A stretch of 64,000 nt of DNA, taken from contig NZ_CP130701.1 of the NCBI RefSeq assembly GCF_030553075.1, positions 3,162,001 to 3,226,000 of the forward strand, read 5' to 3'. Both the position numbers and the translations under genes were made by a program. Below, in pieces: positions 1 to 64,000 of the stretch. Source of the DNA: Halomonas sp. I5-271120. Its GTDB lineage: Bacteria; Pseudomonadota; Gammaproteobacteria; Pseudomonadales; Halomonadaceae. Under the pieces are notes generated by a model. That model did not search any database. It was not told the DNA's origin and saw only the letters and a list, made by a program, of their open reading frames with translations. Position 1 is the stretch's first letter. Every line of letters starts with the position of its first letter.

Positions 1-72
1 ATCCAGCATGCCGTCGGCGTTCGCCTGCGCGACATGCCGATGCGCGCCGAGGCGCTCAAGGCCGCCCTCTAG
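1..72 (+). CDS. C-terminal end of a xanthine dehydrogenase-family molybdenum-binding subunit (partial)
   Basis: The window opens inside a reading frame that gives 23 residues ending in GVRLRDMPMRAEALKAAL before a TAG stop. This resembles the C-terminal tail of large molybdenum-binding subunits of the xanthine dehydrogenase/aldehyde oxidase family, where a G-x-R-x-R-x-x-P motif near the end is common. The next gene, about 90 bases downstream on the same strand, is xdhC, the usual maturation partner of these enzymes, which supports the assignment. Only the last codons are visible, so the substrate cannot be named. Confidence 0.55.
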   Translation: MQHAVGVRLRDMPMRAEALKAAL

Positions 73-160
73 GGCAAGCCTTGCCTCTTGATCCAGAAAC
101 GCTGTCCCAGAAGCCCCGTTCCGGCACGTCCGGGCGGGGCCTTCCCGAGTGAGACCTATC

Positions 161-1168
161 ATGCAACACCTTGATCTGACGGTGATCCGCCAGGCCCTTG
201 CCTGGGCGCAAGAGGGGCAGACGCTGTGGCTGTGCACGGTGCTCTCGACCTTCGGCTCCTCGCCCAGAGAGCCCGGCGCCTGGCTGGTGGCGCTTCGAGA
301 CGGCCGCCATGTGGGCTCGCTTTCCGGCGGCTGCGTCGAGGAAGACTTCCTGGCGCGGCTGTCCGATGGCGCCTTTCAGGCGCCGGTGCAGCGTGTGCGC
401 TATGGCGACGTTGATGGAGAGGAAGGGGGGCTGGACGGGCCCGGTGTCTCGCTTCCCTGCGGCGGTATCCTCGATGTGCTGGTCGAACGCCTGTCACCGG
501 GTGAAGAGACCCTTGAACACCTCACGGCCCTGGAGGCCGCGCTGACGGGCCAGCGGCCGCAGCTTCGTCACGTTGATCTGGCCAGCGGCCAGTCGCAGCT
601 CGAAGACGATTCTGGCCTTGGCGAGCGGGTGGTGCTGCCGGCAGTGGGCAGCCAAGAGGCACCGGGTCAGGTGCAACTGCGCGTCGGCCCGGCGGCCCGG
701 CTGGTGCTGGCCGGTATGTCCCCGGTGGCGGAGGCCTGCGCCGAGTTTGCCGTGCGGCTGGGGTTCGAGGTCATTCTCTGTGATCCCCGTCCCGATATCT
801 TCGCAGGAGTCTCGCTGCCCGGCGTCGAGCGGGTCGAGACGCTGCCCTCGGCCTTCATCGCTGGGGGCGGCTGTCACGGGGCCACCGCAGTGGTGGCGCT
901 GACCCATGATCCGCGTATCGATGATCTGGCAATGATCGAGGCCGTCAGAACCGAGGCCTTCTACATTGGCGTGATGGGCTCACAGAAGACTTCCGCGGCT
1001 AGGGCCGAGCGCCTGAAACGCAGCGGTGGCCTGAGTGAAGCCGAGCTTGCGCGCATCCAGATGCCGATCGGGCTTAAGCTCGGCAGCAAGACGCCGGCGG
1101 AAATCGCCCTCGCGGTGATGGCCGATATCGTGCGGGTGCGCCGGGGGCGGGAGCGTACCGACCTATAA
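161..1168 (+). CDS. xdhC: XdhC/CoxI-family molybdenum hydroxylase maturation protein
   Basis: Encodes about 335 residues. XdhC proteins bind sulfurated molybdenum cofactor and help insert it into xanthine dehydrogenase-type enzymes in the cytoplasm. The N-terminal XdhC/CoxI domain shows STFGSSPREPG and GSLSGGCVEEDF. The C-terminal half is a Rossmann-like XdhC domain with RLVLAGMSPVAEACAEFA, the typical late VVALTHDPRID and the FYIGVMGSQKTSAAR segment, and ends with the usual IGLKLGSKTPAEIALAVMADI. An in-frame GTG at 149 is an alternative start; ATG 161 begins closer to the family start. It follows the partial molybdenum subunit gene and ends at a strong terminator, so it is probably the last gene of that operon. 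Confidence 0.85.
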   Translation: MQHLDLTVIRQALAWAQEGQTLWLCTVLSTFGSSPREPGAWLVALRDGRHVGSLSGGCVEEDFLARLSDGAFQAPVQRVRYGDVDGEEGGLDGPGVSLPCGGILDVLVERLSPGEETLEHLTALEAALTGQRPQLRHVDLASGQSQLEDDSGLGERVVLPAVGSQEAPGQVQLRVGPAARLVLAGMSPVAEACAEFAVRLGFEVILCDPRPDIFAGVSLPGVERVETLPSAFIAGGGCHGATAVVALTHDPRIDDLAMIEAVRTEAFYIGVMGSQKTSAARAERLKRSGGLSEAELARIQMPIGLKLGSKTPAEIALAVMADIVRVRRGRERTDL

Positions 1169-1188
1169 GCATGTTGACGCTTCCAATC

Positions 1189-1225
1189 AAAAGCGCCCGA
1201 CCAATTCAATTGGCCGGGCGCTTTT
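1189..1225. terminator. Bidirectional rho-independent terminator between xdhC and the convergent binding-protein gene
   Basis: A long inverted repeat has AAAAGCGCCCGACC on one arm and GGCCGGGCGCTTTT on the other, around an AATTCAATT centre. T-tracts lie on both sides, so it can stop xdhC (plus) and the convergent gene ending at 1258 (minus). Confidence 0.85.
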
Positions 1226-1257
1226 CGTTCTTCGCCACGTCATGCGGCAATGTGGCG

Positions 1258-2151
1258 TCAGTCGTCGTTGTTGACGCTCTCGTCGACGTTCTTTTCGACG
1301 CTATCGCCAACGCTATTGCCGAGCCAGGTAGCGACGAGGTCCGGGTGCGAGTCGACCCAGGCCCGGGCGTTGGCCTCATAGTCGCCGTTGGCCTGGTTGG
1401 CGGCCATCAAATCCTGCATGTCCGCGAGGGTCCACTGAAAACGATCGAGGATGGCGGTGATGCCTGGCTTCTCCTCGGCGAGCCCCTTGCGGGTCACGGT
1501 GTGGATCTGTTCGTTGCTTGAATAGATGCCCTGGGGGTCGTCGAGGTAGCGCAGCGAATGGTCCGAAAAGACCGGATGCGGGGCCCAGGCGGTGACGACG
1601 ATCGGCTCTTTGCGTGACATTGCGGTCTTGAGGGTTTGGCTCATGGCCGCATCGCTGCCCGCGACCAGCTGCCAGTCCTCGATGCCGTAGGCGTCCATCG
1701 CCTGTTCGGTCAGACCCATGATGCCGGCGCCCGGGTCGATGCCGTGGATGCGCTGGCCAAACGTCTCACCGGCGTCCGACAGGTCGGCGATCGAGGTGGT
1801 GTCCGCGTAGCTCGGCACGGCCAGGCCGACGCGGGCATCGGTAAGGTTGGGGCCAAGGTCATCGATCTTATCGGCCATGCCTTCGAAGTAGCTGGCCTGA
1901 GTGACCGGCAGCCAGGCGCCGCTGAAGGCATCCAGTTCGCCGACTGAGAGTCCCTGCCAGATGGCGGCGAGGCTCACCGAACTAACATCCACTTGATGGC
2001 CAGCGTCCTCGAGGACCGCTTTCAAGACATAGGTGCTGGCCTGGCCGGTGGCCCATTCGCCTATGCCAAGACGCAGGCTGTCGGCCTGGGCCAGGGGGCT
2101 GACGGCGCCGAGAACAAGGCCGGCAGCAGCGAGCAGTGAGCGACAATACAT
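1258..2151 (-). CDS. Glycine betaine/choline-type ABC transporter substrate-binding protein (orphan)
   Basis: Encodes about 297 residues. The chosen ATG is preceded by GGAG at a good distance and starts directly with a signal peptide (MYCRSLLAAAGLVLGAVSPLAQA). The mature part fits the OpuAC/ProX family: LRLGIGEWATGQASTYVLK, the inter-lobe IHGIDPGAGIMGLTEQAM, VVTAWAPHPVFSDHSLRYLDDP and a C-terminal WVDSHPDLVATWL. Such proteins capture quaternary amines in the periplasm. No ATPase or permease gene is adjacent, so it must share a transporter encoded elsewhere, or act as an orphan binding protein. The C-terminus carries an extra acidic, Asn/Asp-rich tail. An upstream in-frame ATG at 2205 would add 18 residues before the signal peptide and is less likely. 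Confidence 0.82.
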   Translation of the reverse strand: MYCRSLLAAAGLVLGAVSPLAQADSLRLGIGEWATGQASTYVLKAVLEDAGHQVDVSSVSLAAIWQGLSVGELDAFSGAWLPVTQASYFEGMADKIDDLGPNLTDARVGLAVPSYADTTSIADLSDAGETFGQRIHGIDPGAGIMGLTEQAMDAYGIEDWQLVAGSDAAMSQTLKTAMSRKEPIVVTAWAPHPVFSDHSLRYLDDPQGIYSSNEQIHTVTRKGLAEEKPGITAILDRFQWTLADMQDLMAANQANGDYEANARAWVDSHPDLVATWLGNSVGDSVEKNVDESVNNDD

Positions 2152-2302
2152 CAAACAATCTCCAGCAATAGACAGTAGGAGGAACACAACGTAACGAGTC
2201 GACAATGATAACGGTTCTTTGCTGATGACGATGCCGTTCTTGCACTTTCTCGGCCCAATCTGGAACTAGACTGTGGGTATGTCTTCCCATCGTAGGTGTG
2301 TA

Positions 2303-2857
2303 ATGAAACGCAAAGGATTCTTTTCTGCTCTGCTGCTTGGCGCTGCCCTCGGGCTGGTACTCGCGTCTGGCCCACTGCTGGCCAAGCCTGACCACGGTCA
2401 AGGCGAAGGCCAGACATCCTGGAAAGCCCCGGGCGATGGACATGACAAGGGGCATCGCGGCCAAGAAAGAGGGCACGGCGGGGGCCTGGCCGGTGAGGGG
2501 GATCGTTATCGCGATGAATCCCGGGAGCGAGACCGCTACCAGTATCACGAGCGCGAGCGTGATCAGGACGGTATGTGGGGGCCGAGGTTCGACGAGCGCG
2601 AGATACGCGAGATCTTCCGCAGCCGGCGAGAGTACCTGGAGCATGACGACCGCGATAGCCTGCCGCCCGGCATCCGCATGAACCTGGAGCGCGGCAAGCC
2701 GCTGCCTCCCGGCATTGCGAGAAACTTCGATGAACGCGTGCGCCGTGAGCTGCCTTATTACGACGACTATGAGTGGCGACGTGTGGGAAGGGATGCCGTG
2801 TTGGTCGACCCTGCCAATGAGATCATTCTTGAAGTGATCCGCGACATCCTGCGCTGA
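2303..2857 (+). CDS. CigR-like secreted protein (RcnB/CigR family)
   Basis: Encodes about 184 residues with a signal peptide (KRKGFFSALLLGAALGLVLA, cleavage near LLAKPD). A low-complexity Gly/His/Arg/Glu/Asp-rich stretch follows (residues about 30 to 100), then a compact C-terminal domain with DSLPPGIRMNLERGKPLPPG and a final RRVGRDAVLVDPANEIILEV. The repeated LPPGI motif followed by a basic and aromatic end is typical of the CigR family; Salmonella CigR is an SPI-3 membrane protein with anti-virulence activity, but most environmental homologues have no known role. The start was set at ATG 2303, ten codons after a less convincing ATG, because the signal peptide begins there and TAGG lies upstream. 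It is divergent from the binding-protein gene. Confidence 0.65.
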   Translation: MKRKGFFSALLLGAALGLVLASGPLLAKPDHGQGEGQTSWKAPGDGHDKGHRGQERGHGGGLAGEGDRYRDESRERDRYQYHERERDQDGMWGPRFDEREIREIFRSRREYLEHDDRDSLPPGIRMNLERGKPLPPGIARNFDERVRRELPYYDDYEWRRVGRDAVLVDPANEIILEVIRDILR

Positions 2858-2890
2858 CCTAGCCTAATCATGACCGAGCCTAACCAGATC

Positions 2891-2913
2891 AGCGGCGCCG
2901 GGCAGGCGCCGCT
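2891..2913. terminator. GC-rich inverted repeat, possible terminator
   Basis: AGCGGCGCC and GGCGCCGCT pair around a five-base loop between the convergent CigR-like gene and rraA. Neither side has a good T-tract, so terminator function is uncertain. Confidence 0.35.
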
Positions 2914-2985
2914 GAGGGCGAAAACGCAGTTTCTTCCACCATGCGATACGCGATCACGGTGCTCGAGTAGCTTGCCCGGGGCGGA

Positions 2986-3474
2986 TCAGCCCTTGAGGTT
3001 AAGCTGCTCCTTGGCGATCAGGATGCCGTTGTTGTCGGCGTAAAGCCATTGCCCGGGGGTGATGGTCACGCCGGCGAAGCTCACGGCGATATCTCGCTGA
3101 CCTTCACCGCGCTTCTCGCTCTTGCGGGGATGGGCAGCGAGGGCCTGAACGCCGATATCGGTCTCGGCCAGCACATCGACATCGCGCACGCAGCCGTACA
3201 TCACCACGCCCGCCCAGCCGTTGCTGGCCGCCTGCTCGGCCAGCATGTCGCCAAGCATCGCGCAGCGCAGCGAGCCACCGGCATCCACGACCAGCACGGC
3301 GCCGTTACCTGGCTCGGCCACGGCCTCCTTGACCCGCGAGTTGTCCTCGAAGCACTTGACGGTGCGCACCGGGCCGCCAAAGGCGTCGCGACCGCCGACG
3401 TTGACGAAGATCGGTTCGAGCACCTCGACGTCCGGGTAGGCGTCGCAGATATCGGGCGTGATGATGGAAGTCAT
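2986..3474 (-). CDS. rraA: RraA-family regulator of ribonuclease E activity / demethylmenaquinone methyltransferase-like fold
   Basis: Encodes 162 residues, matching Escherichia coli RraA in length. The ATG at 3474 has AAGGAGA eight bases upstream; the longer frame to 3510 lacks this support. Family motifs include TPDICDAYP at the N-terminus, the substrate loop [33 protein letters not shown] and [17 protein letters not shown] with the conserved Arg and Asp. RraA binds RNase E in E. coli and restrains mRNA decay; related members are 4-hydroxy-4-methyl-2-oxoglutarate aldolases. Full-length similarity to the short RraA class favours the former, but aldolase activity cannot be excluded from sequence. 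It appears monocistronic. Confidence 0.85.
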
Positions 3475-3548
3475 GGGATTCTCCTTGAGCTGGAACCCTG
3501 ATGGTGCCACAACCTTGGCGTTGTGGAACCCCGCGATGGGGCATAGAA

Positions 3549-3570
3549 ACGCCGGGCCTGGCCCCGGCGT
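3549..3570 (-). terminator. Stem-loop after the outer-membrane barrel gene
   Basis: ACGCCGGGC pairs with GCCCCGGCGT around CTG (one bulge), and the minus-strand transcript continues with TTTCT. It lies just downstream of the minus-strand gene ending at 3601. Confidence 0.5.
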
Positions 3571-3600
3571 GTTCTGTTCCGCTGGCCTATCTTCGCGTGA

Positions 3601-4200
3601 TCAGAAGCGCAGGCCTGCCGAGGCGGTGAAGGTGTCGATCTGGTAGTCGCTATCCAGGTCGTAGCGCTCGTATTCGGCACGGACCAGGAAAGGATCGAAG
3701 TTGAACTGCGCGCCGACGCCATAGACCGGATCGGTGCCGTCGTTATCCTCGAGATCCAGGCTGGAGTTGCCAAGGTTGCCATCGACGTTGGTTTCCCACT
3801 TCGCCAAGCCGGCTTTGGCGAAGGCCGTGAACCAGGGGGTGATCGGCAGCTGGCCGACAACGTTGACGCCGTAAGCGTTGGACTCGAGGTCGGTGTTGGC
3901 GACGTTGTTGCCTTTCAGGCGGGTGCGGCCAAGGTCGGCGTAGAAGACCTCGGTGGCGAAATACGGGTTGAGCTCATAGCCGACGAATCCCTTGAAGACA
4001 TTGTCATCGTCGTCGACATTGAAGTCTTCGGAGCCGGACTTGATGAAGTTGTCGACGTCCTCCCGATCATTCTCCAGCGAGCTGAAACCCGTGCCGAGAC
4101 CCAGGTAGAGGCCTTCGGCACTCGGAGCGGCGAGCACGGCCGGTGCTGAAACGCACAGGCCAGTGGCGAGTGAGGCTGTAAACAGAGTACGGAGTTTCAT
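3601..4200 (-). CDS. Small outer-membrane beta-barrel protein (OmpA/OmpX-like porin fold)
   Basis: Encodes 199 residues with a clear signal peptide ending near VSAPAVLAAPSAEG. The mature chain alternates polar and hydrophobic residues (YLGLGTGFSSLEND, FKGFVGYELNPYFATEVFYA, YGVNVVGQLPITPWFTAFAK, VRAEYERYDLDSDYQ) and ends in SAGLRF, the terminal phenylalanine signature recognised by the Bam complex. Length and strand pattern suggest an eight-stranded barrel of the OmpA N-terminal or OMP_b-brl type. It is rich in Asp and Asn loops, fitting a halophile surface. The specific role is unknown. It is transcribed alone, with its own stem-loop downstream. Confidence 0.78.
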   Translation of the reverse strand: MKLRTLFTASLATGLCVSAPAVLAAPSAEGLYLGLGTGFSSLENDREDVDNFIKSGSEDFNVDDDDNVFKGFVGYELNPYFATEVFYADLGRTRLKGNNVANTDLESNAYGVNVVGQLPITPWFTAFAKAGLAKWETNVDGNLGNSSLDLEDNDGTDPVYGVGAQFNFDPFLVRAEYERYDLDSDYQIDTFTASAGLRF

Positions 4201-4396
4201 GGGCTTCTCCTTGATGGCGATATCTGGGTTGACCTAGGCGTCCCAGCGTTGGTGCATCTTGCCGAGGAAACACGGGCAGTACGGTTGATTGACTAGCCCT
4301 CGGAATATAAGCAGAACACTGTTCGATAACAAGGTTTGCTCGGTAACGCCGGGTGAGTTTGTTGTGATTGATGGCGCATGGCCAACGCACATGGCC

Positions 4397-4426
4397 AAAA
4401 AAAAGCGCCCCGCAGGGCGGGGCGCT
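4397..4426 (-). terminator. Rho-independent terminator of acnB
   Basis: On the minus strand AAGCGCCCCGC pairs with GCGGGGCGCTT around a short loop, followed by an eight-base T-tract. It lies about 110 bases after the acnB stop. Confidence 0.9.
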
Positions 4427-4532
4427 TCGGTCATCGACTCCGGGTTATCTTTACTGACTGCAACGTGAATGCGTCAGCAGCGTGATAAACCGGCGATGGT
4501 GCGAGCATCGTCGATTAGTGTGATGTCCGGTC

Positions 4533-7133
4533 TCAGGCTTCGGCGACCGGAATCACGTTCGAGGCAGCTTTCTGGAATTCCTCGATTTCATGGAAGTTCA
4601 TGTAGCGATAGATCTCACCGGCCATCGCATCGAACTCGCCCATGTAGCCCTGGTATTCCTCGACCGTCGGCAGGCGGCCTTCTACCGCTGCCACTGCGGC
4701 AAGCTCAGCAGAGGCGAGGAAGACGTCAGCGCCGTCGCCCAGGCGGTTGGGGAAGTTACGCGTAGAGGTGGATACCACGGTGGACTTCGGCGCCACGCGT
4801 GCCTGGTTACCCATGCACAGCGAGCAGCCCGGCATTTCCATGCGGGCGCCGGCGCGGCCGTAAATGCCGTAGTAGCCTTCCTCGGTCAGCTGATGCTGAT
4901 CCATCTTGGTCGGCGGTGCCAGCCATAGCTTGGTCTTCAGGCTGCCGGCGGGCTGCTTCTCGAGCAGTTTGCCGGCGGCGCGGAAGTGGCCGATGTTGGT
5001 CATGCACGAGCCGATGAAGACTTCGTCGATCTGGCGGCCGGCGACCTCGGACAGCAGGCGGGCATCGTCCGGATCGTTCGGGGCGCACAGTACCGGTTCC
5101 TTGACGTCTTCGAGATCGATCTCGATGACTTCGGCGTACTCGGCGTCCTTGTCGGCGCGCATCAGACTCGGATCGGCCAGCCACTCTTCCATGGCCAGGA
5201 TGCGGCGCTCGATGGTGCGACGGTCGCCGTAGCCGGCGTCGATCATCCACTTGAGCAGGGTGATGTTGGACTTCAGGTACTCGGAGACCGAGTCCTCACC
5301 CAGGGTGATGGTGCAACCGGCGGCGCTACGCTCGGCGCTGGCGTCGGACAGCTCGAAGGCCTGCTCGACGGTCAGATCTTCAAGGCCTTCGATTTCCAGC
5401 ACACGACCGGAGAAGGCGTTCTTCTTGCCGGACTTGTCGACGGTCAGCAGACCCTTCTGGATGGCGTAGTAGGGAATGGCGTGAACCAGGTCACGCAGGG
5501 TCACGCCCGGCTGGCGCTTGCCCTTGAAACGCACCAGTACCGATTCCGGCATGTCCAGCGGCATGACGCCGGTGGCGGCGGCGAAGGCCACCAAACCCGA
5601 GCCCGCTGGGAAAGAGATGCCCATCGGGAAGCGGGTGTGGGAATCGCCGCCGGTGCCGACGGTGTCGGGCAGCAGCATGCGGTTCAGCCAGGAGTGGATG
5701 ATGCCGTCGCCCGGGCGCAGCGAGACGCCGCCGCGGTTCATGATGAAGTCGGGCAGGGTGTGGTGGGTTTCCACGTCGACCGGCTTCGGATAAGCACTGG
5801 TGTGGCAGAACGACTGCATCACCAGATCGGACTGGAAGCCGAGGCAGGCCAGGTCCTTGAGCTCATCACGGGTCATCGGACCGGTGGTGTCCTGGGAGCC
5901 CACGGTAGTCATCTTCGGCTCGCAGTACATGCCCGGACGCACGCCGTCCAGGCCGCAGGCCTTGCCAACCATCTTCTGGGCCAGGGTAAAGCCCTTGCCG
6001 GTGTCGACCGGCTGCTCGGGCAGGCGGAAGACGTCGGACGGCTCGAGGCCGAGCGATTCACGGGCCTTGCCGGTCAGGCCGCGGCCGATGATCAGCGGGA
6101 TACGGCCGCCGGCGCGGACTTCGTCGAGGATCAGTTGGGTCTTGAGCTCGAAGGTGCTGACCACTTCGTCGGTGCCGTGCTTGCAGACCTTGCCCTCGTA
6201 CGGGTAGACGTCGATGACGTCGCCCATCTCGAGCTTCTCGACGTCCATCTCGACGGGCAGGGCGCCGGAATCTTCCATGGTGTTGAAGAAGATCGGGGCA
6301 ATCTTACCGCCGAAGCAGAAGCCGCCGGCGCGCTTGTTGGGCACGTTGGGGATGTCGTCGCCGAAGAACCACAGCACGGAGTTGGTAGCGGACTTGCGCG
6401 AGGAGCCGGTGCCGACCACGTCGCCGACGTAGGCGACCGGGAAGCCCTTGGCCTTCACTTCCTCGATCTGCTTGAGCGGGCCGGTGGTGCCGGGCTCTTC
6501 CGGGTTGATGCCGTCGCGCGGGTTCTTGAGCATGGCGTTGGCATGCAGCGGAATATCCGGGCGTGACCAGGCATCCGGGGCCGGGGAGAGGTCATCGGTG
6601 TTGGTCTCGCCGGGCACCTTGAAGACGCTCAGGGTGATCTTCTCTTCGAGGGCCGGCTTGGCCAGGAACCACTCGGCGTCGGCCCAGGACTGGATGATGT
6701 CTTTGGCCACGGCATTGCCTGCCTTGGCGCGCTCTTCCACGTCGTGGAAGGCATCGAACATCAGCAGGGTGTGCTTGAGCTGTTCGCCCACTTCCTTGGC
6801 CAGGCTCTCGTCGTCGAGCAGCTCGACCAGCGAGACGATGTTGTAACCGCCCTGCATGGTGCCAAGCAGCTTGACCGCGTGGGTCTTGTCGATCAGCGGG
6901 GACTCGGCTTCGCCCTTGGTGATGGCGGTCAGGAAGCCTGCCTTCACGTAAGCGGCCTCGTCGACGCCCGGCGGCACGCGATCGGTCAGCAGCTCGAGCA
7001 GGAATTCTTCTTCGCCGGCCGGCGGATTCTTCAAAAGCTCGATCAGTGCGGCGGTCTGCTCGGCATTCAGCGGCTTGGGCGGCACGCCCTGGCTGGCGCG
7101 TTCTTCGACATGTTGGCGATAGGCTTCAAGCAC
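4533..7133 (-). CDS. acnB: Aconitate hydratase B
   Basis: Encodes 866 residues, matching the 865-residue E. coli AcnB. It interconverts citrate and isocitrate in the tricarboxylic acid cycle. The N-terminal HEAT-like domain contains [20 protein letters not shown] and [15 protein letters not shown]; the swivel domain has [20 protein letters not shown]; the catalytic part has [14 protein letters not shown] and the 4Fe-4S cysteines in [16 protein letters not shown] and [14 protein letters not shown]. The start is set at GTG 7133 because [13 protein letters not shown] aligns with the E. coli N-terminus and GAGGG lies upstream; the in-frame ATG at 7184 would add 17 residues not found in the family. 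It is monocistronic with a strong terminator. Confidence 0.96.
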
Positions 7134-7491
7134 GGAGGGACCCTCATCAAGTTGATCTTCCAGAGCGTGGCCTGCCGACGACACATGGCAAAAAATGATC
7201 GTCGATCGTGACGCTCCGGGACTTTCGTTATGCGTCTTGCGGGAGGCATAAAAGTTTACCTGAGTTTGTCGACAATGTTAAGCAAGCCCCCGTTGTCAGG
7301 CCTCGTACCTTGGTCGTGGGGTTGGCAAGTGACGCCCGGATGACGCGGCCTTGCATGGCCTGCTGTGCTTTCGGTGCGATGCGGGCCCCAAGCGCGATCG
7401 AGCACTAGCAAGAGCCCTGACAAGGGACACGGCAAGAGTGTCGTGGAACCGTCGAGCCGGGTAAGATAGCGGGCAGCAAAGAAGGAGAGTC
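7134..7491. other. Divergent intergenic region between acnB and the DUF1289 gene
   Basis: No convincing gene is seen. The region holds a perfect 10-bp palindrome TTGTCGACAA at 7266-7275 on the acnB promoter side, which could be an operator, and the direct echo GATCGTCGATCGTGACG near 7196. AAGGAGA just before 7492 serves the downstream gene. Confidence 0.5.
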
Positions 7492-7926
7492 ATGACACGC
7501 CGAATCATTTCGCCCTGCGTCGGGCTGTGTTCGACCACCGTCGGTGACGATGTCTGCCGGGGCTGCCAGCGCCATTCCGACGAAATCCGCGACTGGCCTA
7601 CCTATGAGTTCGATGAGCGGGACCTGCGTCTTGCCGAGCTGGATGCGCTGCGGGTGGCGGCGGCCGGGGAGCTGCTGCGGGTGGTCGATGCCGACATGCT
7701 CAAGACCCAGCTAGACCGTCATCGCATCCGTCATCGCGACGACCAGCCGCCGCTTTCTCAGGCGGTGGAGCTTCTGCGGGTGGGGCGCGATCGCATCAAT
7801 GACCTGTCACGCTACGGACTCGAGGCGGTGGGAGAGGGGCAGGGTCTGTTGCCCGCCGCGCTGCACGCCCAGCTGGTGCCGCGTTTGATGGCAGTGGCCG
7901 AGGCCCGGCGTCAGGCATCGACCTGA
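7492..7926 (+). CDS. DUF1289 domain-containing protein
   Basis: Encodes 144 residues. The first 50 residues form a DUF1289 domain with cysteines in SPCVGLCSTTVGDDVCRGCQ, a pattern that looks like a small metal-binding knuckle, followed by R..DEIRDWP. The remainder is helical, charged and not recognised. DUF1289 proteins are small conserved proteobacterial proteins of unknown function. The ATG has AAGGAGA eight bases upstream. The gene is divergent from acnB and about 210 bases before miaE on the same strand, separated by tandem repeats. Confidence 0.8.
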   Translation: MTRRIISPCVGLCSTTVGDDVCRGCQRHSDEIRDWPTYEFDERDLRLAELDALRVAAAGELLRVVDADMLKTQLDRHRIRHRDDQPPLSQAVELLRVGRDRINDLSRYGLEAVGEGQGLLPAALHAQLVPRLMAVAEARRQAST

Positions 7927-8072
7927 TTCTTGTCATGACAGACCCACGCCATGCTCCGGCGCTCATGATGGCGATGACTCAGCCTTTTTTATTGAGCCCT
8001 TTTTCATAGAGCCTTGTTGGTAGGGATTGGTTGATAGAGCCCACGTTTGATCGCCCTGATCAATGACCCTGA

Positions 8073-8120
8073 CTATCGCCCTCACTATCATCCTCACTAT
8101 CATCCTCACTATCACCCTGA
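8073..8120 (+). repeat. 12-bp tandem repeat, four units
   Basis: Contiguous units CTATCGCCCTCA, CTATCATCCTCA, CTATCATCCTCA and CTATCACCCTGA lie immediately upstream of the miaE start. Decayed copies seem to extend leftwards to about 8049. It is one of eight short tandem arrays in the window. Confidence 0.9.
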
Positions 8121-8134
8121 CGATCTGAGAGACA

Positions 8135-8773
8135 ATGCAAGATACTGTGGAAGACCTGCTACCCGCCGAACTGCGGGACTTTCTGACCTGCGAGACGCCT
8201 GATGCCTGGATCGAAGCGGCGCTTGCCCACCCGGACCTGCTGCTGATCGATCATGCGCAGTGCGAAAAGAAGGCCGCCTCGACGGCGATGAGCCTGATGT
8301 ATCGCTATGTCGATCGTCCGCTTTTGTTGACCAAGATGTCGCAGCTGGCGCGGGAGGAGCTTCTGCACTTCGAGCAGGTGATTCGTGTGATGGAGGCTCG
8401 CGGCATCGAGTATCGCCACCTCAGCGCGTCACGCTACGCCGAGGGGCTGCGTCGTCATGTGCGCCGCGAGGACCCGGAGCGGCTGGTGGATATCCTGATT
8501 ATCGGTGCCTATATAGAGGCGCGCAGCTGCGAGCGATTCGCTCGTCTGATCCCTCATCTCGATGTCGAGCTTGCCAAGTTCTATCGCAGTCTGGTTAAGT
8601 CAGAAGGACGCCATTACGAAGATTATCTGATGCTGGCCCGTCGCTATGCCGCAGAGGCGAATGATAAGAGCGTGGAAACGCGCATTACTTTCTTCGCCGA
8701 CTGCGAACGCCAGCTGATCTGTGAGCCGGATGAGGTATTCCGTTTTCACAGTGGCGTACCTGCCGCAGCCTGA
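8135..8773 (+). CDS. miaE: tRNA-(ms2io6A37) hydroxylase MiaE
   Basis: Encodes 212 residues. MiaE is a diiron monooxygenase that hydroxylates the isopentenyl group of 2-methylthio-N6-isopentenyladenosine at position 37 of tRNAs reading U-starting codons. The ferritin-like iron ligands are visible: Glu in CEKKAAS, Glu and His in REELLHFEQV, Glu in EARSCERF, and Glu and His in SEGRHYEDY. Length fits the shorter gammaproteobacterial form. The ATG lies 14 bases beyond the tandem repeat array, so those repeats form the 5' leader; only GAGAGA is present as a weak ribosome binding site. It is followed, after 190 bases, by a large regulator gene on the same strand. Confidence 0.9.
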   Translation: MQDTVEDLLPAELRDFLTCETPDAWIEAALAHPDLLLIDHAQCEKKAASTAMSLMYRYVDRPLLLTKMSQLAREELLHFEQVIRVMEARGIEYRHLSASRYAEGLRRHVRREDPERLVDILIIGAYIEARSCERFARLIPHLDVELAKFYRSLVKSEGRHYEDYLMLARRYAAEANDKSVETRITFFADCERQLICEPDEVFRFHSGVPAAA

Positions 8774-8965
8774 GGGAGTGCCTGCGTTAAGGTGGTGAGA
8801 CAGCAAGAAGACGCGCGTGAAGGCCAGCCAGAGATGTGACCCGGTCAAGGATACCGGGGACGATACGCAGCCGCGTAAACACAACAAAGGGTTCGGCAGG
8901 CTCACTTCGCGTAAGGGTGTCGTAGTTGTCCGAGCCAGCAAGATAATAACGCAGGTACCAACACG

Positions 8966-11900
8966 ATGCGGGAACCCTCAGTCAACGAGCAGTTAGCGCT
9001 TTTCGGACACTTTTCCCTGACCCTGGGTGAGGACTGCCTGACCCAGTTCAGCTATGACAAGGTCAAGGCCCTGCTGGTCTACCTCCTGCTCCATGACCAG
9101 CCGGTCAACCGAGCGACCCTGGCCGAGCTTCTCTGGCCGGATCAGGGCCTGTCATCCGGCCGAACCAATCTGCGTCATGCCCTTCACTGTCTTCGCCAGT
9201 CACTGGGGGACGAGGCCGACCAGGTGCTGGTGGTCTCCCGCCAGACGATCGCCTTCAAGCTGCCCGAGCACTGGGCCTTCGACCTTCATGAGCTGCATGA
9301 TCTGCTCGACGGGGTGGCGAATATTCCCACGCTGGAAGCCATTCTCGACGCCTATCGTGGCGATCTCGTCGAGGAGCTGCAGCTCACCCCCTGCGCCGAG
9401 TTTCAGCGCTGGCTCCTCCAGGTGCGCAACGAGTGGCGCCAGCGGGTCATCGCCTTCGCCGAAACGGTCATCGAAGAACATGACGATGTGCCGGAGTCGC
9501 TGCTGCGCACCCTGGTCAGCCGGTTTTCCGGCTACGGCCCCTTCCACGAATGCTTGGTGCGACAACTGGCCGAGCAGGGGCAGTCGGCGGCCGCTCATGA
9601 AGAGTACAACGCCTATCTGCAGCTGTTGGCGCTGTCCGGTCAGCAGCCTGACCTCAGCTTTCTCCAGCTGGCCAGATACTGGTCCGACAGCCAGTCAGAG
9701 CTTTCGCCGATCACGCCGCAGGGTGCTTTCTCTCGGGCCATGGCCGCCGACAGTACGCCTCTCCAGGAAGATGAAATCGAGCAGCGACAGCTGTCGGTCA
9801 TGGCGATTCGTCTGAAGCTTGAAGGCGACTGGCAGGACCGCTCGGAGACCTGCGCCTGCTTGCGCCTGCAGATAGAGCTGCTGCGCTGGCTGGAAGAGCA
9901 ATGTCATCACCTGGGCGGCTTCTGGCTGACCGGCGCTACCGGTGGGCTGGGCCTTGCCTGCTTCGGCACGCATGGCCCGGCGCATCAGCTCGCTGAACTG
10001 GTCGCACTCTACGAGCACTGCCGTACCACGCTGCCCGAAGAAAGTCAGCGGCGCTGGTCCGGTGAAGGCGAGATGCCGCAATTCACTCTGTCTGCCGGGC
10101 TCAACAGCGGTCGGGTGGTCTATGTGCCTGAACGCCAGCTGGTAGACCCGCTCGGTCAGGTAACCCAGCGTTCTCTGGAACTGATGGGCGCGGCCGATGG
10201 CAGTGAGCTGGTGATCTCTCATGAATCCAGCCAGCACATGCCGCCGGCGCTGGATCTTCAGCCTCGACTGACCTCGCGGCTGGTGGCCTGCGACGGCAAG
10301 GTCCAGCTGCGGGCGCTGGTCCTTGGGGTCAACGAGGGCGGCCGCGATGCGATGCCGCCGAGCCTGGTGGGACGCGAGTCCGATCTGCGCAAGCTGCGCG
10401 ACGCCCTCGCTCGGGCAGGCATCGGTCTGCGCCAGAGCGTGTTGGTGCGCGGCCCCTCGGGCATGGGCAAGTCGGCGCTGATGGTGGCGTTTCGCCAGCT
10501 CGAACAGAGCCGTGAAGCGGCCATCTGCTGGCAGCCTGCGACACGCATGGCTGCCCAGACGCCCTACAGCGTGGCGCGCACCCTGCTGCGCTGGCACCTG
10601 GAAGCAGAGCCCAGCGAAGCGCTGCTGGATGAGTTGCTGGAGGGGTATCCGGCGCTGGAGATCGATGACAACCAGCGCCGGCTGCTGGCCGAGGCTCTGG
10701 GCATCTGCCACAGCGACGAGGCGATACTGATCCAGAGCGGCGAGGCGGTCGAACTGGTAGCTCGATTGCTACAGCAGCTGATCGAGGCCTTGACCCAGGA
10801 CTGTCCGCTGGTCTTGATGCTCGATGATCTGCAGTGGCTCGATGAGCCGTCCTACAAGGTGCTCGCCGCTCTGCAGACGCGTTTGCCGATCAACTGTCCG
10901 CTGCTGCTGGTGGCAAGCCATCACGGCCGCGAATCGTTGCCTTCCAAGCTGCACTGGGACCAGCAGATCACGCTGGGTCGCCTGGACAATCAGCAGTCTT
11001 CGAACCTGCTTTCTCAGCTGGCGCGACGCTACCGTTTGCATCTCAGCCCGCGCCTGCGCAGCCAGTTGATCGAGCGCTGCGATGGGGTGCCGCTGTATTT
11101 GCAGGAGATCTGTCGTCGCCTGGACATGGAGCGTCGCGAAGGGCGTAGCGTGCAGATCGATGAGTTGCCGCAGGGCTTGCTGGGCCTGTTGGCGAGCCGT
11201 ATCGATCAGCTTGACGCCGACCGGGAGGTGGCCCAGATCGCCGCCGTGCTGGGGCGTCAGTTCCGCATGGACTTTCTTGCAGAGTGCAGCGGCTGGGAGG
11301 CCGCGCGACTCAAGCAGGCGCTTGAACAGATGTTGCGCCTCGAGGTCATCGAACCCTGCACGTCCTCGCCCGAGTGCGAATACCAGTTCAGCCACCAGCT
11401 CCTTCAGGAAGCCGCGTACCTTTCATGCCCGCGGGATGTCAGGGTGTCCATTCATCGCCAGGTGGTCAGCCTGATCGAAGAGCGCTTTCCGATCTGGATC
11501 AGTCGTCATCCGGGCGACTTTGCCACTCATCTGCGACGCAGCGGGCACTATGCTCGCGGTGCCCGTTACTTCGAGCTGGCGGCCCGCGAGGCGCTCAAGG
11601 TCAGTGCCAATCGTACGGCCCTGAAGATGGCCGACGAGGGCTTGGCCAGTCTGCGCCAGGTCGAAGACAGCGCCGAGCGGGAGATCAGCCTACTGACCGT
11701 GCGCGGTCAGGCGGCTTTCGCCATGGAAGGGCATGCCTCGCCCACTGCGCATGAAAGCTTCGTGCGAGCGCGAGACTTGCTGGCGGCCCAGCAGGAATCT
11801 CAGGAAGCGTCGCAGGAGGCCTCTCAGCAGGAGCAGGCCGACGATGAGAGCGATCTCGAGCAGCGCTTCCTGGTCAAATGGGGGCTCTGGGTCGGCTGCA

Positions 11901-12892
11901 GTCAGCGGCATGCCCATGCCGATGCCTTCTCGCTGGCCTCTCAGCTGGCGGGGCTGGCTGCTCGTCTCGAAGACCCTCGCTATCTGCGTCTGGCCGACTA
12001 TGCCCGAGCCAGCTGCGAATACTGGGCCGGAAGCATCCGTCAGGCCTACGCTCACCTGGAAGAGGTCGATCCGCTGCATCAGCCGATGATGATCGAGTGG
12101 CTACCGTTCTCCGATCATCCTCAGGTGGCTGCTGCCTGCTATCAGGGCTGGGCGCTGTGCCTGCGTGGCGACTATCGCCGAGCAGAGGTGCAGGCAGAGG
12201 CGGCGATTCGTCTCGCCGAAAGCCTCAATCATCCGGGCTCGCTTGCTATGGCCTTGATGTATGCCGCTGCCGTCTATCGACAGCTGGGGCATGTGCATCT
12301 GGTCAGTCGCCGCGCGCAGCGTGCCTTCGAACTCACTGGCACGCCGGATCTGCACTTATGGCAGATGTCGTCCCAGAGTCTCTTGGGTTGGGAGAAGGCG
12401 CTGGCGGGTGATCGTGAAGGGCTCAAGGTGATCGAGGCCTGCATGGAGGAGTTCGATGCCATTTCTGGCCGTCATCGCTACCAGACGCCGATGTTGTGGT
12501 GGATCGATGCGCTGGTCGTGTGTGAAGAGTTCGAGCGCGCCGAAGACTATCTCGATCAGTGCCTGCTGGTGGCGCAGGAGCGCAGCTCGCTCTACATGCC
12601 GGAGCTGGCCATTCAGCTGGCGCGGGTGCGCCACCGTCTTGGCCATCCGGTCGAGGAAGTGCGCCGTCTGGCCGAGCAGGCGCTGGAGCAGGCCCGCGAG
12701 CACGATAACCTCCATCAACAGCTGAATGCCCTGGAGCTTTGGCTGACGCTGGTGGACCCGCAGGATGTGGCAGCGCGTGATGCGTTCCGCAAGCTTTTGG
12801 GTAGCGTGAGCGTCAGCGATGCGCCGGTACTCATGCGCTGGCGGACCCTGCTTGATCACCGGCTGGAGGCGCCGGCGCGGGCGGAAAGCTAG
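8966..12892 (+). CDS. Very large SARP/BTAD regulator with cyclase-like, AAA ATPase and TPR domains
   Basis: Encodes 1308 residues. Residues about 8-105 form an OmpR-type winged helix as in SARP activators (KVKALLVYLLLHDQPVNRATLAELLWP, NLRHALHCLRQSL); 110-240 form a bacterial transcriptional activator (BTAD) helical domain. About 270-450 resembles a degenerate class III nucleotide cyclase domain (LSAGLNSGRVVY). An AAA/STAND ATPase follows, opening with LVGRESDLRKLRDAL, with Walker A GPSGMGKSAL near residue 496 and Walker B LVLMLDDLQWLDE near 615. The last 450 residues are TPR-like helices. A Gln/Glu/Ser-rich linker (QEASQEASQQEQ) lies near residue 950. This plan matches MalT/AfsR-like signal-responsive activators, which oligomerise with ATP. 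Neither ligand nor target is evident. The gene is not in an obvious operon. Confidence 0.8.
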   Translation: MREPSVNEQLALFGHFSLTLGEDCLTQFSYDKVKALLVYLLLHDQPVNRATLAELLWPDQGLSSGRTNLRHALHCLRQSLGDEADQVLVVSRQTIAFKLPEHWAFDLHELHDLLDGVANIPTLEAILDAYRGDLVEELQLTPCAEFQRWLLQVRNEWRQRVIAFAETVIEEHDDVPESLLRTLVSRFSGYGPFHECLVRQLAEQGQSAAAHEEYNAYLQLLALSGQQPDLSFLQLARYWSDSQSELSPITPQGAFSRAMAADSTPLQEDEIEQRQLSVMAIRLKLEGDWQDRSETCACLRLQIELLRWLEEQCHHLGGFWLTGATGGLGLACFGTHGPAHQLAELVALYEHCRTTLPEESQRRWSGEGEMPQFTLSAGLNSGRVVYVPERQLVDPLGQVTQRSLELMGAADGSELVISHESSQHMPPALDLQPRLTSRLVACDGKVQLRALVLGVNEGGRDAMPPSLVGRESDLRKLRDALARAGIGLRQSVLVRGPSGMGKSALMVAFRQLEQSREAAICWQPATRMAAQTPYSVARTLLRWHLEAEPSEALLDELLEGYPALEIDDNQRRLLAEALGICHSDEAILIQSGEAVELVARLLQQLIEALTQDCPLVLMLDDLQWLDEPSYKVLAALQTRLPINCPLLLVASHHGRESLPSKLHWDQQITLGRLDNQQSSNLLSQLARRYRLHLSPRLRSQLIERCDGVPLYLQEICRRLDMERREGRSVQIDELPQGLLGLLASRIDQLDADREVAQIAAVLGRQFRMDFLAECSGWEAARLKQALEQMLRLEVIEPCTSSPECEYQFSHQLLQEAAYLSCPRDVRVSIHRQVVSLIEERFPIWISRHPGDFATHLRRSGHYARGARYFELAAREALKVSANRTALKMADEGLASLRQVEDSAEREISLLTVRGQAAFAMEGHASPTAHESFVRARDLLAAQQESQEASQEASQQEQADDESDLEQRFLVKWGLWVGCSQRHAHADAFSLASQLAGLAARLEDPRYLRLADYARASCEYWAGSIRQAYAHLEEVDPLHQPMMIEWLPFSDHPQVAAACYQGWALCLRGDYRRAEVQAEAAIRLAESLNHPGSLAMALMYAAAVYRQLGHVHLVSRRAQRAFELTGTPDLHLWQMSSQSLLGWEKALAGDREGLKVIEACMEEFDAISGRHRYQTPMLWWIDALVVCEEFERAEDYLDQCLLVAQERSSLYMPELAIQLARVRHRLGHPVEEVRRLAEQALEQAREHDNLHQQLNALELWLTLVDPQDVAARDAFRKLLGSVSVSDAPVLMRWRTLLDHRLEAPARAES

Positions 12893-12896
12893 CGGC

Positions 12897-12952
12897 GACC
12901 TAGACCTGGGACTTGAGACCTAGGACTTGAGACCTAGAACGCGAGCTGAGGG
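12897..12952 (+). repeat. 14-bp tandem repeat, four units
   Basis: Units GACCTAGACCTGGG, ACTTGAGACCTAGG, ACTTGAGACCTAGA and ACGCGAGCTGAGGG follow the stop of the large regulator. The central unit is 12 of 14 identical to the unit at 30814 (ACTTGAGACATAGC in register). Confidence 0.85.
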
Positions 12953-13012
12953 CGCGACTATCAGCGCGCACCTAGCGCACTTAGTGAGCATGAGGAAATA
13001 GGGCGCATGACG

Positions 13013-13050
13013 AAAAACGGCCCATCCGCCTGGCGGATGGGCCGTTCTGT
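13013..13050. terminator. Bidirectional terminator between the large regulator and the ykgJ-like gene
   Basis: ACGGCCCATCCGCC pairs with GGCGGATGGGCCGT, with AAAAA on the left and TTCTGTT on the right. It lies between convergent genes. Confidence 0.85.
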
Positions 13051-13093
13051 TGCTGGGCGAAAAGCATCGGTCGGGTGGAAGCGCCTCGGTGTG

Positions 13094-13399
13094 TCAGGTC
13101 ATGGTTTCCCAGGCGGCGATTCGTGCCAGCGCTTCTTCGCGATCGCTGCCGCAAAGCTCCTGATCGAAGTCGAAACGCGCGCAGACGGCAGGGCGGCTTG
13201 GGTCGCCAAACAATCGGCAGAGGTTGTCATCATCGAGCTGCACGCAGCGCACGCCGGCCGGCTTGCCCTCAGGCATGCCGGGAATCGCTGAGCTGATCGA
13301 GGGGGCGATGCAGCAGGCACCGCAGCCCGGGCGGCATTCGCCGGTGGCGTGAGCGGAGGTAGACGCCGCGGCCTGGGTACTGGCAATCAGTCGGCTCAT
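13094..13399 (-). CDS. YkgJ-family cysteine cluster protein
   Basis: Encodes 101 residues. Cysteines occur in the pattern of the YkgJ/CxxCxxCC zinc/iron-chelating family: ECRPGCGACCIAPSIS near residue 21, then RCVQLDDDNLCRLF and PAVCARFDFD. The family is widespread and its function unknown. The ATG overlaps the queD stop as ATGA (13396-13399), indicating translational coupling at the end of the queC-queE-queD operon. That context suggests, without proving, a link to queuosine synthesis or to metal supply for it. Confidence 0.8.
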   Translation of the reverse strand: MSRLIASTQAAASTSAHATGECRPGCGACCIAPSISSAIPGMPEGKPAGVRCVQLDDDNLCRLFGDPSRPAVCARFDFDQELCGSDREEALARIAAWETMT

Positions 13400-14235
13400 G
13401 GCGTTCGCTCCGCAATGGCTCCCTTGCCGATGCCCTCGAAGGCCTGGACCCGCGTGACCTGGCCGGTTTCCGCAGCGATCTCGCCGGCAAGCCAGGCGGC
13501 GATCTGCTCGATGGTGGTGGCCGTCGGCAGGATCAGGCAGCGCTCGCGGGGCAGGCGCAGCAGGAAGTCGCCCTGGGGCGCGCGATAGCGCGTCGTGAGC
13601 TCACCCTGAGCAACGTCCTTGTCTTCGACATCGCTCTCATCGACGAGATAACGATCCGCCATGCGGCTGGCCCATTCGGCCTCCAGCGCCGGGGCGCGTT
13701 CGCCTGTCTGCCAGATATGGAGCGGCGAACGATGCCCGTGGGCGATGCGCTGGCAGTTACCTGCGTGGCGGCGCAGTCCGTGGCTATAGGTGTAGGCAGC
13801 ACCCGACAGGGCTTCATCCTCGAAGGTGAGGCGAATCGCGCTGACCCGCGGCGGTGGGTCTTGCAGCATCTCCTCGCTGAAGCGCTCGGCAAGCCCTGTC
13901 GGTGTGATCTCCGCCCAGGGCACCAGAGTGAAGGCCTGGTGCGGGCCGCGCACCTCCATGGCGTAGGGCGTGGTGGTGCGGATCGCGAGGCCTTCCAGGC
14001 ATTCGCTGACCGTCACGCCCGGCGCCTCGGTCGGTACGATCAGGGTGTGGTCGGCACCGTCGTCCAGCCGCGACTTGATCCACGGCTTGACGTGGCCGAA
14101 ATCAAACAGCATGCCATCCTCGCCGAGTTCGCCGTCGAGTTCGGCATTCACCTGCCAACTGACACCGATCAGGCCACGTGTTGGGCACCATAGCGAGGCG
14201 TCGAGATGGGTCAGGCCATTGACGAAGAGGGTCAT
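13396..14235 (-). CDS. queD: 6-carboxytetrahydropterin synthase-like protein with two T-fold halves (QueD family)
   Basis: Encodes 279 residues, about twice the length of classical QueD (about 120). QueD converts dihydroneopterin triphosphate to 6-carboxytetrahydropterin, the second step of 7-deazaguanine synthesis. The N-terminal half resembles the family strand-helix segment (GEDGMLFDFGHVKPWI, DHTLIVP), while the putative zinc and catalytic residues appear only in the second half (YSHGLRRHAGNCQRIAHGHR: His, Cys and HGH). This looks like a tandem duplication in which each half keeps part of the site. ATG 14235 overlaps the queE stop by one base (TGATG), so translation is coupled. ATG 14280 would overlap queE further and is unlikely. 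Confidence 0.82.
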   Translation of the reverse strand: MTLFVNGLTHLDASLWCPTRGLIGVSWQVNAELDGELGEDGMLFDFGHVKPWIKSRLDDGADHTLIVPTEAPGVTVSECLEGLAIRTTTPYAMEVRGPHQAFTLVPWAEITPTGLAERFSEEMLQDPPPRVSAIRLTFEDEALSGAAYTYSHGLRRHAGNCQRIAHGHRSPLHIWQTGERAPALEAEWASRMADRYLVDESDVEDKDVAQGELTTRYRAPQGDFLLRLPRERCLILPTATTIEQIAAWLAGEIAAETGQVTRVQAFEGIGKGAIAERTP

Positions 14236-14876
14236 CAGTCGATCCCCGCGATCTTGTGAGTCTGCAGTGACAGCTGCCATTGAGGTGCACTCAGGCAGTA
14301 GTCAACGACGTCGGCCATGGTATTGCCGTCTCCGCCCAGCGGGCCGAGGTCCATGGGCTGCAGATAGAAGTGGCGAAAGTTGAGCCCGGCGAAACGCTCG
14401 GGTGGGGCGTGCTGTTGCGGATAGACCAGCTTCAGCTCGTCGCCTGCCGTGATGGCAAGCGAGGTATCGCCCTTGGGGCTGACACACAGCCAGTCGATAC
14501 CGGCCGGCGGGGTGAGCGTGCCGTTGGTCTCCACCGCGACCTCGAAATCGCGGGCATGCAGCGCCTCGATCAACGGTGAGTCCAGTTGCAGCAGCGGCTC
14601 ACCGCCGGTGAAGACTACGTAGCGCTGGCCGCCGGGCACCGCGGGCCAAAGCGCGGCGAGATGATCGGCGAGCCCTTCAGCGTCGTGAAAGCGACCGCCA
14701 TTCTGCCCGTCGGTACCGACGAAGTCGGTATCGCAGAAGCGGCAGGCGCTGGTGGCTCGATCCTGTTCGCGCCCCGACCAGAGATTGCAGCCGGAGAAGC
14801 GGCAGAAAACGCTGGCACGCCCGGCCCGGGCCCCTTCGCCCTGCAGGGTATAGAAGGCCTCTTTGACGCTATACAT
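14235..14876 (-). CDS. queE: 7-carboxy-7-deazaguanine synthase (radical SAM)
   Basis: Encodes 213 residues. QueE rearranges 6-carboxytetrahydropterin to 7-carboxy-7-deazaguanine using a 4Fe-4S cluster and S-adenosylmethionine. It begins [15 protein letters not shown], typical of the family. The cluster cysteines lie in an extended CX14CX2C arrangement, with the first in [10 protein letters not shown] and the last pair in [10 protein letters not shown], as in proteobacterial Que[14 protein letters not shown] is the SAM-binding glycine motif, and AVETNGT and SPKGD follow. Its start overlaps the queC stop by eight bases and its stop overlaps the queD start, so the three genes are tightly coupled. 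Confidence 0.93.
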
Positions 14877-15639
14877 CGTGGCGCCCTTCGCCTGAGTCAG
14901 CGCTGGTTTCTGCGTCAGAGCCGGGCCGCTGTGATGCGGCAGCTTTTTCATCCGAGCCGGATCGCTGTGAAGAGGAATAGCCCAGCGGGTCGCTCAAGCC
15001 ATGGTGAGCAAAGGCGGCCAGGCGCTCTCGGCAGCTGCCACACTCGCCGCATGCCAGGGGCTCGCCCAGGTAGCAGGTCCAGGTGTTGGCGTAGTCCAGC
15101 CCCATGGCGAGGCCGTCAGCCAGGATCTCGTGCTTGCCCTTGTGCAGATAGGGCGCCTCGATGGTCACCGGAGAGAAATTGGCGATGGCCGCGACGTCGT
15201 TCATCTTTTCTACGAACTCGGGCCGGCAATCCGGATACAGCACGTGATCGCCGCCGTGGGCGCCGTAGAAAACGCGATCGGCGCCGATGTTCACCGCCTG
15301 AGCGATGGCCAGCGACAAAAGGATCATATTGCGGTTCGGCACCACGGTGGCGCTCAGGTTGTCGGCATCGTAGTCGCCGCCGGGCAGTGCCTGGGAGGCG
15401 TCGGTGAGAGCTGAGCTATCTATCAGGCCGTGAATGGCGCGGATATCGACGATCTGATGGGCGATCCCGAGTTGCTCACAGACCTGTTTGGCGGTGTCGA
15501 GTTCACGGGCGTGCCGCTGCCCGTAGTTGAACGACAGGGCGTGGAGCTCATAGCCCTCGCGGCGGGCCCGGTGCAGCACCGTATAGGAGTCCATGCCGCC
15601 GGAGTAGATCACCACGGCACGGGGAGTTGAAGAGGTCAT
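14869..15639 (-). CDS. queC: 7-cyano-7-deazaguanine synthase
   Basis: Encodes 256 residues. QueC makes preQ0 from 7-carboxy-7-deazaguanine, ammonia and ATP. The PP-loop is [11 protein letters not shown] near residue 13; the core has [26 protein letters not shown] and YGAHGGDH; zinc-binding cysteines are in [19 protein letters not shown]. The start at 15639 has AAGGA upstream; a longer open frame to 15957 has no family support. After the normal end (GLSDPLGYS) there is an unusual 35-residue Ser/Gly/Asp/Glu-rich tail absent from most QueC proteins. It is the first gene of the queC-queE-queD-ykgJ operon. Confidence 0.93.
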
Positions 15640-15838
15640 GGAGATGTCCTTTCGGAGAATTTGTTTAGGCCGCAGCCTGGCGGCGCGGACGCCCGGGATC
15701 CGGTCCGGACGAGCCGCGCATTGTAGAGACTGGCGTCGCCGCTGACTAGCGCCGGCCGCTGTCATGCCTTCGCCATGTCTCTGACATGGGGTCGTCATGG
15801 CATTTGCCGAGGATATCGACATCACCGGAGGAACCCTG

Positions 15839-17551
15839 ATGCTCGATATCGAACGCCTGATCGACGACAAGTACCCCGCCCTCAATGGTCGCGCGCCCCT
15901 GGTGCGCCAGCCAGCCATGGGGTTGTTGCGACGCTTGATGCATGAGGATGAGGTCAACGACTTTCTGGCGCGGCACCGCGACGCTGGCCCTTTCGAGTTC
16001 GTAGATCATGTGCTGGAGCATTTCCGCTTCAGCTACATGGCCTCGGCCAGGGATCGATGCAACATCCCCAGCGAAGGGCGAGTCGTGATCGTCGCCAACC
16101 ATCCGCTGGGGACCCTGGATGGCCTGGCGCTGCTCAAGCTGGTGGGAGAGGTGCGCCGCGACGTCAAGGTGATGGTCAACGATCTGCTGTGGGAGTTCGT
16201 GCCGCTGCGGCCCTTGCTGCTGCCGGTCGACAACCTGACCGGCAAGGGGTACCGGAAGACTGCGCGCGCCGGAAATGAAGCGCTGATGGCAGAGCAAGCG
16301 GTCATCGTCTTCCCCGCCGGTGAGGTGTCCCGGGCAGGGCCCTCGGGGATCAAGGATGGTCCCTGGCTTAGTGGTTTCCTGCACCTGGCCCGCAAGGCGA
16401 ATGCCCCGATCCTGCCGGTGCATGTGGGCGGGCGCAATTCCGCGTTGTTCTATTCGCTTTCGATGATCTATCGCCCGCTGGGCGGGCTGCTGCTGGTCAA
16501 TGAGATGTTCAAGAAGCACGCCATGGATCTGCCTATCCGAATCGGGGAGCCCATTCCCCTGGCGCGCTTCGATTTGCCGACGCTGCCCAACCGCACCAAG
16601 CTCAAGCTGCTGCGCAAGCACGTCTATCGGCTAGCCAAGAATCGCTCTCCGCTTTTTGTCACCGAACGGCCGATCGCTCACCCGGAGCCGCGCCAGGCCT
16701 TGCGTGCCGAGCTGGATCAGGCGCAGTGCCTGGGTATGACCAAGGAGGGCATGCGGATTCTTCTGCACGACTATCGCGCGGACTCGGTGGTGATGCGCGA
16801 GTTGGGGCGATTGCGCGAGCTGACCTTCAGACGCGTGGGAGAGGGGACCGGTGAGCACCGTGATCTGGATGACTATGACCGCCATTATCAGCACCTGCTG
16901 GTATGGGACGACAAGGCCATGGAGATAGCCGGTGCCTACCGTCTGGCGAGGGTCGGTGAGGTATTGAACACCCATGGCGTCGAAGGCCTCTATTCGGCGT
17001 CGTTATTCGACTGTTCAGGGGAGTGGCTGGCGAGTGTCGGTGAGGGTATCGAGCTGGGGCGCAGCTTCGTGCAGCCTCGCTACTGGGGGCGGCGCAGTCT
17101 GGACCTGCTCTGGTTTGGCATCGGCGCCTACTTGAAGGCTAATCCGTCGATCGCCTGGATGGTCGGCCCGGTATCGCTCTCCAATGCCATTCCACGAGCT
17201 GCCCTGGAGTTGCTGGTGTACTACTACCAGCACTATTACGGCGCCAATGAGTCAGGCGTGCGCGCCCGCGCGCCGTTTCGGGTGTCGTCGGCGACGGTTG
17301 AGGAGGCCAGTGCGCTGTTTTGCCACGAGGATGCTGTTGCCGACTTCAAGGTGCTCAAGCAACAGCTCGGCATGCATGGTGTGACGGTGCCGGCGCTCTA
17401 CAAGCATTACACCGAGCTGTGCACGTCAGGCGGTGTGCAGTTCCTGGACTTCAGCGTCGATGCCGACTTTGGTTACTGCGTGGACGGTCTGGTTCGGGTC
17501 GAGGTCGCAAAGGTGAAGGCGAAGAAGCGGGCGCGCTATATGGGCGAGTGA
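15839..17551 (+). CDS. Two-domain acyltransferase: lysophospholipid acyltransferase plus GNAT N-acyltransferase (OlsF-like)
   Basis: Encodes 570 residues. The N-terminal domain (about 1-260) is a PlsC-type acyltransferase with the HPLGTLDG variant of the HX4D box ([18 protein letters not shown]) and a [11 protein letters not shown] motif. The C-terminal half (about 290-550) resembles acyl-ACP-dependent N-acyltransferases of the OlsB/hemolysin group ([47 protein letters not shown]). This fusion matches OlsF, which in Serratia makes ornithine lipids by N- and then O-acylation, so a membrane aminolipid synthase is the best inference. ATG 15839 has GGAGGAACC upstream; the earlier in-frame ATG at 15797 lacks this. 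It is divergent from queC. Confidence 0.78.
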
Positions 17552-17615
17552 GACTGGCTAATTGGAACTGGGCTAGACAGACAGGCTTGGGCGGAACCGG
17601 TGGGCGGCGAGGCAG

Positions 17616-17675
17616 AGCAGGGCGCAACAAAGCAGGTCGAGAAATAGCAGGTCGAGCAATAGCGGGGCCAGGCGA
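17616..17675 (+). repeat. 15-bp tandem repeat, four units
   Basis: Contiguous units AGCAGGGCGCAACAA, AGCAGGTCGAGAAAT, AGCAGGTCGAGCAAT and AGCGGGGCCAGGCGA. It lies between the OlsF-like gene and the SRPBCC gene; the two central units differ at one base. Confidence 0.85.
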
Positions 17676-17800
17676 AAGTAGGCTGAACCGTATCGCAGCT
17701 GCTGGCCGCGCAAAGAGGCCGGTGGTGCAAGGATGCTGGTCTTGATGAGGCGGGCTGGTTACCCTCGGGGTATCTGCGCACCAGCAACCGGAACTCGAAT

Positions 17801-18211
17801 ATGGCCACTATCGAACACAGCGCGACATTGCCGGCGACGCCGGAGCGGGTCTTCGAGCTACTCAAGAGGGTCGAGGACTTCGCCGAGTATTCTGACCTGA
17901 TCGAGTCCATCGAGCCCCTGGGGGATGACCGCTACCGCTGGCATGTCAGGGCGGTCGGCGTCGACTGGACCTTCGACGTGGCGATTACAGAATCCCGTGC
18001 CCCGGAGCGGTTGGCCTGGGAGTCCATCGACGGGGTGAAGAATCAGGGCTGTTATCGACTGACGCCGGTGCCTGAAGGGACGCATGTTTCCCTCACGCTC
18101 GACTACGTGATCAAGAATCGCCTGGTGGAGCGGGCCGTCAACAAGGCGGCCCGCCCGCTGGTGAGCAGGGTCAGCCGACAGATTCTCGAACGCGTCGAGG
18201 CGCGGCTATGA
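17801..18211 (+). CDS. SRPBCC-family (START/cyclase fold) ligand-binding protein
   Basis: Encodes 136 residues with the polyketide cyclase/coenzyme-Q-binding pattern: an opening strand IEHSATLPATPERVFELLKR, then DFAEYSDLIESIEPL, a central WTFDVAITESRAPERLAWES, and a long C-terminal helix AARPLVSRVSRQILERVEAR. Such proteins bind hydrophobic ligands; the ligand here cannot be told. It appears monocistronic, ending at a perfect 20-bp palindrome. Confidence 0.78.
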   Translation: MATIEHSATLPATPERVFELLKRVEDFAEYSDLIESIEPLGDDRYRWHVRAVGVDWTFDVAITESRAPERLAWESIDGVKNQGCYRLTPVPEGTHVSLTLDYVIKNRLVERAVNKAARPLVSRVSRQILERVEARL

Positions 18212-18220
18212 CCTTGATCG

Positions 18221-18240
18221 GCCCGTCGAGCTCGACGGGC
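18221..18240. terminator. Perfect 20-bp palindrome, probable terminator
   Basis: GCCCGTCGAG and CTCGACGGGC pair with no unpaired bases in sequence (the hairpin must open a few central bases). A weak T-rich stretch (TTGTC, then CTTTT) follows. It lies between convergent genes. Confidence 0.6.
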
Positions 18241-18260
18241 TTGTCATCACGGGCTTTTCA

Positions 18261-18497
18261 TCAGGCCCCGCGCAGCGCCGCATTCAACTGATCGACCACT
18301 TCTGCCCAGTCGGCGTCTTCTTCCAGGGCGCTGCGAATCAGCTCTGCCTGTGACTGGTTCCAGAAGGGGGCTTCGGCCAGCCCCACGTCGTCGGGAAGTG
18401 GCGCATGACGCTCGATAAAGGCCTGGATGGAGGCGTTGTCGGCGGGAAGGCCGAGCTGTTCAAAGAGTTCACTGAAGGGGTGTACGCCATGTTCCAT
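18261..18497 (-). CDS. DUF2789 family protein
   Basis: Encodes 78 residues: MEHGVHPFSELFEQLGLP, then IQAFIERHAPLPDDVGLAEA, PFWNQSQAELIRSALEEDADWAEVVDQL in successive segments. This matches the short, acidic, helical DUF2789 family of gammaproteobacteria, whose function is unknown. Start ATG is preceded by AAGGAG. It lies downstream of ansA on the same strand but more than 200 bases away, so it is probably separate. Confidence 0.82.
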   Translation of the reverse strand: MEHGVHPFSELFEQLGLPADNASIQAFIERHAPLPDDVGLAEAPFWNQSQAELIRSALEEDADWAEVVDQLNAALRGA

Positions 18498-18713
18498 ATT
18501 GATGCTCCTTGTGATCAGTCAAGACTGAGTCGGTGATTCCGTGTCTTCAGGATTGTGTGTCGTGAGGGCTACTTACCTTGAGTATCGTGCCACTCGGTGT
18601 GATATCGAGCGTTGTTGCTTTCGTCTTTGTGACGTCAAAGTGGCAGCCTTTCTCTCTCTGGCGCCACCTGTTCATGCCTGCGACAGGCAGCCCTCTATAA
18701 TAGGCCCTTCGGC

Positions 18714-19757
18714 TCAGCGTTCGCCGATAAGGCTCGTCAGGAAGTGCCGGCGCCGTTCGGCGTCGCTCAACGGCTGGGCCAGCAGGTGAATCAGCTTGGT
18801 CATGGCGGCCTCGGGGGTCATGTCATCGCCTGAGAGCACTTCGGCATCCATGAGCCCCTGGCCGGCCGCGTAGGTACCGATCTCGATTCGCCCCTGCGGG
18901 CATTGGCTGATGGCAGCGACCAGCTTGCCTTCACCCCTGGCCTGGGCGAGCACCTCGACCAATGCCGGGTCATCGGCAATATTGCCTCCTCCCCAGACCT
19001 CCAGCAGGGCGCCGCTGACGGTGTCGTCGAGCAGCATCGCGCCGAGCTGTCGTGCGGTCATGCCCGGCCATAGCGTGATTCTTACCACTGGCGAAGGGCC
19101 TAGTACACGATAGTCAGGCAGCTCGAAACGCTGGGCGCCGCGCTGGTGGTCGGCCAGTCCGCGGCCGGGGTAGAGCACTGGCGCGCCGTCGACCAGTTCG
19201 CCGAGCAGCGGATAGTTGGGGCTGATGAAGGCATCTTCGGCCTGTGTTTGCCACTTGCGGGTGCGCACGCCGCGAAGCAGGCGTCCGGCGAAGTAGAGCG
19301 CGACTTCCTGGAGTTCTGGCTGGGCGGCGAAGCGCAGGGCGCCCTCGACATTGGCGAGCGCATCGCTGTGCTCGGCTTCCAGCGGGTGCATAGCGCCGGT
19401 CACGACCACCGCTTTATCAATGCCCTGAAGCTGAAAGGCCAGGCTGCTGGCGGTCCAGCTCAGGGTGTCGGTGCCGTGGAGAATGACGATGCCTGAATAG
19501 GTCTGCTGATGGGCCTCGATCAAGGCCGCAAGGGCCTGCCAGTCGGACGGACGGGCGCTGCTGGAGTCGATGGGCGAGGCAGTTGCCAGGAAGTCGAAGG
19601 CAGGCAGGCTGGTGCGCCGAGCCGGTGTCAGGGTGTTCAGCATATCGCGCAGCCGAGACTCGAAATTATCGCCCGGTGCGAGGCCGTGAGGGGTCTCGAC
19701 CATGCCGAGAGTGCCGCCCGTATAGATGACCAATAAAGGGGAGCGGGACGCGTGCAT
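18714..19757 (-). CDS. ansA: Type I (cytoplasmic-type) L-asparaginase
   Basis: Encodes 347 residues. It hydrolyses asparagine to aspartate and ammonia. Both catalytic threonine motifs are present: VIYTGGTLGM near residue 13 and VILHGTDTLSWTASSLAF near residue 92. There is no signal peptide, and length and sequence fit the AnsA class. The gene lies 11 bases after the esterase gene on the same strand and is probably co-transcribed with it. Confidence 0.92.
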   Translation of the reverse strand: MHASRSPLLVIYTGGTLGMVETPHGLAPGDNFESRLRDMLNTLTPARRTSLPAFDFLATASPIDSSSARPSDWQALAALIEAHQQTYSGIVILHGTDTLSWTASSLAFQLQGIDKAVVVTGAMHPLEAEHSDALANVEGALRFAAQPELQEVALYFAGRLLRGVRTRKWQTQAEDAFISPNYPLLGELVDGAPVLYPGRGLADHQRGAQRFELPDYRVLGPSPVVRITLWPGMTARQLGAMLLDDTVSGALLEVWGGGNIADDPALVEVLAQARGEGKLVAAISQCPQGRIEIGTYAAGQGLMDAEVLSGDDMTPEAAMTKLIHLLAQPLSDAERRRHFLTSLIGER

Positions 19758-19768
19758 GGGGACTCCTG

Positions 19769-20728
19769 TCAGCGGTTAGGGGAAGGTGCCATGATACCCG
19801 ATGCGGACTTTGCTGTGATCGGGGGTGGCGCCAGTTGGTGGTCGAGGAAATCAAGCCCCGCCTCGATGGCCGGGCCGGCCGTGAGGAAGGTGGTGTAGTG
19901 GCCGCGCAATGTTAGCCGATACAGCGTATTGGGAATGCCGCGAGCGTCCAGGGCAGCATGGAAGACGTCGGCTTGCTCAATCGGCACCAGGCCGTCGAGG
20001 TTGCCATGAAAGAGGAAGAAGGGTGGGGCGCTGTCGCCAAGCTGGAGTAGCGGTGACGCTTGGCGATAGCGAGCCGGGTACTCGGCCTGAGTGCCGCCAA
20101 TGAAGTCGGTAAGCAGACGTCCGTCGTCGAACCGCAGAAGGTCGGTCGGCGTGCCGCCGGCCAGCACGCCGGCAAGCCGTGTCTCTGGGCCTCCGTAGGG
20201 GCTGTCCAGTGGGTTGTCGGCATTCATCACGCCCAGCAGGCTGATGAGATGTGCGCCGGAGGAGTAGCCGACGCCGATGATGCGATCGGTATCGATACGC
20301 AAGCGTTCTGCCTGGTCACTGATCCAGTGCATGGCCTGCTGAAGGTCATGAAGCTGTGCAGGAAAGCGGTAGGTCGGTGCAAATCGGTAGTCGATGTTGA
20401 CGGCCACGTAGCCGCGCTGAGCGAGGCGCTCGGCGATGGCGTCCATGTCGGCCCGCTCGCGACGCTGCCAGCCTCCTCCATGAACGACCAGGGCGGCGGG
20501 CCTGAGCTCGGCGTCATCCGCGGTGGCCGGCAGGTAAACATCCGCCTGCAGGGGCTCTGGCCAGTTCTGTGGCGTGTAGGTGACGGCGTCGAGGCGACGT
20601 GTGTCGAGGGCGGCGGGTGTCTCGTCGAGGCCCAGCGGATAAGCCGCGCAGCCAGCTAGCAGCAGTGAATGCAGTAGCAACAGGAGTGGAATGGCCAGGT
20701 GGCGCGATAGCCGGGAAGCGACATGCAT
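19769..20728 (-). CDS. Lipoprotein alpha/beta-hydrolase (BD-FAE/esterase type)
   Basis: Encodes 319 residues. The N-terminus has a lipoprotein signal with lipobox LAGC (LLLLLHSLLLAGCAAYP), predicting an envelope-anchored enzyme. The catalytic set of an alpha/beta hydrolase is visible: oxyanion HGGGW, nucleophile serine in GVGYSSGAH, an Asp in the FHGNLDGLVPIEQ region and His in LRGHYTTF. The best family is the BD-FAE/carboxylesterase group; the substrate is unknown. Start at 20728 puts the signal peptide at the N-terminus, whereas the longer frame to 20812 runs into the terminator hairpin of the upstream gene. It precedes ansA by 11 bases. Confidence 0.82.
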   Translation of the reverse strand: MHVASRLSRHLAIPLLLLLHSLLLAGCAAYPLGLDETPAALDTRRLDAVTYTPQNWPEPLQADVYLPATADDAELRPAALVVHGGGWQRRERADMDAIAERLAQRGYVAVNIDYRFAPTYRFPAQLHDLQQAMHWISDQAERLRIDTDRIIGVGYSSGAHLISLLGVMNADNPLDSPYGGPETRLAGVLAGGTPTDLLRFDDGRLLTDFIGGTQAEYPARYRQASPLLQLGDSAPPFFLFHGNLDGLVPIEQADVFHAALDARGIPNTLYRLTLRGHYTTFLTAGPAIEAGLDFLDHQLAPPPITAKSASGIMAPSPNR

Positions 20729-20798
20729 GGCGGGGCTCCGTAAGTCAGGAAACGAGCCTAATGTAAAACCCTTGTATCGATCTTGTACAGGCTGGCAC

Positions 20799-20822
20799 AA
20801 AAAAGGCGCCATATCGGCGCCT
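20799..20822 (-). terminator. Rho-independent terminator after mtnN
   Basis: On the minus strand AAGGCGCC pairs with GGCGCCTT around a short loop and is followed by a T-tract. It closes the luxS-mtnN unit. Confidence 0.85.
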
Positions 20823-20840
20823 TCCTCGTGAAGCGTTGTC

Positions 20841-20922
20841 CTGTCTCTAATGCTGTCTCGAGCGTACTGTCTCGAACGTACTGTTTCTAATGTACTGTTT
20901 CTAACGTACTGCCGCGAACGGG
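20841..20922 (-). repeat. 14-bp tandem repeat, about six units
   Basis: Units such as CTGTCTCGAGCGTA, CTGTCTCGAACGTA, CTGTTTCTAATGTA, CTGTTTCTAACGTA and CTGCCGCGAACGGG sit between the mtnN stop and its terminator, so they are probably transcribed as 3' leader. The first unit is two bases short. Confidence 0.9.
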
Positions 20923-20938
20923 CTCTCGACAGTCTGCC

Positions 20939-21688
20939 TCAGGCGTCCGTCAGAGCCTTCTGTCGGGGTGTCTCTGACATGCTGTCAATGCTGCCCAGGC
21001 GGGCGACCATGGCTTCGACCATCTGTGCCGAATGCTCGGCGGCCTGATCGATGAACGCCTTGAAGGAGATGTTGGACTCCTGTCCTGCGATGTCCGACAG
21101 GGCACGAATGACCACGAAGGGGCATCCGTAGAGATGGCAGGTCTGTGCGATGGCCGCAGCCTCCATCTCGGCGGCGAGCATGGTCGGGAAGCGGTCTCGG
21201 GTACGTGATACTGCTTCCGGGCAGGACATGAAGATGTCGCCGGTCGCGATCAGCCCTTCGACGACCCTCAGTTCGCCCAGGGATTCGATACATTCTCTGG
21301 CGATGGCGACCAGCCGGCTATCGGGAAGATAGGCGGCCGGCATCTGCGGGACCTGGCCATGTTCATAGCCGAAGACCACGGCATCCACATCGTGATGACG
21401 TACCTCGGAGGAAATCACCACATCGCCTACGGCGAGGTCTTCGCCGAAGCCTCCGGCGGAGCCGGTATTGATGACCACGTCGGGCTTGTAAACGTCGAGC
21501 AGCAGGGTGGTGCCTACCGCCGCATTCACCTTGCCGATGCCTGATTGCAGGATCACCACCTCAACGCCCTGAAGGCGTCCGGTGTGGAAGGTGCAACCAA
21601 CATGCTCACGAGTGCGGCGATCCTCCAGGTGGGAGGCCAGCAGGGCTACCTCTTCGGCCATGGCGCCGATGATGCCAATCTTTTTCAT
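20939..21688 (-). CDS. mtnN: 5'-methylthioadenosine/S-adenosylhomocysteine nucleosidase
   Basis: Encodes 249 residues. MtnN (Pfs) removes adenine from methylthioadenosine and S-adenosylhomocysteine, feeding LuxS. Family landmarks: MKKIGIIGAMAEEVALL (catalytic Glu near 12), INTGSAGG, AAEMEAAAIAQTCH and VIRALSDIAGQESNISF with the catalytic Asp. It lies 24 bases after luxS on the same strand, so one operon should recycle S-adenosylhomocysteine by the two-step route. It has a 15-residue tail beyond the usual end. Confidence 0.95.
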   Translation of the reverse strand: MKKIGIIGAMAEEVALLASHLEDRRTREHVGCTFHTGRLQGVEVVILQSGIGKVNAAVGTTLLLDVYKPDVVINTGSAGGFGEDLAVGDVVISSEVRHHDVDAVVFGYEHGQVPQMPAAYLPDSRLVAIARECIESLGELRVVEGLIATGDIFMSCPEAVSRTRDRFPTMLAAEMEAAAIAQTCHLYGCPFVVIRALSDIAGQESNISFKAFIDQAAEHSAQMVEAMVARLGSIDSMSETPRQKALTDA

Positions 21689-21712
21689 GCGTGTGTCGCC
21701 TTGGTCATCGGA

Positions 21713-22180
21713 TCAGTCAAAAATGAGCTGCCATTCGTCGCGCTTGGCGAGGAAGCCGCGAGCGATCTCTTTGGCGCCTTCGAGGCTGTGGCTAGCGGCC
21801 CACCCGCACTGCATCTCGTTACAGGCCGGCACTTCCTTGGCCTCGAGTACGTCCTCGAGCGTCTTTTCGATCAGCGTGAGGATGCCGTCGTAGTCGTCGT
21901 GGTTGATCATCGCCCAGTAGAAACCGGTCTGACAGCCCATCGGGCTGATGTCGACGACCTTGTCGGTGTGGTTGCGCGACATTTCTGCCATCAGGTGTTC
22001 CAGGGAGTGCAGCCCCGGCATGTCCATGTGGTTCTGGTTCGGCTGGCAGATGCGCATGTCGTACTTGTAGATCTCGTCGCCATGCAGGCCGACGGTAACG
22101 CCGGCCAGGCGGACGTAGGGCGCTTTGACCTTGGTGTGGTCGAGATTGAAACTTTCGACGTTCATCTTCTGGTCGCTCAT
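21713..22180 (-). CDS. luxS: S-ribosylhomocysteine lyase
   Basis: Encodes 155 residues. LuxS cleaves S-ribosylhomocysteine to homocysteine and DPD, the precursor of autoinducer-2. The metal site is present: GLHSLEHL with both histidines and the Glu, and Cys in [16 protein letters not shown]. The catalytic Cys is in [12 protein letters not shown]. The sequence is shorter than E. coli LuxS (171) and lacks its C-terminal tail, resembling the compact class. Genetic coupling to mtnN supports at least a metabolic detoxification role; an AI-2 receptor is not in view. Confidence 0.95.
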
Positions 22181-22299
22181 GTCACCTGACCTCGTCTAGC
22201 AAGTTGATTAGCTATTCCCCCAGTGACGAAACCACTAGGGCGAAAAAAGGGGATTCTAACGCAATGAGCCGGCTGGCGCCTACTCAGGGCCGCTGCGTG

Positions 22300-23166
22300 T
22301 CATTCGGCCTTCATGGGATCATGGAGTTCCGCGGCGTAGAGAGTGTTCTCGAGCAGCGAGGCGACCGTCATCGGACCGACGCCGCCGGGGACCGGCGTGA
22401 TGTAGCTGGCGCGTTCGGCGGCCGGGGTGAACTCCACGTCACCGATCAGCTTGCCGTCATCATTGCGGTTGATACCCACGTCAATGACGATAGCGCCTTC
22501 CTTCACCCACTCGCCCTTGACCAGCCCCGGCTTGCCTACTGCCACCACCAGCAGGTCGGCGCGGCGCACCTGAGCCTCGAGGTCCTTGGTAAAACGGTGG
22601 CAGACGGTGGTGGTGCAGCCGGCCAGCATCAGCTCCAGGGCCATCGGTCGGCCGACGATGTTGGAGGCGCCAACGATGGTGGCGTCCAGTCCGCGCACGT
22701 TGAGGCCGGATTCCTGCAGCAGGGTCATGACACCCTTGGGCGTGCAGGGGCGCAGCAGTGGTAGGCGCTGAGCCAGGCGGCCGAGGTTGTAGGGGTGGAA
22801 GCCGTCGACGTCCTTGTCGGGCTTGATGCGCTCGAGAATAGGGCGCGGGTCCAGGTGCTCGGGCAGCGGCAGCTGTACCAGGATGCCGTCAACGCGCTCA
22901 TCGGCATTCAGCTCGTCGACCAGCGCCTCCAGATCGGCTTGGCTGGTGTCCGCGGGCAACTGGTGGCGAAAGGAGATAATGCCGGCTTCTTCGCATGCGC
23001 GATGCTTGTTGCGCACATAGATTTCGGATGCCGCATCTTCACCGACCAGCACCACGGCCAGGCCTGGACTGCGTGCGCTGGATTCGTGACGGGCCGCTAC
23101 CTGGCGGGCAACCTGTTGACGAACATGAGCGGCAATGGCCTTGCCATCGATCAGTTGGGCGGTCAT
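22300..23166 (-). CDS. folD: Bifunctional methylenetetrahydrofolate dehydrogenase/cyclohydrolase
   Basis: Encodes 288 residues. FolD oxidises 5,10-methylene-THF and hydrolyses methenyl-THF in one-carbon metabolism. Visible family motifs: [21 protein letters not shown] with the catalytic Lys, [13 protein letters not shown], the NADP-binding [15 protein letters not shown] and the closing [20 protein letters not shown]. The gene is monocistronic and divergent from the tRNA cluster. Confidence 0.95.
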
Positions 23167-23303
23167 CGGCGTTTCCTAAAAAAGTTAAGTCGGCGGGCCG
23201 GCGGGGTATACCTGCAGCGGGCGACGAAAGATTGAGGGTGCTGATTTTCGCATGAGCTGGCCTCGAGTCAAAGCATGCTTGTGGGAGAGTGTGCGCTAAG
23301 GGC

Positions 23304-23331
23304 TTGACCAGCGGGCAAGGATGCGTAAAAT
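23304..23331 (+). promoter_or_regulatory. Sigma-70 promoter of the tRNA cluster
   Basis: TTGACC, a 16-base spacer and TAAAAT lie about 55 bases before tRNA-Pro, followed by a GC-rich discriminator (ACGCTCCGC) typical of stringently controlled stable-RNA promoters. Confidence 0.65.
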
Positions 23332-23386
23332 ACGCTCCGCATTGAGGCGGCAGTTTTCGCGTCAATGTTGTGCAGCTTGATGCCGA

Positions 23387-23463
23387 CGGGATGTAGCGCA
23401 GTCTGGTAGCGCGCCTGCTTTGGGAGCAGGATGTCGGGGGTTCGAATCCCTCCATCCCGACCA
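23387..23463 (+). tRNA. tRNA-Pro (anticodon TGG)
   Basis: A 77-base cloverleaf: acceptor CGGGATG pairs with CATCCCG; anticodon stem CCTGC/GCAGG encloses TTTGGGA; T-arm GGGGGTTCGAATCCCTC. The CCA end is encoded. Confidence 0.96.
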
Positions 23464-23534
23464 TGTAACCTTTTGATTTTTTTACATAAAGGTCTTGGCA
23501 AGGGTTGCAGGTAAGAGTCTAGAGGCTTTAGAAT

Positions 23535-23611
23535 GCGCTCATAGCTCAATCGGATAGAGCAACGGCCTTCTAAGCCGTAGGTTGCAGGTTCGAGTCCTGC
23601 TGGGCGCGCCA
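23535..23611 (+). tRNA. tRNA-Arg (anticodon TCT)
   Basis: A 77-base cloverleaf: GCGCTCA pairs with TGGGCGC (one G-T pair); anticodon stem ACGGC/GCCGT encloses CTTCTAA; T-arm GCAGGTTCGAGTCCTGC; CCA encoded. Confidence 0.96.
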
Positions 23612-23665
23612 CTGGAAATTCGAGTGGTCGGCAGCAAGGCGAGTGCCTGGCAAGCGAGTCGATAT

Positions 23666-23741
23666 GGTGGATGTAGCTCAGTGGTAGAGCCCCGGATTGT
23701 GGTTCCGGTTGTCGTGGGTTCGATCCCCATCATCCACCCCA
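23666..23741 (+). tRNA. tRNA-His (anticodon GTG), copy 1
   Basis: A 76-base cloverleaf with the histidine-specific extra G at -1 pairing to the discriminator C. Acceptor GTGGATG/CATCCAC; anticodon loop TTGTGGT; CCA encoded. Confidence 0.96.
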
Positions 23742-23769
23742 TTCGTCGCTTGTAGTGTGTTTTGGTAGT

Positions 23770-23845
23770 GGTGGATGTAGCTCAGTGGTAGAGCCCCGGA
23801 TTGTGGTTCCGGCTGTCGTGGGTTCGATCCCCATCATCCACCCCA
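23770..23845 (+). tRNA. tRNA-His (anticodon GTG), copy 2
   Basis: Identical to copy 1 except for one variable-loop base (T at 23709, C at 23813). G-1 and CCA are encoded. A recent local duplication. Confidence 0.96.
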
Positions 23846-23912
23846 TTACCTTCCCTCCTGATATTCCTTACCCCTCTTATACTTAGGTTCGCGGCCAACG
23901 GTCACGAGTCGT

Positions 23913-23957
23913 TTTTGTGTGCCTGAGTTCTGTGTGTCTGGGTTTTGTGTGCCTTGA
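23913..23957 (+). repeat. 15-bp tandem repeat, three units, in the tRNA-tig spacer
   Basis: Units TTTTGTGTGCCTGAG, TTCTGTGTGTCTGGG and TTTTGTGTGCCTTGA. They occupy the 338-base gap between tRNA-His copy 2 and tig, which otherwise holds no gene but does hold the tig promoter. Confidence 0.85.
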
Positions 23958-24055
23958 TGTTGCGCCTATGGCGTCTTGGCCTGGGCGTCATCTCCGCAAG
24001 GTGGCCGGGTCGTCATTTTTAATGCCGTGAGCCCAAGGTTTTTGCCGCAATCCCC

Positions 24056-24081
24056 CTTGTAACAGGCAACAGCGCCCCCAT
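24056..24081 (+). promoter_or_regulatory. Sigma-32-like heat-shock promoter upstream of tig
   Basis: CTTGTAA, a 13-base spacer and CCCCAT closely fit the sigma-32 consensus (CTTGAAA, 11-16 bases, CCCCAT). It lies about 100 bases before the tig start. Confidence 0.65.
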
Positions 24082-24183
24082 AGTCATGGCATCGCGCTTG
24101 CCAGCGTGCATCGGGGTTCTTAGAATTGATCCCCTTTGACCATTCAACGCTTTTTCGAACGCCCCAGTGGTAGAGGACTATTC

Positions 24184-25530
24184 ATGCAAGTTTCCGTCGA
24201 AACGACCTCCCAGATCGAACGTCGCGTCAAGGTTCAAGTGCCAGCGGCCGAGATCGATCAGGCCGTCGAGGCTCGCCTCAAGGACACCGCCAAGAACGCT
24301 CGCCTGAATGGCTTCCGCCCGGGCAAGGTGCCGATGGCCGTGGTCCGTCAGCGCTATGGGCAAGATGCGCGCAACGAAGTGGTGGGCGAGGTGATGCGTG
24401 AGCGTTACGTTCAGGCGATTACCCAGGAAAACCTCAACCCGGCGGGTTACCCGCAGATCGAGCCGACCGTCAATGAAAGCGGCCAGGATCTCGAGTTCGT
24501 CGCGACGCTGGAGATTTATCCGGAAGTCCAGCTGGCCGGCATCGAAGGCGCCGAAGTCGAGCGTCCGGTGGTCGAGGTGACTGATGCCGACGTCGAACAG
24601 ATGATCGAGACGCTGCGCAAGCAGAATGCCTCCTGGGCTGAAGTCGATCGCGCCGCCGAAGACGGCGATCAGGTCACCCTCGACTTCCAGGGCTTCCTGG
24701 GCGACGAGCCGTTCGAAGGCGGCAGCGCCGAGAACCATGACCTGGTGATCGGTTCCGGCAGCTTCATTCCGGGCTTCGAAGAGCAGCTGGTGGGCGCCAA
24801 GGCCGGTGACGATACCGAGATCAAGGTGACCTTCCCGGAAGATTACCAGTCCGAGAACCTGGCCGGTCAGGATGCGACCTTCAAGGTCAAGGTGCACAAG
24901 GTCAGCGGGCAAGAGCTGCCGGCGATCGACGAAGCCTTTATCCAGCAGTTCGGTGTTGAAGGTGGCGATGTCGATACCTTCCGCGCCGAGATCAAGAAGA
25001 ACATGACCCGCGAAGCCGCACAGGCCGTCGACAACCGCGTCAAGCAGCAGGTGCTCGACGCGCTGAAGAAGGCCAACGACATTCCGGCGCCGCAGGCTCT
25101 GGTTCAGCAGGAAACCGACGCCCTCAAGCGTCAGGCCGCTCAGCAGTTCGGTCTGGGTGAAGACTTCGACGTCTCTCAGCTGCCCAACGAACTGTTCGCC
25201 GAGCAGGCCAAGAGCCGCGTTCAGGTCGGTCTGCTGCTGGCAGAGGTCATCAAGGTCCACGAAGCCGATGCGTCTGACGATGAGATCAAGGCCAAGGTCG
25301 AGGAACTGTCTCAGCAGTATCAGGATCCGCAGCAGGTCATCGATTACTACATGAGCAACGATCAGCTCAAGAACCAGCTGAAGTCGTCGATTCTGGAAGA
25401 GAAGGCCGTGGCGGTTCTGCTCGAGCAGGCCACCGTGAAGGATGTCGAGATGTCCTACGAGCAAGCCCTGCAGGCGGCTCAGCAGCAAGCTGAAGCGGCC
25501 GAGGAAGAAGAGGCAGACGCGAAGGCGTGA
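24184..25530 (+). CDS. tig: Trigger factor, ribosome-bound chaperone and peptidyl-prolyl isomerase
   Basis: Encodes 448 residues. The ribosome-binding N-domain carries the signature LNGFRPGKVPMAVVRQRYG (residues about 45-63). The central FKBP-type isomerase domain shows GDQVTLDFQGFLGDEPFEGG and FIPGFEEQLVGAKAGDD; the C-terminal chaperone arms follow, with an acidic Ala/Glu tail. ATG 24184 fits the family start MQVSVETTSQIERR and has AGAGGA upstream. It heads the tig-clpP-clpX-lon order common in proteobacteria, and a sigma-32-like promoter lies upstream. Confidence 0.97.
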   Translation: MQVSVETTSQIERRVKVQVPAAEIDQAVEARLKDTAKNARLNGFRPGKVPMAVVRQRYGQDARNEVVGEVMRERYVQAITQENLNPAGYPQIEPTVNESGQDLEFVATLEIYPEVQLAGIEGAEVERPVVEVTDADVEQMIETLRKQNASWAEVDRAAEDGDQVTLDFQGFLGDEPFEGGSAENHDLVIGSGSFIPGFEEQLVGAKAGDDTEIKVTFPEDYQSENLAGQDATFKVKVHKVSGQELPAIDEAFIQQFGVEGGDVDTFRAEIKKNMTREAAQAVDNRVKQQVLDALKKANDIPAPQALVQQETDALKRQAAQQFGLGEDFDVSQLPNELFAEQAKSRVQVGLLLAEVIKVHEADASDDEIKAKVEELSQQYQDPQQVIDYYMSNDQLKNQLKSSILEEKAVAVLLEQATVKDVEMSYEQALQAAQQQAEAAEEEEADAKA

Positions 25531-25649
25531 TCGACGACGGCAGTCGTTGGCAGTCCGGCTTCGGTCGGGCTGCCAGGCATGCTTTACTGTCTCCATGACG
25601 CCGCATAGGCGGGGTCGTAATCCAGTCATCGGATGAAGGACGTCACACA

Positions 25650-26270
25650 ATGGGCAACGAGTTCGATATTCAAAACGCTGGCGGCCTGGTGCCGATGGTG
25701 GTCGAGCAGAGCGCACGCGGTGAGCGCTCCTACGACATCTACTCGCGCCTGCTCAAGGAGCGTGTGATCTTCTTGGTGGGACCGGTGGAAGACTACACGG
25801 CCAACCTGGTAGTAGCGCAGCTGCTGTTCCTGGAGTCCGAGAATCCGGACAAGGACATTCACCTGTACATCAACTCACCGGGTGGGTCCGTCACGGCGGG
25901 CATGTCGATCTATGACACCATGCAGTTCATCAAGCCGGACGTTTCCACTGTCTGTATCGGTCAGGCGGCGAGCATGGGTGCGCTGCTGCTGACCGGTGGC
26001 GCCGCAGGCAAGCGTTATTGCCTGCCGAATTCACGCATGATGATCCACCAGCCGCTGGGCGGTTATCAGGGTCAGGCCTCGGATATCGAGATCCATACCA
26101 AGGAAATTCTCAGCATCCGTCAGCGTCTGAACCAGATCCTTGCCGATCATACCGGCCAGGATATCGAGACCATTGCCAAGGACACTGATCGTGATAACTT
26201 CATGAATGGTGCTCAGGCTACGGAATACGGTCTGATCGATGCCATGCTGGAGAAACGCCCGGCATCCTGA
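25650..26270 (+). CDS. clpP: ATP-dependent Clp protease proteolytic subunit
   Basis: Encodes 206 residues. Catalytic Ser is in [11 protein letters not shown], His in [10 protein letters not shown] and Asp in the KDTDRDNFM segment. The N-terminal propeptide region is short ([14 protein letters not shown]). ClpP forms the double-heptamer protease with ClpX, encoded next. ATG has AAGGA upstream. It is 119 bases after tig and 77 bases before clpX. Confidence 0.97.
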
Positions 26271-26347
26271 TAGCGTGGAAATCATCTCCAGCCACGATAT
26301 GCAACTCCGGCGGCCCTTAAGGCCGCCGTCCGTAGAGAGGTACGCAA

Positions 26348-27628
26348 ATGGCCGACGGCAAAGGTAAGGACGAGAGCGGCAAGCTGCTGTACTGCTCGTT
26401 TTGTGGCAAGAACCAGAACGAAGTTCGGAAGCTGATCGCCGGCCCGTCCGTCTATATCTGCGATGAGTGCGTCGACCTGTGCAACGACATCATCCGCGAG
26501 GAGGTCCTCGAGGCCGATGCCGAAAGCGATGAAGATCGCCTGCCGGCACCGCGGGAGATTCGGCACACCCTCGATGATTATGTGATCGGCCAGGACCGCG
26601 CCAAGATGGTGCTGTCGGTGGCGGTTTACAATCACTACAAGCGTCTGCGTGCCGAAGTGAAGAGCGACGAGGTGGAGCTTGGCAAGTCCAATATCCTCCT
26701 GATCGGCCCTACCGGCAGCGGCAAGACGCTGCTTGCCGAGACGCTGGCGCGCTTGCTCAATGTTCCCTTCACTATCGCCGATGCCACGACCCTCACTGAG
26801 GCGGGCTATGTCGGTGAGGATGTCGAGAACATCATCCAGAAGCTGCTGCAGAAATGTGACTACGATGTCGACAAGGCTCAGAAAGGCATTGTTTACATCG
26901 ACGAGATCGACAAGATCTCGCGCAAGTCGGACAACCCCTCGATTACCCGCGATGTCTCGGGCGAGGGCGTCCAGCAGGCGTTGCTCAAGCTGATCGAGGG
27001 CACCACGGCCTCGGTGCCGCCGCAGGGTGGTCGCAAGCATCCGCAGCAAGAGTTCCTGCAGGTTGATACGGGTAACATCCTGTTCATCGTCGGCGGTGCC
27101 TTCGCCGGTCTGGACAAGGTGATCCGGGAGCGCGCCGAGAAGGGTGGCATCGGCTTCAATGCCGAGGTCAAGAGCAAGGACGAGAGCAAGGGTGTGGGTG
27201 ATGTGCTGCTCGACGTCGAACCCGATGATCTGGTCAAGTTTGGCCTGATTCCCGAGTTCGTGGGTCGCCTGCCAGTCATCGCGACACTCACCGAGCTCTC
27301 CGAGGATGCCCTGATCCAGATCCTCACCGAGCCCAAGAACTCGCTTGTCAAGCAGTATGTCAAGCTGTTCGAGATGGAAGGTGTGGAGCTCGACTTCCGC
27401 GAGGAGGCGCTGCGCGCCGTCGCCGAAAAGGCCATGGCTCGCAAGACCGGAGCGCGCGGACTGCGTTCGATCCTCGAGGCGGTGCTGCTTGATACCATGT
27501 ACGAGATTCCGTCGCTTGAGGGTGTCACCAAGGTGGTGATCGATGACTCCGTGATTCGCGGAGAAAGCGAGCCGCTGCTGATCTACTCCCAGCAGGAAGA
27601 CAGCAAGGTGGCGGGCAAAGACGGCTAA
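26348..27628 (+). CDS. clpX: Clp protease ATP-binding subunit ClpX
   Basis: Encodes 426 residues. The N-terminal zinc-binding domain has paired cysteines in YCSFCGKNQ and [10 protein letters not shown]. Walker A is [15 protein letters not shown] and Walker B YIDEIDKI; pore loop GYVGED and the IGF-type loop are present, as is sensor [10 protein letters not shown]. It unfolds tagged substrates for ClpP. A strong terminator follows, separating it from lon. Confidence 0.97.
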
Positions 27629-27648
27629 GGCCGTTCCCCTCCGGAGCA

Positions 27649-27675
27649 GGGGCCGCATCTGCGGCCCCTTTTTTT
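27649..27675 (+). terminator. Rho-independent terminator of clpX
   Basis: GGGGCCGCA pairs with TGCGGCCCC, followed by seven T residues, 20 bases after the clpX stop. Confidence 0.93.
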
Positions 27676-27708
27676 CGCGCTCTTTTGTCCTGGCGGCCTG
27701 TGGCCGCG

Positions 27709-27735
27709 CTTGTAAAGGACGCCCGTTGCCCCCAT
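27709..27735 (+). promoter_or_regulatory. Sigma-32-like heat-shock promoter upstream of lon
   Basis: CTTGTAA, a 14-base spacer and CCCCAT match the sigma-32 consensus. It lies about 40 bases before the lon ATG, beyond the clpX terminator, so lon has its own promoter. Confidence 0.7.
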
Positions 27736-27773
27736 CACCTGTTCAATCATTCGAGCATTGAGGAACGTCTGCG

Positions 27774-30182
27774 ATGCAGCAGAACGCCGAACAGACCCAG
27801 AGTCTGCCCCTATTGCCGCTTCGCGATGTGGTGGTTTACCCGCAGATGGTGATTCCGCTGTTCGTGGGGCGAGAGAAATCCATTCAGGCGCTTGAGGCGG
27901 CCATGGCCGCCGACAAGCGCATCCTGCTTGTCGCTCAACGTGAAGCCGGTCAGGACGAGCCTGATACCAGCGATCTGTTCGCGGTGGGTACCGTCGCCGA
28001 GATCATGCAGCTGCTGAAGTTGCCCGATGGCACCGTGAAGGTGCTGATCGAAGGTGCCGCCCGAGCCGATGTCGGTGATATCACCGTGGTCGACGAGGGC
28101 TATAGCCGAGCCGAAGTGACCCTGCGCGAAAGCGAGCCGCTCACCGAGCGGGAGCAGGAATCGCTGGTGCGCGTGCTGCTCAATCAGTTCGAGCAGTACG
28201 TCAAGCTGTCCAAGAAGGTCCCCAATGAGGTGCTCAACTCGCTGTCCGGGATCGAAGACCCCAGTCGACTGGTCGATACCATCTGCGCCCACCTGTCGCT
28301 GAAAATTGGCGACAAGCAGCAGCTCCTCGAGATGGATCGTGTGCGCGACCGTATCGAGCACCTGATGGCGCTGATCGAGTCTGAGATCGATCTGCTGCAG
28401 GTCGAGAAGCGCATTCGGTCGCGGGTCAAGGACCAGATGGAGAAGTCGCAGCGCGAGTACTATCTCAACGAGCAGATGAAGGCCATCCAGAAAGAGATGG
28501 GTGAGCTCGACAACGTGCCCAATGAGGCCGAGAAGTACGAGCAGGCGATCGAAGAATCCGGCATGCCCGACGAGGCCCGCGAGAAGGCCACTCAGGAGCT
28601 TGGCAAGCTGAAGATGATGGGGCCGACCTCCGCCGAGGCGACGGTGGTGCGCTCCTATCTCGACTGGCTGATCGCGGTGCCCTGGAAGAAGCGTACTCGG
28701 GTCAAGCACGATCTGCTGCGGGCCCAGAAGGTCCTCGATGAAGACCACTACGGGCTCGAGGAGGTCAAGGAACGTATTCTCGAGTATCTGGCCGTCCAGA
28801 AACGGGTCAAGAAGCTCAAGGGCCCGGTGCTGTGCCTGGTGGGCCCGCCCGGGGTGGGCAAGACCTCTCTGGGTCAGTCGATTGCCCGAGCGACCAACCG
28901 CAAGTACGTGCGGCTGGCGCTGGGTGGCGTGCGTGACGAATCCGAGATTCGCGGCCATCGCCGTACCTACATCGGCTCGCTGCCGGGCAAGGTGGTGCAG
29001 CGCATGAGCAAGGCCGGGGTCAAGAACCCGCTGTTCCTGCTCGATGAAGTCGACAAGATCGGCATGGATCATCGTGGCGATCCGTCGTCTGCATTGCTTG
29101 AGGTGTTGGATCCGGAGCAGAACGACAAGTTCAGCGATCACTATCTCGAGCTTGATTACGATCTGTCCGAAACCATGTTCATCTGCACCGCCAACTCGAT
29201 GAACATTCCGGGCCCGTTGATGGATCGCATGGAGATCATTCGTCTGCCGGGCTACACCGAAGACGAGAAGTTGGCGATCGCCAAGCGTTATCTGATCCCC
29301 AAGCAGCTCAAGGCTAATGGCCTGAAGGACGACGAGCTCTCCTTCGAAGATGATGCGGTGCTCGAGCTGATTCGCTACTACACCCGAGAAGCGGGGGTGC
29401 GCGAGCTGGAGCGTCAGGTCGCGAAGGTTTGCCGCAAGGTGTTGCGTGAACGTATCGAAGCGCAGGGCAAGGAAGGCGCCCAGGCGCCCCAGCAGCTGGC
29501 TGCTGAAGGCATCGAACGCCACGCCGGCGTGCGTCGCTTCAGCTATGGGCTCGCCGACCAGGAAGATCAGGTCGGGCGCGTGACCGGGCTCGCCTGGACG
29601 TCGGTGGGTGGCGAGCTGCTGACCATCGAGTCCGTGCTGACCCCGGGCAAGGGTCGGATCAACAAGACCGGTTCTCTCGGTGATGTGATGAAAGAGTCCG
29701 TGAGCGCCGCGCAGACCGTGGTGCGTGCCCGGGCCAAGGCGCTGGGAATCGATCCTGAGCGCTTCGAGAAGGAAGACCTGCACATCCATGTGCCTGAGGG
29801 GGCGACGCCGAAAGACGGTCCCAGTGCCGGCATTGCCATGGTCACCGCGATGGTCTCCGCCTTCACCGGACGCGCGGTCCGCTGCGACGTGGCGATGACC
29901 GGCGAAGTCAATCTGCGCGGCGAGGTGATGCCGATCGGTGGCCTCAAGGAGAAATTGCTGGCTGCTAGGCGCGGTGGTATAAAGACCGTGCTAATTCCCG
30001 AGGAAAATCGTCGAGACCTCAAAGAAGTGCCGGACAATATCAAGGAAGCATTGGATATTCGTCCTGTGCGTTGGATTGATGAGGTGCTAGAGGTTGCTCT
30101 CGCCAAAAAGTCTACCCTCGAATCTGATGAAAATCGTCCGGATGACTCTGCCTCTTCCCAGACGGTGATCAGCACTCACTAG
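27774..30182 (+). CDS. lon: ATP-dependent endopeptidase Lon
   Basis: Encodes 802 residues. The LON substrate-binding domain (SLPLLPLRDVVVYPQMVIPL) occupies about 10-205. The AAA module has Walker A VGPPGVGKTSLGQ near 360 and Walker B LFLLDEVDKIG. The protease domain has catalytic Ser in PKDGPSAGIAM and Lys in the GGLKEKLLAA segment. Lon degrades misfolded and regulatory proteins. It has its own sigma-32-like promoter and an inverted repeat after the stop. Confidence 0.97.
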   Translation: MQQNAEQTQSLPLLPLRDVVVYPQMVIPLFVGREKSIQALEAAMAADKRILLVAQREAGQDEPDTSDLFAVGTVAEIMQLLKLPDGTVKVLIEGAARADVGDITVVDEGYSRAEVTLRESEPLTEREQESLVRVLLNQFEQYVKLSKKVPNEVLNSLSGIEDPSRLVDTICAHLSLKIGDKQQLLEMDRVRDRIEHLMALIESEIDLLQVEKRIRSRVKDQMEKSQREYYLNEQMKAIQKEMGELDNVPNEAEKYEQAIEESGMPDEAREKATQELGKLKMMGPTSAEATVVRSYLDWLIAVPWKKRTRVKHDLLRAQKVLDEDHYGLEEVKERILEYLAVQKRVKKLKGPVLCLVGPPGVGKTSLGQSIARATNRKYVRLALGGVRDESEIRGHRRTYIGSLPGKVVQRMSKAGVKNPLFLLDEVDKIGMDHRGDPSSALLEVLDPEQNDKFSDHYLELDYDLSETMFICTANSMNIPGPLMDRMEIIRLPGYTEDEKLAIAKRYLIPKQLKANGLKDDELSFEDDAVLELIRYYTREAGVRELERQVAKVCRKVLRERIEAQGKEGAQAPQQLAAEGIERHAGVRRFSYGLADQEDQVGRVTGLAWTSVGGELLTIESVLTPGKGRINKTGSLGDVMKESVSAAQTVVRARAKALGIDPERFEKEDLHIHVPEGATPKDGPSAGIAMVTAMVSAFTGRAVRCDVAMTGEVNLRGEVMPIGGLKEKLLAARRGGIKTVLIPEENRRDLKEVPDNIKEALDIRPVRWIDEVLEVALAKKSTLESDENRPDDSASSQTVISTH

Positions 30183-30197
30183 TGGTGATTTTTACTG

Positions 30198-30225
30198 CCA
30201 TGCCAAGGTCAAAACCTTGGCATGG
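30198..30225. terminator. Inverted repeat after lon, terminator-like without T-tract
   Basis: CCATGCCAAGGT and ACCTTGGCATGG form a perfect 12-bp stem with a CAAA loop 16 bases after the lon stop. The downstream bases (TGGGGC) are not T-rich, so it may stabilise the mRNA end rather than terminate. Confidence 0.5.
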
Positions 30226-30248
30226 TGGGGCTTGGGACCAATAGTTGC

Positions 30249-30277
30249 TTGACGATCTTTTGCGGCATTGCTATAAA
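30249..30277 (+). promoter_or_regulatory. Sigma-70 promoter of hupB
   Basis: TTGACG, a 17-base spacer and TATAAA, about 80 bases before the hupB start: a near-consensus promoter, fitting a highly expressed nucleoid protein. Confidence 0.75.
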
Positions 30278-30358
30278 TTACGCTTTGCTGTGATCGTTTA
30301 AGCCGCCTCAAGATAGCGCCGATTTCCAGTAATTTCTGAAACAGTCAAGGGGTGAAGT

Positions 30359-30631
30359 GTGAACAAATCCGAGCTGATCGAAGCCATTGCCGCGTCTGCC
30401 GATATTCCCAAGGCGGCTGCAAGCCGTGCGCTCGACGCCATGGTCGATAGCGTCACTGAAAGCCTGAAGCAGGGTGATTCCGTCTCTCTGGTAGGGTTTG
30501 GCACTTTCTCCATCAAGGAGCGTGCTGCGCGCACCGGCCGTAACCCGCAGACCGGTCAGCCGATCGAAATCAGTGCCGCCAAGGTGCCCAGCTTCAAGGC
30601 AGGCAAGGCGCTCAAGGATTCCGTCAACTGA
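30359..30631 (+). CDS. hupB: DNA-binding protein HU-beta
   Basis: Encodes 90 residues. It is a homodimeric or heterodimeric nucleoid protein with the HU signature [20 protein letters not shown] and the DNA-clasping arm. The start is a GTG with AAGGGGTGAA upstream. It has its own promoter and terminator between lon and ppiD, the usual order in this group. Confidence 0.97.
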
Positions 30632-30671
30632 GACGCTGGGCTTTGCCTAGCGGACTGACGGTCCTCTGTAT

Positions 30672-30699
30672 GGCGCATCGCTTAGCGGTGCGCCTTTTT
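30672..30699 (+). terminator. Rho-independent terminator of hupB
   Basis: GGCGCATCG pairs with CGGTGCGCC (one G-T pair) followed by TTTTT, about 40 bases after the stop. Confidence 0.9.
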
Positions 30700-30785
30700 A
30701 TTGGGCGCGATTCCCGTGGTGTCCTGGACGTAGCGCTGAGACGCAGTGCCAGAGGCATGATGCTCAAGAGATGGCATTTAACCCA

Positions 30786-30869
30786 TTGAGCCATGGTGTT
30801 TGAGTCATAGCACTTGAGACATAGCACTTGAAACATGGCACTTGAGTTACAGTCTCTGAGTCACGGTTG
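30786..30869 (+). repeat. 14-bp tandem repeat, six units
   Basis: Units TTGAGCCATGGTGT, TTGAGTCATAGCAC, TTGAGACATAGCAC, TTGAAACATGGCAC, TTGAGTTACAGTCT and CTGAGTCACGGTTG between hupB and ppiD. The core is shared with the array at 12897. Confidence 0.92.
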
Positions 30870-30935
30870 CCCCAGGCCCGTATCAGGCGCCTATAATGAA
30901 CCGTTTTTTCTGCCAATCTCCAGCCGAGGCCAGTA

Positions 30936-32756
30936 ATGCTGCAACGTATCCGGGACCGCTCCACCAGCTGGGGCGCCAAGATCATCATCGGCGCGGTGAT
31001 CGCGACCATGGCCCTTTTTGGGGTCGACTCTCTGGTCGGTCTGCTGTCGTCCGACGGGGATGATGTCGCCACCGTCAATGGGCAGTCGATCACCCGCCAG
31101 CAGGTCGAAGTGCAAGTCCAGCGTGCGATCCGCAGTGGCCAGGTGCCGCCGGAACAGGAGCGTCAGCTGCGTGGCCAGGTGATCGACCAACTGATCCGTA
31201 CCTCATTGCTGGATCAATACGCGGAAGAGGGTGGCCTGCATCTCTCCGAGAGTCAGCTCGACAAGCTGATCGTCTCGTTGCCTGAATTCCAGGACCAAGA
31301 TGGCAACTTCTCCCGGGAATTGTTCAAGAACCGCCTGGCCAGTGCCGGCTATACGCCGCTGGCATTCCGGGCACAGCTGCGCAATGACATGCAGCGTCAG
31401 CAGCTTCAGCAGGGCCTTTCCGCTAGCGAGTTCATGCTCGACGATGAGCAGCAGCGATTGGCAGCCCTGCAGAACCAGACGCGTCGCTATCGCTACCAGC
31501 AGCTCAATGCCTCGGATCTCGAAGAGACCCCTCAAGTTAGCGAGGCGGACCTGGAAGCCTATTACCAGAATCACCGTGATGACTACCAGCGTCCCGAGCA
31601 GGTGAAGCTGGCCTATCTGGTGCTCGATCGTCGAGAGCTGGCCGATCAGGTCGAGGTTGACGACGCGCAGTTGCGCTCGCTCTATGCCGAGCGGGCCAGC
31701 AACGCCGAGCGTCGTGTCTCGCACATCATGCTGACCTTTGGCGACCAGCGCAGTCGTGAGGAAGCGGTGGCGCGTCTCGATAAGGTCAAAGAGCGTCTGG
31801 CCGCCGGTGAGTCTTTTGCGTCGCTTGCCAAGGAGGTGTCGGATGATACGTCAACCAGCGATAGCGGCGGCGATCTGGGCGTGATCAGCCGCGGCTTCTT
31901 CGGCGAAGCCTTCGAGAACGCAGTGTATTCCCTCGACCAGGGGCAGGTTTCGGATATCGTCGAAACCGACAACGGACTGCACCTGCTCAAGGTCACCGAA
32001 ATCGAAATCCCGTCCTTCGATGAGCTGCGCAGTGAACTTCGCGACCAGGCAGCCATGGCCGATGTGGATGACCTCTTCAACGAGCGAGTCCAGCAGCTGA
32101 TTGATGAAAGCTTCGCTGCCGACGACCTGGCGAGTATCGCCACGGATGTCGGCGCCGAGCTGCAGACCAGCGACTGGGTGTCGGCCGACGGCGCCCAAGG
32201 GGTGCTGTCTGAGCCTGGGGTAATGGATGCCGCGTTCACGACGGACGTGCTCGAGGAAGGCTTCAACAGTGAGGTGATCGAGCTGGATGATGATCGCCGT
32301 CTGGTGCTGCGTGTGCGCGATCATCGCCCGGCGACCACGCTGGCCCTTGATGAGGTGCGCGAGCGCGTGACTGCTGCAGTCGAGAAACTCAAGGTGCAGG
32401 AAGCGCTCACAGCACTTGCCGAGGAGCGTGTGGCTGCGCTGCGTGATGGCTCAGTAGAGGCCGTCGATTGGCAGCAGGTCGCGTCTGCTACACGTCAGAA
32501 TGGCGGCGATGTGCCTGCGGCGGTGAACACGCTGGCTTTCCGGCTGCCGAATCCGGAAGGTGAAGCGCCGGTGTATGGCCAGACCGCCGTCCAGAACGGA
32601 GTGGCGCTGGTGGCCCTGGATGCCGTGCAAGAGGGTGACACGTCTGATGCTGCCGAGTCTCGAGTGGCTCAACTGGTCGAACGCCTGCGCGCACAGGCCA
32701 CGGTCAGCGGGCTGCTCGAGCAACTGCGCAACGATGCCGAGATCGAGCGTCTCTAG
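30936..32756 (+). CDS. ppiD: Periplasmic folding chaperone PpiD (SurA-N and parvulin domains)
   Basis: Encodes 606 residues. A single N-terminal membrane anchor (GAKIIIGAVIATMALFGVDS) is followed by a SurA-type chaperone domain (residues about 45-200) and a parvulin-like isomerase domain at about 260-360 (RRVSHIMLTFGD, GESFASLAKEVSDDTS, GGDLGVISRGFF). PpiD sits at the inner membrane near the Sec translocon and assists exported proteins. The strongly acidic periplasmic part fits a salt-adapted organism. A terminator follows. Confidence 0.93.
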   Translation: MLQRIRDRSTSWGAKIIIGAVIATMALFGVDSLVGLLSSDGDDVATVNGQSITRQQVEVQVQRAIRSGQVPPEQERQLRGQVIDQLIRTSLLDQYAEEGGLHLSESQLDKLIVSLPEFQDQDGNFSRELFKNRLASAGYTPLAFRAQLRNDMQRQQLQQGLSASEFMLDDEQQRLAALQNQTRRYRYQQLNASDLEETPQVSEADLEAYYQNHRDDYQRPEQVKLAYLVLDRRELADQVEVDDAQLRSLYAERASNAERRVSHIMLTFGDQRSREEAVARLDKVKERLAAGESFASLAKEVSDDTSTSDSGGDLGVISRGFFGEAFENAVYSLDQGQVSDIVETDNGLHLLKVTEIEIPSFDELRSELRDQAAMADVDDLFNERVQQLIDESFAADDLASIATDVGAELQTSDWVSADGAQGVLSEPGVMDAAFTTDVLEEGFNSEVIELDDDRRLVLRVRDHRPATTLALDEVRERVTAAVEKLKVQEALTALAEERVAALRDGSVEAVDWQQVASATRQNGGDVPAAVNTLAFRLPNPEGEAPVYGQTAVQNGVALVALDAVQEGDTSDAAESRVAQLVERLRAQATVSGLLEQLRNDAEIERL

Positions 32757-32801
32757 TGCGAGTAGCCGGGTAGAATGACCCGATGCTTAACCGCGCAGTT
32801 A

Positions 32802-32832
32802 AAAACGCGACCCGCTAGGGTCGCGTTTTTTT
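32802..32832 (+). terminator. Rho-independent terminator of ppiD
   Basis: AAAACGCGACCC pairs with GGGTCGCGTTTT around GCTA and continues in a T-tract. A symmetric A-run means it may also act on the convergent gene. Confidence 0.93.
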
Positions 32833-32897
32833 GTGGGCTCGGCTTTCGTTGGCTCAATGCATTTGTTGGCCGCATGCGTTGATGTTTCGGTGGCTCG

Positions 32898-34037
32898 TCA
32901 GGGCTCGGTCGGTGGTTCGGGGTCCGTCAATGGCGAGTCGGATGTAAAGGCCGTTTTATGGTATTCGCTCGCGGCCGCGACCTCGGCGAGGCCAATTTCC
33001 TCTGGGGTGGGCGCCTCGCCACCGGCCAGAACCTGCAAGACGGTGTGGACGCCCTCGGATAGGGACTCGAGGTGATAGCCGCCTTCTAGCACCAGCGCGA
33101 GCCTTCCTTCGCAGTGCTGGTCGGCCAGGCCCTGAACGATCTCGGTCATGGCGGCAAACCCTTCGTAGCTCACGTTCAAACAGAGATCGAGCCGGTGAGC
33201 ATCGAAGCCGGCCGAGACCAGGATCAGGTCCGGCTGGAACCAGGCGGCGGCTGGTACCAGGATGTCGCGAAAGGCCATCAGCATGGCCTGGTCCCCAGAC
33301 CCGCCCGGCAATGGCACGTTGACGGTGGTGCCTTCGCCGAGGCCGGCGCCGATGTCCTCTAGCCGGCCCGAGCCTGGATAGAAGGGGGCCGCACGGTGAG
33401 TGTCGAACAGCATGACGTCTGGCGAGGCCCAGAAGATATCCTGAGTGCCGTTGGCATGGTGGGCGTCCCAGTCGACGATTAAGACGCGCTCCATGCCTAG
33501 CTCCTGCTGGGCATGGGCAGCGGCGACCGCCACATTATTGAAGAAACAGAAGCCGCGAGAGCGAGCCGGTTCCGCATGATGCCCGGGGGGGCGACATAGT
33601 GCGAAGGCGCTTTGGGCCCGGCCCTTGCAGACAGCTTCCACGGCGGCGATAGCGGCGCCGGCGGCGACTTCGGCGGCCTCGATGCTGCCCGGTGATACTG
33701 CCGTGGTGTCGACATCCAGCCAGGCGTTCTTGCCGCGCATCCGTTCGACTTCACGCAGATGGGCGCTGGTATGTACGCGTCCAAGCTGCTCGAGCGTGGC
33801 CGGCTCTGCGGTCTCGAATCTTACTCCCGGAATTGGCTCGGCGGTGAGGCGCTCGGTAATGGCCGTTATTCGACCGGGGTGCTCAGGATATTTCCACTGT
33901 ACCGCCAAGCCATTGAGTATCTCCCTGACTCGTCGATCCAGGCGCCCTGGCAAGAAAGGATCCTGGATGTCGGGTTGATGGTTAAGCATCCGGTCGTCAT
34001 TGATCACCAGCACTGAGCGGTCGCCGATCACGAGCAT
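32898..34037 (-). CDS. Histone deacetylase-family (acetoin utilisation/acetylpolyamine-type) hydrolase
   Basis: Encodes up to 379 residues. Zinc hydrolase motifs are intact: [20 protein letters not shown] with the tandem catalytic His, [15 protein letters not shown] with Asp and His zinc ligands, and [11 protein letters not shown] with the third ligand. Bacterial class II members remove acetyl groups from polyamines or proteins. The start is uncertain: ATG 34037 gives an N-terminus ([13 protein letters not shown]) like the family start, but its GGAGA is too close. The IS element ends only about 70 bases upstream, so its native promoter may be displaced. Confidence 0.85.
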
Positions 34038-34146
34038 TCTCCGTCACGTTGGGTGGTGCCCGACCGGTGCGCCGGGAGGGCTGTTTTCTTCAGTGTCGTC
34101 TTCGGAGTCTGTCAACATAGTTGGCACATGAAATGACTTCGGCTCT

Positions 34147-35178
34147 TTAAAACCCTGCTGCCTGTGGCACCGGGTCCCTCTCGGGGTTCAGGTGCACTAC
34201 CTCTGGCAGGCTGAGTTTCCGGATGTCACCCGACCAGCGCTTCGGGTGACGTTGCTTCGCCGCCTCGAAGACCTCTCGGCGCTGCGCCAAGATGCCTTTG
34301 GCCTCGCCGTTATGGCGCTGGCTCGGCGTGACGTAGCGAAGGGCGCTGTGACGGTGCTCGTGGTTGTACCACTCGGTAAATTGCTGAACCCAGTCCTGGG
34401 CCTCGGCTAGGGTGGCGAAACCGTCGGCGGGGAAGCCCGGCCGGTACTTCAGCGTCTTGAAGGCCGACTCGGCGAAGGCGTTGTCATTGCTGACCCTCGG
34501 CCGGTTGTACGACGGGGTGATGCCCAAGTCGTAGAGCTTCTCCAGGAATGTTGCCGCCTTCATCGGACTGCCGTTATCTGAGTGCAGAATCAAGGGCTTG
34601 TGAAGATCGGTGAGGTGCTCTCGCCAGCAGGCCTTCTGGATCAGCTCAGCGGCCAGCTCACCGGTCTCCGTCTCGTAGACTTCGTGCCCAACGATCTTGC
34701 GGCTGAAGACATCCATGATCAGGTACAGGTACCACCAGGTGCCACGCGCGGGGCCGGGAAGCCACGAAATGTCCCAGCACCAAAGGCGGTTCGGCGCCGT
34801 GGCTTGATGCGTGGTCGGAGGGCGCTTGCGCTGTGGGGCCTGCTGGTGGCCCCGGTGATGTTGCTGGCCAACTTCATGAAGCACTCGGTACATCGTCGAC
34901 TCAGAGGCCAGGTAGCAGCCCTTATCCGCTTGATCGGCCACGATGAAGGCCGGAGGGCGGCTCCGATACTCGGGGGCATTGCACAGCGCCACGATTGCCT
35001 CTCGCTCCTCGGGAGACAGCTTGTTGGCCGGCTCCGGACGGTCGGCATCGGGACGGCGATCAGCCGTCACCTCGCCCTCAGCGACCCAGCGGTAGTAGGT
35101 CCTTACGTTGATGCCCATCACCTGACAGGCCTTGGCCAGCCGAGCACCGTCACGCTGGGCATCTTGCACCAGGGTCAC
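34147..35178 (-). CDS. IS3-family transposase OrfB (DDE integrase domain)
   Basis: The 343-residue open frame begins at a GTG but is probably made as an OrfAB fusion by frameshifting. It has an HTH_21-like segment (INVRTYYRWVAEGEV), then the rve integrase core with Asp in LWCWDISWLPG, Asp in LILHSDNGSPMK and Glu in NAFAESAFKTLKYRP, the DDE triad. Downstream residues WYNHEHRHSALRYVTPSQRH are typical of IS3 transposases. The frame is complete. Confidence 0.93.
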   Translation of the reverse strand: MTLVQDAQRDGARLAKACQVMGINVRTYYRWVAEGEVTADRRPDADRPEPANKLSPEEREAIVALCNAPEYRSRPPAFIVADQADKGCYLASESTMYRVLHEVGQQHHRGHQQAPQRKRPPTTHQATAPNRLWCWDISWLPGPARGTWWYLYLIMDVFSRKIVGHEVYETETGELAAELIQKACWREHLTDLHKPLILHSDNGSPMKAATFLEKLYDLGITPSYNRPRVSNDNAFAESAFKTLKYRPGFPADGFATLAEAQDWVQQFTEWYNHEHRHSALRYVTPSQRHNGEAKGILAQRREVFEAAKQRHPKRWSGDIRKLSLPEVVHLNPERDPVPQAAGF

Positions 35179-35204
35179 GATGCGCTGGCGATCCGGGAGG
35201 CTGG

Positions 35205-35714
35205 TCAGTCGTCCTCGTCGTTGGTCGTGCCCCAGATCGCCTCTGCCTTTTTTGACAAGGCCAGCAGCGCCGCCGTCTCGGCCAGTGCCTTGTCCTTGCG
35301 GCGCAGTTCTCGCTCCAGCTTGCGGAGCCGCTTCTGCTCCTCCTTGCGGGCCTGGCGCTGTTGCTTGGCCTGCGCTGGGGCATCGCCATTGGCGTTCATG
35401 CAGGCATCCCGCCAGGCCTCCACCTGCTCGGGGTAGAGCCCGCGCTCACGGCAATAGGCGCTGAGTTCGGCCTCGTTCATCGGGGCCGTTTCCAGGACGA
35501 TCTGGAACTTCTCTTGGCTGGTCCACTGGTCGGGCTGGGTCGAACGTGATGGCAAAACCTGTCCTCTTGTTCTGGCCTGTTTTCGCCAATTGTAGAGGGT
35601 TGTCGCGGTGATGCCTTCCTGCTCGGCCAGTTCCGGGACGGTCATGCTCATGGGCGGCGCCATCTTCTTGAGGATGGCTTCCTTACGTTCTGCGGGGTAA
35701 CGCATGTTGATCAC
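35205..35714 (-). CDS. IS3-family transposase OrfA (helix-turn-helix)
   Basis: Encodes 169 residues. The N-terminal helix-turn-helix includes MTVPELAEQEGITATTLYNWRKQ, and the second half has a leucine-rich charged coiled coil (EEQKRLRKLERELRRKDKAL), used for multimerisation in IS3 OrfA proteins. OrfA is longer than the usual 90-100 residues, with a second helical DNA-binding-like block around residues 65-110. It ends shortly after the slippery site. Confidence 0.9.
   Translation of the reverse strand: MINMRYPAERKEAILKKMAPPMSMTVPELAEQEGITATTLYNWRKQARTRGQVLPSRSTQPDQWTSQEKFQIVLETAPMNEAELSAYCRERGLYPEQVEAWRDACMNANGDAPAQAKQQRQARKEEQKRLRKLERELRRKDKALAETAALLALSKKAEAIWGTTNDEDD
35247..35253 (-). other. 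Programmed -1 frameshift heptamer (A6G)
   Basis: The minus strand reads A-AAA-AAG in the OrfA frame (codons TCA AAA AAG). A -1 slip leads without a stop into the OrfB frame, joining OrfA and OrfB as in other IS3 elements. Confidence 0.85.
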
Positions 35715-35846
35715 CTCTCAATCCGTTTAGGTGACAACTACGTTGACGTATAGGGTCTTCTCCTGCGTCTCAAGCAATTCGGCTTATGTGCAGCGAATGG
35801 CTTTTCGGCCCTTCAGTGTGGTGTGCAGCGGGCTACTGAATCAGAC

Positions 35847-35869
35847 TTTGTGTTATAAAGTAACATTGC
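35847..35869 (+). promoter_or_regulatory. Zur-box-like palindrome upstream of the CobW-family gene
   Basis: TGTTATAAAGTAACA (35851-35865) is nearly a perfect palindrome with flanking TTG and TTG, close to the Zur operator core TGTTATANTATAACA. It lies about 43 bases before the chosen start and outside the IS element. Confidence 0.6.
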
Positions 35870-35907
35870 TGTGCTTGCTTCATATTTACCGATGTCATCG
35901 AGGACCC

Positions 35908-37095
35908 GTGCCAGTGCCTTCTCCATTGCCTTCATCCGCCTCTCGTTCAAGCACGCCCCTGTCAGATGTCCCCGTGCATGTGATTACCGGGTTTCTCGGC
36001 AGTGGCAAGAGCACGTTGATTCGCCACTTGCTGGCCCACAAGCCTGTTGATGAGCGCTGGGTGGTAGTGATCAACGAGTTCGGTCAGATCGGTATCGATC
36101 AGGCCATGTTTGATGAACGCGAGGATGTGGTCGTCAAGGGGTTGCCGGGTGGCTGTCTGTGTTGCCAGTTGGCCTTCGTGCTGCAGGCCTCGCTGGTCAA
36201 TCTGCTGCATCGCCACCGACCTGATCGGCTGATCATCGAGCCTTCGGGGCTTGGCCACCCCGCGGGCCTTCTGGACCTGCTGCGCAGTGATGCCTTCGCC
36301 GAGGTGCTGGAGGTGCGCGATATCATTGCGTTGCTGGATCCGCGCCGGCTCGATGATCCGCGTTCACGAGAGCATGAGACCTTTCGCGATCAGTTGGAGA
36401 TGGCCGATGGCGTGGCGCTGACCATGACCGACTTGGCCTCGGATCAGCAGTCTCTGGAAGCCCAAGCGTATCTCGCCGATCTGTGGCCGGCCAAGCGCTG
36501 GATCGAGGCGGCCCCCCACGGGCAGCTGTCAGTGTCGCGTTTGCTCGGCGACCCTGTGCAAAGGGATGACCCGAAGGGAGCCGGCGTTACCCAAAGTACT
36601 TTCGTTAATCAAAGTACTTCCGGGAGTCAAAGTGCTTTCGGAAGTCAAAGTACAGGTGCCACGGTGCCGTCACGGCCGATGCCGCACTCCAGAGCTCATG
36701 AAGGACAGGTTCCGGTCACGCTGGATACCTTCGCCTATCGTGAGCCTGCCCCTGGGTCGCCAGTGTGTGATGAAGGAGGGGCGCTCGGCTTTCGCAGCCT
36801 GGGGTGGCGCTTTCATGCCAAGGAAGTGTTTTCACTGGATATGCTGGCTCAGCTGCTCGAGTCACTGCCCGCAGCGCTGCGCATCAAGGCGGTGGTGCAC
36901 ACTGAATCAGGTTGGAAGTGCTACAACCGGGCCGCGGGGCGGGTGACGCTTACGGCGGCCAGTTGGAGGCGGGATTCTCGCCTCGAGCTGATCATGGAAG
37001 CGGGCAGCCAAGGCTTGCCCGAGGCAGCGTCGCTAGAAGCGAGTCTGCTGGCCTGTCGAGAAGAGGGAGAATCTGCGCTGAACTCGCTCCGCTAG
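35908..37095 (+). CDS. CobW/COG0523-family GTPase, candidate zinc metallochaperone
   Basis: Encodes about 395 residues from GTG 35908 (GAGGA upstream). The N-terminal G3E GTPase has Walker A VITGFLGSGKSTLIRHLL, the metal-binding GGCLCCQ motif and Walker B-like LIIEPSGLGHP. The C-terminal CobW domain has FSLDMLAQLLESLP and GWRFHAK. Between them (about 225-260) is a low-complexity linker of in-frame repeats (QSTxxx). With a Zur-type operator upstream, the likely role is delivering zinc to enzymes under zinc limitation, as in the ZigA/YeiR subgroup. The open frame extends up to 35731 into the IS end, but no start there is credible. Confidence 0.85.
   Translation: MPVPSPLPSSASRSSTPLSDVPVHVITGFLGSGKSTLIRHLLAHKPVDERWVVVINEFGQIGIDQAMFDEREDVVVKGLPGGCLCCQLAFVLQASLVNLLHRHRPDRLIIEPSGLGHPAGLLDLLRSDAFAEVLEVRDIIALLDPRRLDDPRSREHETFRDQLEMADGVALTMTDLASDQQSLEAQAYLADLWPAKRWIEAAPHGQLSVSRLLGDPVQRDDPKGAGVTQSTFVNQSTSGSQSAFGSQSTGATVPSRPMPHSRAHEGQVPVTLDTFAYREPAPGSPVCDEGGALGFRSLGWRFHAKEVFSLDMLAQLLESLPAALRIKAVVHTESGWKCYNRAAGRVTLTAASWRRDSRLELIMEAGSQGLPEAASLEASLLACREEGESALNSLR
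36592..36663 (+). repeat. 18-bp in-frame tandem repeat inside the CobW-family gene
   Basis: Units CAAAGTACTTTCGTTAAT, CAAAGTACTTCCGGGAGT, CAAAGTGCTTTCGGAAGT and a decayed fourth. They encode QSTFVN, QSTSGS, QSAFGS and QSTGAT in the linker between the GTPase and C-terminal domains. Confidence 0.9.
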
Positions 37096-37215
37096 GGGCG
37101 CTGACGCTGCCTTTAGGGGGCGGTGAGTGGTACAATTTCGCATTGCTATCACGAAGCTAGCCTTGCCAGCCTCACGTAGCGCCAAACAGTCGCAGTGCAA
37201 AGGATTTGACGACCC

Positions 37216-39948
37216 ATGGGTGACATCGCCAGAGAGATTCTGCCAGTCAACATCGAGGACGAGCTCAAGCAGTCGTATCTCGATTACGCCATGAGCGTGA
37301 TCATCGGCCGGGCGCTGCCCGACGTGCGTGATGGCCTCAAGCCGGTGCACCGGCGTGTGCTGTTCGCCATGCACGAATTGAACAACGACTGGAACAAACC
37401 CTACAAGAAGTCGGCCCGTGTAGTCGGTGACGTCATCGGTAAGTATCACCCGCACGGTGACAGTGCGGTGTACGACACCATCGTACGCATGGCGCAGGAT
37501 TTCTCGATGCGCCACGTGCTGGTCGACGGTCAGGGTAATTTCGGTTCCATCGACGGTGATAACGCCGCCGCCATGCGTTATACCGAGGTGCGCATGGCCA
37601 AGCTCTCCCATGAGCTGCTGGCCGATCTCGAGAAAGATACCGTCGACTGGGTCGACAACTATGACGGCACTGAACGGATTCCCGAGGTGCTGCCGACCAA
37701 GGTTCCCAACCTGCTGATCAATGGCAGCTCCGGCATTGCCGTGGGCATGGCCACCAACATCCCGCCCCACAACATGAGCGAGGTGATCAGCGGCTGCCTG
37801 GCGTTGATCGACGACCACACGCTGTCGATCGATGATCTGATGGAATACATCCAGGCGCCTGACTTCCCCACCGGGGGCATCATCAACGGTAAGGCTGGAA
37901 TTCTCGATGCGTACCGTACCGGCCGTGGGCGCATCTATGTGCGCGCGCGACACACCATCGAGCATGATGACAAGACCGGCCGAGACCACATCATCGTCAA
38001 CGAGCTGCCGTATCAGGTAAACAAGGCCCGCTTGATCGAAAAGATTGCCGAACTGGTCAAGGACAAGAGGATCGACGGCATCGCCGAGCTGCGCGACGAG
38101 TCCGACAAGGACGGCCTGCGCGTGGTGATCGAGGTCAAGCGCGGCGAGAGCGGTGAGGTGGTGGTCAATAACCTCTTCGCCCAGACGCAGCTGCAGAACG
38201 TTTTCGGCATCAACATGGTCGCGCTGTCTGACGGCCAGCCGAAGACGCTTAACCTCAAGCAGATGCTCGAGGCCTTCATTCGCCACCGGCGCGAAGTCGT
38301 CACCCGCCGTACGCTTTTCGAGCTGCGCAAGGCGCGTGAACGCGGCCATATTCTCGAGGGCCTGGCGGTCGCGATCTCCAACATCGACGAGGTGATCGAG
38401 CTGATCAAGGCCTCGCCGTCGGCCGCTGAAGCCAAGGACAAGCTGCTGGCCCGTGACTGGCAGCCGGGGCAGGTGACCGGCATGCTGGAGCGTGCCGGTG
38501 CGACCTCTTGCAAGCCCGAGGACCTGGAGGAAGGCTTTGGTCTCGATCAGGCCGGCCAGCAATATCGCCTCTCGCCGGCCCAGGCTCAGGCCATTCTCGA
38601 ACTGCGCCTGCATCGCCTGACCGGTCTCGAGACCGAGAAACTGCTCAACGAGTACCTGGGCATTCTCGAGAAAATTGCCGAGCTGACTGCGATTCTGGCC
38701 TCGGCCGACCGCCTGCTCGAGGTGATTCGCGAGGAGCTCGAAGCGATCCGCGATCAGTATGGCGATGCACGCCGCACCGAAATCCAGATCAGTCACCTCG
38801 ATCTGCATATCGAAGACCTGATCGCCGAAGAAGACATGGTGGTAACCATTTCTCGTAGCGGCTATGCCAAGACGCAGCCGCTGTCCGACTACCAGGCCCA
38901 GCGCCGCGGTGGGCGTGGCAAGTCAGCGACGGCGATGAAGGATGAAGACGTCATCGAACACCTGCTGGTGGCCTCGACCCACGACACCGTGCTGTTGTTC
39001 ACCAACAAGGGCAAGGTCTACTGGCTCAAGGTCTACGAGATGCCCAACGCCAGTCGTGGCTCGCGGGGCAAGCCGCTGGTCAACCTGCTGCCGCTTGATG
39101 AGGGCGAGGCGGTGAGCGCCATGCTGCCGGTGCGCGAGTATCGCGAGGACAGCTTTATCTTCTTCGCTACCGCCAAGGGTACGGTCAAGCGCACCAGCCT
39201 CGATCAGTTCTCGCGTCCGCGTAGCGTTGGCCTGATCGCCATCGACATCGACGAGGACGATCAGCTGATTGGTGCCGCCATTACGTCTGGCTCTGATCAC
39301 GCCATGCTGTTGTCCTCCAACGGCAAGGCGATCCGCTTCGAGGAATCCCATGTCCGTTCCATGGGGCGCACCGCTCGCGGCGTGCGTGGTATGCGCCTGC
39401 AGGAGGACGCTCGGGTGATCAGCCTGATCATTCCGCAGTCCCAGCAGGTCGATGTCGAGGACGATGCCGAAAGCGGCGATGAGGTCCAGCCGGATGTGGC
39501 GGCCAATGATGGACAGATCTACATCCTCACCGCCTCCGAACGTGGCTTCGGCAAGCGGACGCGCCTCGAGGAGTTCCCGCTGCGCGGACGCGGCGGGCAG
39601 GGCGTCATTGCCATGCAGACCAGCAAGCGTAACGGCGACCTGGTCGCGGCGATGCAGGTCTACTCTGCCGACGAGATGATGCTGATCACCGATCGGGGCA
39701 CCCTGGTGCGGACCCGCGTCGAGGAGGTCTCCACCACCTCGCGCAATACGCAGGGCGTGATGCTGATCCGCCTCGGCGAGGGCGAGGCGCTGGTCAAGAC
39801 CGTGCGTATCGACGAGCCGGAGGAGGAAGTCGGCGGCGAGACGCTCGACGGTTCCGTTGAGGAAACTCCTGAGGCGGCCACCGACGAGTCCGCGGGTGAC
39901 GCCACCCAAGAAGGCCCGGGCGCCGATGCTCCGGAAGGCGATCACTGA
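37216..39948 (+). CDS. gyrA: DNA gyrase subunit A
   Basis: Encodes 910 residues. The catalytic tyrosine is in [11 protein letters not shown]. The quinolone-determining region reads [17 protein letters not shown], with Ser and Asp at the usual resistance positions, i.e. the sensitive-type residues. The GyrA box [10 protein letters not shown] opens the beta-pinwheel domain that wraps DNA. The C-terminus ends in a long acidic Glu/Asp/Gly/Ala tail. The gene starts the block gyrA-serC-pheA-tyrA/aroA-cmk-rpsA. Confidence 0.97.
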
Positions 39949-39988
39949 GTATCGTGAGCCGACACCATCATTCTGGAATACAACGCTG

Positions 39989-41089
39989 ATGACACGTCAT
40001 TATAATTTTTGTGCGGGACCGGCGGCGCTGCCGGCCGCCGTCCTGGAGAAGGCCCGGGAAGAGTTGCTCGATTACCAGGGGCGTGGCCTCTCGGTGATGG
40101 AGATGAGCCACCGTAGCGCCGAGTTCGTTGCCATCGCCGAGCAGGCCGAGGCGGATCTGCGCGAGCTGCTGGCCGTGCCCGATAACTATCGGGTGCTGTT
40201 CCTGCAGGGCGGTGCGTCGATGCAGTTTGCGATGCTGCCCTATAACCTGCTGGGCCAAGGCGGCACGCCGAACTATCTCTATACCGGTATCTGGGGCAAG
40301 AAAGCCATTGCTGAAGCACGTCATCTGGCCGGTGCCCATGTGGCGGCTTCCAGCGAAGCCAATGGCCTCATCGCCGTGCCACGCCAGGCCGATATCGCGC
40401 TGTCGAGCGATGCCGCCTATCTGCACTATACGAGCAACGAAACCATCGGCGGTCTCGAGTTCGACTATGTGCCTGAGGGGCGTCTGGCCGATGGCAGCGA
40501 AGTGCCGGTGGTCTGCGATATGTCCTCGTCGATTCTCTCTGGCCCGCTGGATGTCTCGCGGTTTGGCGTGATCTACGCAGGAGCCCAGAAAAACATCGGC
40601 CCGGCCGGCCTGACGCTGGCGATCGTGCGCGATGATCTGCTTGACAGGGCGCGTCCCGATACGCCGACCATGTTTAACTACAAGGTCATGGCCGAGCATG
40701 GCTCGATGTACAACACGCCCCCTACCTATAGCTGGTACTTGGCGGGTCTGGTGTTCCAGTGGCTGATACATGAGATCGGCGGTCTTGAGGCGATGAATGC
40801 CCTCAACGATCGCAAGGCCGCCAAGCTGTATGACGCCATCGACCAGAGCGGTATGTATTCCAACCCCATCGCGGTGGCCAACCGTTCGCGCATGAATGTG
40901 CCTTTCGTGCTGGCCGATGATCGCCTCGACAAGGCCTTTCTGGCCGAATCCGAAGAGGCCGGCCTGCTCAATCTCAAGGGCCATCGCAGCGTGGGGGGCA
41001 TGCGCGCGAGCCTCTATAACGCGGTGCCCGAGGCCGGGGTCGATACCCTGGTGGAGTTCATGGCCGACTTCGAGCGTCGGCGCGGTTAG
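39989..41089 (+). CDS. serC: Phosphoserine aminotransferase
   Basis: Encodes 366 residues. It is a PLP enzyme of serine (and pyridoxine) synthesis. The start MTRHYNFCAGPAALP is the family N-terminus; the open frame extends back into gyrA but without a credible start. LQGGASMQFAMLP, the PLP-lysine region GAQKNIGPAGL and the closing GGMRASLYNAVP are all present. It begins 40 bases after gyrA. Confidence 0.96.
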   Translation: MTRHYNFCAGPAALPAAVLEKAREELLDYQGRGLSVMEMSHRSAEFVAIAEQAEADLRELLAVPDNYRVLFLQGGASMQFAMLPYNLLGQGGTPNYLYTGIWGKKAIAEARHLAGAHVAASSEANGLIAVPRQADIALSSDAAYLHYTSNETIGGLEFDYVPEGRLADGSEVPVVCDMSSSILSGPLDVSRFGVIYAGAQKNIGPAGLTLAIVRDDLLDRARPDTPTMFNYKVMAEHGSMYNTPPTYSWYLAGLVFQWLIHEIGGLEAMNALNDRKAAKLYDAIDQSGMYSNPIAVANRSRMNVPFVLADDRLDKAFLAESEEAGLLNLKGHRSVGGMRASLYNAVPEAGVDTLVEFMADFERRRG

Positions 41090-41178
41090 CGTCGCAGCGG
41101 GCGGCACGCCTGGGGCCCTTGGCGCTGGGTGCTGGCCGTACCATTGTCGAATCAGGGGTTTAGTGTAGGGGAAATCGA

Positions 41179-42270
41179 ATGAGTGACACCCCCATCGATC
41201 TCGATGCGCTGCGTCAGCGCATCGATGGCCTGGATGGTGAAATCCTTCGCCTGATCAGCGAGCGCGCCCAGTGCGCGGGTCAGGTAGCCAAGGTCAAGAC
41301 CGATTCCGACCCGGATGCGGTCTTCTATCGGCCAGAGCGTGAGGCTCAGGTGCTCAGGCGCATCATGTCCCTCAATCAGGGGCCGCTGGATGCCGAGGAA
41401 ATGGCGCGGCTGTTCCGCGAGATCATGTCGGCCTGCCTAGCGCTCGAGAAGCCGGTCAAGGTGGCTTACCTGGGGCCCGAAGGCACCTTCACCCAGCAGG
41501 CGGCGCTCAAGCACTTCGGCGAGAGTGCCGTCAGCCTGCCGATGGCCGCCATCGACGAGGTGTTCAGGGAGGTCGAGGCCGGCGCCGTCAATTACGGCGT
41601 GGTGCCGGTGGAAAACTCCACCGAAGGCGTGGTGAACCACACCCTCGATTCCTTCATGGACTCCTCCATGCGCATCTGCGGCGAGGTGGTGCTGCGCATT
41701 CATCACCACCTGCTGGTGTCGAGCAATACTCGCCGTGACAAGGTCTCGCGGGTCTATTCGCATCCGCAGTCCTTCGCACAGTGCCGCAAGTGGCTGGATG
41801 CCCATTATCCGCATGCTGAGCGGGTGCCCGTCTCATCCAACGCCGAGGCGGCCAAACTGGTCAAGACCGAGTGGCACAGCGCGGCGATTGCCGGCGATAT
41901 GGCAGCCAAGCTCTATGGTCTCGAGAAGATTGCCGAGACGATCGAGGATCGCCCGGATAATTCGACTCGCTTTCTGATCATCGGCAATCAGGACGTGCCG
42001 TCTTCGGGTGAGGACAAGACGTCCATCGTGGTTGCCATGCGCAACCAGCCCGGCGCCCTGCATGACTTGCTGGAACCCTTCCATCGGCATCAGATCGACC
42101 TGACGCGCCTCGAGACTCGGCCGTCGCGCACTGGGGTGTGGAACTACGTGTTCTTCATCGACTTCCATGGCCACCGCGATGATACGCAAGTGGCGGCCAT
42201 GCTGGAGGAAGTGCAATTGCGTTGCGCCGAACTCAAGGTGTTGGGCTCCTATCCGGTGGGCGTGCTCTGA
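41179..42270 (+). CDS. pheA: Bifunctional chorismate mutase/prephenate dehydratase (P-protein)
   Basis: Encodes 363 residues. An AroQ chorismate mutase domain (LDALRQRIDGLDGEILRLI) spans about 1-90. The prephenate dehydratase domain has VAYLGPEGTFTQQAALKHFG and VPVENSTEGVVNHTLD; the C-terminal ACT domain has QPGALHDLLEPF and TRLETRPS, the site for phenylalanine feedback. It carries out two steps towards phenylalanine. The next gene follows without a gap (two bases after the stop), so they are co-translated. Confidence 0.96.
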   Translation: MSDTPIDLDALRQRIDGLDGEILRLISERAQCAGQVAKVKTDSDPDAVFYRPEREAQVLRRIMSLNQGPLDAEEMARLFREIMSACLALEKPVKVAYLGPEGTFTQQAALKHFGESAVSLPMAAIDEVFREVEAGAVNYGVVPVENSTEGVVNHTLDSFMDSSMRICGEVVLRIHHHLLVSSNTRRDKVSRVYSHPQSFAQCRKWLDAHYPHAERVPVSSNAEAAKLVKTEWHSAAIAGDMAAKLYGLEKIAETIEDRPDNSTRFLIIGNQDVPSSGEDKTSIVVAMRNQPGALHDLLEPFHRHQIDLTRLETRPSRTGVWNYVFFIDFHGHRDDTQVAAMLEEVQLRCAELKVLGSYPVGVL

Positions 42271-42272
42271 TC

Positions 42273-44612
42273 ATGATGGCGTCTTCCAGGCCTCAGTCGG
42301 CGACGCCGTCCGCCCCGGATGCGAGCAGACTCGGCGAGCCCCAGCTATTGATCGTCGGGCTCGGGCTGATAGGCGGCTCGCTTGCCGCGGCCCTCAAGGC
42401 CGGCGGTTTTGCTGGCACTATCCTGGCCTGTGACCGGGATGCCGGCGAAATCGCTCGCGGTATCGAGATGGGCATCATCGATGGCGGCGACACCGAGCTT
42501 ACCGCCGTGCTGCCGGGCAGTAACCTGGTCGTGCTGGCGGTGCCGGTGCTGGCCATGGATGCGGTGATGGGGGCCTTGGCCGCGGGGCTGCATATGTCCG
42601 ATGCCGAGGTCGTGATCACCGATGTCGGCAGCACCAAGGCGGCGATTCGCGATGCTGCCGAGCGCATCTTCGGTGAGCTGCCGGCCAACCTGGTGCTGGG
42701 GCATCCGATTGCCGGCTCCGAGAAGAGTGGGGTGTCGGCCTCCAACCCCACACTATATCGCCAGCACAAGGTCATCTTGACGCCCGACGAGAGGACGGCC
42801 CCCGAGGCGCTGTCTCGGGTGCGTGCCCTGTGGCAATCCTGCGGCGCCACGGTGCTCGAGATGTCGGTTGAGCGCCATGATCAGGTGCTGGCGCGTACCA
42901 GTCATCTTCCACATCTGCTGGCTTTCTCGCTGGTGGATACCCTGGCTCGCCAGGATGAGCGGCTGGAGATCTTTCGCTACGCTGCCGGTGGCTTTCGTGA
43001 TTTCACCCGTATCGCCGGCAGTGATCCGGTGATGTGGCGGGATATCTTTACGGCCAATCGCGACGCAGTGCTGCAGGCGCTCGATGATTTCGAGGGCGGC
43101 GTGGCGCGGTTGCGTCGTGCCGTGGAAGAGGGCGACGGCGATGCCATGCTCGGTATCCTCGATCGTGCCAGCCATGCGCGGCAATATTTCGATACGCTGT
43201 TAAACCAGACCAGTTATCAGGCGGGTTATCAGACCATGCAAGACAATTCCATGCGTTACCGGGTCAGCCCCGGTGGCAGCGTCGCCGGGCGCATCCGCGT
43301 GCCGGGTGACAAGTCGGTGTCGCACCGTTCCATCATGCTCGGCGCGTTGGCCGAGGGCGTAACCGAGGTCAAGGGCTTCCTAGAGGGTGAGGACAGTCTG
43401 GCTACCCTCCAGGCCTTTCGCGAGATGGGCGTGGCTATCGAAGGGCCGCACCAGGGGCGGGTGACCATCCATGGCGTTGGCATGCACGGCCTCAAGGCCC
43501 CGGCAGGGCCGATTTACGTGGGCAATTCCGGCACGGCCATGCGCCTGTTCGCCGGTCTGCTGGCTGGCCAGGCCTTCGACAGCGAACTGACCGGCGACGC
43601 CTCGTTGACCAAACGGCCGATGGGGCGAGTGGCCGACCCGCTGCGCCTAATGGGTGCCAAGATCGATACCGCCGAAGGTGGGCGTCCGCCGCTGAAGATT
43701 CATGGCGGCCAGCCGCTCAAGGGCATCGACTATGCCATGCCGATGGCCAGTGCCCAGGTCAAGTCCTGCCTGCTGCTAGCCGGCATGTATGCCGAGGGCG
43801 AGACCCGCGTCAAGGAGCCGGCACCGACCCGCGATCACACCGAGCGCATGCTCAATGGCTTCGGGTATCCGGTCGAGCGCGAGGGTGACACTGCCTGGCT
43901 CAACGGCGGCGGCTCGCTCAGCGCAGGCCCGATCGATGTGCCTTCCGACATCTCCTCGGCGACCTTCTTTCTTGTCGCCGCGGCGATCACGCCAGGTGCC
44001 GATTTAACGCTTGAGCATGTCGGCATCAACCCGACCCGTATCGGGGTGATCAATATTCTCAAGCTGATGGGGGCCGACCTAGAGCTCTCCCACCAGCATG
44101 AGGTTGGTGGTGAGCCGGTCGCGGATATCCGCGTGCGCTATGCGCCGCTTAAGGGTATCGATATTCCGGTCGATCAGGTGCCGCTGGCCATCGACGAGTT
44201 TCCGGCGCTGTTCATTGCCGCGGCCAGTGCGCAAGGCAAGACTCGCCTGCGCGGGGCGGAAGAGTTGCGCGTCAAGGAATCCGATCGTATCCAGGCCATG
44301 GCCGACGGCCTCGATGTGCTCGGCGTCGAGAACACCGTGGTGGCCGATGGTATAGACATCGTCGGCGGTGACGATGGTTCCGGCGCGCCGAATTACGGCG
44401 GTGGTCATGTCGACAGTCTCGGTGATCACCGCATTGCCATGGCCTTCGCGGTGGCCGGGCTACGTGCCCGTGATGAGATCGTGATCGATGACTGTGCCAA
44501 TGTGGCCACCTCCTTCCCCGGCTTCGTTGAGCTGGCGCGCCGTGTCGGCCTGGCCGTTGCCCCTGAGTCCGACGCCGCGTCTGTAGCCAGTGAACAGCAG
44601 GAGGATGCATGA
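42273..44612 (+). CDS. tyrA-aroA: Fused prephenate dehydrogenase and EPSP synthase (TyrA-AroA)
   Basis: Encodes about 779 residues. Residues about 20-310 are TyrA: NAD-binding [32 protein letters not shown] and [12 protein letters not shown]. From about residue 327 (MRYRVSPGG, an AroA-like start) the chain is 3-phosphoshikimate 1-carboxyvinyltransferase: [62 protein letters not shown] and [13 protein letters not shown]. It unites a tyrosine-branch step and the common-pathway step that makes EPSP. The fusion is known in Pseudomonas and relatives. Two adjacent ATG codons (42273, 42276) could serve as start. Its TGA overlaps the cmk ATG. Confidence 0.94.
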
Positions 44613-45292
44613 GCGATGCCGAAACACGGGTGCTGACCATCGATGGCCCCGGTGGAGCCGGCAAGGGCACCATCAGTCGACTGGTCGCCGAGGGGCTGGG
44701 CTGGCATCTGCTGGATAGCGGGGCTCTCTATCGTCTGACCGCATTGGCGGCCGAGCGCCATGATGTGGATCTGGCCGACGAGACGTCCCTTGCGACATTG
44801 GCTTCCAACCTGGACGTGGTCTTCGTTCCCGCCGAGGGCGGCAGCCGCGTGCTGCTGGAGGGGGATGACGTCAGCCGGGAGATCCGCACCGAGCAGGCCG
44901 GCGACCGAGCCTCCCAGGTAGCGGCACTGCCGCACGTTCGCACGGCGTTGCTGAATCGTCAGCGAGACTTTCTCAAGGCTCCGGGCCTGGTGGCCGACGG
45001 CCGTGACATGGGGACCGTGGTATTTCCCTCGGCCCCCCTCAAAGTGTTCCTGACCGCCAGCGCCGAGGAGCGAGCCAAGCGTCGCCATCTACAGTTGCGG
45101 GAGGCGGGGCAGGATGCTAGTCTACCGAGTCTTTTAAAGGAGATTCAGGCCCGCGATGCGCGAGATATGCAGCGCAGCGTTGCCCCTCTCGAACCGGCAG
45201 TCGATGCCATCGAGCTGGACACCACGAGCCTGACAATTCCGGAAGTGGTGGAACGGGTGAAGGATCTGCTTGCCCAACGTGGCATTGCTTGA
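44609..45292 (+). CDS. cmk: Cytidylate kinase
   Basis: Encodes 227 residues. It phosphorylates CMP and dCMP. P-loop [13 protein letters not shown] is near residue 12, with [28 protein letters not shown] and the lid residues AKRRHLQL. The ATG overlaps the preceding stop as ATGA, giving translational coupling. It is followed by a 184-base leader before rpsA. Confidence 0.96.
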
Positions 45293-45476
45293 TCGTCCAA
45301 CGATCCATTACGGGCCTCGGGATGATGTAACGACATGGGCGGACAGCACTTACTGAGAGTCCGCTCAGGTCTAACCAGCGTCAACATCCCCGGGGCATAT
45401 TGCAGTAGGCCCGCACTCGCTGGTGGTGCGGAGAAGGCGGTAAGCCGCCATTCAACGTTGATCACGTAGGAACATC

Positions 45477-47150
45477 ATGAGCGAAAGCTTTGCTGACTTG
45501 TTTGAACAGTCTCTCCAAGACATCAACATGGAGCCGGGCGCCATTGTCATGGCGACCGTCGTCGACATTGAAGGTGACTGGATCACCGTCAATGCCGGTC
45601 TGAAATCCGAAGGCCAGATCCCGTCCGCGCAGTTCCGCGACGAAAACGGTGAGCTGACCATCGGTGTGGGCGATGAAGTCAAGGTTGCACTTGAAGCCGT
45701 GGAAGATGGCTTCGGTGAGACCCGCCTGTCCCGCGAGAAGGCCAAGCGCGCCGAGGCGTGGAAAGAGCTGGAAGCAGCCTTCGAGAAAGATGAGATCGTC
45801 AAGGGCGTGATCAACGGTAAGGTCAAGGGCGGCTTCACTGTCGACGTGGCTTCCATCCGTGCCTTCCTGCCGGGCTCCCTGGTAGATGTGCGTCCGGTGC
45901 GCGATACCGCTCACCTCGAGCACAAAGAGCTGGACTTCAAGGTCATCAAGCTCGACCCGAAGCGCAACAACGTAGTGGTTTCTCGCCGTGCCGTACTGGA
46001 AGCCGAGAACAGCGCCGAGCGTGAAGCGCTGCTGGCCACCCTGCAGGAAGGCCAGCAGATCAAGGGTATCGTCAAGAACCTGACCGACTATGGTGCCTTC
46101 GTGGACCTGGGCGGCGTCGATGGCCTGCTGCACATCACCGACATGGCCTGGAAGCGCATCAAGCATCCGTCCGAGATCGTTGCCGTCGGCGACGAGATCA
46201 ACGTCAAGGTGCTGAAGTTCGACCGCGAGCGTAACCGTGTGTCCCTGGGTCTCAAGCAGCTGGGCGAAGATCCCTGGGTCAACATCAAGGGTCGCTACCC
46301 GGAGAACACCAAGGTCAACGCACGCGTTACCAACCTCACCGACTACGGCTGCTTCGCCGAGCTGGAAGAAGGTGTCGAAGGCCTGGTCCACGTGTCCGAA
46401 ATGGACTGGACCAACAAGAACATTCACCCGTCCAAGGTCGTCCAGGTTGGCGACGATGTCGAGGTGATGGTTCTGGATATCGACGAAGAACGTCGTCGTA
46501 TTTCTCTGGGCATCAAGCAGTGCACCACTAACCCGTGGGAAGACTTCAGCGCTCGCTACAACAAGGGCGATCGCGTTGCTGGCAGCATCAAGTCCATCAC
46601 CGACTTCGGCATCTTCATCGGCCTGGAAGGCGGTATCGACGGCCTGGTGCACCTGTCCGACATCTCTTGGTCCGAGACGGGCGAAGAAGCCGTGCGCAAC
46701 TTCAAGAAGGGCGATGAGGCCGAGGCCGTCATCCTGTCCATCGATCCGGAGCGTGAGCGCATCTCTCTGGGCATCAAGCAGCTGGACAGCGATCCGGTCG
46801 CCGAGTACCTCGCCGTCAACGACAAGGGTACCGTTGTTACCGGTCGTGTCGTCGAAGTCGATGCCAAGGAAGCGCATGTTGAGCTGGCAACAGACGTCGT
46901 GGCCGTGCTCAAGGCTTCTGAGATCAGCGCCGATCGCGTTGAAGATGCGCGTAACGTCTTGAACGAAGGCGACAGCGTTGAAGCACGCATCGTGAGCGTG
47001 GATCGCAAGAGCCGCGTGATCAACTTGTCCGTCAAGGCCAAGGATCAGGACGACACCCGTAAAAACATGGGTCGTCTGCGTGAGCAAGAGTCCGAGTCTA
47101 CGCCGACCACCATCGGTGATCTGATCAAGCAGCAGATGGGTCAGGACTAA
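45477..47150 (+). CDS. rpsA: 30S ribosomal protein S1
   Basis: Encodes 557 residues, the usual length of S1 in this group, with six S1 RNA-binding domains. Repeated strands such as [40 protein letters not shown] and [20 protein letters not shown] mark domains 3-5. It binds mRNA on the small subunit. It has its own leader and a strong terminator; ihfB, which follows rpsA in many gammaproteobacteria, is absent here. Confidence 0.97.
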
Positions 47151-47198
47151 GTCCTGCCCAGGCGTCTCGGCCTGCCGAGATGTCCTGAAGCTTGAACA

Positions 47199-47229
47199 AA
47201 AACGCCGCCCTCAGGGGCGGCGTTTTTTT
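47199..47229. terminator. Terminator of rpsA, usable by convergent bioA
   Basis: AAAACGCCGCCC pairs with GGGGCGGCGTTTT around TCA, with seven T residues on the right and an A-run on the left. Confidence 0.93.
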
Positions 47230-47308
47230 GGTTCTGGCTTCCGGGTTCGGGGTGGTCATTTAATCTAGCCGCAAAGAACGTGAGTTTTCTCGTTCCGTCA
47301 TTCAGTCG

Positions 47309-48595
47309 TTAAGTGCTGACTGGCGAAGCATTCAAGAACCAGTCCTTCATGGTCGTGGTGATCTGGCGCATTTCCTCATCGAGGGTGACATAGGCGGGCA
47401 TGGTGTAGAGCCAGCGGCCGAAACTTCTTAGCCAGACGCCGCGGCTACGCGCGAAGTCCTGGGCGCCTTTGAGGCTTGCCGCGTCATGCACCTCGATCAC
47501 CGCGGTGGCGCCGAGTACGCGCACATCCTCAACGGCAGGGTGTGCCTTGAGGTCGGCATCTTCGGCCAATTCCTTACGAAGAATCGCGTTCAGTGAGGCG
47601 ATTTTGCCCAGATAGTCTTCCTCCTCGAAGACCGCCAGACTCTCCAGGGCCACGCGGCAGGCGAGAGGATTGCCCATGAAGGTGGGACCATGCATGAAGG
47701 CGTGGTTGGGGTCTTCACTGAGAAAAGCTGAGTAGACGGCATCTGTCGCCAGAGTCGCTGCGTGTCCCAGGTAGCCCCCGGTTAGTCCCTTGGAAAGCAC
47801 CATGATGTCTGGTGTAACGTCGGCATGTTCGGCGGCAAACATCTTGCCGGTGCGCCCGAAGCCGGTAGCCACCTCGTCGAAGATCAACAGTACGCCGAAC
47901 TCGTCGCATAATGCCCTTGCCGCCTGAACGTAATGGGGGGAGGTCATGTTAAGGCCACCTGCAGCTTGCAGTAGAGGCTCCATGAGCAGTCCGGCGATCT
48001 CATGGTGGTGCAACTCGAGTACCTCGCGCAGGGCCTTGATATCGGCTTCTACGGCTTCTCTCGGAGCGTCGAAGGCGGCGGTGGGGGCTGGCGCAAAATG
48101 GTGCCTCGGCAAGAAGCCGGAAAACAGGGAGTGCATGCCTTCCTCGGGGTCGCATACCGCCATGCAGCCCGTTGTGTCGCCATGGTAGGCCTTCATCAGT
48201 GACAGCATGCGGTGCTTGCCTGGGTGGCCGCGCTGCACCTGGTATTGCACGGCCATCTTCATGGCGACTTCCATTCCGACCGAGCCACTATCAGAGAAAA
48301 AGACATGATTGAGTCCTGGTGGTGTTATGCGCACCAGGGCGGCCGATAGTTGGTCGGCAGGTTCATGCGTCAGTCCACCGAGCATTACATGACAAAGGGC
48401 GTCGGCTTGCTGTTTGATGGCCGCAACGAGCCTGGGGTGTCCATAGCCATGAATCATGCACCACCACGAGCAGGTGGCATCAAGCAGTTGTTCGCCATTT
48501 TCCAGGGTGAAGTATGCCCCATCACCGCCTATTACCTTTAGGGCGGTAGGTTGAGTCTGCATCTGTGCATAGGGGTGCCAAAGTGCCTGGCTCAT
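47309..48595 (-). CDS. bioA: Adenosylmethionine--8-amino-7-oxononanoate aminotransferase
   Basis: Encodes 428 residues. BioA uses S-adenosylmethionine as amino donor to make 7,8-diaminopelargonate in biotin synthesis. Diagnostic segments: [69 protein letters not shown] and PLP lysine in [11 protein letters not shown]. No other bio genes are adjacent. A BirA-type operator overlaps the promoter region just upstream. Confidence 0.95.
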
Positions 48596-48605
48596 GTGAT
48601 CCTCT

Positions 48606-48638
48606 TTGTTAACGTTGTGATATATTCTAGGTTAACAG
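48606..48638 (-). promoter_or_regulatory. BirA (biotin repressor) operator upstream of bioA
   Basis: TTGTTAACG, 15 bases and GGTTAACAG form an interrupted palindrome matching the BirA operator plan (TTGTTAACC, 14-16 bases, GGTTAACAA). It starts 11 bases upstream of the bioA ATG. Confidence 0.75.
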
Positions 48639-48831
48639 ATTCTTTCTCTATCGGTCATCCTTTCGGCGGCTATGTAAAAATGAGTAAAAAAATAAGCAAT
48701 GGGAATGTGTTTGGTTTCTGATATTGTCGTTTAAAATAAAAACGATTAGACTTATGCGAGGTCGATTACATCCCGACTTTGCTGACCCGTTATCCCGTAG
48801 TGTCTACCAGAAGCAGATATAAGGAATTGCC

Positions 48832-49209
48832 ATGTCCCTGCTCAACGATTACATGCAGAAAGAACAGATGCTCAAGCAGCTCACTGACGAGCTCCACAAG
48901 ATGGAAAACGACAACCGTTTGAAGTCTGAGCTCGAGTTCAAAGAAAAGCTCGAAGCACTGATGAAAGAGTTCGGTAAAAGCGCCGCCGACGTCATCGAAC
49001 TCGTCGACCCCAAGGCGGCTTCCCGTGCCGCAGCAGGCAAGCCGGAATCTTCCGGTGGTCGTCGCAAGCGCAAGCTGAAGATTTACAAGAACCCGAATAC
49101 CGGTGAAGTCGTCGAGACCCGCGGCGGCAACCAGAAGACCCTCAAGGCTTGGAAAGACGAGTACGGCAACGATACCGTCGAGTCCTGGCTGGTTCGCGTG
49201 GAAGAGTGA
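48832..49209 (+). CDS. mvaT: MvaT/MvaU-type H-NS-family nucleoid protein
   Basis: Encodes 125 residues. The N-terminal coiled-coil oligomerisation region (residues about 1-60) begins MSLLNDYMQKEQMLKQL. A basic linker GGRRKRKLKIYKNP leads to the DNA-binding end NTGEVVETRGGNQKTLKAWK, which closely resembles Pseudomonas MvaT (TGEVIETKGGNHKTLKEWK). Such proteins silence AT-rich, often horizontally acquired DNA. The promoter region shared with bioA is visibly AT-rich, suggesting autoregulation. A strong terminator follows. Confidence 0.92.
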   Translation: MSLLNDYMQKEQMLKQLTDELHKMENDNRLKSELEFKEKLEALMKEFGKSAADVIELVDPKAASRAAAGKPESSGGRRKRKLKIYKNPNTGEVVETRGGNQKTLKAWKDEYGNDTVESWLVRVEE

Positions 49210-49228
49210 TTTAGCCTCTTGCTCGGAC

Positions 49229-49262
49229 ATCGCCCTCGGTTTTACCGGGGGCGATTTTTTTT
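49229..49262 (+). terminator. Rho-independent terminator of the mvaT-like gene
   Basis: ATCGCCCTCGG pairs with CCGGGGGCGAT around TTTTA and ends in eight T residues. Confidence 0.93.
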
Positions 49263-49756
49263 GAAGATTAAATGTTCTTCATGAAAACTATCCGTGGTGT
49301 TTGCTAGGCCAGCTCTTCAGGAGTGTCGCCATGCAGCAACACTTGACTTGTGGCGCTATTATGTACTGCTGCTGGCTTTCTGTAGTGAAAAGGCGTTAAT
49401 AGTTTCTGTCGCTGGAAATACCTGATCGATCGCCTCCTAGTCAGCCATCACCATCATTAACGTAATGCCGCTGGTTATGATGCTCATTTTTTCTGCATCG
49501 TTCCCGCGTGACGCTTGGTTTGTCAGAGGCGCCACAAGGTCCAATACTGATGGCCGTTCTGTGGGGAAATAGTGAAATAAGCTGTCGTCACGAGTCTGAG
49601 GAGACTTCAATCAGGAGGTAAGGTGTGGCATGGCCAAGGCGGCTACAAATGTATGCGCCGTAGCCTCAGAGAGCCGCTACCTATAAGTGAGGAAAGGAGT
49701 AAGTTGGCTGGGCTCGCGGACGGGGTGAGTTAATGCCACAGAGCCGATCGGTGGCT
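49263..49756. other. Gene-poor region between mvaT and the tus-like gene
   Basis: No gene of normal size is supported in about 500 bases. There is a strong AGGAGGT at 49613-49619 ten bases before an 18-codon open frame (49630-49686), and a weak hairpin AGAGCC/GGCTCT with TTTT at 49740-49761. The 11-bp repeats follow directly. Base composition is visibly lower in GC than neighbouring genes. Confidence 0.5.
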
Positions 49757-49811
49757 CTTTTCAAGTGCTTTTCAAGTGCTTTTCAAGTACTTTTCAAGTA
49801 CTTTTCAGGCA
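49757..49811. repeat. 11-bp tandem repeat, five units
   Basis: CTTTTCAAGTG twice, CTTTTCAAGTA twice and CTTTTCAGGCA, ending four bases before the stop codon of the tus-like gene on the opposite strand. Confidence 0.92.
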
Positions 49812-49815
49812 CCGC

Positions 49816-50727
49816 CTAGCGGTAACGGTAGATCCTAATGCTCGGTAGAAAGGGGGTATCCTCAAGGCGTTCGTCGCTTCTTTTGGCACGCGTACGCTTC
49901 TCCTGCGGGGTGGGCTGGGGCTGATTATGATCAGGCAGCCGACCATCGGTGCTGGGAATGAATAGCGGCAGTGCGACGTTCATGGCACGACGCTCGCGGC
50001 CGTCGGCTAGTGGTTCGGCAAAGAAGAGGTTGGCGCGCATCAGGGGAGCCTGCTTCTGGACCTGGGCCAGTGGCTCACTGTCAGGAATTCCGGCTAGGCG
50101 TTTGAGTTGAATACGAACATGAGGTGAGTCGGCGTCAAGTGCCAGCAACTTCTTCTCGGCTTCGCGGACGCTCAGTTTCTTGATCGAGCGACCACTCGAA
50201 TACCAGGCCAGTCGCACGCGGGAGAGGGGGGCATTCGCCACCGGTATGGCGCGCCAGCATTGCTTGAGATGGAGTCTGGCGAGACCCTGGCCGGTGAGGT
50301 GTGCATGCAAGGCCGGGTGGCGAAACGGCAGTATCGCCTTGATCTCGGGGATAAGGTCGGCGGCATGCTCGCGAATCTTTGCCAGTATGCAGGCGAAGTC
50401 GTCTTTGGCTTCATTGACCTTTCCAACATGCTCGAGCATCCGCTGGTCGGCGGCAATCAGCCCGACATAGCTGCGGGTGGCGCGGCCATCCTGTCCGTCC
50501 TGATACCAGAAGTCGAGCAGTGCGGCTCTTAGCCAGTCGGCGTCGGGTGTAGTGTGGTGCAACGCCCAGGCGCCGACGCCTCTTTCACGGTTCTGCTCTC
50601 GGAAGTACTGCACCAACGTTTCGATGCGATTGATGATCGTGTCGAAGGCCGCTTCCAGCTCAGCCAGCAGGCGGTACTGTAGCGGCTGAAGGTCTTTCGC
50701 CTGATCCTTATGTTGGTCGTCCTGCAT
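49816..50727 (-). CDS. tus: Tus-like DNA replication terminus site-binding protein
   Basis: Encodes 303 residues, similar to E. coli Tus (309). Alignment by eye finds an N-terminal LLAELEAAFDTI helix, VGKVNEAKDDFACIL matching the Tus HINKLKTTFEHIV segment, and HAHLTGQGLARLHLKQCWRA followed by LAWYSSGRSIKKLSVREAEK, which parallels the Tus RHLPGLITLNAYR and WANKHIIKNL region that helps clamp Ter DNA. The end (PSIRIYRYR) parallels the Tus PRLHLYV end. Tus blocks replication forks at Ter sites from one side. The gene begins 12 bases after yacG with no strong ribosome binding site, suggesting co-transcription. No E. coli-like Ter core was seen nearby. Confidence 0.8.
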   Translation of the reverse strand: MQDDQHKDQAKDLQPLQYRLLAELEAAFDTIINRIETLVQYFREQNRERGVGAWALHHTTPDADWLRAALLDFWYQDGQDGRATRSYVGLIAADQRMLEHVGKVNEAKDDFACILAKIREHAADLIPEIKAILPFRHPALHAHLTGQGLARLHLKQCWRAIPVANAPLSRVRLAWYSSGRSIKKLSVREAEKKLLALDADSPHVRIQLKRLAGIPDSEPLAQVQKQAPLMRANLFFAEPLADGRERRAMNVALPLFIPSTDGRLPDHNQPQPTPQEKRTRAKRSDERLEDTPFLPSIRIYRYR

Positions 50728-50739
50728 GGCGCTGATTCG

Positions 50740-50967
50740 TCATTCCTGGCCGCGCTCGGCGCGCATGATCATCTCATCGATCTCGGTCTCATCCATGGCG
50801 GGCTCGCCAGCAATGCGATGGGACTCATCGGCCCAAGCGCCCAAGTCGAGCAGCTTGCAACGCTTTGAGCAGAATGGCCGATGCAGGTTGTCCTCTACCC
50901 AGGCTACCGTTTTGCGACACTGTGGGCAGGCCACTTCTAGAGGGCGAGAAGCGTGTTCTTGGGTCAT
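50740..50967 (-). CDS. yacG: DNA gyrase inhibitor/zinc-binding protein YacG
   Basis: Encodes 75 residues. The four zinc cysteines lie in ACPQCRKTV and [13 protein letters not shown], followed by the acidic [10 protein letters not shown] segment, as in YacG, which binds GyrB and inhibits gyrase. The start at 50967 (MTQEHASRP) fits family length; a longer frame to 51021 overlaps nothing but lacks support. It follows coaE, the usual neighbour. Confidence 0.92.
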
Positions 50968-51060
50968 ATGGGTCTCGTGCGGGTAAAGAGTTGCGTCAGC
51001 ATGCCCAATCGTCGAAGCCAAGGCAATCCAGCTTGGCTGGGCTTTTCTCAGGGGGCGCTC

Positions 51061-51672
51061 TTAAGAGGTCTCGCGATGACGGCGATATAGGCGATCAAGT
51101 CTTGCAACCTGGTGCGCCAGATCATCGGTATCGCCGCTGTTGTCGATAACGTCATCGGCTTTGGCAAGCCGTTTCTGCCTGGGCATCTGTGCCGCGACTA
51201 TCGCGCGAGCCTGCTCTTCATCAACGCTGTCGCGGCTGGCGGTTCGGCTGATTTGCAGGGCTTCGGGAATATCGATCACCAGGCAGCGGTCAACCAGACG
51301 ATGCTGATCAGACTCGAATAACAGCGGGGACACCAGCAGGTGATAGGGGGCGTCCGTTGCCGCCATGCGCGCCAAGTGTGCTTCGAGGCGCTCCCGAATT
51401 CGCGGATGGGTGACCGACTCCAGCCATCGCCGCTCGGCTTCATCGCTGAAGACAATGCTACGCAGCGCACGGCGATCCAGGTGGCCATCGGCGGTTAGTA
51501 CACCGGGGCCGAAGTGATCCACGATATCGGTAAGGGCGGGCTCGCCCGGTTCTACCACTTCGCGTGCCACATCATCGGCATCGACCCAGTCGATGCCGTG
51601 GGTCGCGAAGGCCCGTGCAACGGTCGACTTGCCCGAGCCGACGCCACCGGTAACGCCGATCGTAAGGCTCAT
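51061..51672 (-). CDS. coaE: Dephospho-CoA kinase
   Basis: Encodes 203 residues. It phosphorylates dephospho-CoA in the last step of coenzyme A synthesis. P-loop TIGVTGGVGSGKSTVAR is at the N-terminus; DADDVAREVV, THPRIRERLEAHL and LVSPLLFESD follow. ATG 51672 overlaps the pilD stop (ATGA). The pilD-coaE-yacG order is common in gammaproteobacteria. Confidence 0.95.
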   Translation of the reverse strand: MSLTIGVTGGVGSGKSTVARAFATHGIDWVDADDVAREVVEPGEPALTDIVDHFGPGVLTADGHLDRRALRSIVFSDEAERRWLESVTHPRIRERLEAHLARMAATDAPYHLLVSPLLFESDQHRLVDRCLVIDIPEALQISRTASRDSVDEEQARAIVAAQMPRQKRLAKADDVIDNSGDTDDLAHQVARLDRLYRRHRETS

Positions 51673-52520
51673 GATATCAGGCCCTGATAGGCGGCCTGCA
51701 GCGGTGCGCCGGCTAGCAGGGCAATCCAGCCAGCCATGGCCAGGAAGGGGCCGAAGGGCATCGGAGCGCCACGCAGTCGTGGAATGATAATCTGAATGAG
51801 GATACCAATGATGGCGCCCACGCCAGCCGATAGTATCAGCACCATGGGCAGGGTCTGCCAGCCCAGCCAGGCCCCCAGCGCGGCCAGCAGTTTGAAGTCG
51901 CCATAGCCCATGCCTTCCTTGCCGGTGACGAGCTTGAATAGCCAGTAGAAGCTCCATAGCGAAAGATAGCCGGCCATGGCACCAATGACTGCCGAGGTAA
52001 GCATGAGTGGTTGAAACATCAACTGGTAGCCAAGCCCGACCCATAGCAGGGGGAGGGTGATGATGTCGGGCAGCAGCTGAGTGCGAAAGTCGATCACCGC
52101 TAGAGCGAGCAAGGCCAGGCAGGCGCCTATCAAAAAGAGGCTCTGAAGGCTCGCGCCGTGGATGGCGATGACGGCGACGACCAGCGCCATGCCGGCAATC
52201 TCAATCATGGGATATTGCAGGCTGATAGGTTGCTTGCAGCTCGCGCATTTTCCCCGCCGCTTCAGAAAGCCGAGCAGAGGGATATTGTCGTGCCAGCTGA
52301 TAGGAGCATTACAGGCCGGACACTGCGAGGCTGGGGTCACCAGGTTGAAACTGGCCGGCGACTCTTCCTCCAGCTCCAGCGCCTCGCGGGCTTCTGCTCG
52401 CCAGCCTTGCATCAGCATCACAGGCAGCCGAGTGACCACGACGTTCAGGAAGCTGCCCAGGCATAGACCGAGGACAATGATCAGCGGCCAGAACAGGGTA
52501 GGGGGAAGATCGGCAAGCAA
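51669..52520 (-). CDS. pilD: Prepilin peptidase/N-methyltransferase
   Basis: Encodes 283 residues. It is an inner-membrane aspartyl protease that cleaves and methylates type IV prepilins. The cytoplasmic domain has zinc cysteines in SQCPACNAPISWHDNIP and GKCASCKQPIS; catalytic aspartates are in LAVIDFRTQLLPD and GKEGMGYGDFKLLAALGAW. Eight membrane segments are expected. Its stop overlaps coaE. Confidence 0.95.
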   Translation of the reverse strand: MLADLPPTLFWPLIIVLGLCLGSFLNVVVTRLPVMLMQGWRAEAREALELEEESPASFNLVTPASQCPACNAPISWHDNIPLLGFLKRRGKCASCKQPISLQYPMIEIAGMALVVAVIAIHGASLQSLFLIGACLALLALAVIDFRTQLLPDIITLPLLWVGLGYQLMFQPLMLTSAVIGAMAGYLSLWSFYWLFKLVTGKEGMGYGDFKLLAALGAWLGWQTLPMVLILSAGVGAIIGILIQIIIPRLRGAPMPFGPFLAMAGWIALLAGAPLQAAYQGLIS

Positions 52521-52575
52521 GGGGGGCTCCTAGGCTCTGCATTTTTAGGAAAAAAAGAGCATTATATCTTTTTAG

Positions 52576-52604
52576 GGCAGGCCCGTGGTGGCGACGGGCC
52601 TGCC
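52576..52604. other. Inverted repeat between pilC and pilD
   Basis: GGCAGGCCCGT and ACGGGCCTGCC form an 11-bp stem with a 7-base loop, just after the pilC stop. There is no adjoining T-tract, so it may be an attenuator or mRNA-stability element rather than a full terminator. Confidence 0.5.
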
Positions 52605-52613
52605 ATGGCTAGG

Positions 52614-53843
52614 TTAGATAACGCTGCCTAGCTCGAAGATTGGCAGATACATTGATACAACGAGGCCACCGACCAGAACGCCGAGTACGACGATAATGAA
52701 CGGCTCGAGCAGCGAGGTAAGGGCATCGACCTTGTTGTCGACCTCCTCCTCGTAGTACTCCGCCACCCGGTTGAGCATCGCATCCAGCGAACCGGCTTCC
52801 TCGCCGATACCCACCATCTGTACGGCGAGCGCCGGAAATTGTTCCGTCAGACGCATGGCGAAGTGCAGCTGCTGCCCGGCTGAGACATCATCGCGCACCT
52901 GGAGTACGGCACGTTCGTATACCTTGTTGCCGGAGGCGCCAGCGGCAGTCTCGAGCGCCTCGACAAGCGGGACGCCGGCACCGAACGTGGTGGCGAGTGT
53001 GCTTGAGTATCGCGACACCGATGACTTGTCGAGAATGTCGCCGATCACCGGTATCTTTAGCGCCAGGGCATGCATCCGGTAGGTGAAGGCATCGGATCGT
53101 CTCATGCCCTGGCGAATCAGCATGATGCTCGCAACAATCAGTCCGATTCCCCAAAGCCAGTATTGCTGGGCGAATTCGGACATGGCGATGGTCATGCGTG
53201 TCATTGCCGGGAGCTCAGCACCAAAGCCCTGAAACAGGCTCTCGAACTGGGGGACCACCTTGATCAGCAGTAGTGCAGTCACGCCAATACCCACCGAAAT
53301 GACGGCGACGGGGTAATAGAGCGCCTTCTTGACGCGCCCCTTGAGCGTTTCGATCTTCTCTTTGTAGCTGGCCACCTTCTCCAGCATATGGTCAAGAGAG
53401 CCTGACTGTTCACCTGCTTCGATCATGTTGGTAAACAGTCGATCGAAGTGTTTGGGATGCTTGCGCAGCGCGTCGGAAAAACTGGTGCCCGCCGAGACAT
53501 CGTTCATCAGCTCCTGGACCAGGGCGCTCATGGTTGGATTCTTGAGGCTTTCCGCTACCACAGAGAAGGCCTGCAGCATGGGCACGCCCGCCTTGATCAT
53601 GGTCGCCAGCTGGCGGGCGAAGATCATGATATCGCGTGACTTGATCTTGCTCATACCACTGCCAAGGCTGCTCTTGCGGCGTATGCTCTTGATGAGAATG
53701 TTCTGGCTATTGAGTTGCCGCTCGACCTCTTGCTTCTCTTTGGCAACGATCTCTCCTGAGACCCGCCGCCCGCCGGGGCCTTTGCCTGTCCATTTCCAAC
53801 GTTGCAGCTTTGCTGGTTTTTTTTGCTTGGGCTGTCGCGCCAT
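52614..53843 (-). CDS. pilC: Type IV pilus inner-membrane platform protein PilC
   Basis: Encodes about 409 residues with two T2SSF (GspF) domains, each with helices and a membrane segment: MSKIKSRDIMIFARQLATMI, KKALYYPVAVISVGIGVTA in the first half and SSVSRYSSTLATTFGAGVPL and ALTSLLEPFIIVVLGVLVGG in the second. It links the PilB motor to pilin assembly. ATG 53843 has AGAGGA at correct spacing, whereas the ATG six bases earlier is too close to it. Confidence 0.95.
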   Translation of the reverse strand: MARQPKQKKPAKLQRWKWTGKGPGGRRVSGEIVAKEKQEVERQLNSQNILIKSIRRKSSLGSGMSKIKSRDIMIFARQLATMIKAGVPMLQAFSVVAESLKNPTMSALVQELMNDVSAGTSFSDALRKHPKHFDRLFTNMIEAGEQSGSLDHMLEKVASYKEKIETLKGRVKKALYYPVAVISVGIGVTALLLIKVVPQFESLFQGFGAELPAMTRMTIAMSEFAQQYWLWGIGLIVASIMLIRQGMRRSDAFTYRMHALALKIPVIGDILDKSSVSRYSSTLATTFGAGVPLVEALETAAGASGNKVYERAVLQVRDDVSAGQQLHFAMRLTEQFPALAVQMVGIGEEAGSLDAMLNRVAEYYEEEVDNKVDALTSLLEPFIIVVLGVLVGGLVVSMYLPIFELGSVI

Positions 53844-53907
53844 GGGCATTCCTCTAGAGTGATGATAGGCCCGTTTGGGTCATGATCGGCAACGATGCGG
53901 CGTGGGA

Positions 53908-55677
53908 TCAGTCCCGAATAATGCGGTTGACCTCCTCAAGGCTGGTCATTCCTTGCATGACCTTGAGAAGGCCACTGCGGCGCAGATTCGGATGGCCTTC
54001 GCGGCGTGCTTGCTCGTCAAGCTCGAGGGCGTTGCCATTGCGCATAATCAGCTGACTGATGGTGTCGCTGATAGGCACGACTTCATAGATGCCGACGCGT
54101 CCCTTGTAGCCAAGCGTGCAATGTCGGCAGCCGACCGGGTGGTAGATGGTCGCCTGCTGGATTTCATCCTCATTGAAGCCTTCTTCTCGAAGCACTTCTG
54201 CCGGGAGGCTCACCGGTTCCTTGCAGTGCTTGCACAGGCGGCGCGCCAGACGCTGGGCGATGATCAGCGACACCGAACTTGCAATGTTGAACGATGCGAT
54301 ACCCATATTCGACAGGCGTGTCAGGGTCTCTGCGGCCGAGTTGGTGTGCACGGTGGATAGCACCAGGTGGCCGGTCTGCGAGGCCTTGACTGCGATCTCC
54401 GCCGTTTCCAGGTCGCGAATCTCGCCGACCATGACCACGTCCGGGTCCTGGCGCAGGAAGGCGCGAAGAGCGCTGGCGAAGGTCAGGCCAATCTTTGGAA
54501 GCACGTTGACCTGGTTGACGCCAGGTACCTTGATCTCTACGGGGTCCTCGGCGGTAGAAATGTTGCGCTCACCGGTGTTGATGATGTTGATGCCGGTATA
54601 CAGCGATACCGTTTTACCGCTGCCGGTGGGGCCGGTGACCAGGATCATGCCTTGAGGCTCTGAGAGCGCCTGCTCGTACATCTTTCGCTGCGGTGGTGTG
54701 AAACCCAGTGAGTCGATGCCCATCTGGGCGGTGGTAGGGTCGAGGATGCGCAGCACCAACTTTTCGCCGAACACTGTCGGCAGAGAACTGACGCGGAAGT
54801 CGATCGAGCGTTGCTTGGAGAGTTTCAGCTTGACGGCGCCGTCCTGAGGCAGGCGGCGCTCGGAGATATCCAACCGTGACATGACTTTCAAGCGAGCAGC
54901 GATGCGGGTGCGCATGCCGAAGGGAGGGCGTGCAGCCTCGATCAGGATGCCATCGATGCGCATGCGAATTCGGTAGCTTGATTCGTAGGGTTCGAAGTGG
55001 ATGTCCGAGGCCCCGCGCCGTATCGCGTCCAACAGTACCTTGTTGACGAACTTGACTACCGGTGCATCGTCGCTGCCAGCGGTAATGGCCTGGTCGTCTT
55101 CAGGATCGTATTCCTCGTACTCGAGCCCCTCCAGAGCATCGTCGGCGCCGTCCAGACCTTCGAACAACTCGGCATTTTCGTGATGGCTGAGGTAGCTCTC
55201 GAGCACTGGCCCCAGCTGATCCACCGGGGCCAGAATGCCCTCGACCTTCAGATTGGTGGCGAATTGCAGCTCGTCCAGCAAGGCAAGCGTCGACGGGTAG
55301 GGCACCGCCACGGTCAGGCGGTGCTCGGTGCGATACAGCGGCATCACGGTGAGCCGGCGCAGGATCTTTTCTGGCATTTCCTGGGGTGGCGGCAGGCTGG
55401 CTAGTCTAAGAGCGTCCAGGTCGATCAGCGGCAGTCCATACTCCCAGGCCGCCGACAGCGCCGTCTGACGCGCCGACACCAGGCCGTTCTCGACCACGTG
55501 GCGCATCAGCGAGACGTCTTCTTCTTCGGCTTCCTGCACGGCCCGCAGAGCGGCAGCTTCAGTCAGTTGGCCGTCAGCCACCAGGCGCAGCGCTAACCCC
55601 CGCAGCGATGAGGCTACGCCGGCATCCTTGGCTGGAAGGCCATGATTGGCTGCTCCCCGCGGCTGTGATTCCTGCAT
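53908..55677 (-). CDS. pilB: Type IV pilus extension ATPase PilB
   Basis: Encodes about 589 residues. An N-terminal MshEN-type domain (possible c-di-GMP binding; VENGLVSARQTALSAAWEYG) precedes the motor: GASDIHFEPYESSYRIRMRI, Walker [18 protein letters not shown], the Asp box ISTAEDPVEIKV, Walker B DPDVVMVGEIRDLETA and the His box STVHTNSAAETL. Zinc cysteines LCKHCKEPV and GCRHCTLGYKGR are present. ATG 55677 has CAGGAG upstream; the earlier ATG at 55719 does not. It is first in pilB-pilC-pilD-coaE-yacG-tus. Confidence 0.95.
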   Translation of the reverse strand: MQESQPRGAANHGLPAKDAGVASSLRGLALRLVADGQLTEAAALRAVQEAEEEDVSLMRHVVENGLVSARQTALSAAWEYGLPLIDLDALRLASLPPPQEMPEKILRRLTVMPLYRTEHRLTVAVPYPSTLALLDELQFATNLKVEGILAPVDQLGPVLESYLSHHENAELFEGLDGADDALEGLEYEEYDPEDDQAITAGSDDAPVVKFVNKVLLDAIRRGASDIHFEPYESSYRIRMRIDGILIEAARPPFGMRTRIAARLKVMSRLDISERRLPQDGAVKLKLSKQRSIDFRVSSLPTVFGEKLVLRILDPTTAQMGIDSLGFTPPQRKMYEQALSEPQGMILVTGPTGSGKTVSLYTGINIINTGERNISTAEDPVEIKVPGVNQVNVLPKIGLTFASALRAFLRQDPDVVMVGEIRDLETAEIAVKASQTGHLVLSTVHTNSAAETLTRLSNMGIASFNIASSVSLIIAQRLARRLCKHCKEPVSLPAEVLREEGFNEDEIQQATIYHPVGCRHCTLGYKGRVGIYEVVPISDTISQLIMRNGNALELDEQARREGHPNLRRSGLLKVMQGMTSLEEVNRIIRD

Positions 55678-56063
55678 AGAGGCTCCTGAAACGATCGCTG
55701 CGTATATGGTAGCTGTCATTCTATCTGGTTAGGCAAGCGTTAGGCAGTGGTAGCGCCTGCTTGAGCCTTCGCCATGGCGGATCAACCTTCATCCGACCCG
55801 CATGGACGGCGTGGAGGTTCAGAATGGTCGAAAGCCGATCATTTCAGTGCCTTGCCGCTGTCATCTGTCTGGCTTAGTGTGATGCATAGAAAAGTATTGG
55901 TAGCAGCTAGCATTGAAGCTGATAGAGCATTAGCACACTCAGCATTGCTGATGTCACTCAACAGAATCGCTAGTACCATGCTGCTCAGCCAAGCAAGCCA
56001 GCCGACTGGCTCGTATGGATCGGTAACGTCGCCCTAACGGGCAGTCAAACAAGGGGATGAAAC
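55678..56063. other. Divergent intergenic region between pilB and pilA
   Basis: No gene is supported. The region should hold both promoters. I looked for a sigma-54 site (GG, ten bases, GC) before pilA and found only near-misses with wrong spacing. An AAGGGGATGAAAC leader immediately precedes the pilA ATG. Confidence 0.5.
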
Positions 56064-56444
56064 ATGAAGAAACAAGGCATGAAACACATCAAGGGCATGC
56101 AGTCGGGGCAGGGCGGTTTTACCCTGATTGAGCTGCTGATCGTCGTGGCGATTATCGGCGTGTTGGCGGCGATTGCGATTCCGCAGTATCAGAACTATTT
56201 AACTCGTTCGGCCAACAGTGCATGTGAAAGCGATGCGAGAGCCTATGCAACTGCTGTTGCAGCGGAAAGGGCATCTGGTAATGAAGATCCAGCAGTGGAT
56301 ACAGTGTTTTCCGACGGTGGTGAGGCATGTTCTTCACTTGGTGTTGGTGCAAGCGATACGTCTGTTGTCGAAGCTTCTGCTGCAAGTCCAGGTGATGATA
56401 CCTCAATCTCTGTAAATATCGGTATGGCCCAAGTTAGTACTTAA
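56064..56444 (+). CDS. pilA: Type IV major pilin-like protein
   Basis: Encodes 126 residues. The prepilin leader is followed by the class III signal [20 protein letters not shown], with cleavage after Gly18 and Glu at mature position 5, then [15 protein letters not shown]. Two cysteines (CESDARA and EACSSLG) can form the small disulfide-bonded loop. The mature part is short (about 108 residues), Ser/Ala-rich, acidic, and its codons are visibly A/T-richer than the neighbours, consistent with exchange or rapid variation. Serines near the C-terminus are candidate glycan sites. It has its own strong terminator. Confidence 0.93.
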
Positions 56445-56520
56445 CTCTAGTACTTTATTACACAGGAAAATAGGGCATAGGGCTCGGGGCTAACCCAGTT
56501 CTTCACTTAGAATGAATCAA

Positions 56521-56556
56521 CCAACGGCCGGCAGAAATGCCGGCCGTTGGTGTTTT
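56521..56556 (+). terminator. Rho-independent terminator after pilA
   Basis: CCAACGGCCGGCA and TGCCGGCCGTTGG form a perfect 13-bp stem with GAAA loop followed by TGTTTT. Confidence 0.93.
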
Positions 56557-56632
56557 GTAGTCTTGATGTGTTTTTGTACAGAGTTCCCATTCACCTATTG
56601 TTGGCACCGGGTGCTGTGTTTGGAGACCTGAT

Positions 56633-58096
56633 ATGCCGGAAACGGGACTGCGCCGCTTGGCACGGGGTTGGTTACCTTTGGCCTTGTGCTTATGCCTTAA
56701 CGCCGGGATGCTGTTGCCCTGGCAGCTAGGGTCGGTGGGCCTATTCGAAGCGCAACGTTGGGTCCAATGGTTAAGCCTTGCGCTGGCTGTGGGCCTTGCG
56801 GGCTTCCTACATCGGCAAGCCTTCTATTCGGTGATAGTCGAGCAAACCGCCACTCGTTGGCACCGTGCCGTGCTGCTGAGTAGCGGTCTGCTGATTGTGT
56901 TTGCTCTATGGCGAGCCCCCTATAGTGGGCTCGCGCTTCTGGATTTGGCCTATTTGATGTTGCTGGGGATAGTGGCCGTAATCGTCACGATATCGGCCAG
57001 GCATTGGCCGCGGCTGGGGTGGGCACTGCTGGGCGGGCTATTGGCGCTCTTGATGCTGATCTATGCCTTCCTGGCCATCGACCATATCTCTCTGGTGTGG
57101 GACTTTGCCAATCGCCATGACTTCGGGCCAGGCTTCGACAACGTGCGTTTCTTCGCCGATGTGGCAGTGGGTGTGATGCCGCTAGCGCTACTCTATGTTT
57201 TGGCGCGCCCGAGGCCATCACGGGTAGCAGCGTCGCTGTGCTTGGCTCCGCTGACGGTCTGGTGGTGGCTGTTGTGGGTCTCCGAAAGCCGGGCGGCGCT
57301 GCTGGGACTCGTCGTGGGTGCACTCTGCGCGCTCTGGCTATTCGGGCGTGCCGCGCGTTGGCCGGCGACGCTGCTAGGCGTTTCCGGTGTTCTGGGGCTA
57401 GTGGGCTGGTGGATCCTAAATCCCATCGGCGGCGCTGGAGCTGAAGATGTCTTCGTGCGCGATATCACCTCCAGCAGTGGGCGCCTTGCGCTATGGGCTG
57501 ACGCGTTGCGCTATGCCTTCGAGCACTTTCCCGTGGGCATTGGTCCCATGGGCTTTGCCGGCGATGGCAATCTGCGCGGCGCCCACGCCCATAACTTCTT
57601 CCTGAACACCGCGGCGGAGTGGGGCCTGACGCTGGCGCTGCTGTTGATGGCGCTGCTGCTCTTCGGCTGCCGAGTGATCATTCGCCGGGCGCGGGCCATG
57701 CCCGATCAGGATAAGCCCGTGTTCGCTTGTCTTGTGATGGCCTTCGTGGGCGTGATGGTCAATGCCCAGTTCGCCGGTTCGCATATTATCCCGCTTAGTG
57801 CACTGGTGATGGTGCTGGTGGTTGGCCTTGTGTTTGGCTATCGCTCCGCTGAAGAGCTGCCACCCTCTGCGCCTGCGTTCCCGGTACCTCTTGGAGCCAC
57901 CCTGCTCTGGGCGGCGCTGATGCTGATGCTGGCGTATCTGCTCTATGCAGGGCTGGAACTCTACTGGCTCTCCGTTGATTCCACGCGGGTCTGCTTTCAG
58001 GAACAGGGGCGCATTTACCTCTACCCGCGTTTCTGGGCTCAAGGGCGGCTGGAGTGTATGCAGATGGTTGAGCCAGATAATTGGTTGTTCTGGTGA
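56633..58096 (+). CDS. O-antigen ligase/PglL-like membrane oligosaccharyltransferase
   Basis: Encodes 487 residues with about 11-12 membrane segments. The Wzy_C/O-antigen ligase domain is recognisable by LWVSESRAALLGLVVGALC, SGRLALWADALRYAFEHFPV, GIGPMGFAG and AHAHNFFLNTAAEWGL, with the conserved His loop. Enzymes of this fold polymerise or transfer lipid-linked glycans; the PilO/TfpO and PglL subgroup O-glycosylates pilins and is often encoded next to pilA. Its position 190 bases after pilA makes pilin glycosylation the best inference. A terminal aromatic tail ends in NWLFW. Lipopolysaccharide ligase is the alternative. Confidence 0.8.
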   Translation: MPETGLRRLARGWLPLALCLCLNAGMLLPWQLGSVGLFEAQRWVQWLSLALAVGLAGFLHRQAFYSVIVEQTATRWHRAVLLSSGLLIVFALWRAPYSGLALLDLAYLMLLGIVAVIVTISARHWPRLGWALLGGLLALLMLIYAFLAIDHISLVWDFANRHDFGPGFDNVRFFADVAVGVMPLALLYVLARPRPSRVAASLCLAPLTVWWWLLWVSESRAALLGLVVGALCALWLFGRAARWPATLLGVSGVLGLVGWWILNPIGGAGAEDVFVRDITSSSGRLALWADALRYAFEHFPVGIGPMGFAGDGNLRGAHAHNFFLNTAAEWGLTLALLLMALLLFGCRVIIRRARAMPDQDKPVFACLVMAFVGVMVNAQFAGSHIIPLSALVMVLVVGLVFGYRSAEELPPSAPAFPVPLGATLLWAALMLMLAYLLYAGLELYWLSVDSTRVCFQEQGRIYLYPRFWAQGRLECMQMVEPDNWLFW

Positions 58097-58469
58097 AGAC
58101 TAATTCCGGATTCAGAGATAGGCCCATTGGTCTCGAGCTCCAAATAGCAGCGCTATTGAAATGTGCTCGAGCCGTCGGCGGATTTTTCTAAGTCCTTCGA
58201 TGTACATCTTCAGCGGTTTCTCTATTTCGGTGTTATACGCAGCCGTGTATTCAGTGGGCTTGCGATTTATTCGATACTTCTTCTGGACTTAAGATTAAAA
58301 GCCTATGTGCTTAGAAAGTTATTGCTCCAAAACGCCGTTGCCACTCTTTTTGGAACCGAGTTGCCATGGGATATATGGTTCAGTGAAATAAATCGCTGTG
58401 CCGGTTTCTGTGTGACCTGCGGCGCAACTGCGGTGGTTATTCTATAAGCCCAAGTGTGTGAATTGAGGC
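58097..58469. other. AT-rich gap, possible gene remnant
   Basis: A 94-codon plus-strand open frame (58163-58447) encodes a hydrophobic segment and an end LFGTELPWDIWFS ... CGATAVVI that vaguely recalls serine-acetyltransferase-like left-handed helix proteins. It has no good ribosome binding site and stops where such a domain would begin. I treat it as non-coding or a remnant. The stretch is visibly A/T-rich. Confidence 0.3.
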
Positions 58470-59615
58470 TCAATACGCCACTACCCGATCTCGCCCACCG
58501 GCCTTGGCGCGATACAGCGCTTCGTCGGCACGGGCGTAGAGTACATCGAAGTCATAGTCTTCCTGGCCGTGGGTGGTAGTCAGGCCGAGGCTGACGGTGA
58601 GGCGAATGATGTCTTCGTTGTGCAGGACCACCATGTTGTCGATCCCCTGGTGAAGCCTCTCGCAGAGCTCGTAAGCGCCTTGACTATTGGTGTCCGGCAT
58701 CAGCAGGCAGAATTCCTCGCCACCGATACGTGCGGCTACATCGGACTCCCGCACCAGTTGTTTCAGCGTTCTGGCCAGCTGTTGCAGCACCTTGTCGCCG
58801 AAGGGATGACCGTACTGATCATTGATGCGCTTGAAGTGATCAATATCGATGATGGCCAGGCTGATCGAGGCGCCACTGCGCCTCCCAAGCGCTAAAGTGT
58901 GCCTGGCCTTGGCCATGGCGGCGCGGCGATTCTCCAGGCCGGTCAGTTCATCCGTGACCGAGAGCTGCTCGAGCGCACTTTGTTGGCCAAGAATTTTCTC
59001 GATGGCCACAAGAAGGCCCAGGATGACCACCAGCACCAGGGCGCCCAGGGCGATGATGATCTGTGTCATCACCGACATGATGTGCTGCTGCTCGGTGGCG
59101 CCCCGCATCATCAACGTATGCAACTCGCTATAGATGTAGGCCAGACTGTTGTCGATATCTTCCGTCAGGTCGTGCAGAGCGTTGAGCTGATGGGGGTGCT
59201 CAAGCACATCCTGTGCGATGGCGGTTGCCTGCTGAAGCAGGGTATCCAGGTGAGCAAACTCCGCGATGATGTGCCGGGTATCTTGCGTCGTCAGTTGGCT
59301 ACGCTGCAGGTACTGTTCGATGGTCATCTGGCGGCTATTGATAATCCAGAGAGCCTGGAGCAATTGCTGTTGGTGCAGGGGATGAGGGTGGTCCAGCAAG
59401 TTGAGGCTTGATTGGCGCAGCGCCTCACCATCGTGCTGTGCCCGCACGATTTCGCTGGAAAAGGCGATGTAGTCGGCATCCAGCTGTTTTTGGGCATAGC
59501 TGGCATAGAACGTGATGGCAATCACCGCCAACCCCACCAACACGAGGAAGCCCACCCAGACCAGCAGTCGTCGATGCGAGAACCCCAGGGCGTGCCGGGC
59601 CTTGATGGTCGCCAT
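58470..59615 (-). CDS. Membrane-anchored diguanylate cyclase (GGDEF)
   Basis: Encodes about 381 residues. Two membrane helices (LLVWVGFLVLVGLAVIAITF and IIIALGALVLVVILGLLVAI) flank a periplasmic helical sensor of about 140 residues. The GGDEF domain has LTGLENRRAAM, IDIDHFKRINDQYGHPFGD and the active-site RIGGEEF. An inhibitory I-site RESD lies five residues before it. It should make c-di-GMP in response to a periplasmic signal. The start was set at ATG 59615, six bases after the neighbouring gene ends; ribosome binding site support is weak, and ATG 59657 is an alternative overlapping that gene. Confidence 0.88.
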   Translation of the reverse strand: MATIKARHALGFSHRRLLVWVGFLVLVGLAVIAITFYASYAQKQLDADYIAFSSEIVRAQHDGEALRQSSLNLLDHPHPLHQQQLLQALWIINSRQMTIEQYLQRSQLTTQDTRHIIAEFAHLDTLLQQATAIAQDVLEHPHQLNALHDLTEDIDNSLAYIYSELHTLMMRGATEQQHIMSVMTQIIIALGALVLVVILGLLVAIEKILGQQSALEQLSVTDELTGLENRRAAMAKARHTLALGRRSGASISLAIIDIDHFKRINDQYGHPFGDKVLQQLARTLKQLVRESDVAARIGGEEFCLLMPDTNSQGAYELCERLHQGIDNMVVLHNEDIIRLTVSLGLTTTHGQEDYDFDVLYARADEALYRAKAGGRDRVVAY

Positions 59616-59620
59616 GGCGT

Positions 59621-60211
59621 TCAGCTCGCGTTGATCGTCGCCAGCGACCAGATCCACTTGTCGAAGGGCTCCTGCCCCTCGAGTACGGCGTCTTCATCGG
59701 CTGGCACCACCAGCATCAAGGGCCCGCGCTGGCTCTGAGGGATCGGTGCGCCGTCGAAGCGGGTGACGAGCAGGTAGTCCTTTTCCTTCCGCTGCGCTTG
59801 TTTGAGGAAGATGGAGTAGTTGTCGACGGCAATCAGGCGTAGCCGTGCGGCATCGCCCAGCGCATAGGCGGCGAGCAAGTCTTCCAGCAGTACGCCACTG
59901 TAGACGCCCGCCGGCCCCTCCGGGTGCTGCAGTGTTGCCTCATGCAAGGGCAGGCGCTCGATGTCGGAAAGCGACAGCTGCTCTCGGTGATCGGCGGCCT
60001 GAAGGGTGAGGATCGGCGTGGTGTCCTGGGAAGGAGCGAGCACGCTTGGGGTTAGCTCGGCGGCCTGCAAACAGGTGCTGAGCAGCAGTCCCGTCAGCAG
60101 GCCCGCCCCCCAGCGCGCCTTGCGGGTAGAGCATCCGCCTGTCTCTTGAGGCGTCGCTTCTGGTGTGGCCATTGGAACGATCCAGGACAGGAGCTCGCTG
60201 AACATCATCAT
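59621..60211 (-). CDS. Exported molybdopterin-oxidoreductase-fold protein, candidate sensor partner of the cyclase
   Basis: Encodes 196 residues. AGGGA precedes the ATG. A signal segment (ARWGAGLLTGLLLSTCLQAAE) is followed by a domain like the sulfite-oxidase molybdopterin-binding fold: LSLSDIERLPLHEATLQ, GVYSGVLLEDLLAAYAL, YLLVTRFDGAPIP, RGPLMLVVPADE and FDKWIWSLATI. The domain is too short to be a full oxidoreductase and lacks the cofactor cysteine, so a binding or sensing role is more likely. It is adjacent to the diguanylate cyclase gene in a tight two-gene unit, an arrangement seen repeatedly for this family. Confidence 0.7.
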   Translation of the reverse strand: MMMFSELLSWIVPMATPEATPQETGGCSTRKARWGAGLLTGLLLSTCLQAAELTPSVLAPSQDTTPILTLQAADHREQLSLSDIERLPLHEATLQHPEGPAGVYSGVLLEDLLAAYALGDAARLRLIAVDNYSIFLKQAQRKEKDYLLVTRFDGAPIPQSQRGPLMLVVPADEDAVLEGQEPFDKWIWSLATINAS

Positions 60212-60457
60212 GATTTTCCCTGCGTTGCCGCCGCCGTGCGTCTAACCAGCTGATGCCGATGGCTTATGTTTTTATAGGAAGCGGTGACCATCTATGTGGG
60301 GCCCTTAAATGTGGGGCGGGCCGAGCAGGCATCGCCGCTTTGTTACCAAGGGTAACTTTAGACGAGGGACATGCATGTGTGAACAGGAAAAAGACCGCGC
60401 TGACGCTTTCATGAGCCATATCAATGTGTGACTCGCGTCAGCATCACTGATGGCCAT

Positions 60458-60739
60458 TCAGTACATGGCCTGCTCTTCGCCGACGACTTCCTTGAGCAGC
60501 TCCAGGTAGAGCTTGTCGGCCTCCGAGTGTTCGCTGGGATCTTCGGGGATATGCACGCTGGTGGTGTCGGAGATGTCGTTGGCGATGCGGGCCATGATCT
60601 TGGCATCCGACCCTTCCGCCAGGTGCTGGCGCGCGACCACCAGGGATTGCTCGAGGATCTGTGGATCCTGCAGCAGTTTCTTGATGAATCCGCGTAGCTC
60701 GTTGATCACGCGTGTTTTCTGGATTTCGGATGCGGACAT
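60458..60739 (-). CDS. Small helical protein of unknown function
   Basis: Encodes 93 residues. GAGGAG lies seven bases before the ATG, so translation looks real. It is predicted all-helical and acidic (NELRGFIKKLLQDPQILEQ, IMARIANDISDTTSV, ADKLYLELLKEVVGEEQ), with no Cys, no signal peptide and no membrane segment. I do not recognise a family. It sits about 250 bases upstream of the molybdopterin-fold gene on the same strand. Confidence 0.6.
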   Translation of the reverse strand: MSASEIQKTRVINELRGFIKKLLQDPQILEQSLVVARQHLAEGSDAKIMARIANDISDTTSVHIPEDPSEHSEADKLYLELLKEVVGEEQAMY

Positions 60740-61092
60740 GGGCGGCTCCTCTCAATGGCAAAATCTTGATATCAAAACGTACCGGGCAAGGCGGCTGCCA
60801 CGGTGATGGCGAGACCATAGCATATCGGCTGTGGTGTCGGTGAGCCCGGCCGCGCCGGAGGGTGGACTGCCATGCAGGTTGTCCACCAGTAACGGTGTTT
60901 ACCTTCACTTTATTGTGACATCGCATGGCATGAATAATTGGGTAATATCTCCTCATCATTGCTGAGCCTTATACTGCGTGAGTTTGGCGGTTGCTCAGCA
61001 AAAATTGTGGCAGGCTCTCCATTAGAGTCTAATAGAAGTTGGCACTGTCACTTGCAGCCGGTGGCGAGCCCTGACCAGGAGCGCCCAGGCCG
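60740..61092. other. Intergenic region upstream of the TolC-type gene
   Basis: No gene is seen. An A/T-rich stretch near 60900-60960 (including TTGTGACATCGCATGGC and GGGTAATATC) probably holds the promoter of the secretion genes. The first half is GC-rich and featureless. Confidence 0.45.
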
Positions 61093-63270
61093 ATGAACGG
61101 ACGATATTCCATGACAAACCTCTCCGCCCCAGTTTTCCTCTGGCCGTTGTCGCGCTCTCACCGCTCCGCCTCGCGCTGGCTTGCTGGCTCACTGCTGGCC
61201 GCATCGATAGTGCAGGCCGCCCCCATTCTGGCTCAAGAAGCTCCAGCGGGCAGTATGACCCTCACTGAGGCCGTCCGTCAGGCTGTTAATGGCAATCCTG
61301 AGGTGCAGGTTGCCTGGCATGCCTTCCAGGCTTCACGAAATGAAGTCGACGTGGCGCGTGGGGGCTATTTCCCCAGTGTGGATGCCAGTGCGGGCATTGG
61401 TCGCGAAGCGGTGTCCGGTGACGGTGAAGGAAGCTATAGCACCGATTTCGTCGAACTGACCCTGACACAGATGCTGTATGACGGCTTCTCGACACAGAAT
61501 GACGTGGCGCGCCTCGACCAGGCCAAGCAGGTACGCTTTTTTGAGCTGCTTGATGTTAGTGAGGGGGTGGCGTTTGACGTCTTCCGTGCCTACGAGGACG
61601 TGCGCCGCTATCGTGAGCTGGTGTCGCTGGCACAGGATAACTATGCCAAGCACCTACGTGTCTATCGCCAAATCGAGGAGCGCGTGACGTCAGGCTCAGG
61701 CCGGCGGGTCGATCTGGAACAGATCAGCGGTCGTCTGTCACTGGCAGAATCTAACCTGATGACCGAGGCGGCTAACCTGCACGACGTCAGTGCCCGTTTC
61801 CAGCGGCTGGTGGGAGAAATCCCTTCGTCTACGTTGGCACCGCCTCCAGCGTTGGGTCAGGCGTTGCCAGCCTCATTGCAGAATGCTCTGAACATGGCTT
61901 ACCAGGGCAACCCAGGTTTTCATGCCGCCATCAAGAATATCGAGGCGACGCGTAATGAGCTGGCCGGAACGCGCTCGGCCTTCCAGCCGCGGCTCGAGTT
62001 TCGCGCGCGGACGGGGCGTGACAACGAACGGTCGGGCGTGGCCCGTCTCGATGGCAGTTCTGCTGAGCTGGTGGCCAGCATGAATCTGTACCGAGGCGGC
62101 AGCGATCAGGCGCGCTTCCGTCAGATCAGCGACGAGGTCGAACGCAGCATCAGCCTGCGCGAACAGGAGTGCGTTGGCCTTCGCCAGACCACGTCGATCG
62201 CCTATCAGTCTGCCCGGCGGCTCGAAGAGCAACAGCGCTATCTGAACCAGCACCGGCAGCATATCGACCGGGTGCGTGGCGCCTATCAGCAGCAGTTCGA
62301 TATTGGCCAGCGGACTCTGCTGGACGTCCTGGATAGCGAAAACGAGTACTTCGATGCCAGCCGTGCCTATGCCAATGCCCTCTATGATCAGCGCATTGCC
62401 GAAGCGGAGACCCTGGCCGCCATGGGGGCGCTGCTCACTCAGCTCGAGGTGCGCCGTGAGGGGTTGCCATCTCTTGGTGAAATCGGCAGCGAGGGCTTCA
62501 TGGTCGACGCCGAGACGATCTGCCCGGCACAAGGGCCGGCAAGCCTTACGCTTGATGACCTGACGGCCGGCCTCGATATTCCCAAGGCCGCTTCGCCGGA
62601 TATCGTGCTCTCGGCGGATGCGCTGTTCGCGCCTGGAAGCGCCGAGCTGTCTGCCCAGGCGAGGGAAGAACTTGCGGGCCTGGCAGCGGAGCTCAAGGCC
62701 CGCAACGATCTGGCCCGCGTCGTCATTGCTGGCCATGCCGACAGTTCCGGCAGCGACGCCATCAATGAGCCGCTGTCGCAAGCGAGAGCCGATCAGGTGG
62801 CCGGTTACCTGGCGACCCGCGGTGTAGATAGAGAGCTGCTGGTGGCGCGCGGCTTCGGTTCTCGCCAGCCGGTGGCGACGAATGATACGGCCGAGGGGCG
62901 GCGCGCGAACCGCCGTGTCGAGATCACATTTGAGACGTTGGACTTCGGCTTCGATGCCTCGACGATGCGCCCGGGGTCACTTTCCGCTGCCTACGGCGAC
63001 TCCCTTGGAGCGGCCTCTACCATGCCGGAGGCTGATGCCCAATCCACTTATCTCCAAGTGGCGGCACTGAGCGCTGCGGATCGGGCACGGGCCCTCAAGG
63101 AGGAGCTGACGGTGCGTCTTGCCAGTGAGCTGCGGGTACTCAGTGACGGCGACCTGCATCGCGTTCAGGTAGGCCCGGTGGCCTTGAAGGAGCTCCCTTC
63201 GCTTCAGGCTCGTCTGCAAGCATTGGGTTACACCGGGGCCTTTGTCGTGCAACCGGAACAGCCAAGCTGA
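61093..63270 (+). CDS. TolC-family outer-membrane channel fused to OmpA and SPOR peptidoglycan-binding domains
   Basis: Encodes 725 residues. A signal peptide (ASRWLAGSLLAASIVQAAPILA) is followed by a TolC/LapE-type channel of two OEP repeats (about residues 55-460; MTLTEAVRQAVNGNPEVQV, LTQMLYDGFSTQNDVARL, LLDVLDSENEYFDASRAY). Residues about 502-614 form an OmpA C-terminal domain (ALFAPGSAELSAQAREEL, GHADSSGSDAINEPLSQARA). The last 70 residues form a SPOR-like domain (YLQVAALSAADRARALKEEL, VLSDGDLHRVQVGPV). The channel exports large adhesins with a type I ABC transporter, encoded next. Two wall-binding domains on one channel are unusual. ATG 61111 is an alternative start. Confidence 0.85.
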   Translation: MNGRYSMTNLSAPVFLWPLSRSHRSASRWLAGSLLAASIVQAAPILAQEAPAGSMTLTEAVRQAVNGNPEVQVAWHAFQASRNEVDVARGGYFPSVDASAGIGREAVSGDGEGSYSTDFVELTLTQMLYDGFSTQNDVARLDQAKQVRFFELLDVSEGVAFDVFRAYEDVRRYRELVSLAQDNYAKHLRVYRQIEERVTSGSGRRVDLEQISGRLSLAESNLMTEAANLHDVSARFQRLVGEIPSSTLAPPPALGQALPASLQNALNMAYQGNPGFHAAIKNIEATRNELAGTRSAFQPRLEFRARTGRDNERSGVARLDGSSAELVASMNLYRGGSDQARFRQISDEVERSISLREQECVGLRQTTSIAYQSARRLEEQQRYLNQHRQHIDRVRGAYQQQFDIGQRTLLDVLDSENEYFDASRAYANALYDQRIAEAETLAAMGALLTQLEVRREGLPSLGEIGSEGFMVDAETICPAQGPASLTLDDLTAGLDIPKAASPDIVLSADALFAPGSAELSAQAREELAGLAAELKARNDLARVVIAGHADSSGSDAINEPLSQARADQVAGYLATRGVDRELLVARGFGSRQPVATNDTAEGRRANRRVEITFETLDFGFDASTMRPGSLSAAYGDSLGAASTMPEADAQSTYLQVAALSAADRARALKEELTVRLASELRVLSDGDLHRVQVGPVALKELPSLQARLQALGYTGAFVVQPEQPS

Positions 63271-63370
63271 ATGCACCCGGCCGTGAGGCGACATCTCGAG
63301 CCAGCACGCCATGCCCATCTGGCGAGAGTTTGGCTCGCGTTTTCTTATTGTTTGAATCGTCGAGGTTCCA

Positions 63371-64000
63371 TTGACCAGTGATGCCAAAAAGGCCAAGGAC
63401 GCCTCCCGCGAGCTTCCTGCTCAAGACGCGCCGCCTCCCCAGGACGACCTGCTGGCATGCCTGCAGGTGGTGGCTCGGGCTCATGACCGGGAAACCAATC
63501 CAGAAACGCTGACGGCGGGTCTGCCGCTGGAAGAGGGGCGCCTCACGCCCTCGGTGTTCGCGCGCGCCGCCAAGCGCGCCGGCCTATCGACGCGCCATAC
63601 GCGATGTCGGCTGGTCCAGCTGAACCCGTCACTGTTCCCGGTAGTGCTGCTCCTCGAGCCAATGCGTGCTTGTGTGCTGCTGTCGTTGAACGTCACTGAG
63701 CGTCAAGCCAAGGTGATTTTTCCTGAACTTGGCGAGTCGGCGGTCGATGTGTCGCTGGATGAGCTGCAGGCTCGCTACAGTGGCCGCGCCCTCTATGCTC
63801 GCCCGGCCTTTCGGTTTGATGCTCAGAGCCCGCAGCGCGGCGCTACCCGACACGGCCACTGGTTCTGGGATGTGATTCGTGAGAATCGTCGCGTCTATCG
63901 TGATGTTCTGATTGGTTCGGCGATGATCAACCTCTTCGCCATTGCCATGCCGCTGTTTGTGATGAACGTCTATGATCGCGTGGTTCCGAACCACGCTGCC
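63371..64000 (+). CDS. Type I secretion system ABC transporter, LapB type (N-terminal part)
   Basis: The frame opens with TTG 63371 (CGAGG upstream; an in-frame stop lies at 63353) and runs off the window after 210 codons. The N-terminal C39-like domain (DDLLACLQVVARAHDRE, LTAGLPLEEGRLTPSVFARA, KRAGLSTRHTRCRL) lacks the catalytic Cys and His, as in LapB/HlyB transporters of RTX adhesins. The first membrane segments follow (DVLIGSAMINLFAIAMPLF, VMNVYDRVVPN, the family signature). The ATPase part would lie beyond the window. It is 100 bases after the TolC-fusion gene; together they should export a large surface protein. Confidence 0.88.
   Translation, partial: MTSDAKKAKDASRELPAQDAPPPQDDLLACLQVVARAHDRETNPETLTAGLPLEEGRLTPSVFARAAKRAGLSTRHTRCRLVQLNPSLFPVVLLLEPMRACVLLSLNVTERQAKVIFPELGESAVDVSLDELQARYSGRALYARPAFRFDAQSPQRGATRHGHWFWDVIRENRRVYRDVLIGSAMINLFAIAMPLFVMNVYDRVVPNHAA

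Follow-up and report, generated by a model that had tools for sequence, protein, structure and literature searches.

In the Lap system of Pseudomonas fluorescens, a channel, an LssB-type ABC transporter, an HlyD adaptor, a retention-module adhesin, LapD and LapG are found together in one locus, and LapE retains the adhesin until LapG cleaves it (PMC6890996). In the Bpf/Agg system of Shewanella oneidensis, the OmpA-like protein SO4321 is encoded by a separate gene beside the AggA exporter, and its mutation affects biofilm (PMC4523816). The authors of that work considered the role of SO4321 to be unknown and proposed translocation of BpfD and BpfG. OmpA domains bind diaminopimelate (DAP) through an Asp and an Arg (PMC6572160). 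SPOR domains are represented by that of RlpA, in which Q270 contacts glycan and forms the binding site together with a basic patch of arginines, R302, R309 and R311; according to the same source, all known SPOR proteins have roles in division or morphogenesis (PMC6895207).

The gene described here is a single uninterrupted ORF in the window, which is the whole stretch of 64,000 nucleotides analysed. Its features are as follows.

61093..63270, + strand: whole gene, TolC/LapE-type channel with OmpA-like and SPOR domains, 725 aa
61252..62442, + strand: TolC-family channel, residues 54-450 (OEP x2, TIGR01844)
62485..62589, + strand: first linker, residues 465-499 (model mostly of low confidence)
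62623..62913, + strand: OmpA-like peptidoglycan-binding domain, residues 511-607 (Pfam)
62740-62742, + strand: D550, putative DAP-binding residue, by domain homology and spacing
62785-62787, + strand: R565, putative DAP-binding residue, by domain homology and spacing
62941..63039, + strand: second linker, residues 617-649 (low model confidence; highest dN/dS of five regions)
63049..63252, + strand: SPOR domain, RlpA-like, residues 653-720 (Pfam, fold match)
63055-63057, + strand: Q655, equivalent of RlpA Q270
63160-63162, + strand: R690, equivalent of RlpA R309

The channel thus bears C-terminal OmpA and SPOR domains, whereas LapE of P. fluorescens has, to our knowledge, neither. The contrast with Shewanella drawn in an earlier note on this DNA is also borne out, in that the OmpA-like SO4321 is a separate gene there (PMC4523816) and the OmpA domain is fused to the channel here. 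The presence of TolC, OmpA and SPOR on one chain, as first described in that note, was confirmed by Pfam and NCBIfam domain searches, with all three over cut-off. OEP was matched in two stretches (E 8.7e-48), and the channel part is of the TIGR01844 type_I_sec_TolC family (270 bits against a cut-off of 225.15). OmpA (PF00691, residues 511-607) was matched at E 1.3e-20 with 74 bits against a cut-off of 27.2, and SPOR (PF05036, residues 653-720) significantly at E 3.2e-5 with 24.6 bits against 21. In the predicted structure of the whole chain (46 sequences, mean pLDDT 70, pTM 0.51), the channel has the TolC pattern of long helices and four strands, the barrel strands being of low confidence. The model places an OmpA-like domain at 504-615, a low-confidence linker at 617-649 and a SPOR-like domain at 652-719 (block means 84-90); residues 465-472 and 480-499 of the first linker fall below a confidence of 50. 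Scans for promoters and terminators in the gene yielded counts no higher than expected by chance, and a repeat scan of the gene found nothing notable.

Modelled alone (27 sequences, mean pLDDT 75.7), the SPOR piece is predicted to form strand-helix-strand-strand-helix-strand. The top PDB fold match of this model was 6i09, the P. aeruginosa RlpA SPOR domain with denuded glycan (E 8.9e-4, TM 0.71/0.78), followed by 6i05 and then CwlC 1x60, while FtsN 1uta ranked 17th (E 0.073). Three other SPOR proteins were found in the genome: RlpA and two that we call FtsN-like and DedD-like on the basis of NCBIfam matches below cut-off. A profile of the channel SPOR scored them at 76, 19 and 3 bits, respectively. 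By far the closest is RlpA: across 70 residues, the domain shares 46% identity with the SPOR domain of the RlpA encoded in the same genome (E 2e-13, computed against a very small set). The rlpA gene is located between mltB and a dacA-like gene. Judging from these comparisons, RlpA is the most likely donor of the domain. RlpA is a septal lytic transglycosylase with a DPBB domain, whereas here the SPOR domain rides on a secretion channel.

A chance SPOR score, or a fusion created by a frameshift, might be suspected from the modest Pfam score of 24.6 against 21 and from a sequence-only PDB search with the SPOR piece, in which an RlpA chain was the best match at a non-significant E of 0.069. We consider such an artefact extremely improbable given the fold match, the recurrence of the domain, which is intact in 44 loci of the family and 46% identical to that of the organism's own RlpA, and the constraint upon it. 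The source genome is a near relative of Onishia taeanensis. The chain is also intact in relatives at 98, 91 and 76% identity (the first two being Onishia taeanensis strains USBA-857 and BH539, respectively), so it is not a product of assembly error or frameshift.

The glutamine equivalent to Q270 is present in all 44 three-domain copies and all 14 TolC-SPOR copies of the family (58/58). The R309 equivalent, Arg690, is found in 40/44 and 14/14 of these (54/58). At the position of R311, the three-domain copies have Gln (35/44), Arg (7/44) or Leu (2/44) and the TolC-SPOR copies Gln throughout (14/14); at the position of R302, a printed alignment shows a residue other than Arg for the window protein. 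The R309 equivalent is therefore the one arginine of the RlpA patch that is retained. With the Gln kept and most of the basic-patch arginines gone, the central contact has been retained and the basic patch reduced.

The genes that follow, most of them beyond the window, are listed below.

63371..64000, + strand: start of a T1SS ABC transporter, LssB family, with a C39-like N-terminal domain; 729 aa, continuing past the window end
G000:C1 3227557-3228990, beyond the window: HlyD
G000:C1 3228995-3229615, beyond the window: LuxR-type regulator
G000:C1 3229707-3236180, beyond the window: adhesin, 2157 aa
G000:C1 3236702-3238606, opposite strand: LapD
G000:C1 3238650-3239354, opposite strand: LapG

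By its gene content, the locus is a complete Lap system headed by the channel gene, in keeping with the adhesin-secretion setting proposed earlier. The ABC transporter matches TIGR03375 (935 bits, cut-off 693) and the HlyD adaptor TIGR01843 (424 bits, cut-off 209). The adhesin has a retention module (retention_LapA NF033682, 106.5 bits, cut-off 50), a body of cadherin-like/VCBS repeats and a T1SS C-terminal signal (TIGR03661, 65.4 bits, cut-off 17.6). LapD and LapG were matched over cut-off by Pfam LapD_MoxY_N (124.8 bits) and Peptidase_C93 (52.3 bits), and their NCBIfam equivalogs gave matches that are near end-to-end yet under cut-off. P0122 has a TAAG stretch, a putative LapG site, towards the end of its retention module region. 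Fourteen further loci that carry SPOR were read with long flanks; ABC and HlyD ORFs adjoin the channel in 14/14 of them, those of L301 being broken, and a retention-module adhesin is present in 12/14, none having been found within the stretch taken for L294 and L298.

Several neighbouring genes were also observed. The LuxR/NarL-type regulator gene (L144:3996-4616) is flanked by hlyD and the adhesin gene and shares their orientation. A GGDEF diguanylate cyclase (window 58470-59657, - strand) is located slightly upstream of the Lap locus and could feed LapD. Window 56064-58096 (+ strand) encodes a pilin-like protein (N_methyl) and then a Wzy_C/O-antigen-ligase-family protein, presumably a pilin with its glycosylating ligase. 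In one relative (L301:9120-12811), the ABC and HlyD genes are split into several frames beside an intact TolC-OmpA-SPOR gene.

Relatives at 1e-70 occur in at least 150 of 275 Halomonadaceae genomes, among the matches listed. Six other genomes of the genus or species were searched at E 1e-70, and the gene was found in four and not in two, one of the latter genomes being 88% complete. The best 120 of 4262 homologues, a sample skewed to SPOR bearers, all have OEP and OmpA labels, with a SPOR label in 48/120; among the 72 without it, six show SPOR by eye (P0002, P0005, P0015, P0062, P0089 and P0102). Fusions annotated as "TolC family outer membrane protein" or "agglutination protein" share the first two parts of the chain. 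In order to survey the family, 96 loci of TolC-OmpA type among the matches listed were read and 95 resolved (L226 was left out), with SPOR called by our own profile made from labelled members; a few genomes contribute two loci, and L001 and L117 are from the same species. SPOR is intact in 44 of the 95 and absent or broken in 51, comprising 28 with a tail of at least 24 residues but no intact SPOR and 23 with a shorter tail. A further 46 family loci consisted of 31 with TolC alone (including L020), 14 with TolC-SPOR and no OmpA, and one TolC-OmpA; thus, of the 45 without OmpA, 14 are TolC-SPOR and 31 have neither domain. Curated Pfam upheld SPOR in both TolC-SPOR proteins tested (L103, 31 bits; L245, 46.7 bits), and in the three-domain relative L208 the domain scored 20.1 bits, just under cut-off.

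Outside the family, 10 of 20 order-level loci are TolC-OmpA fusions and 10 are bare channels, and TolC-OmpA was found in 5 of 7 class-level loci. In L016, an order-level locus read apart, the chain stops soon past OmpA. The TolC-OmpA fusion by itself is therefore ordinary and occurs in other families too. No SPOR fusion was seen in the 20 order-level or 7 class-level loci, so that among the loci read SPOR on this channel is confined to Halomonadaceae; these sets are part of the listed matches and limited to close relatives (E 1e-60 or 1e-70 and better), and remoter SPOR fusions may still exist. A literature search, with most subscription papers outside its reach, found no TolC-OmpA-SPOR or TolC-SPOR protein described. 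The term "OmpA" is absent from the main text of PMC12153261 and PMC6890996 and from the first 300,000 of the 747,799 characters of PMC8277102. The three-domain order is thus common in Halomonadaceae (44/95), one of two things that, according to the earlier note, would together speak against its proposal; the second, a prior description, was not found in the literature searched.

Replacement of a separate ompA gene by the fusion was examined in 20 order-level stretches without a fused OmpA match, several of which are shortened by contig ends. An adjacent ompA gene was found in just two (L281 and L285; own profile, 15 bits), which argues against such replacement as a general rule. Both are small OmpA-domain genes overlapping tolC (L281:6400-7032 and L285:8339-8986), with no ABC or HlyD matches within the stretch taken. 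In L286, a TolC match falls in a very long frame that runs opposite a retention-module ORF; this frame was discounted as probably antisense.

On a TolC-OmpA tree (outgroup of 4 rows out of 11 intended), the SPOR state requires 13 changes, at least nine of them forced by starred branches, and the four architectures intermingle on a tree built from the channel alone. Both trees come from quick searches and have long branches joining one another, so the change counts are rough. Neither tree separates gain from loss, and loss is therefore argued from remnants. In Onishia niordana (L003, also listed as L039), a frameshift splits SPOR off the rest of the chain, the cut-off part being 62% identical to the window protein and the rest 87%. 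In L136 the SPOR sequence itself is frameshifted, in L178 an in-frame stop falls close to the SPOR start with the remainder still readable, and in L291, a TolC-SPOR relative, SPOR lies in another frame. In L120, L174, L180, L188 and L190, a SPOR-like tail ends after an apparent internal deletion; each of these tails is at the floor (~0.0005) of a comparison with shuffled tails, in which the other 23 of the 28 tails tested gave values of 0.036 to 0.99. This brings the visible broken or deleted SPOR copies to nine, although the independence of all nine is not a given. In six bare-channel relatives of the TolC-SPOR group (L013, L256, L257, L258, L262 and L266), the tail was judged by eye to have a YLQ-like or similar stretch and then an end resembling SPOR, and these tails look like internal SPOR deletions.

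The nine disrupted or deleted copies and the 13 changes of state are what would be expected if SPOR were an acquired tail of little function that is drifting and being discarded. Such a vestige is, however, difficult to reconcile with the Gln kept in 58/58 copies, with the occurrence of SPOR whether or not the channel carries OmpA, or with its dN/dS, and we think it unlikely. Median dN/dS was 0.052 for TolC (18 pairs), 0.088 for the first linker (17), 0.085 for OmpA (17) and 0.146 for SPOR (17 usable pairs), against 0.339 for the linker ahead of SPOR (16), in a sample of 18 pairs that favours constraint, since the pairs were hand-picked for intact SPOR and some share members. SPOR is an accessory trait that selection has retained in many species and that others have lost, with the TolC-OmpA core staying. 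Its absence or breakage in 51/95 TolC-OmpA loci indicates that the exporter is able to do without it.

Two functions of the SPOR domain were weighed against this background. As the earlier note suggested, it may gather the exporter where the cell divides and so at the new pole, such that the adhesin is shown where cells part. The closest solved relative, the SPOR domain of RlpA, binds denuded glycan, a material concentrated at the septum (PMC6895207), and the invariant Gln and the constraint on the domain agree with this. On the other hand, the adjoining OmpA domain ought to anchor the channel at any point of the wall, SPOR has been lost repeatedly and its basic patch is reduced, and we regard such placement as possible, with some reservation. 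A more elaborate version is offered tentatively: SPOR would have been recruited, most likely from RlpA, stripped glycan at the septum would capture the exporter for OmpA to lock in place, and adhesion would be concentrated at new poles. The wall chemistry of cell division would then set where a giant adhesin is exported, and lineages would toggle this spatial control by gaining or losing the 70-residue module. Alternatively, because a TolC-type channel has to cross the wall, SPOR may steer channel assembly to sites of wall opening, where OmpA then holds it, with the position in the cell being incidental. The same RlpA kinship and Gln count in favour of this second function, but SPOR-less members of the family are common and we find it rather doubtful.

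The reading that we favour, and hold to be fairly probable as a whole, is that OmpA ties an adhesin-loaded channel to the wall and SPOR adds affinity for stripped glycan. In this reading, the protein serves a Lap-type type 1 secretion system as its LapE-type outer-membrane channel, through which a giant LapA-like adhesin is exported and in which it is then retained by its N-terminal retention module. With the adhesin remaining in the channel, the pull on the cell would run through the channel, and since a Lap adhesin is held in LapE until LapG cuts it, a wall-tied channel would be a sensible mechanical anchor. The OmpA domain may bind the wall and bear this load. Its putative DAP-binding residues are separated by the same spacing of 15 as D271/R286 of Acinetobacter baumannii OmpA, the equivalence relying on domain homology and this spacing, and the presence of both in 95/95 family TolC-OmpA loci lends weight to the earlier idea of a channel fixed to the wall. 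In the 10 outside-family fusions aligned, Arg is kept in 10/10 and Asp in 8/10. The RlpA-related SPOR domain would give an extra grip on peptide-stripped glycan strands, as suggested by its fold, conserved Gln and purifying selection. TolC-family channels are trimers, and if this channel is trimeric like TolC it would have three of each domain. That small ompA genes adjoin tolC in L281 and L285 would fit a link between OmpA and the channel outside the fusion, and the effect of SO4321 on biofilm in Shewanella would likewise fit a wall anchor. Against the favoured reading we count the reduced basic patch, the missing or broken SPOR in 51/95 loci, the 31/45 loci with neither domain, the Asp replaced in 2/10 outside-family fusions and the different role, translocation of BpfD and BpfG, that was proposed for SO4321.

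A channel fused to wall-binding domains would be a simple way to pass the pull of an adhesin to something firm. It also points to a function for the OmpA-like gene of Shewanella, hitherto unexplained. SPOR on a secretion channel would widen the roles of this domain beyond division and morphogenesis (PMC6895207), and it makes the spatial control of secretion a testable matter.
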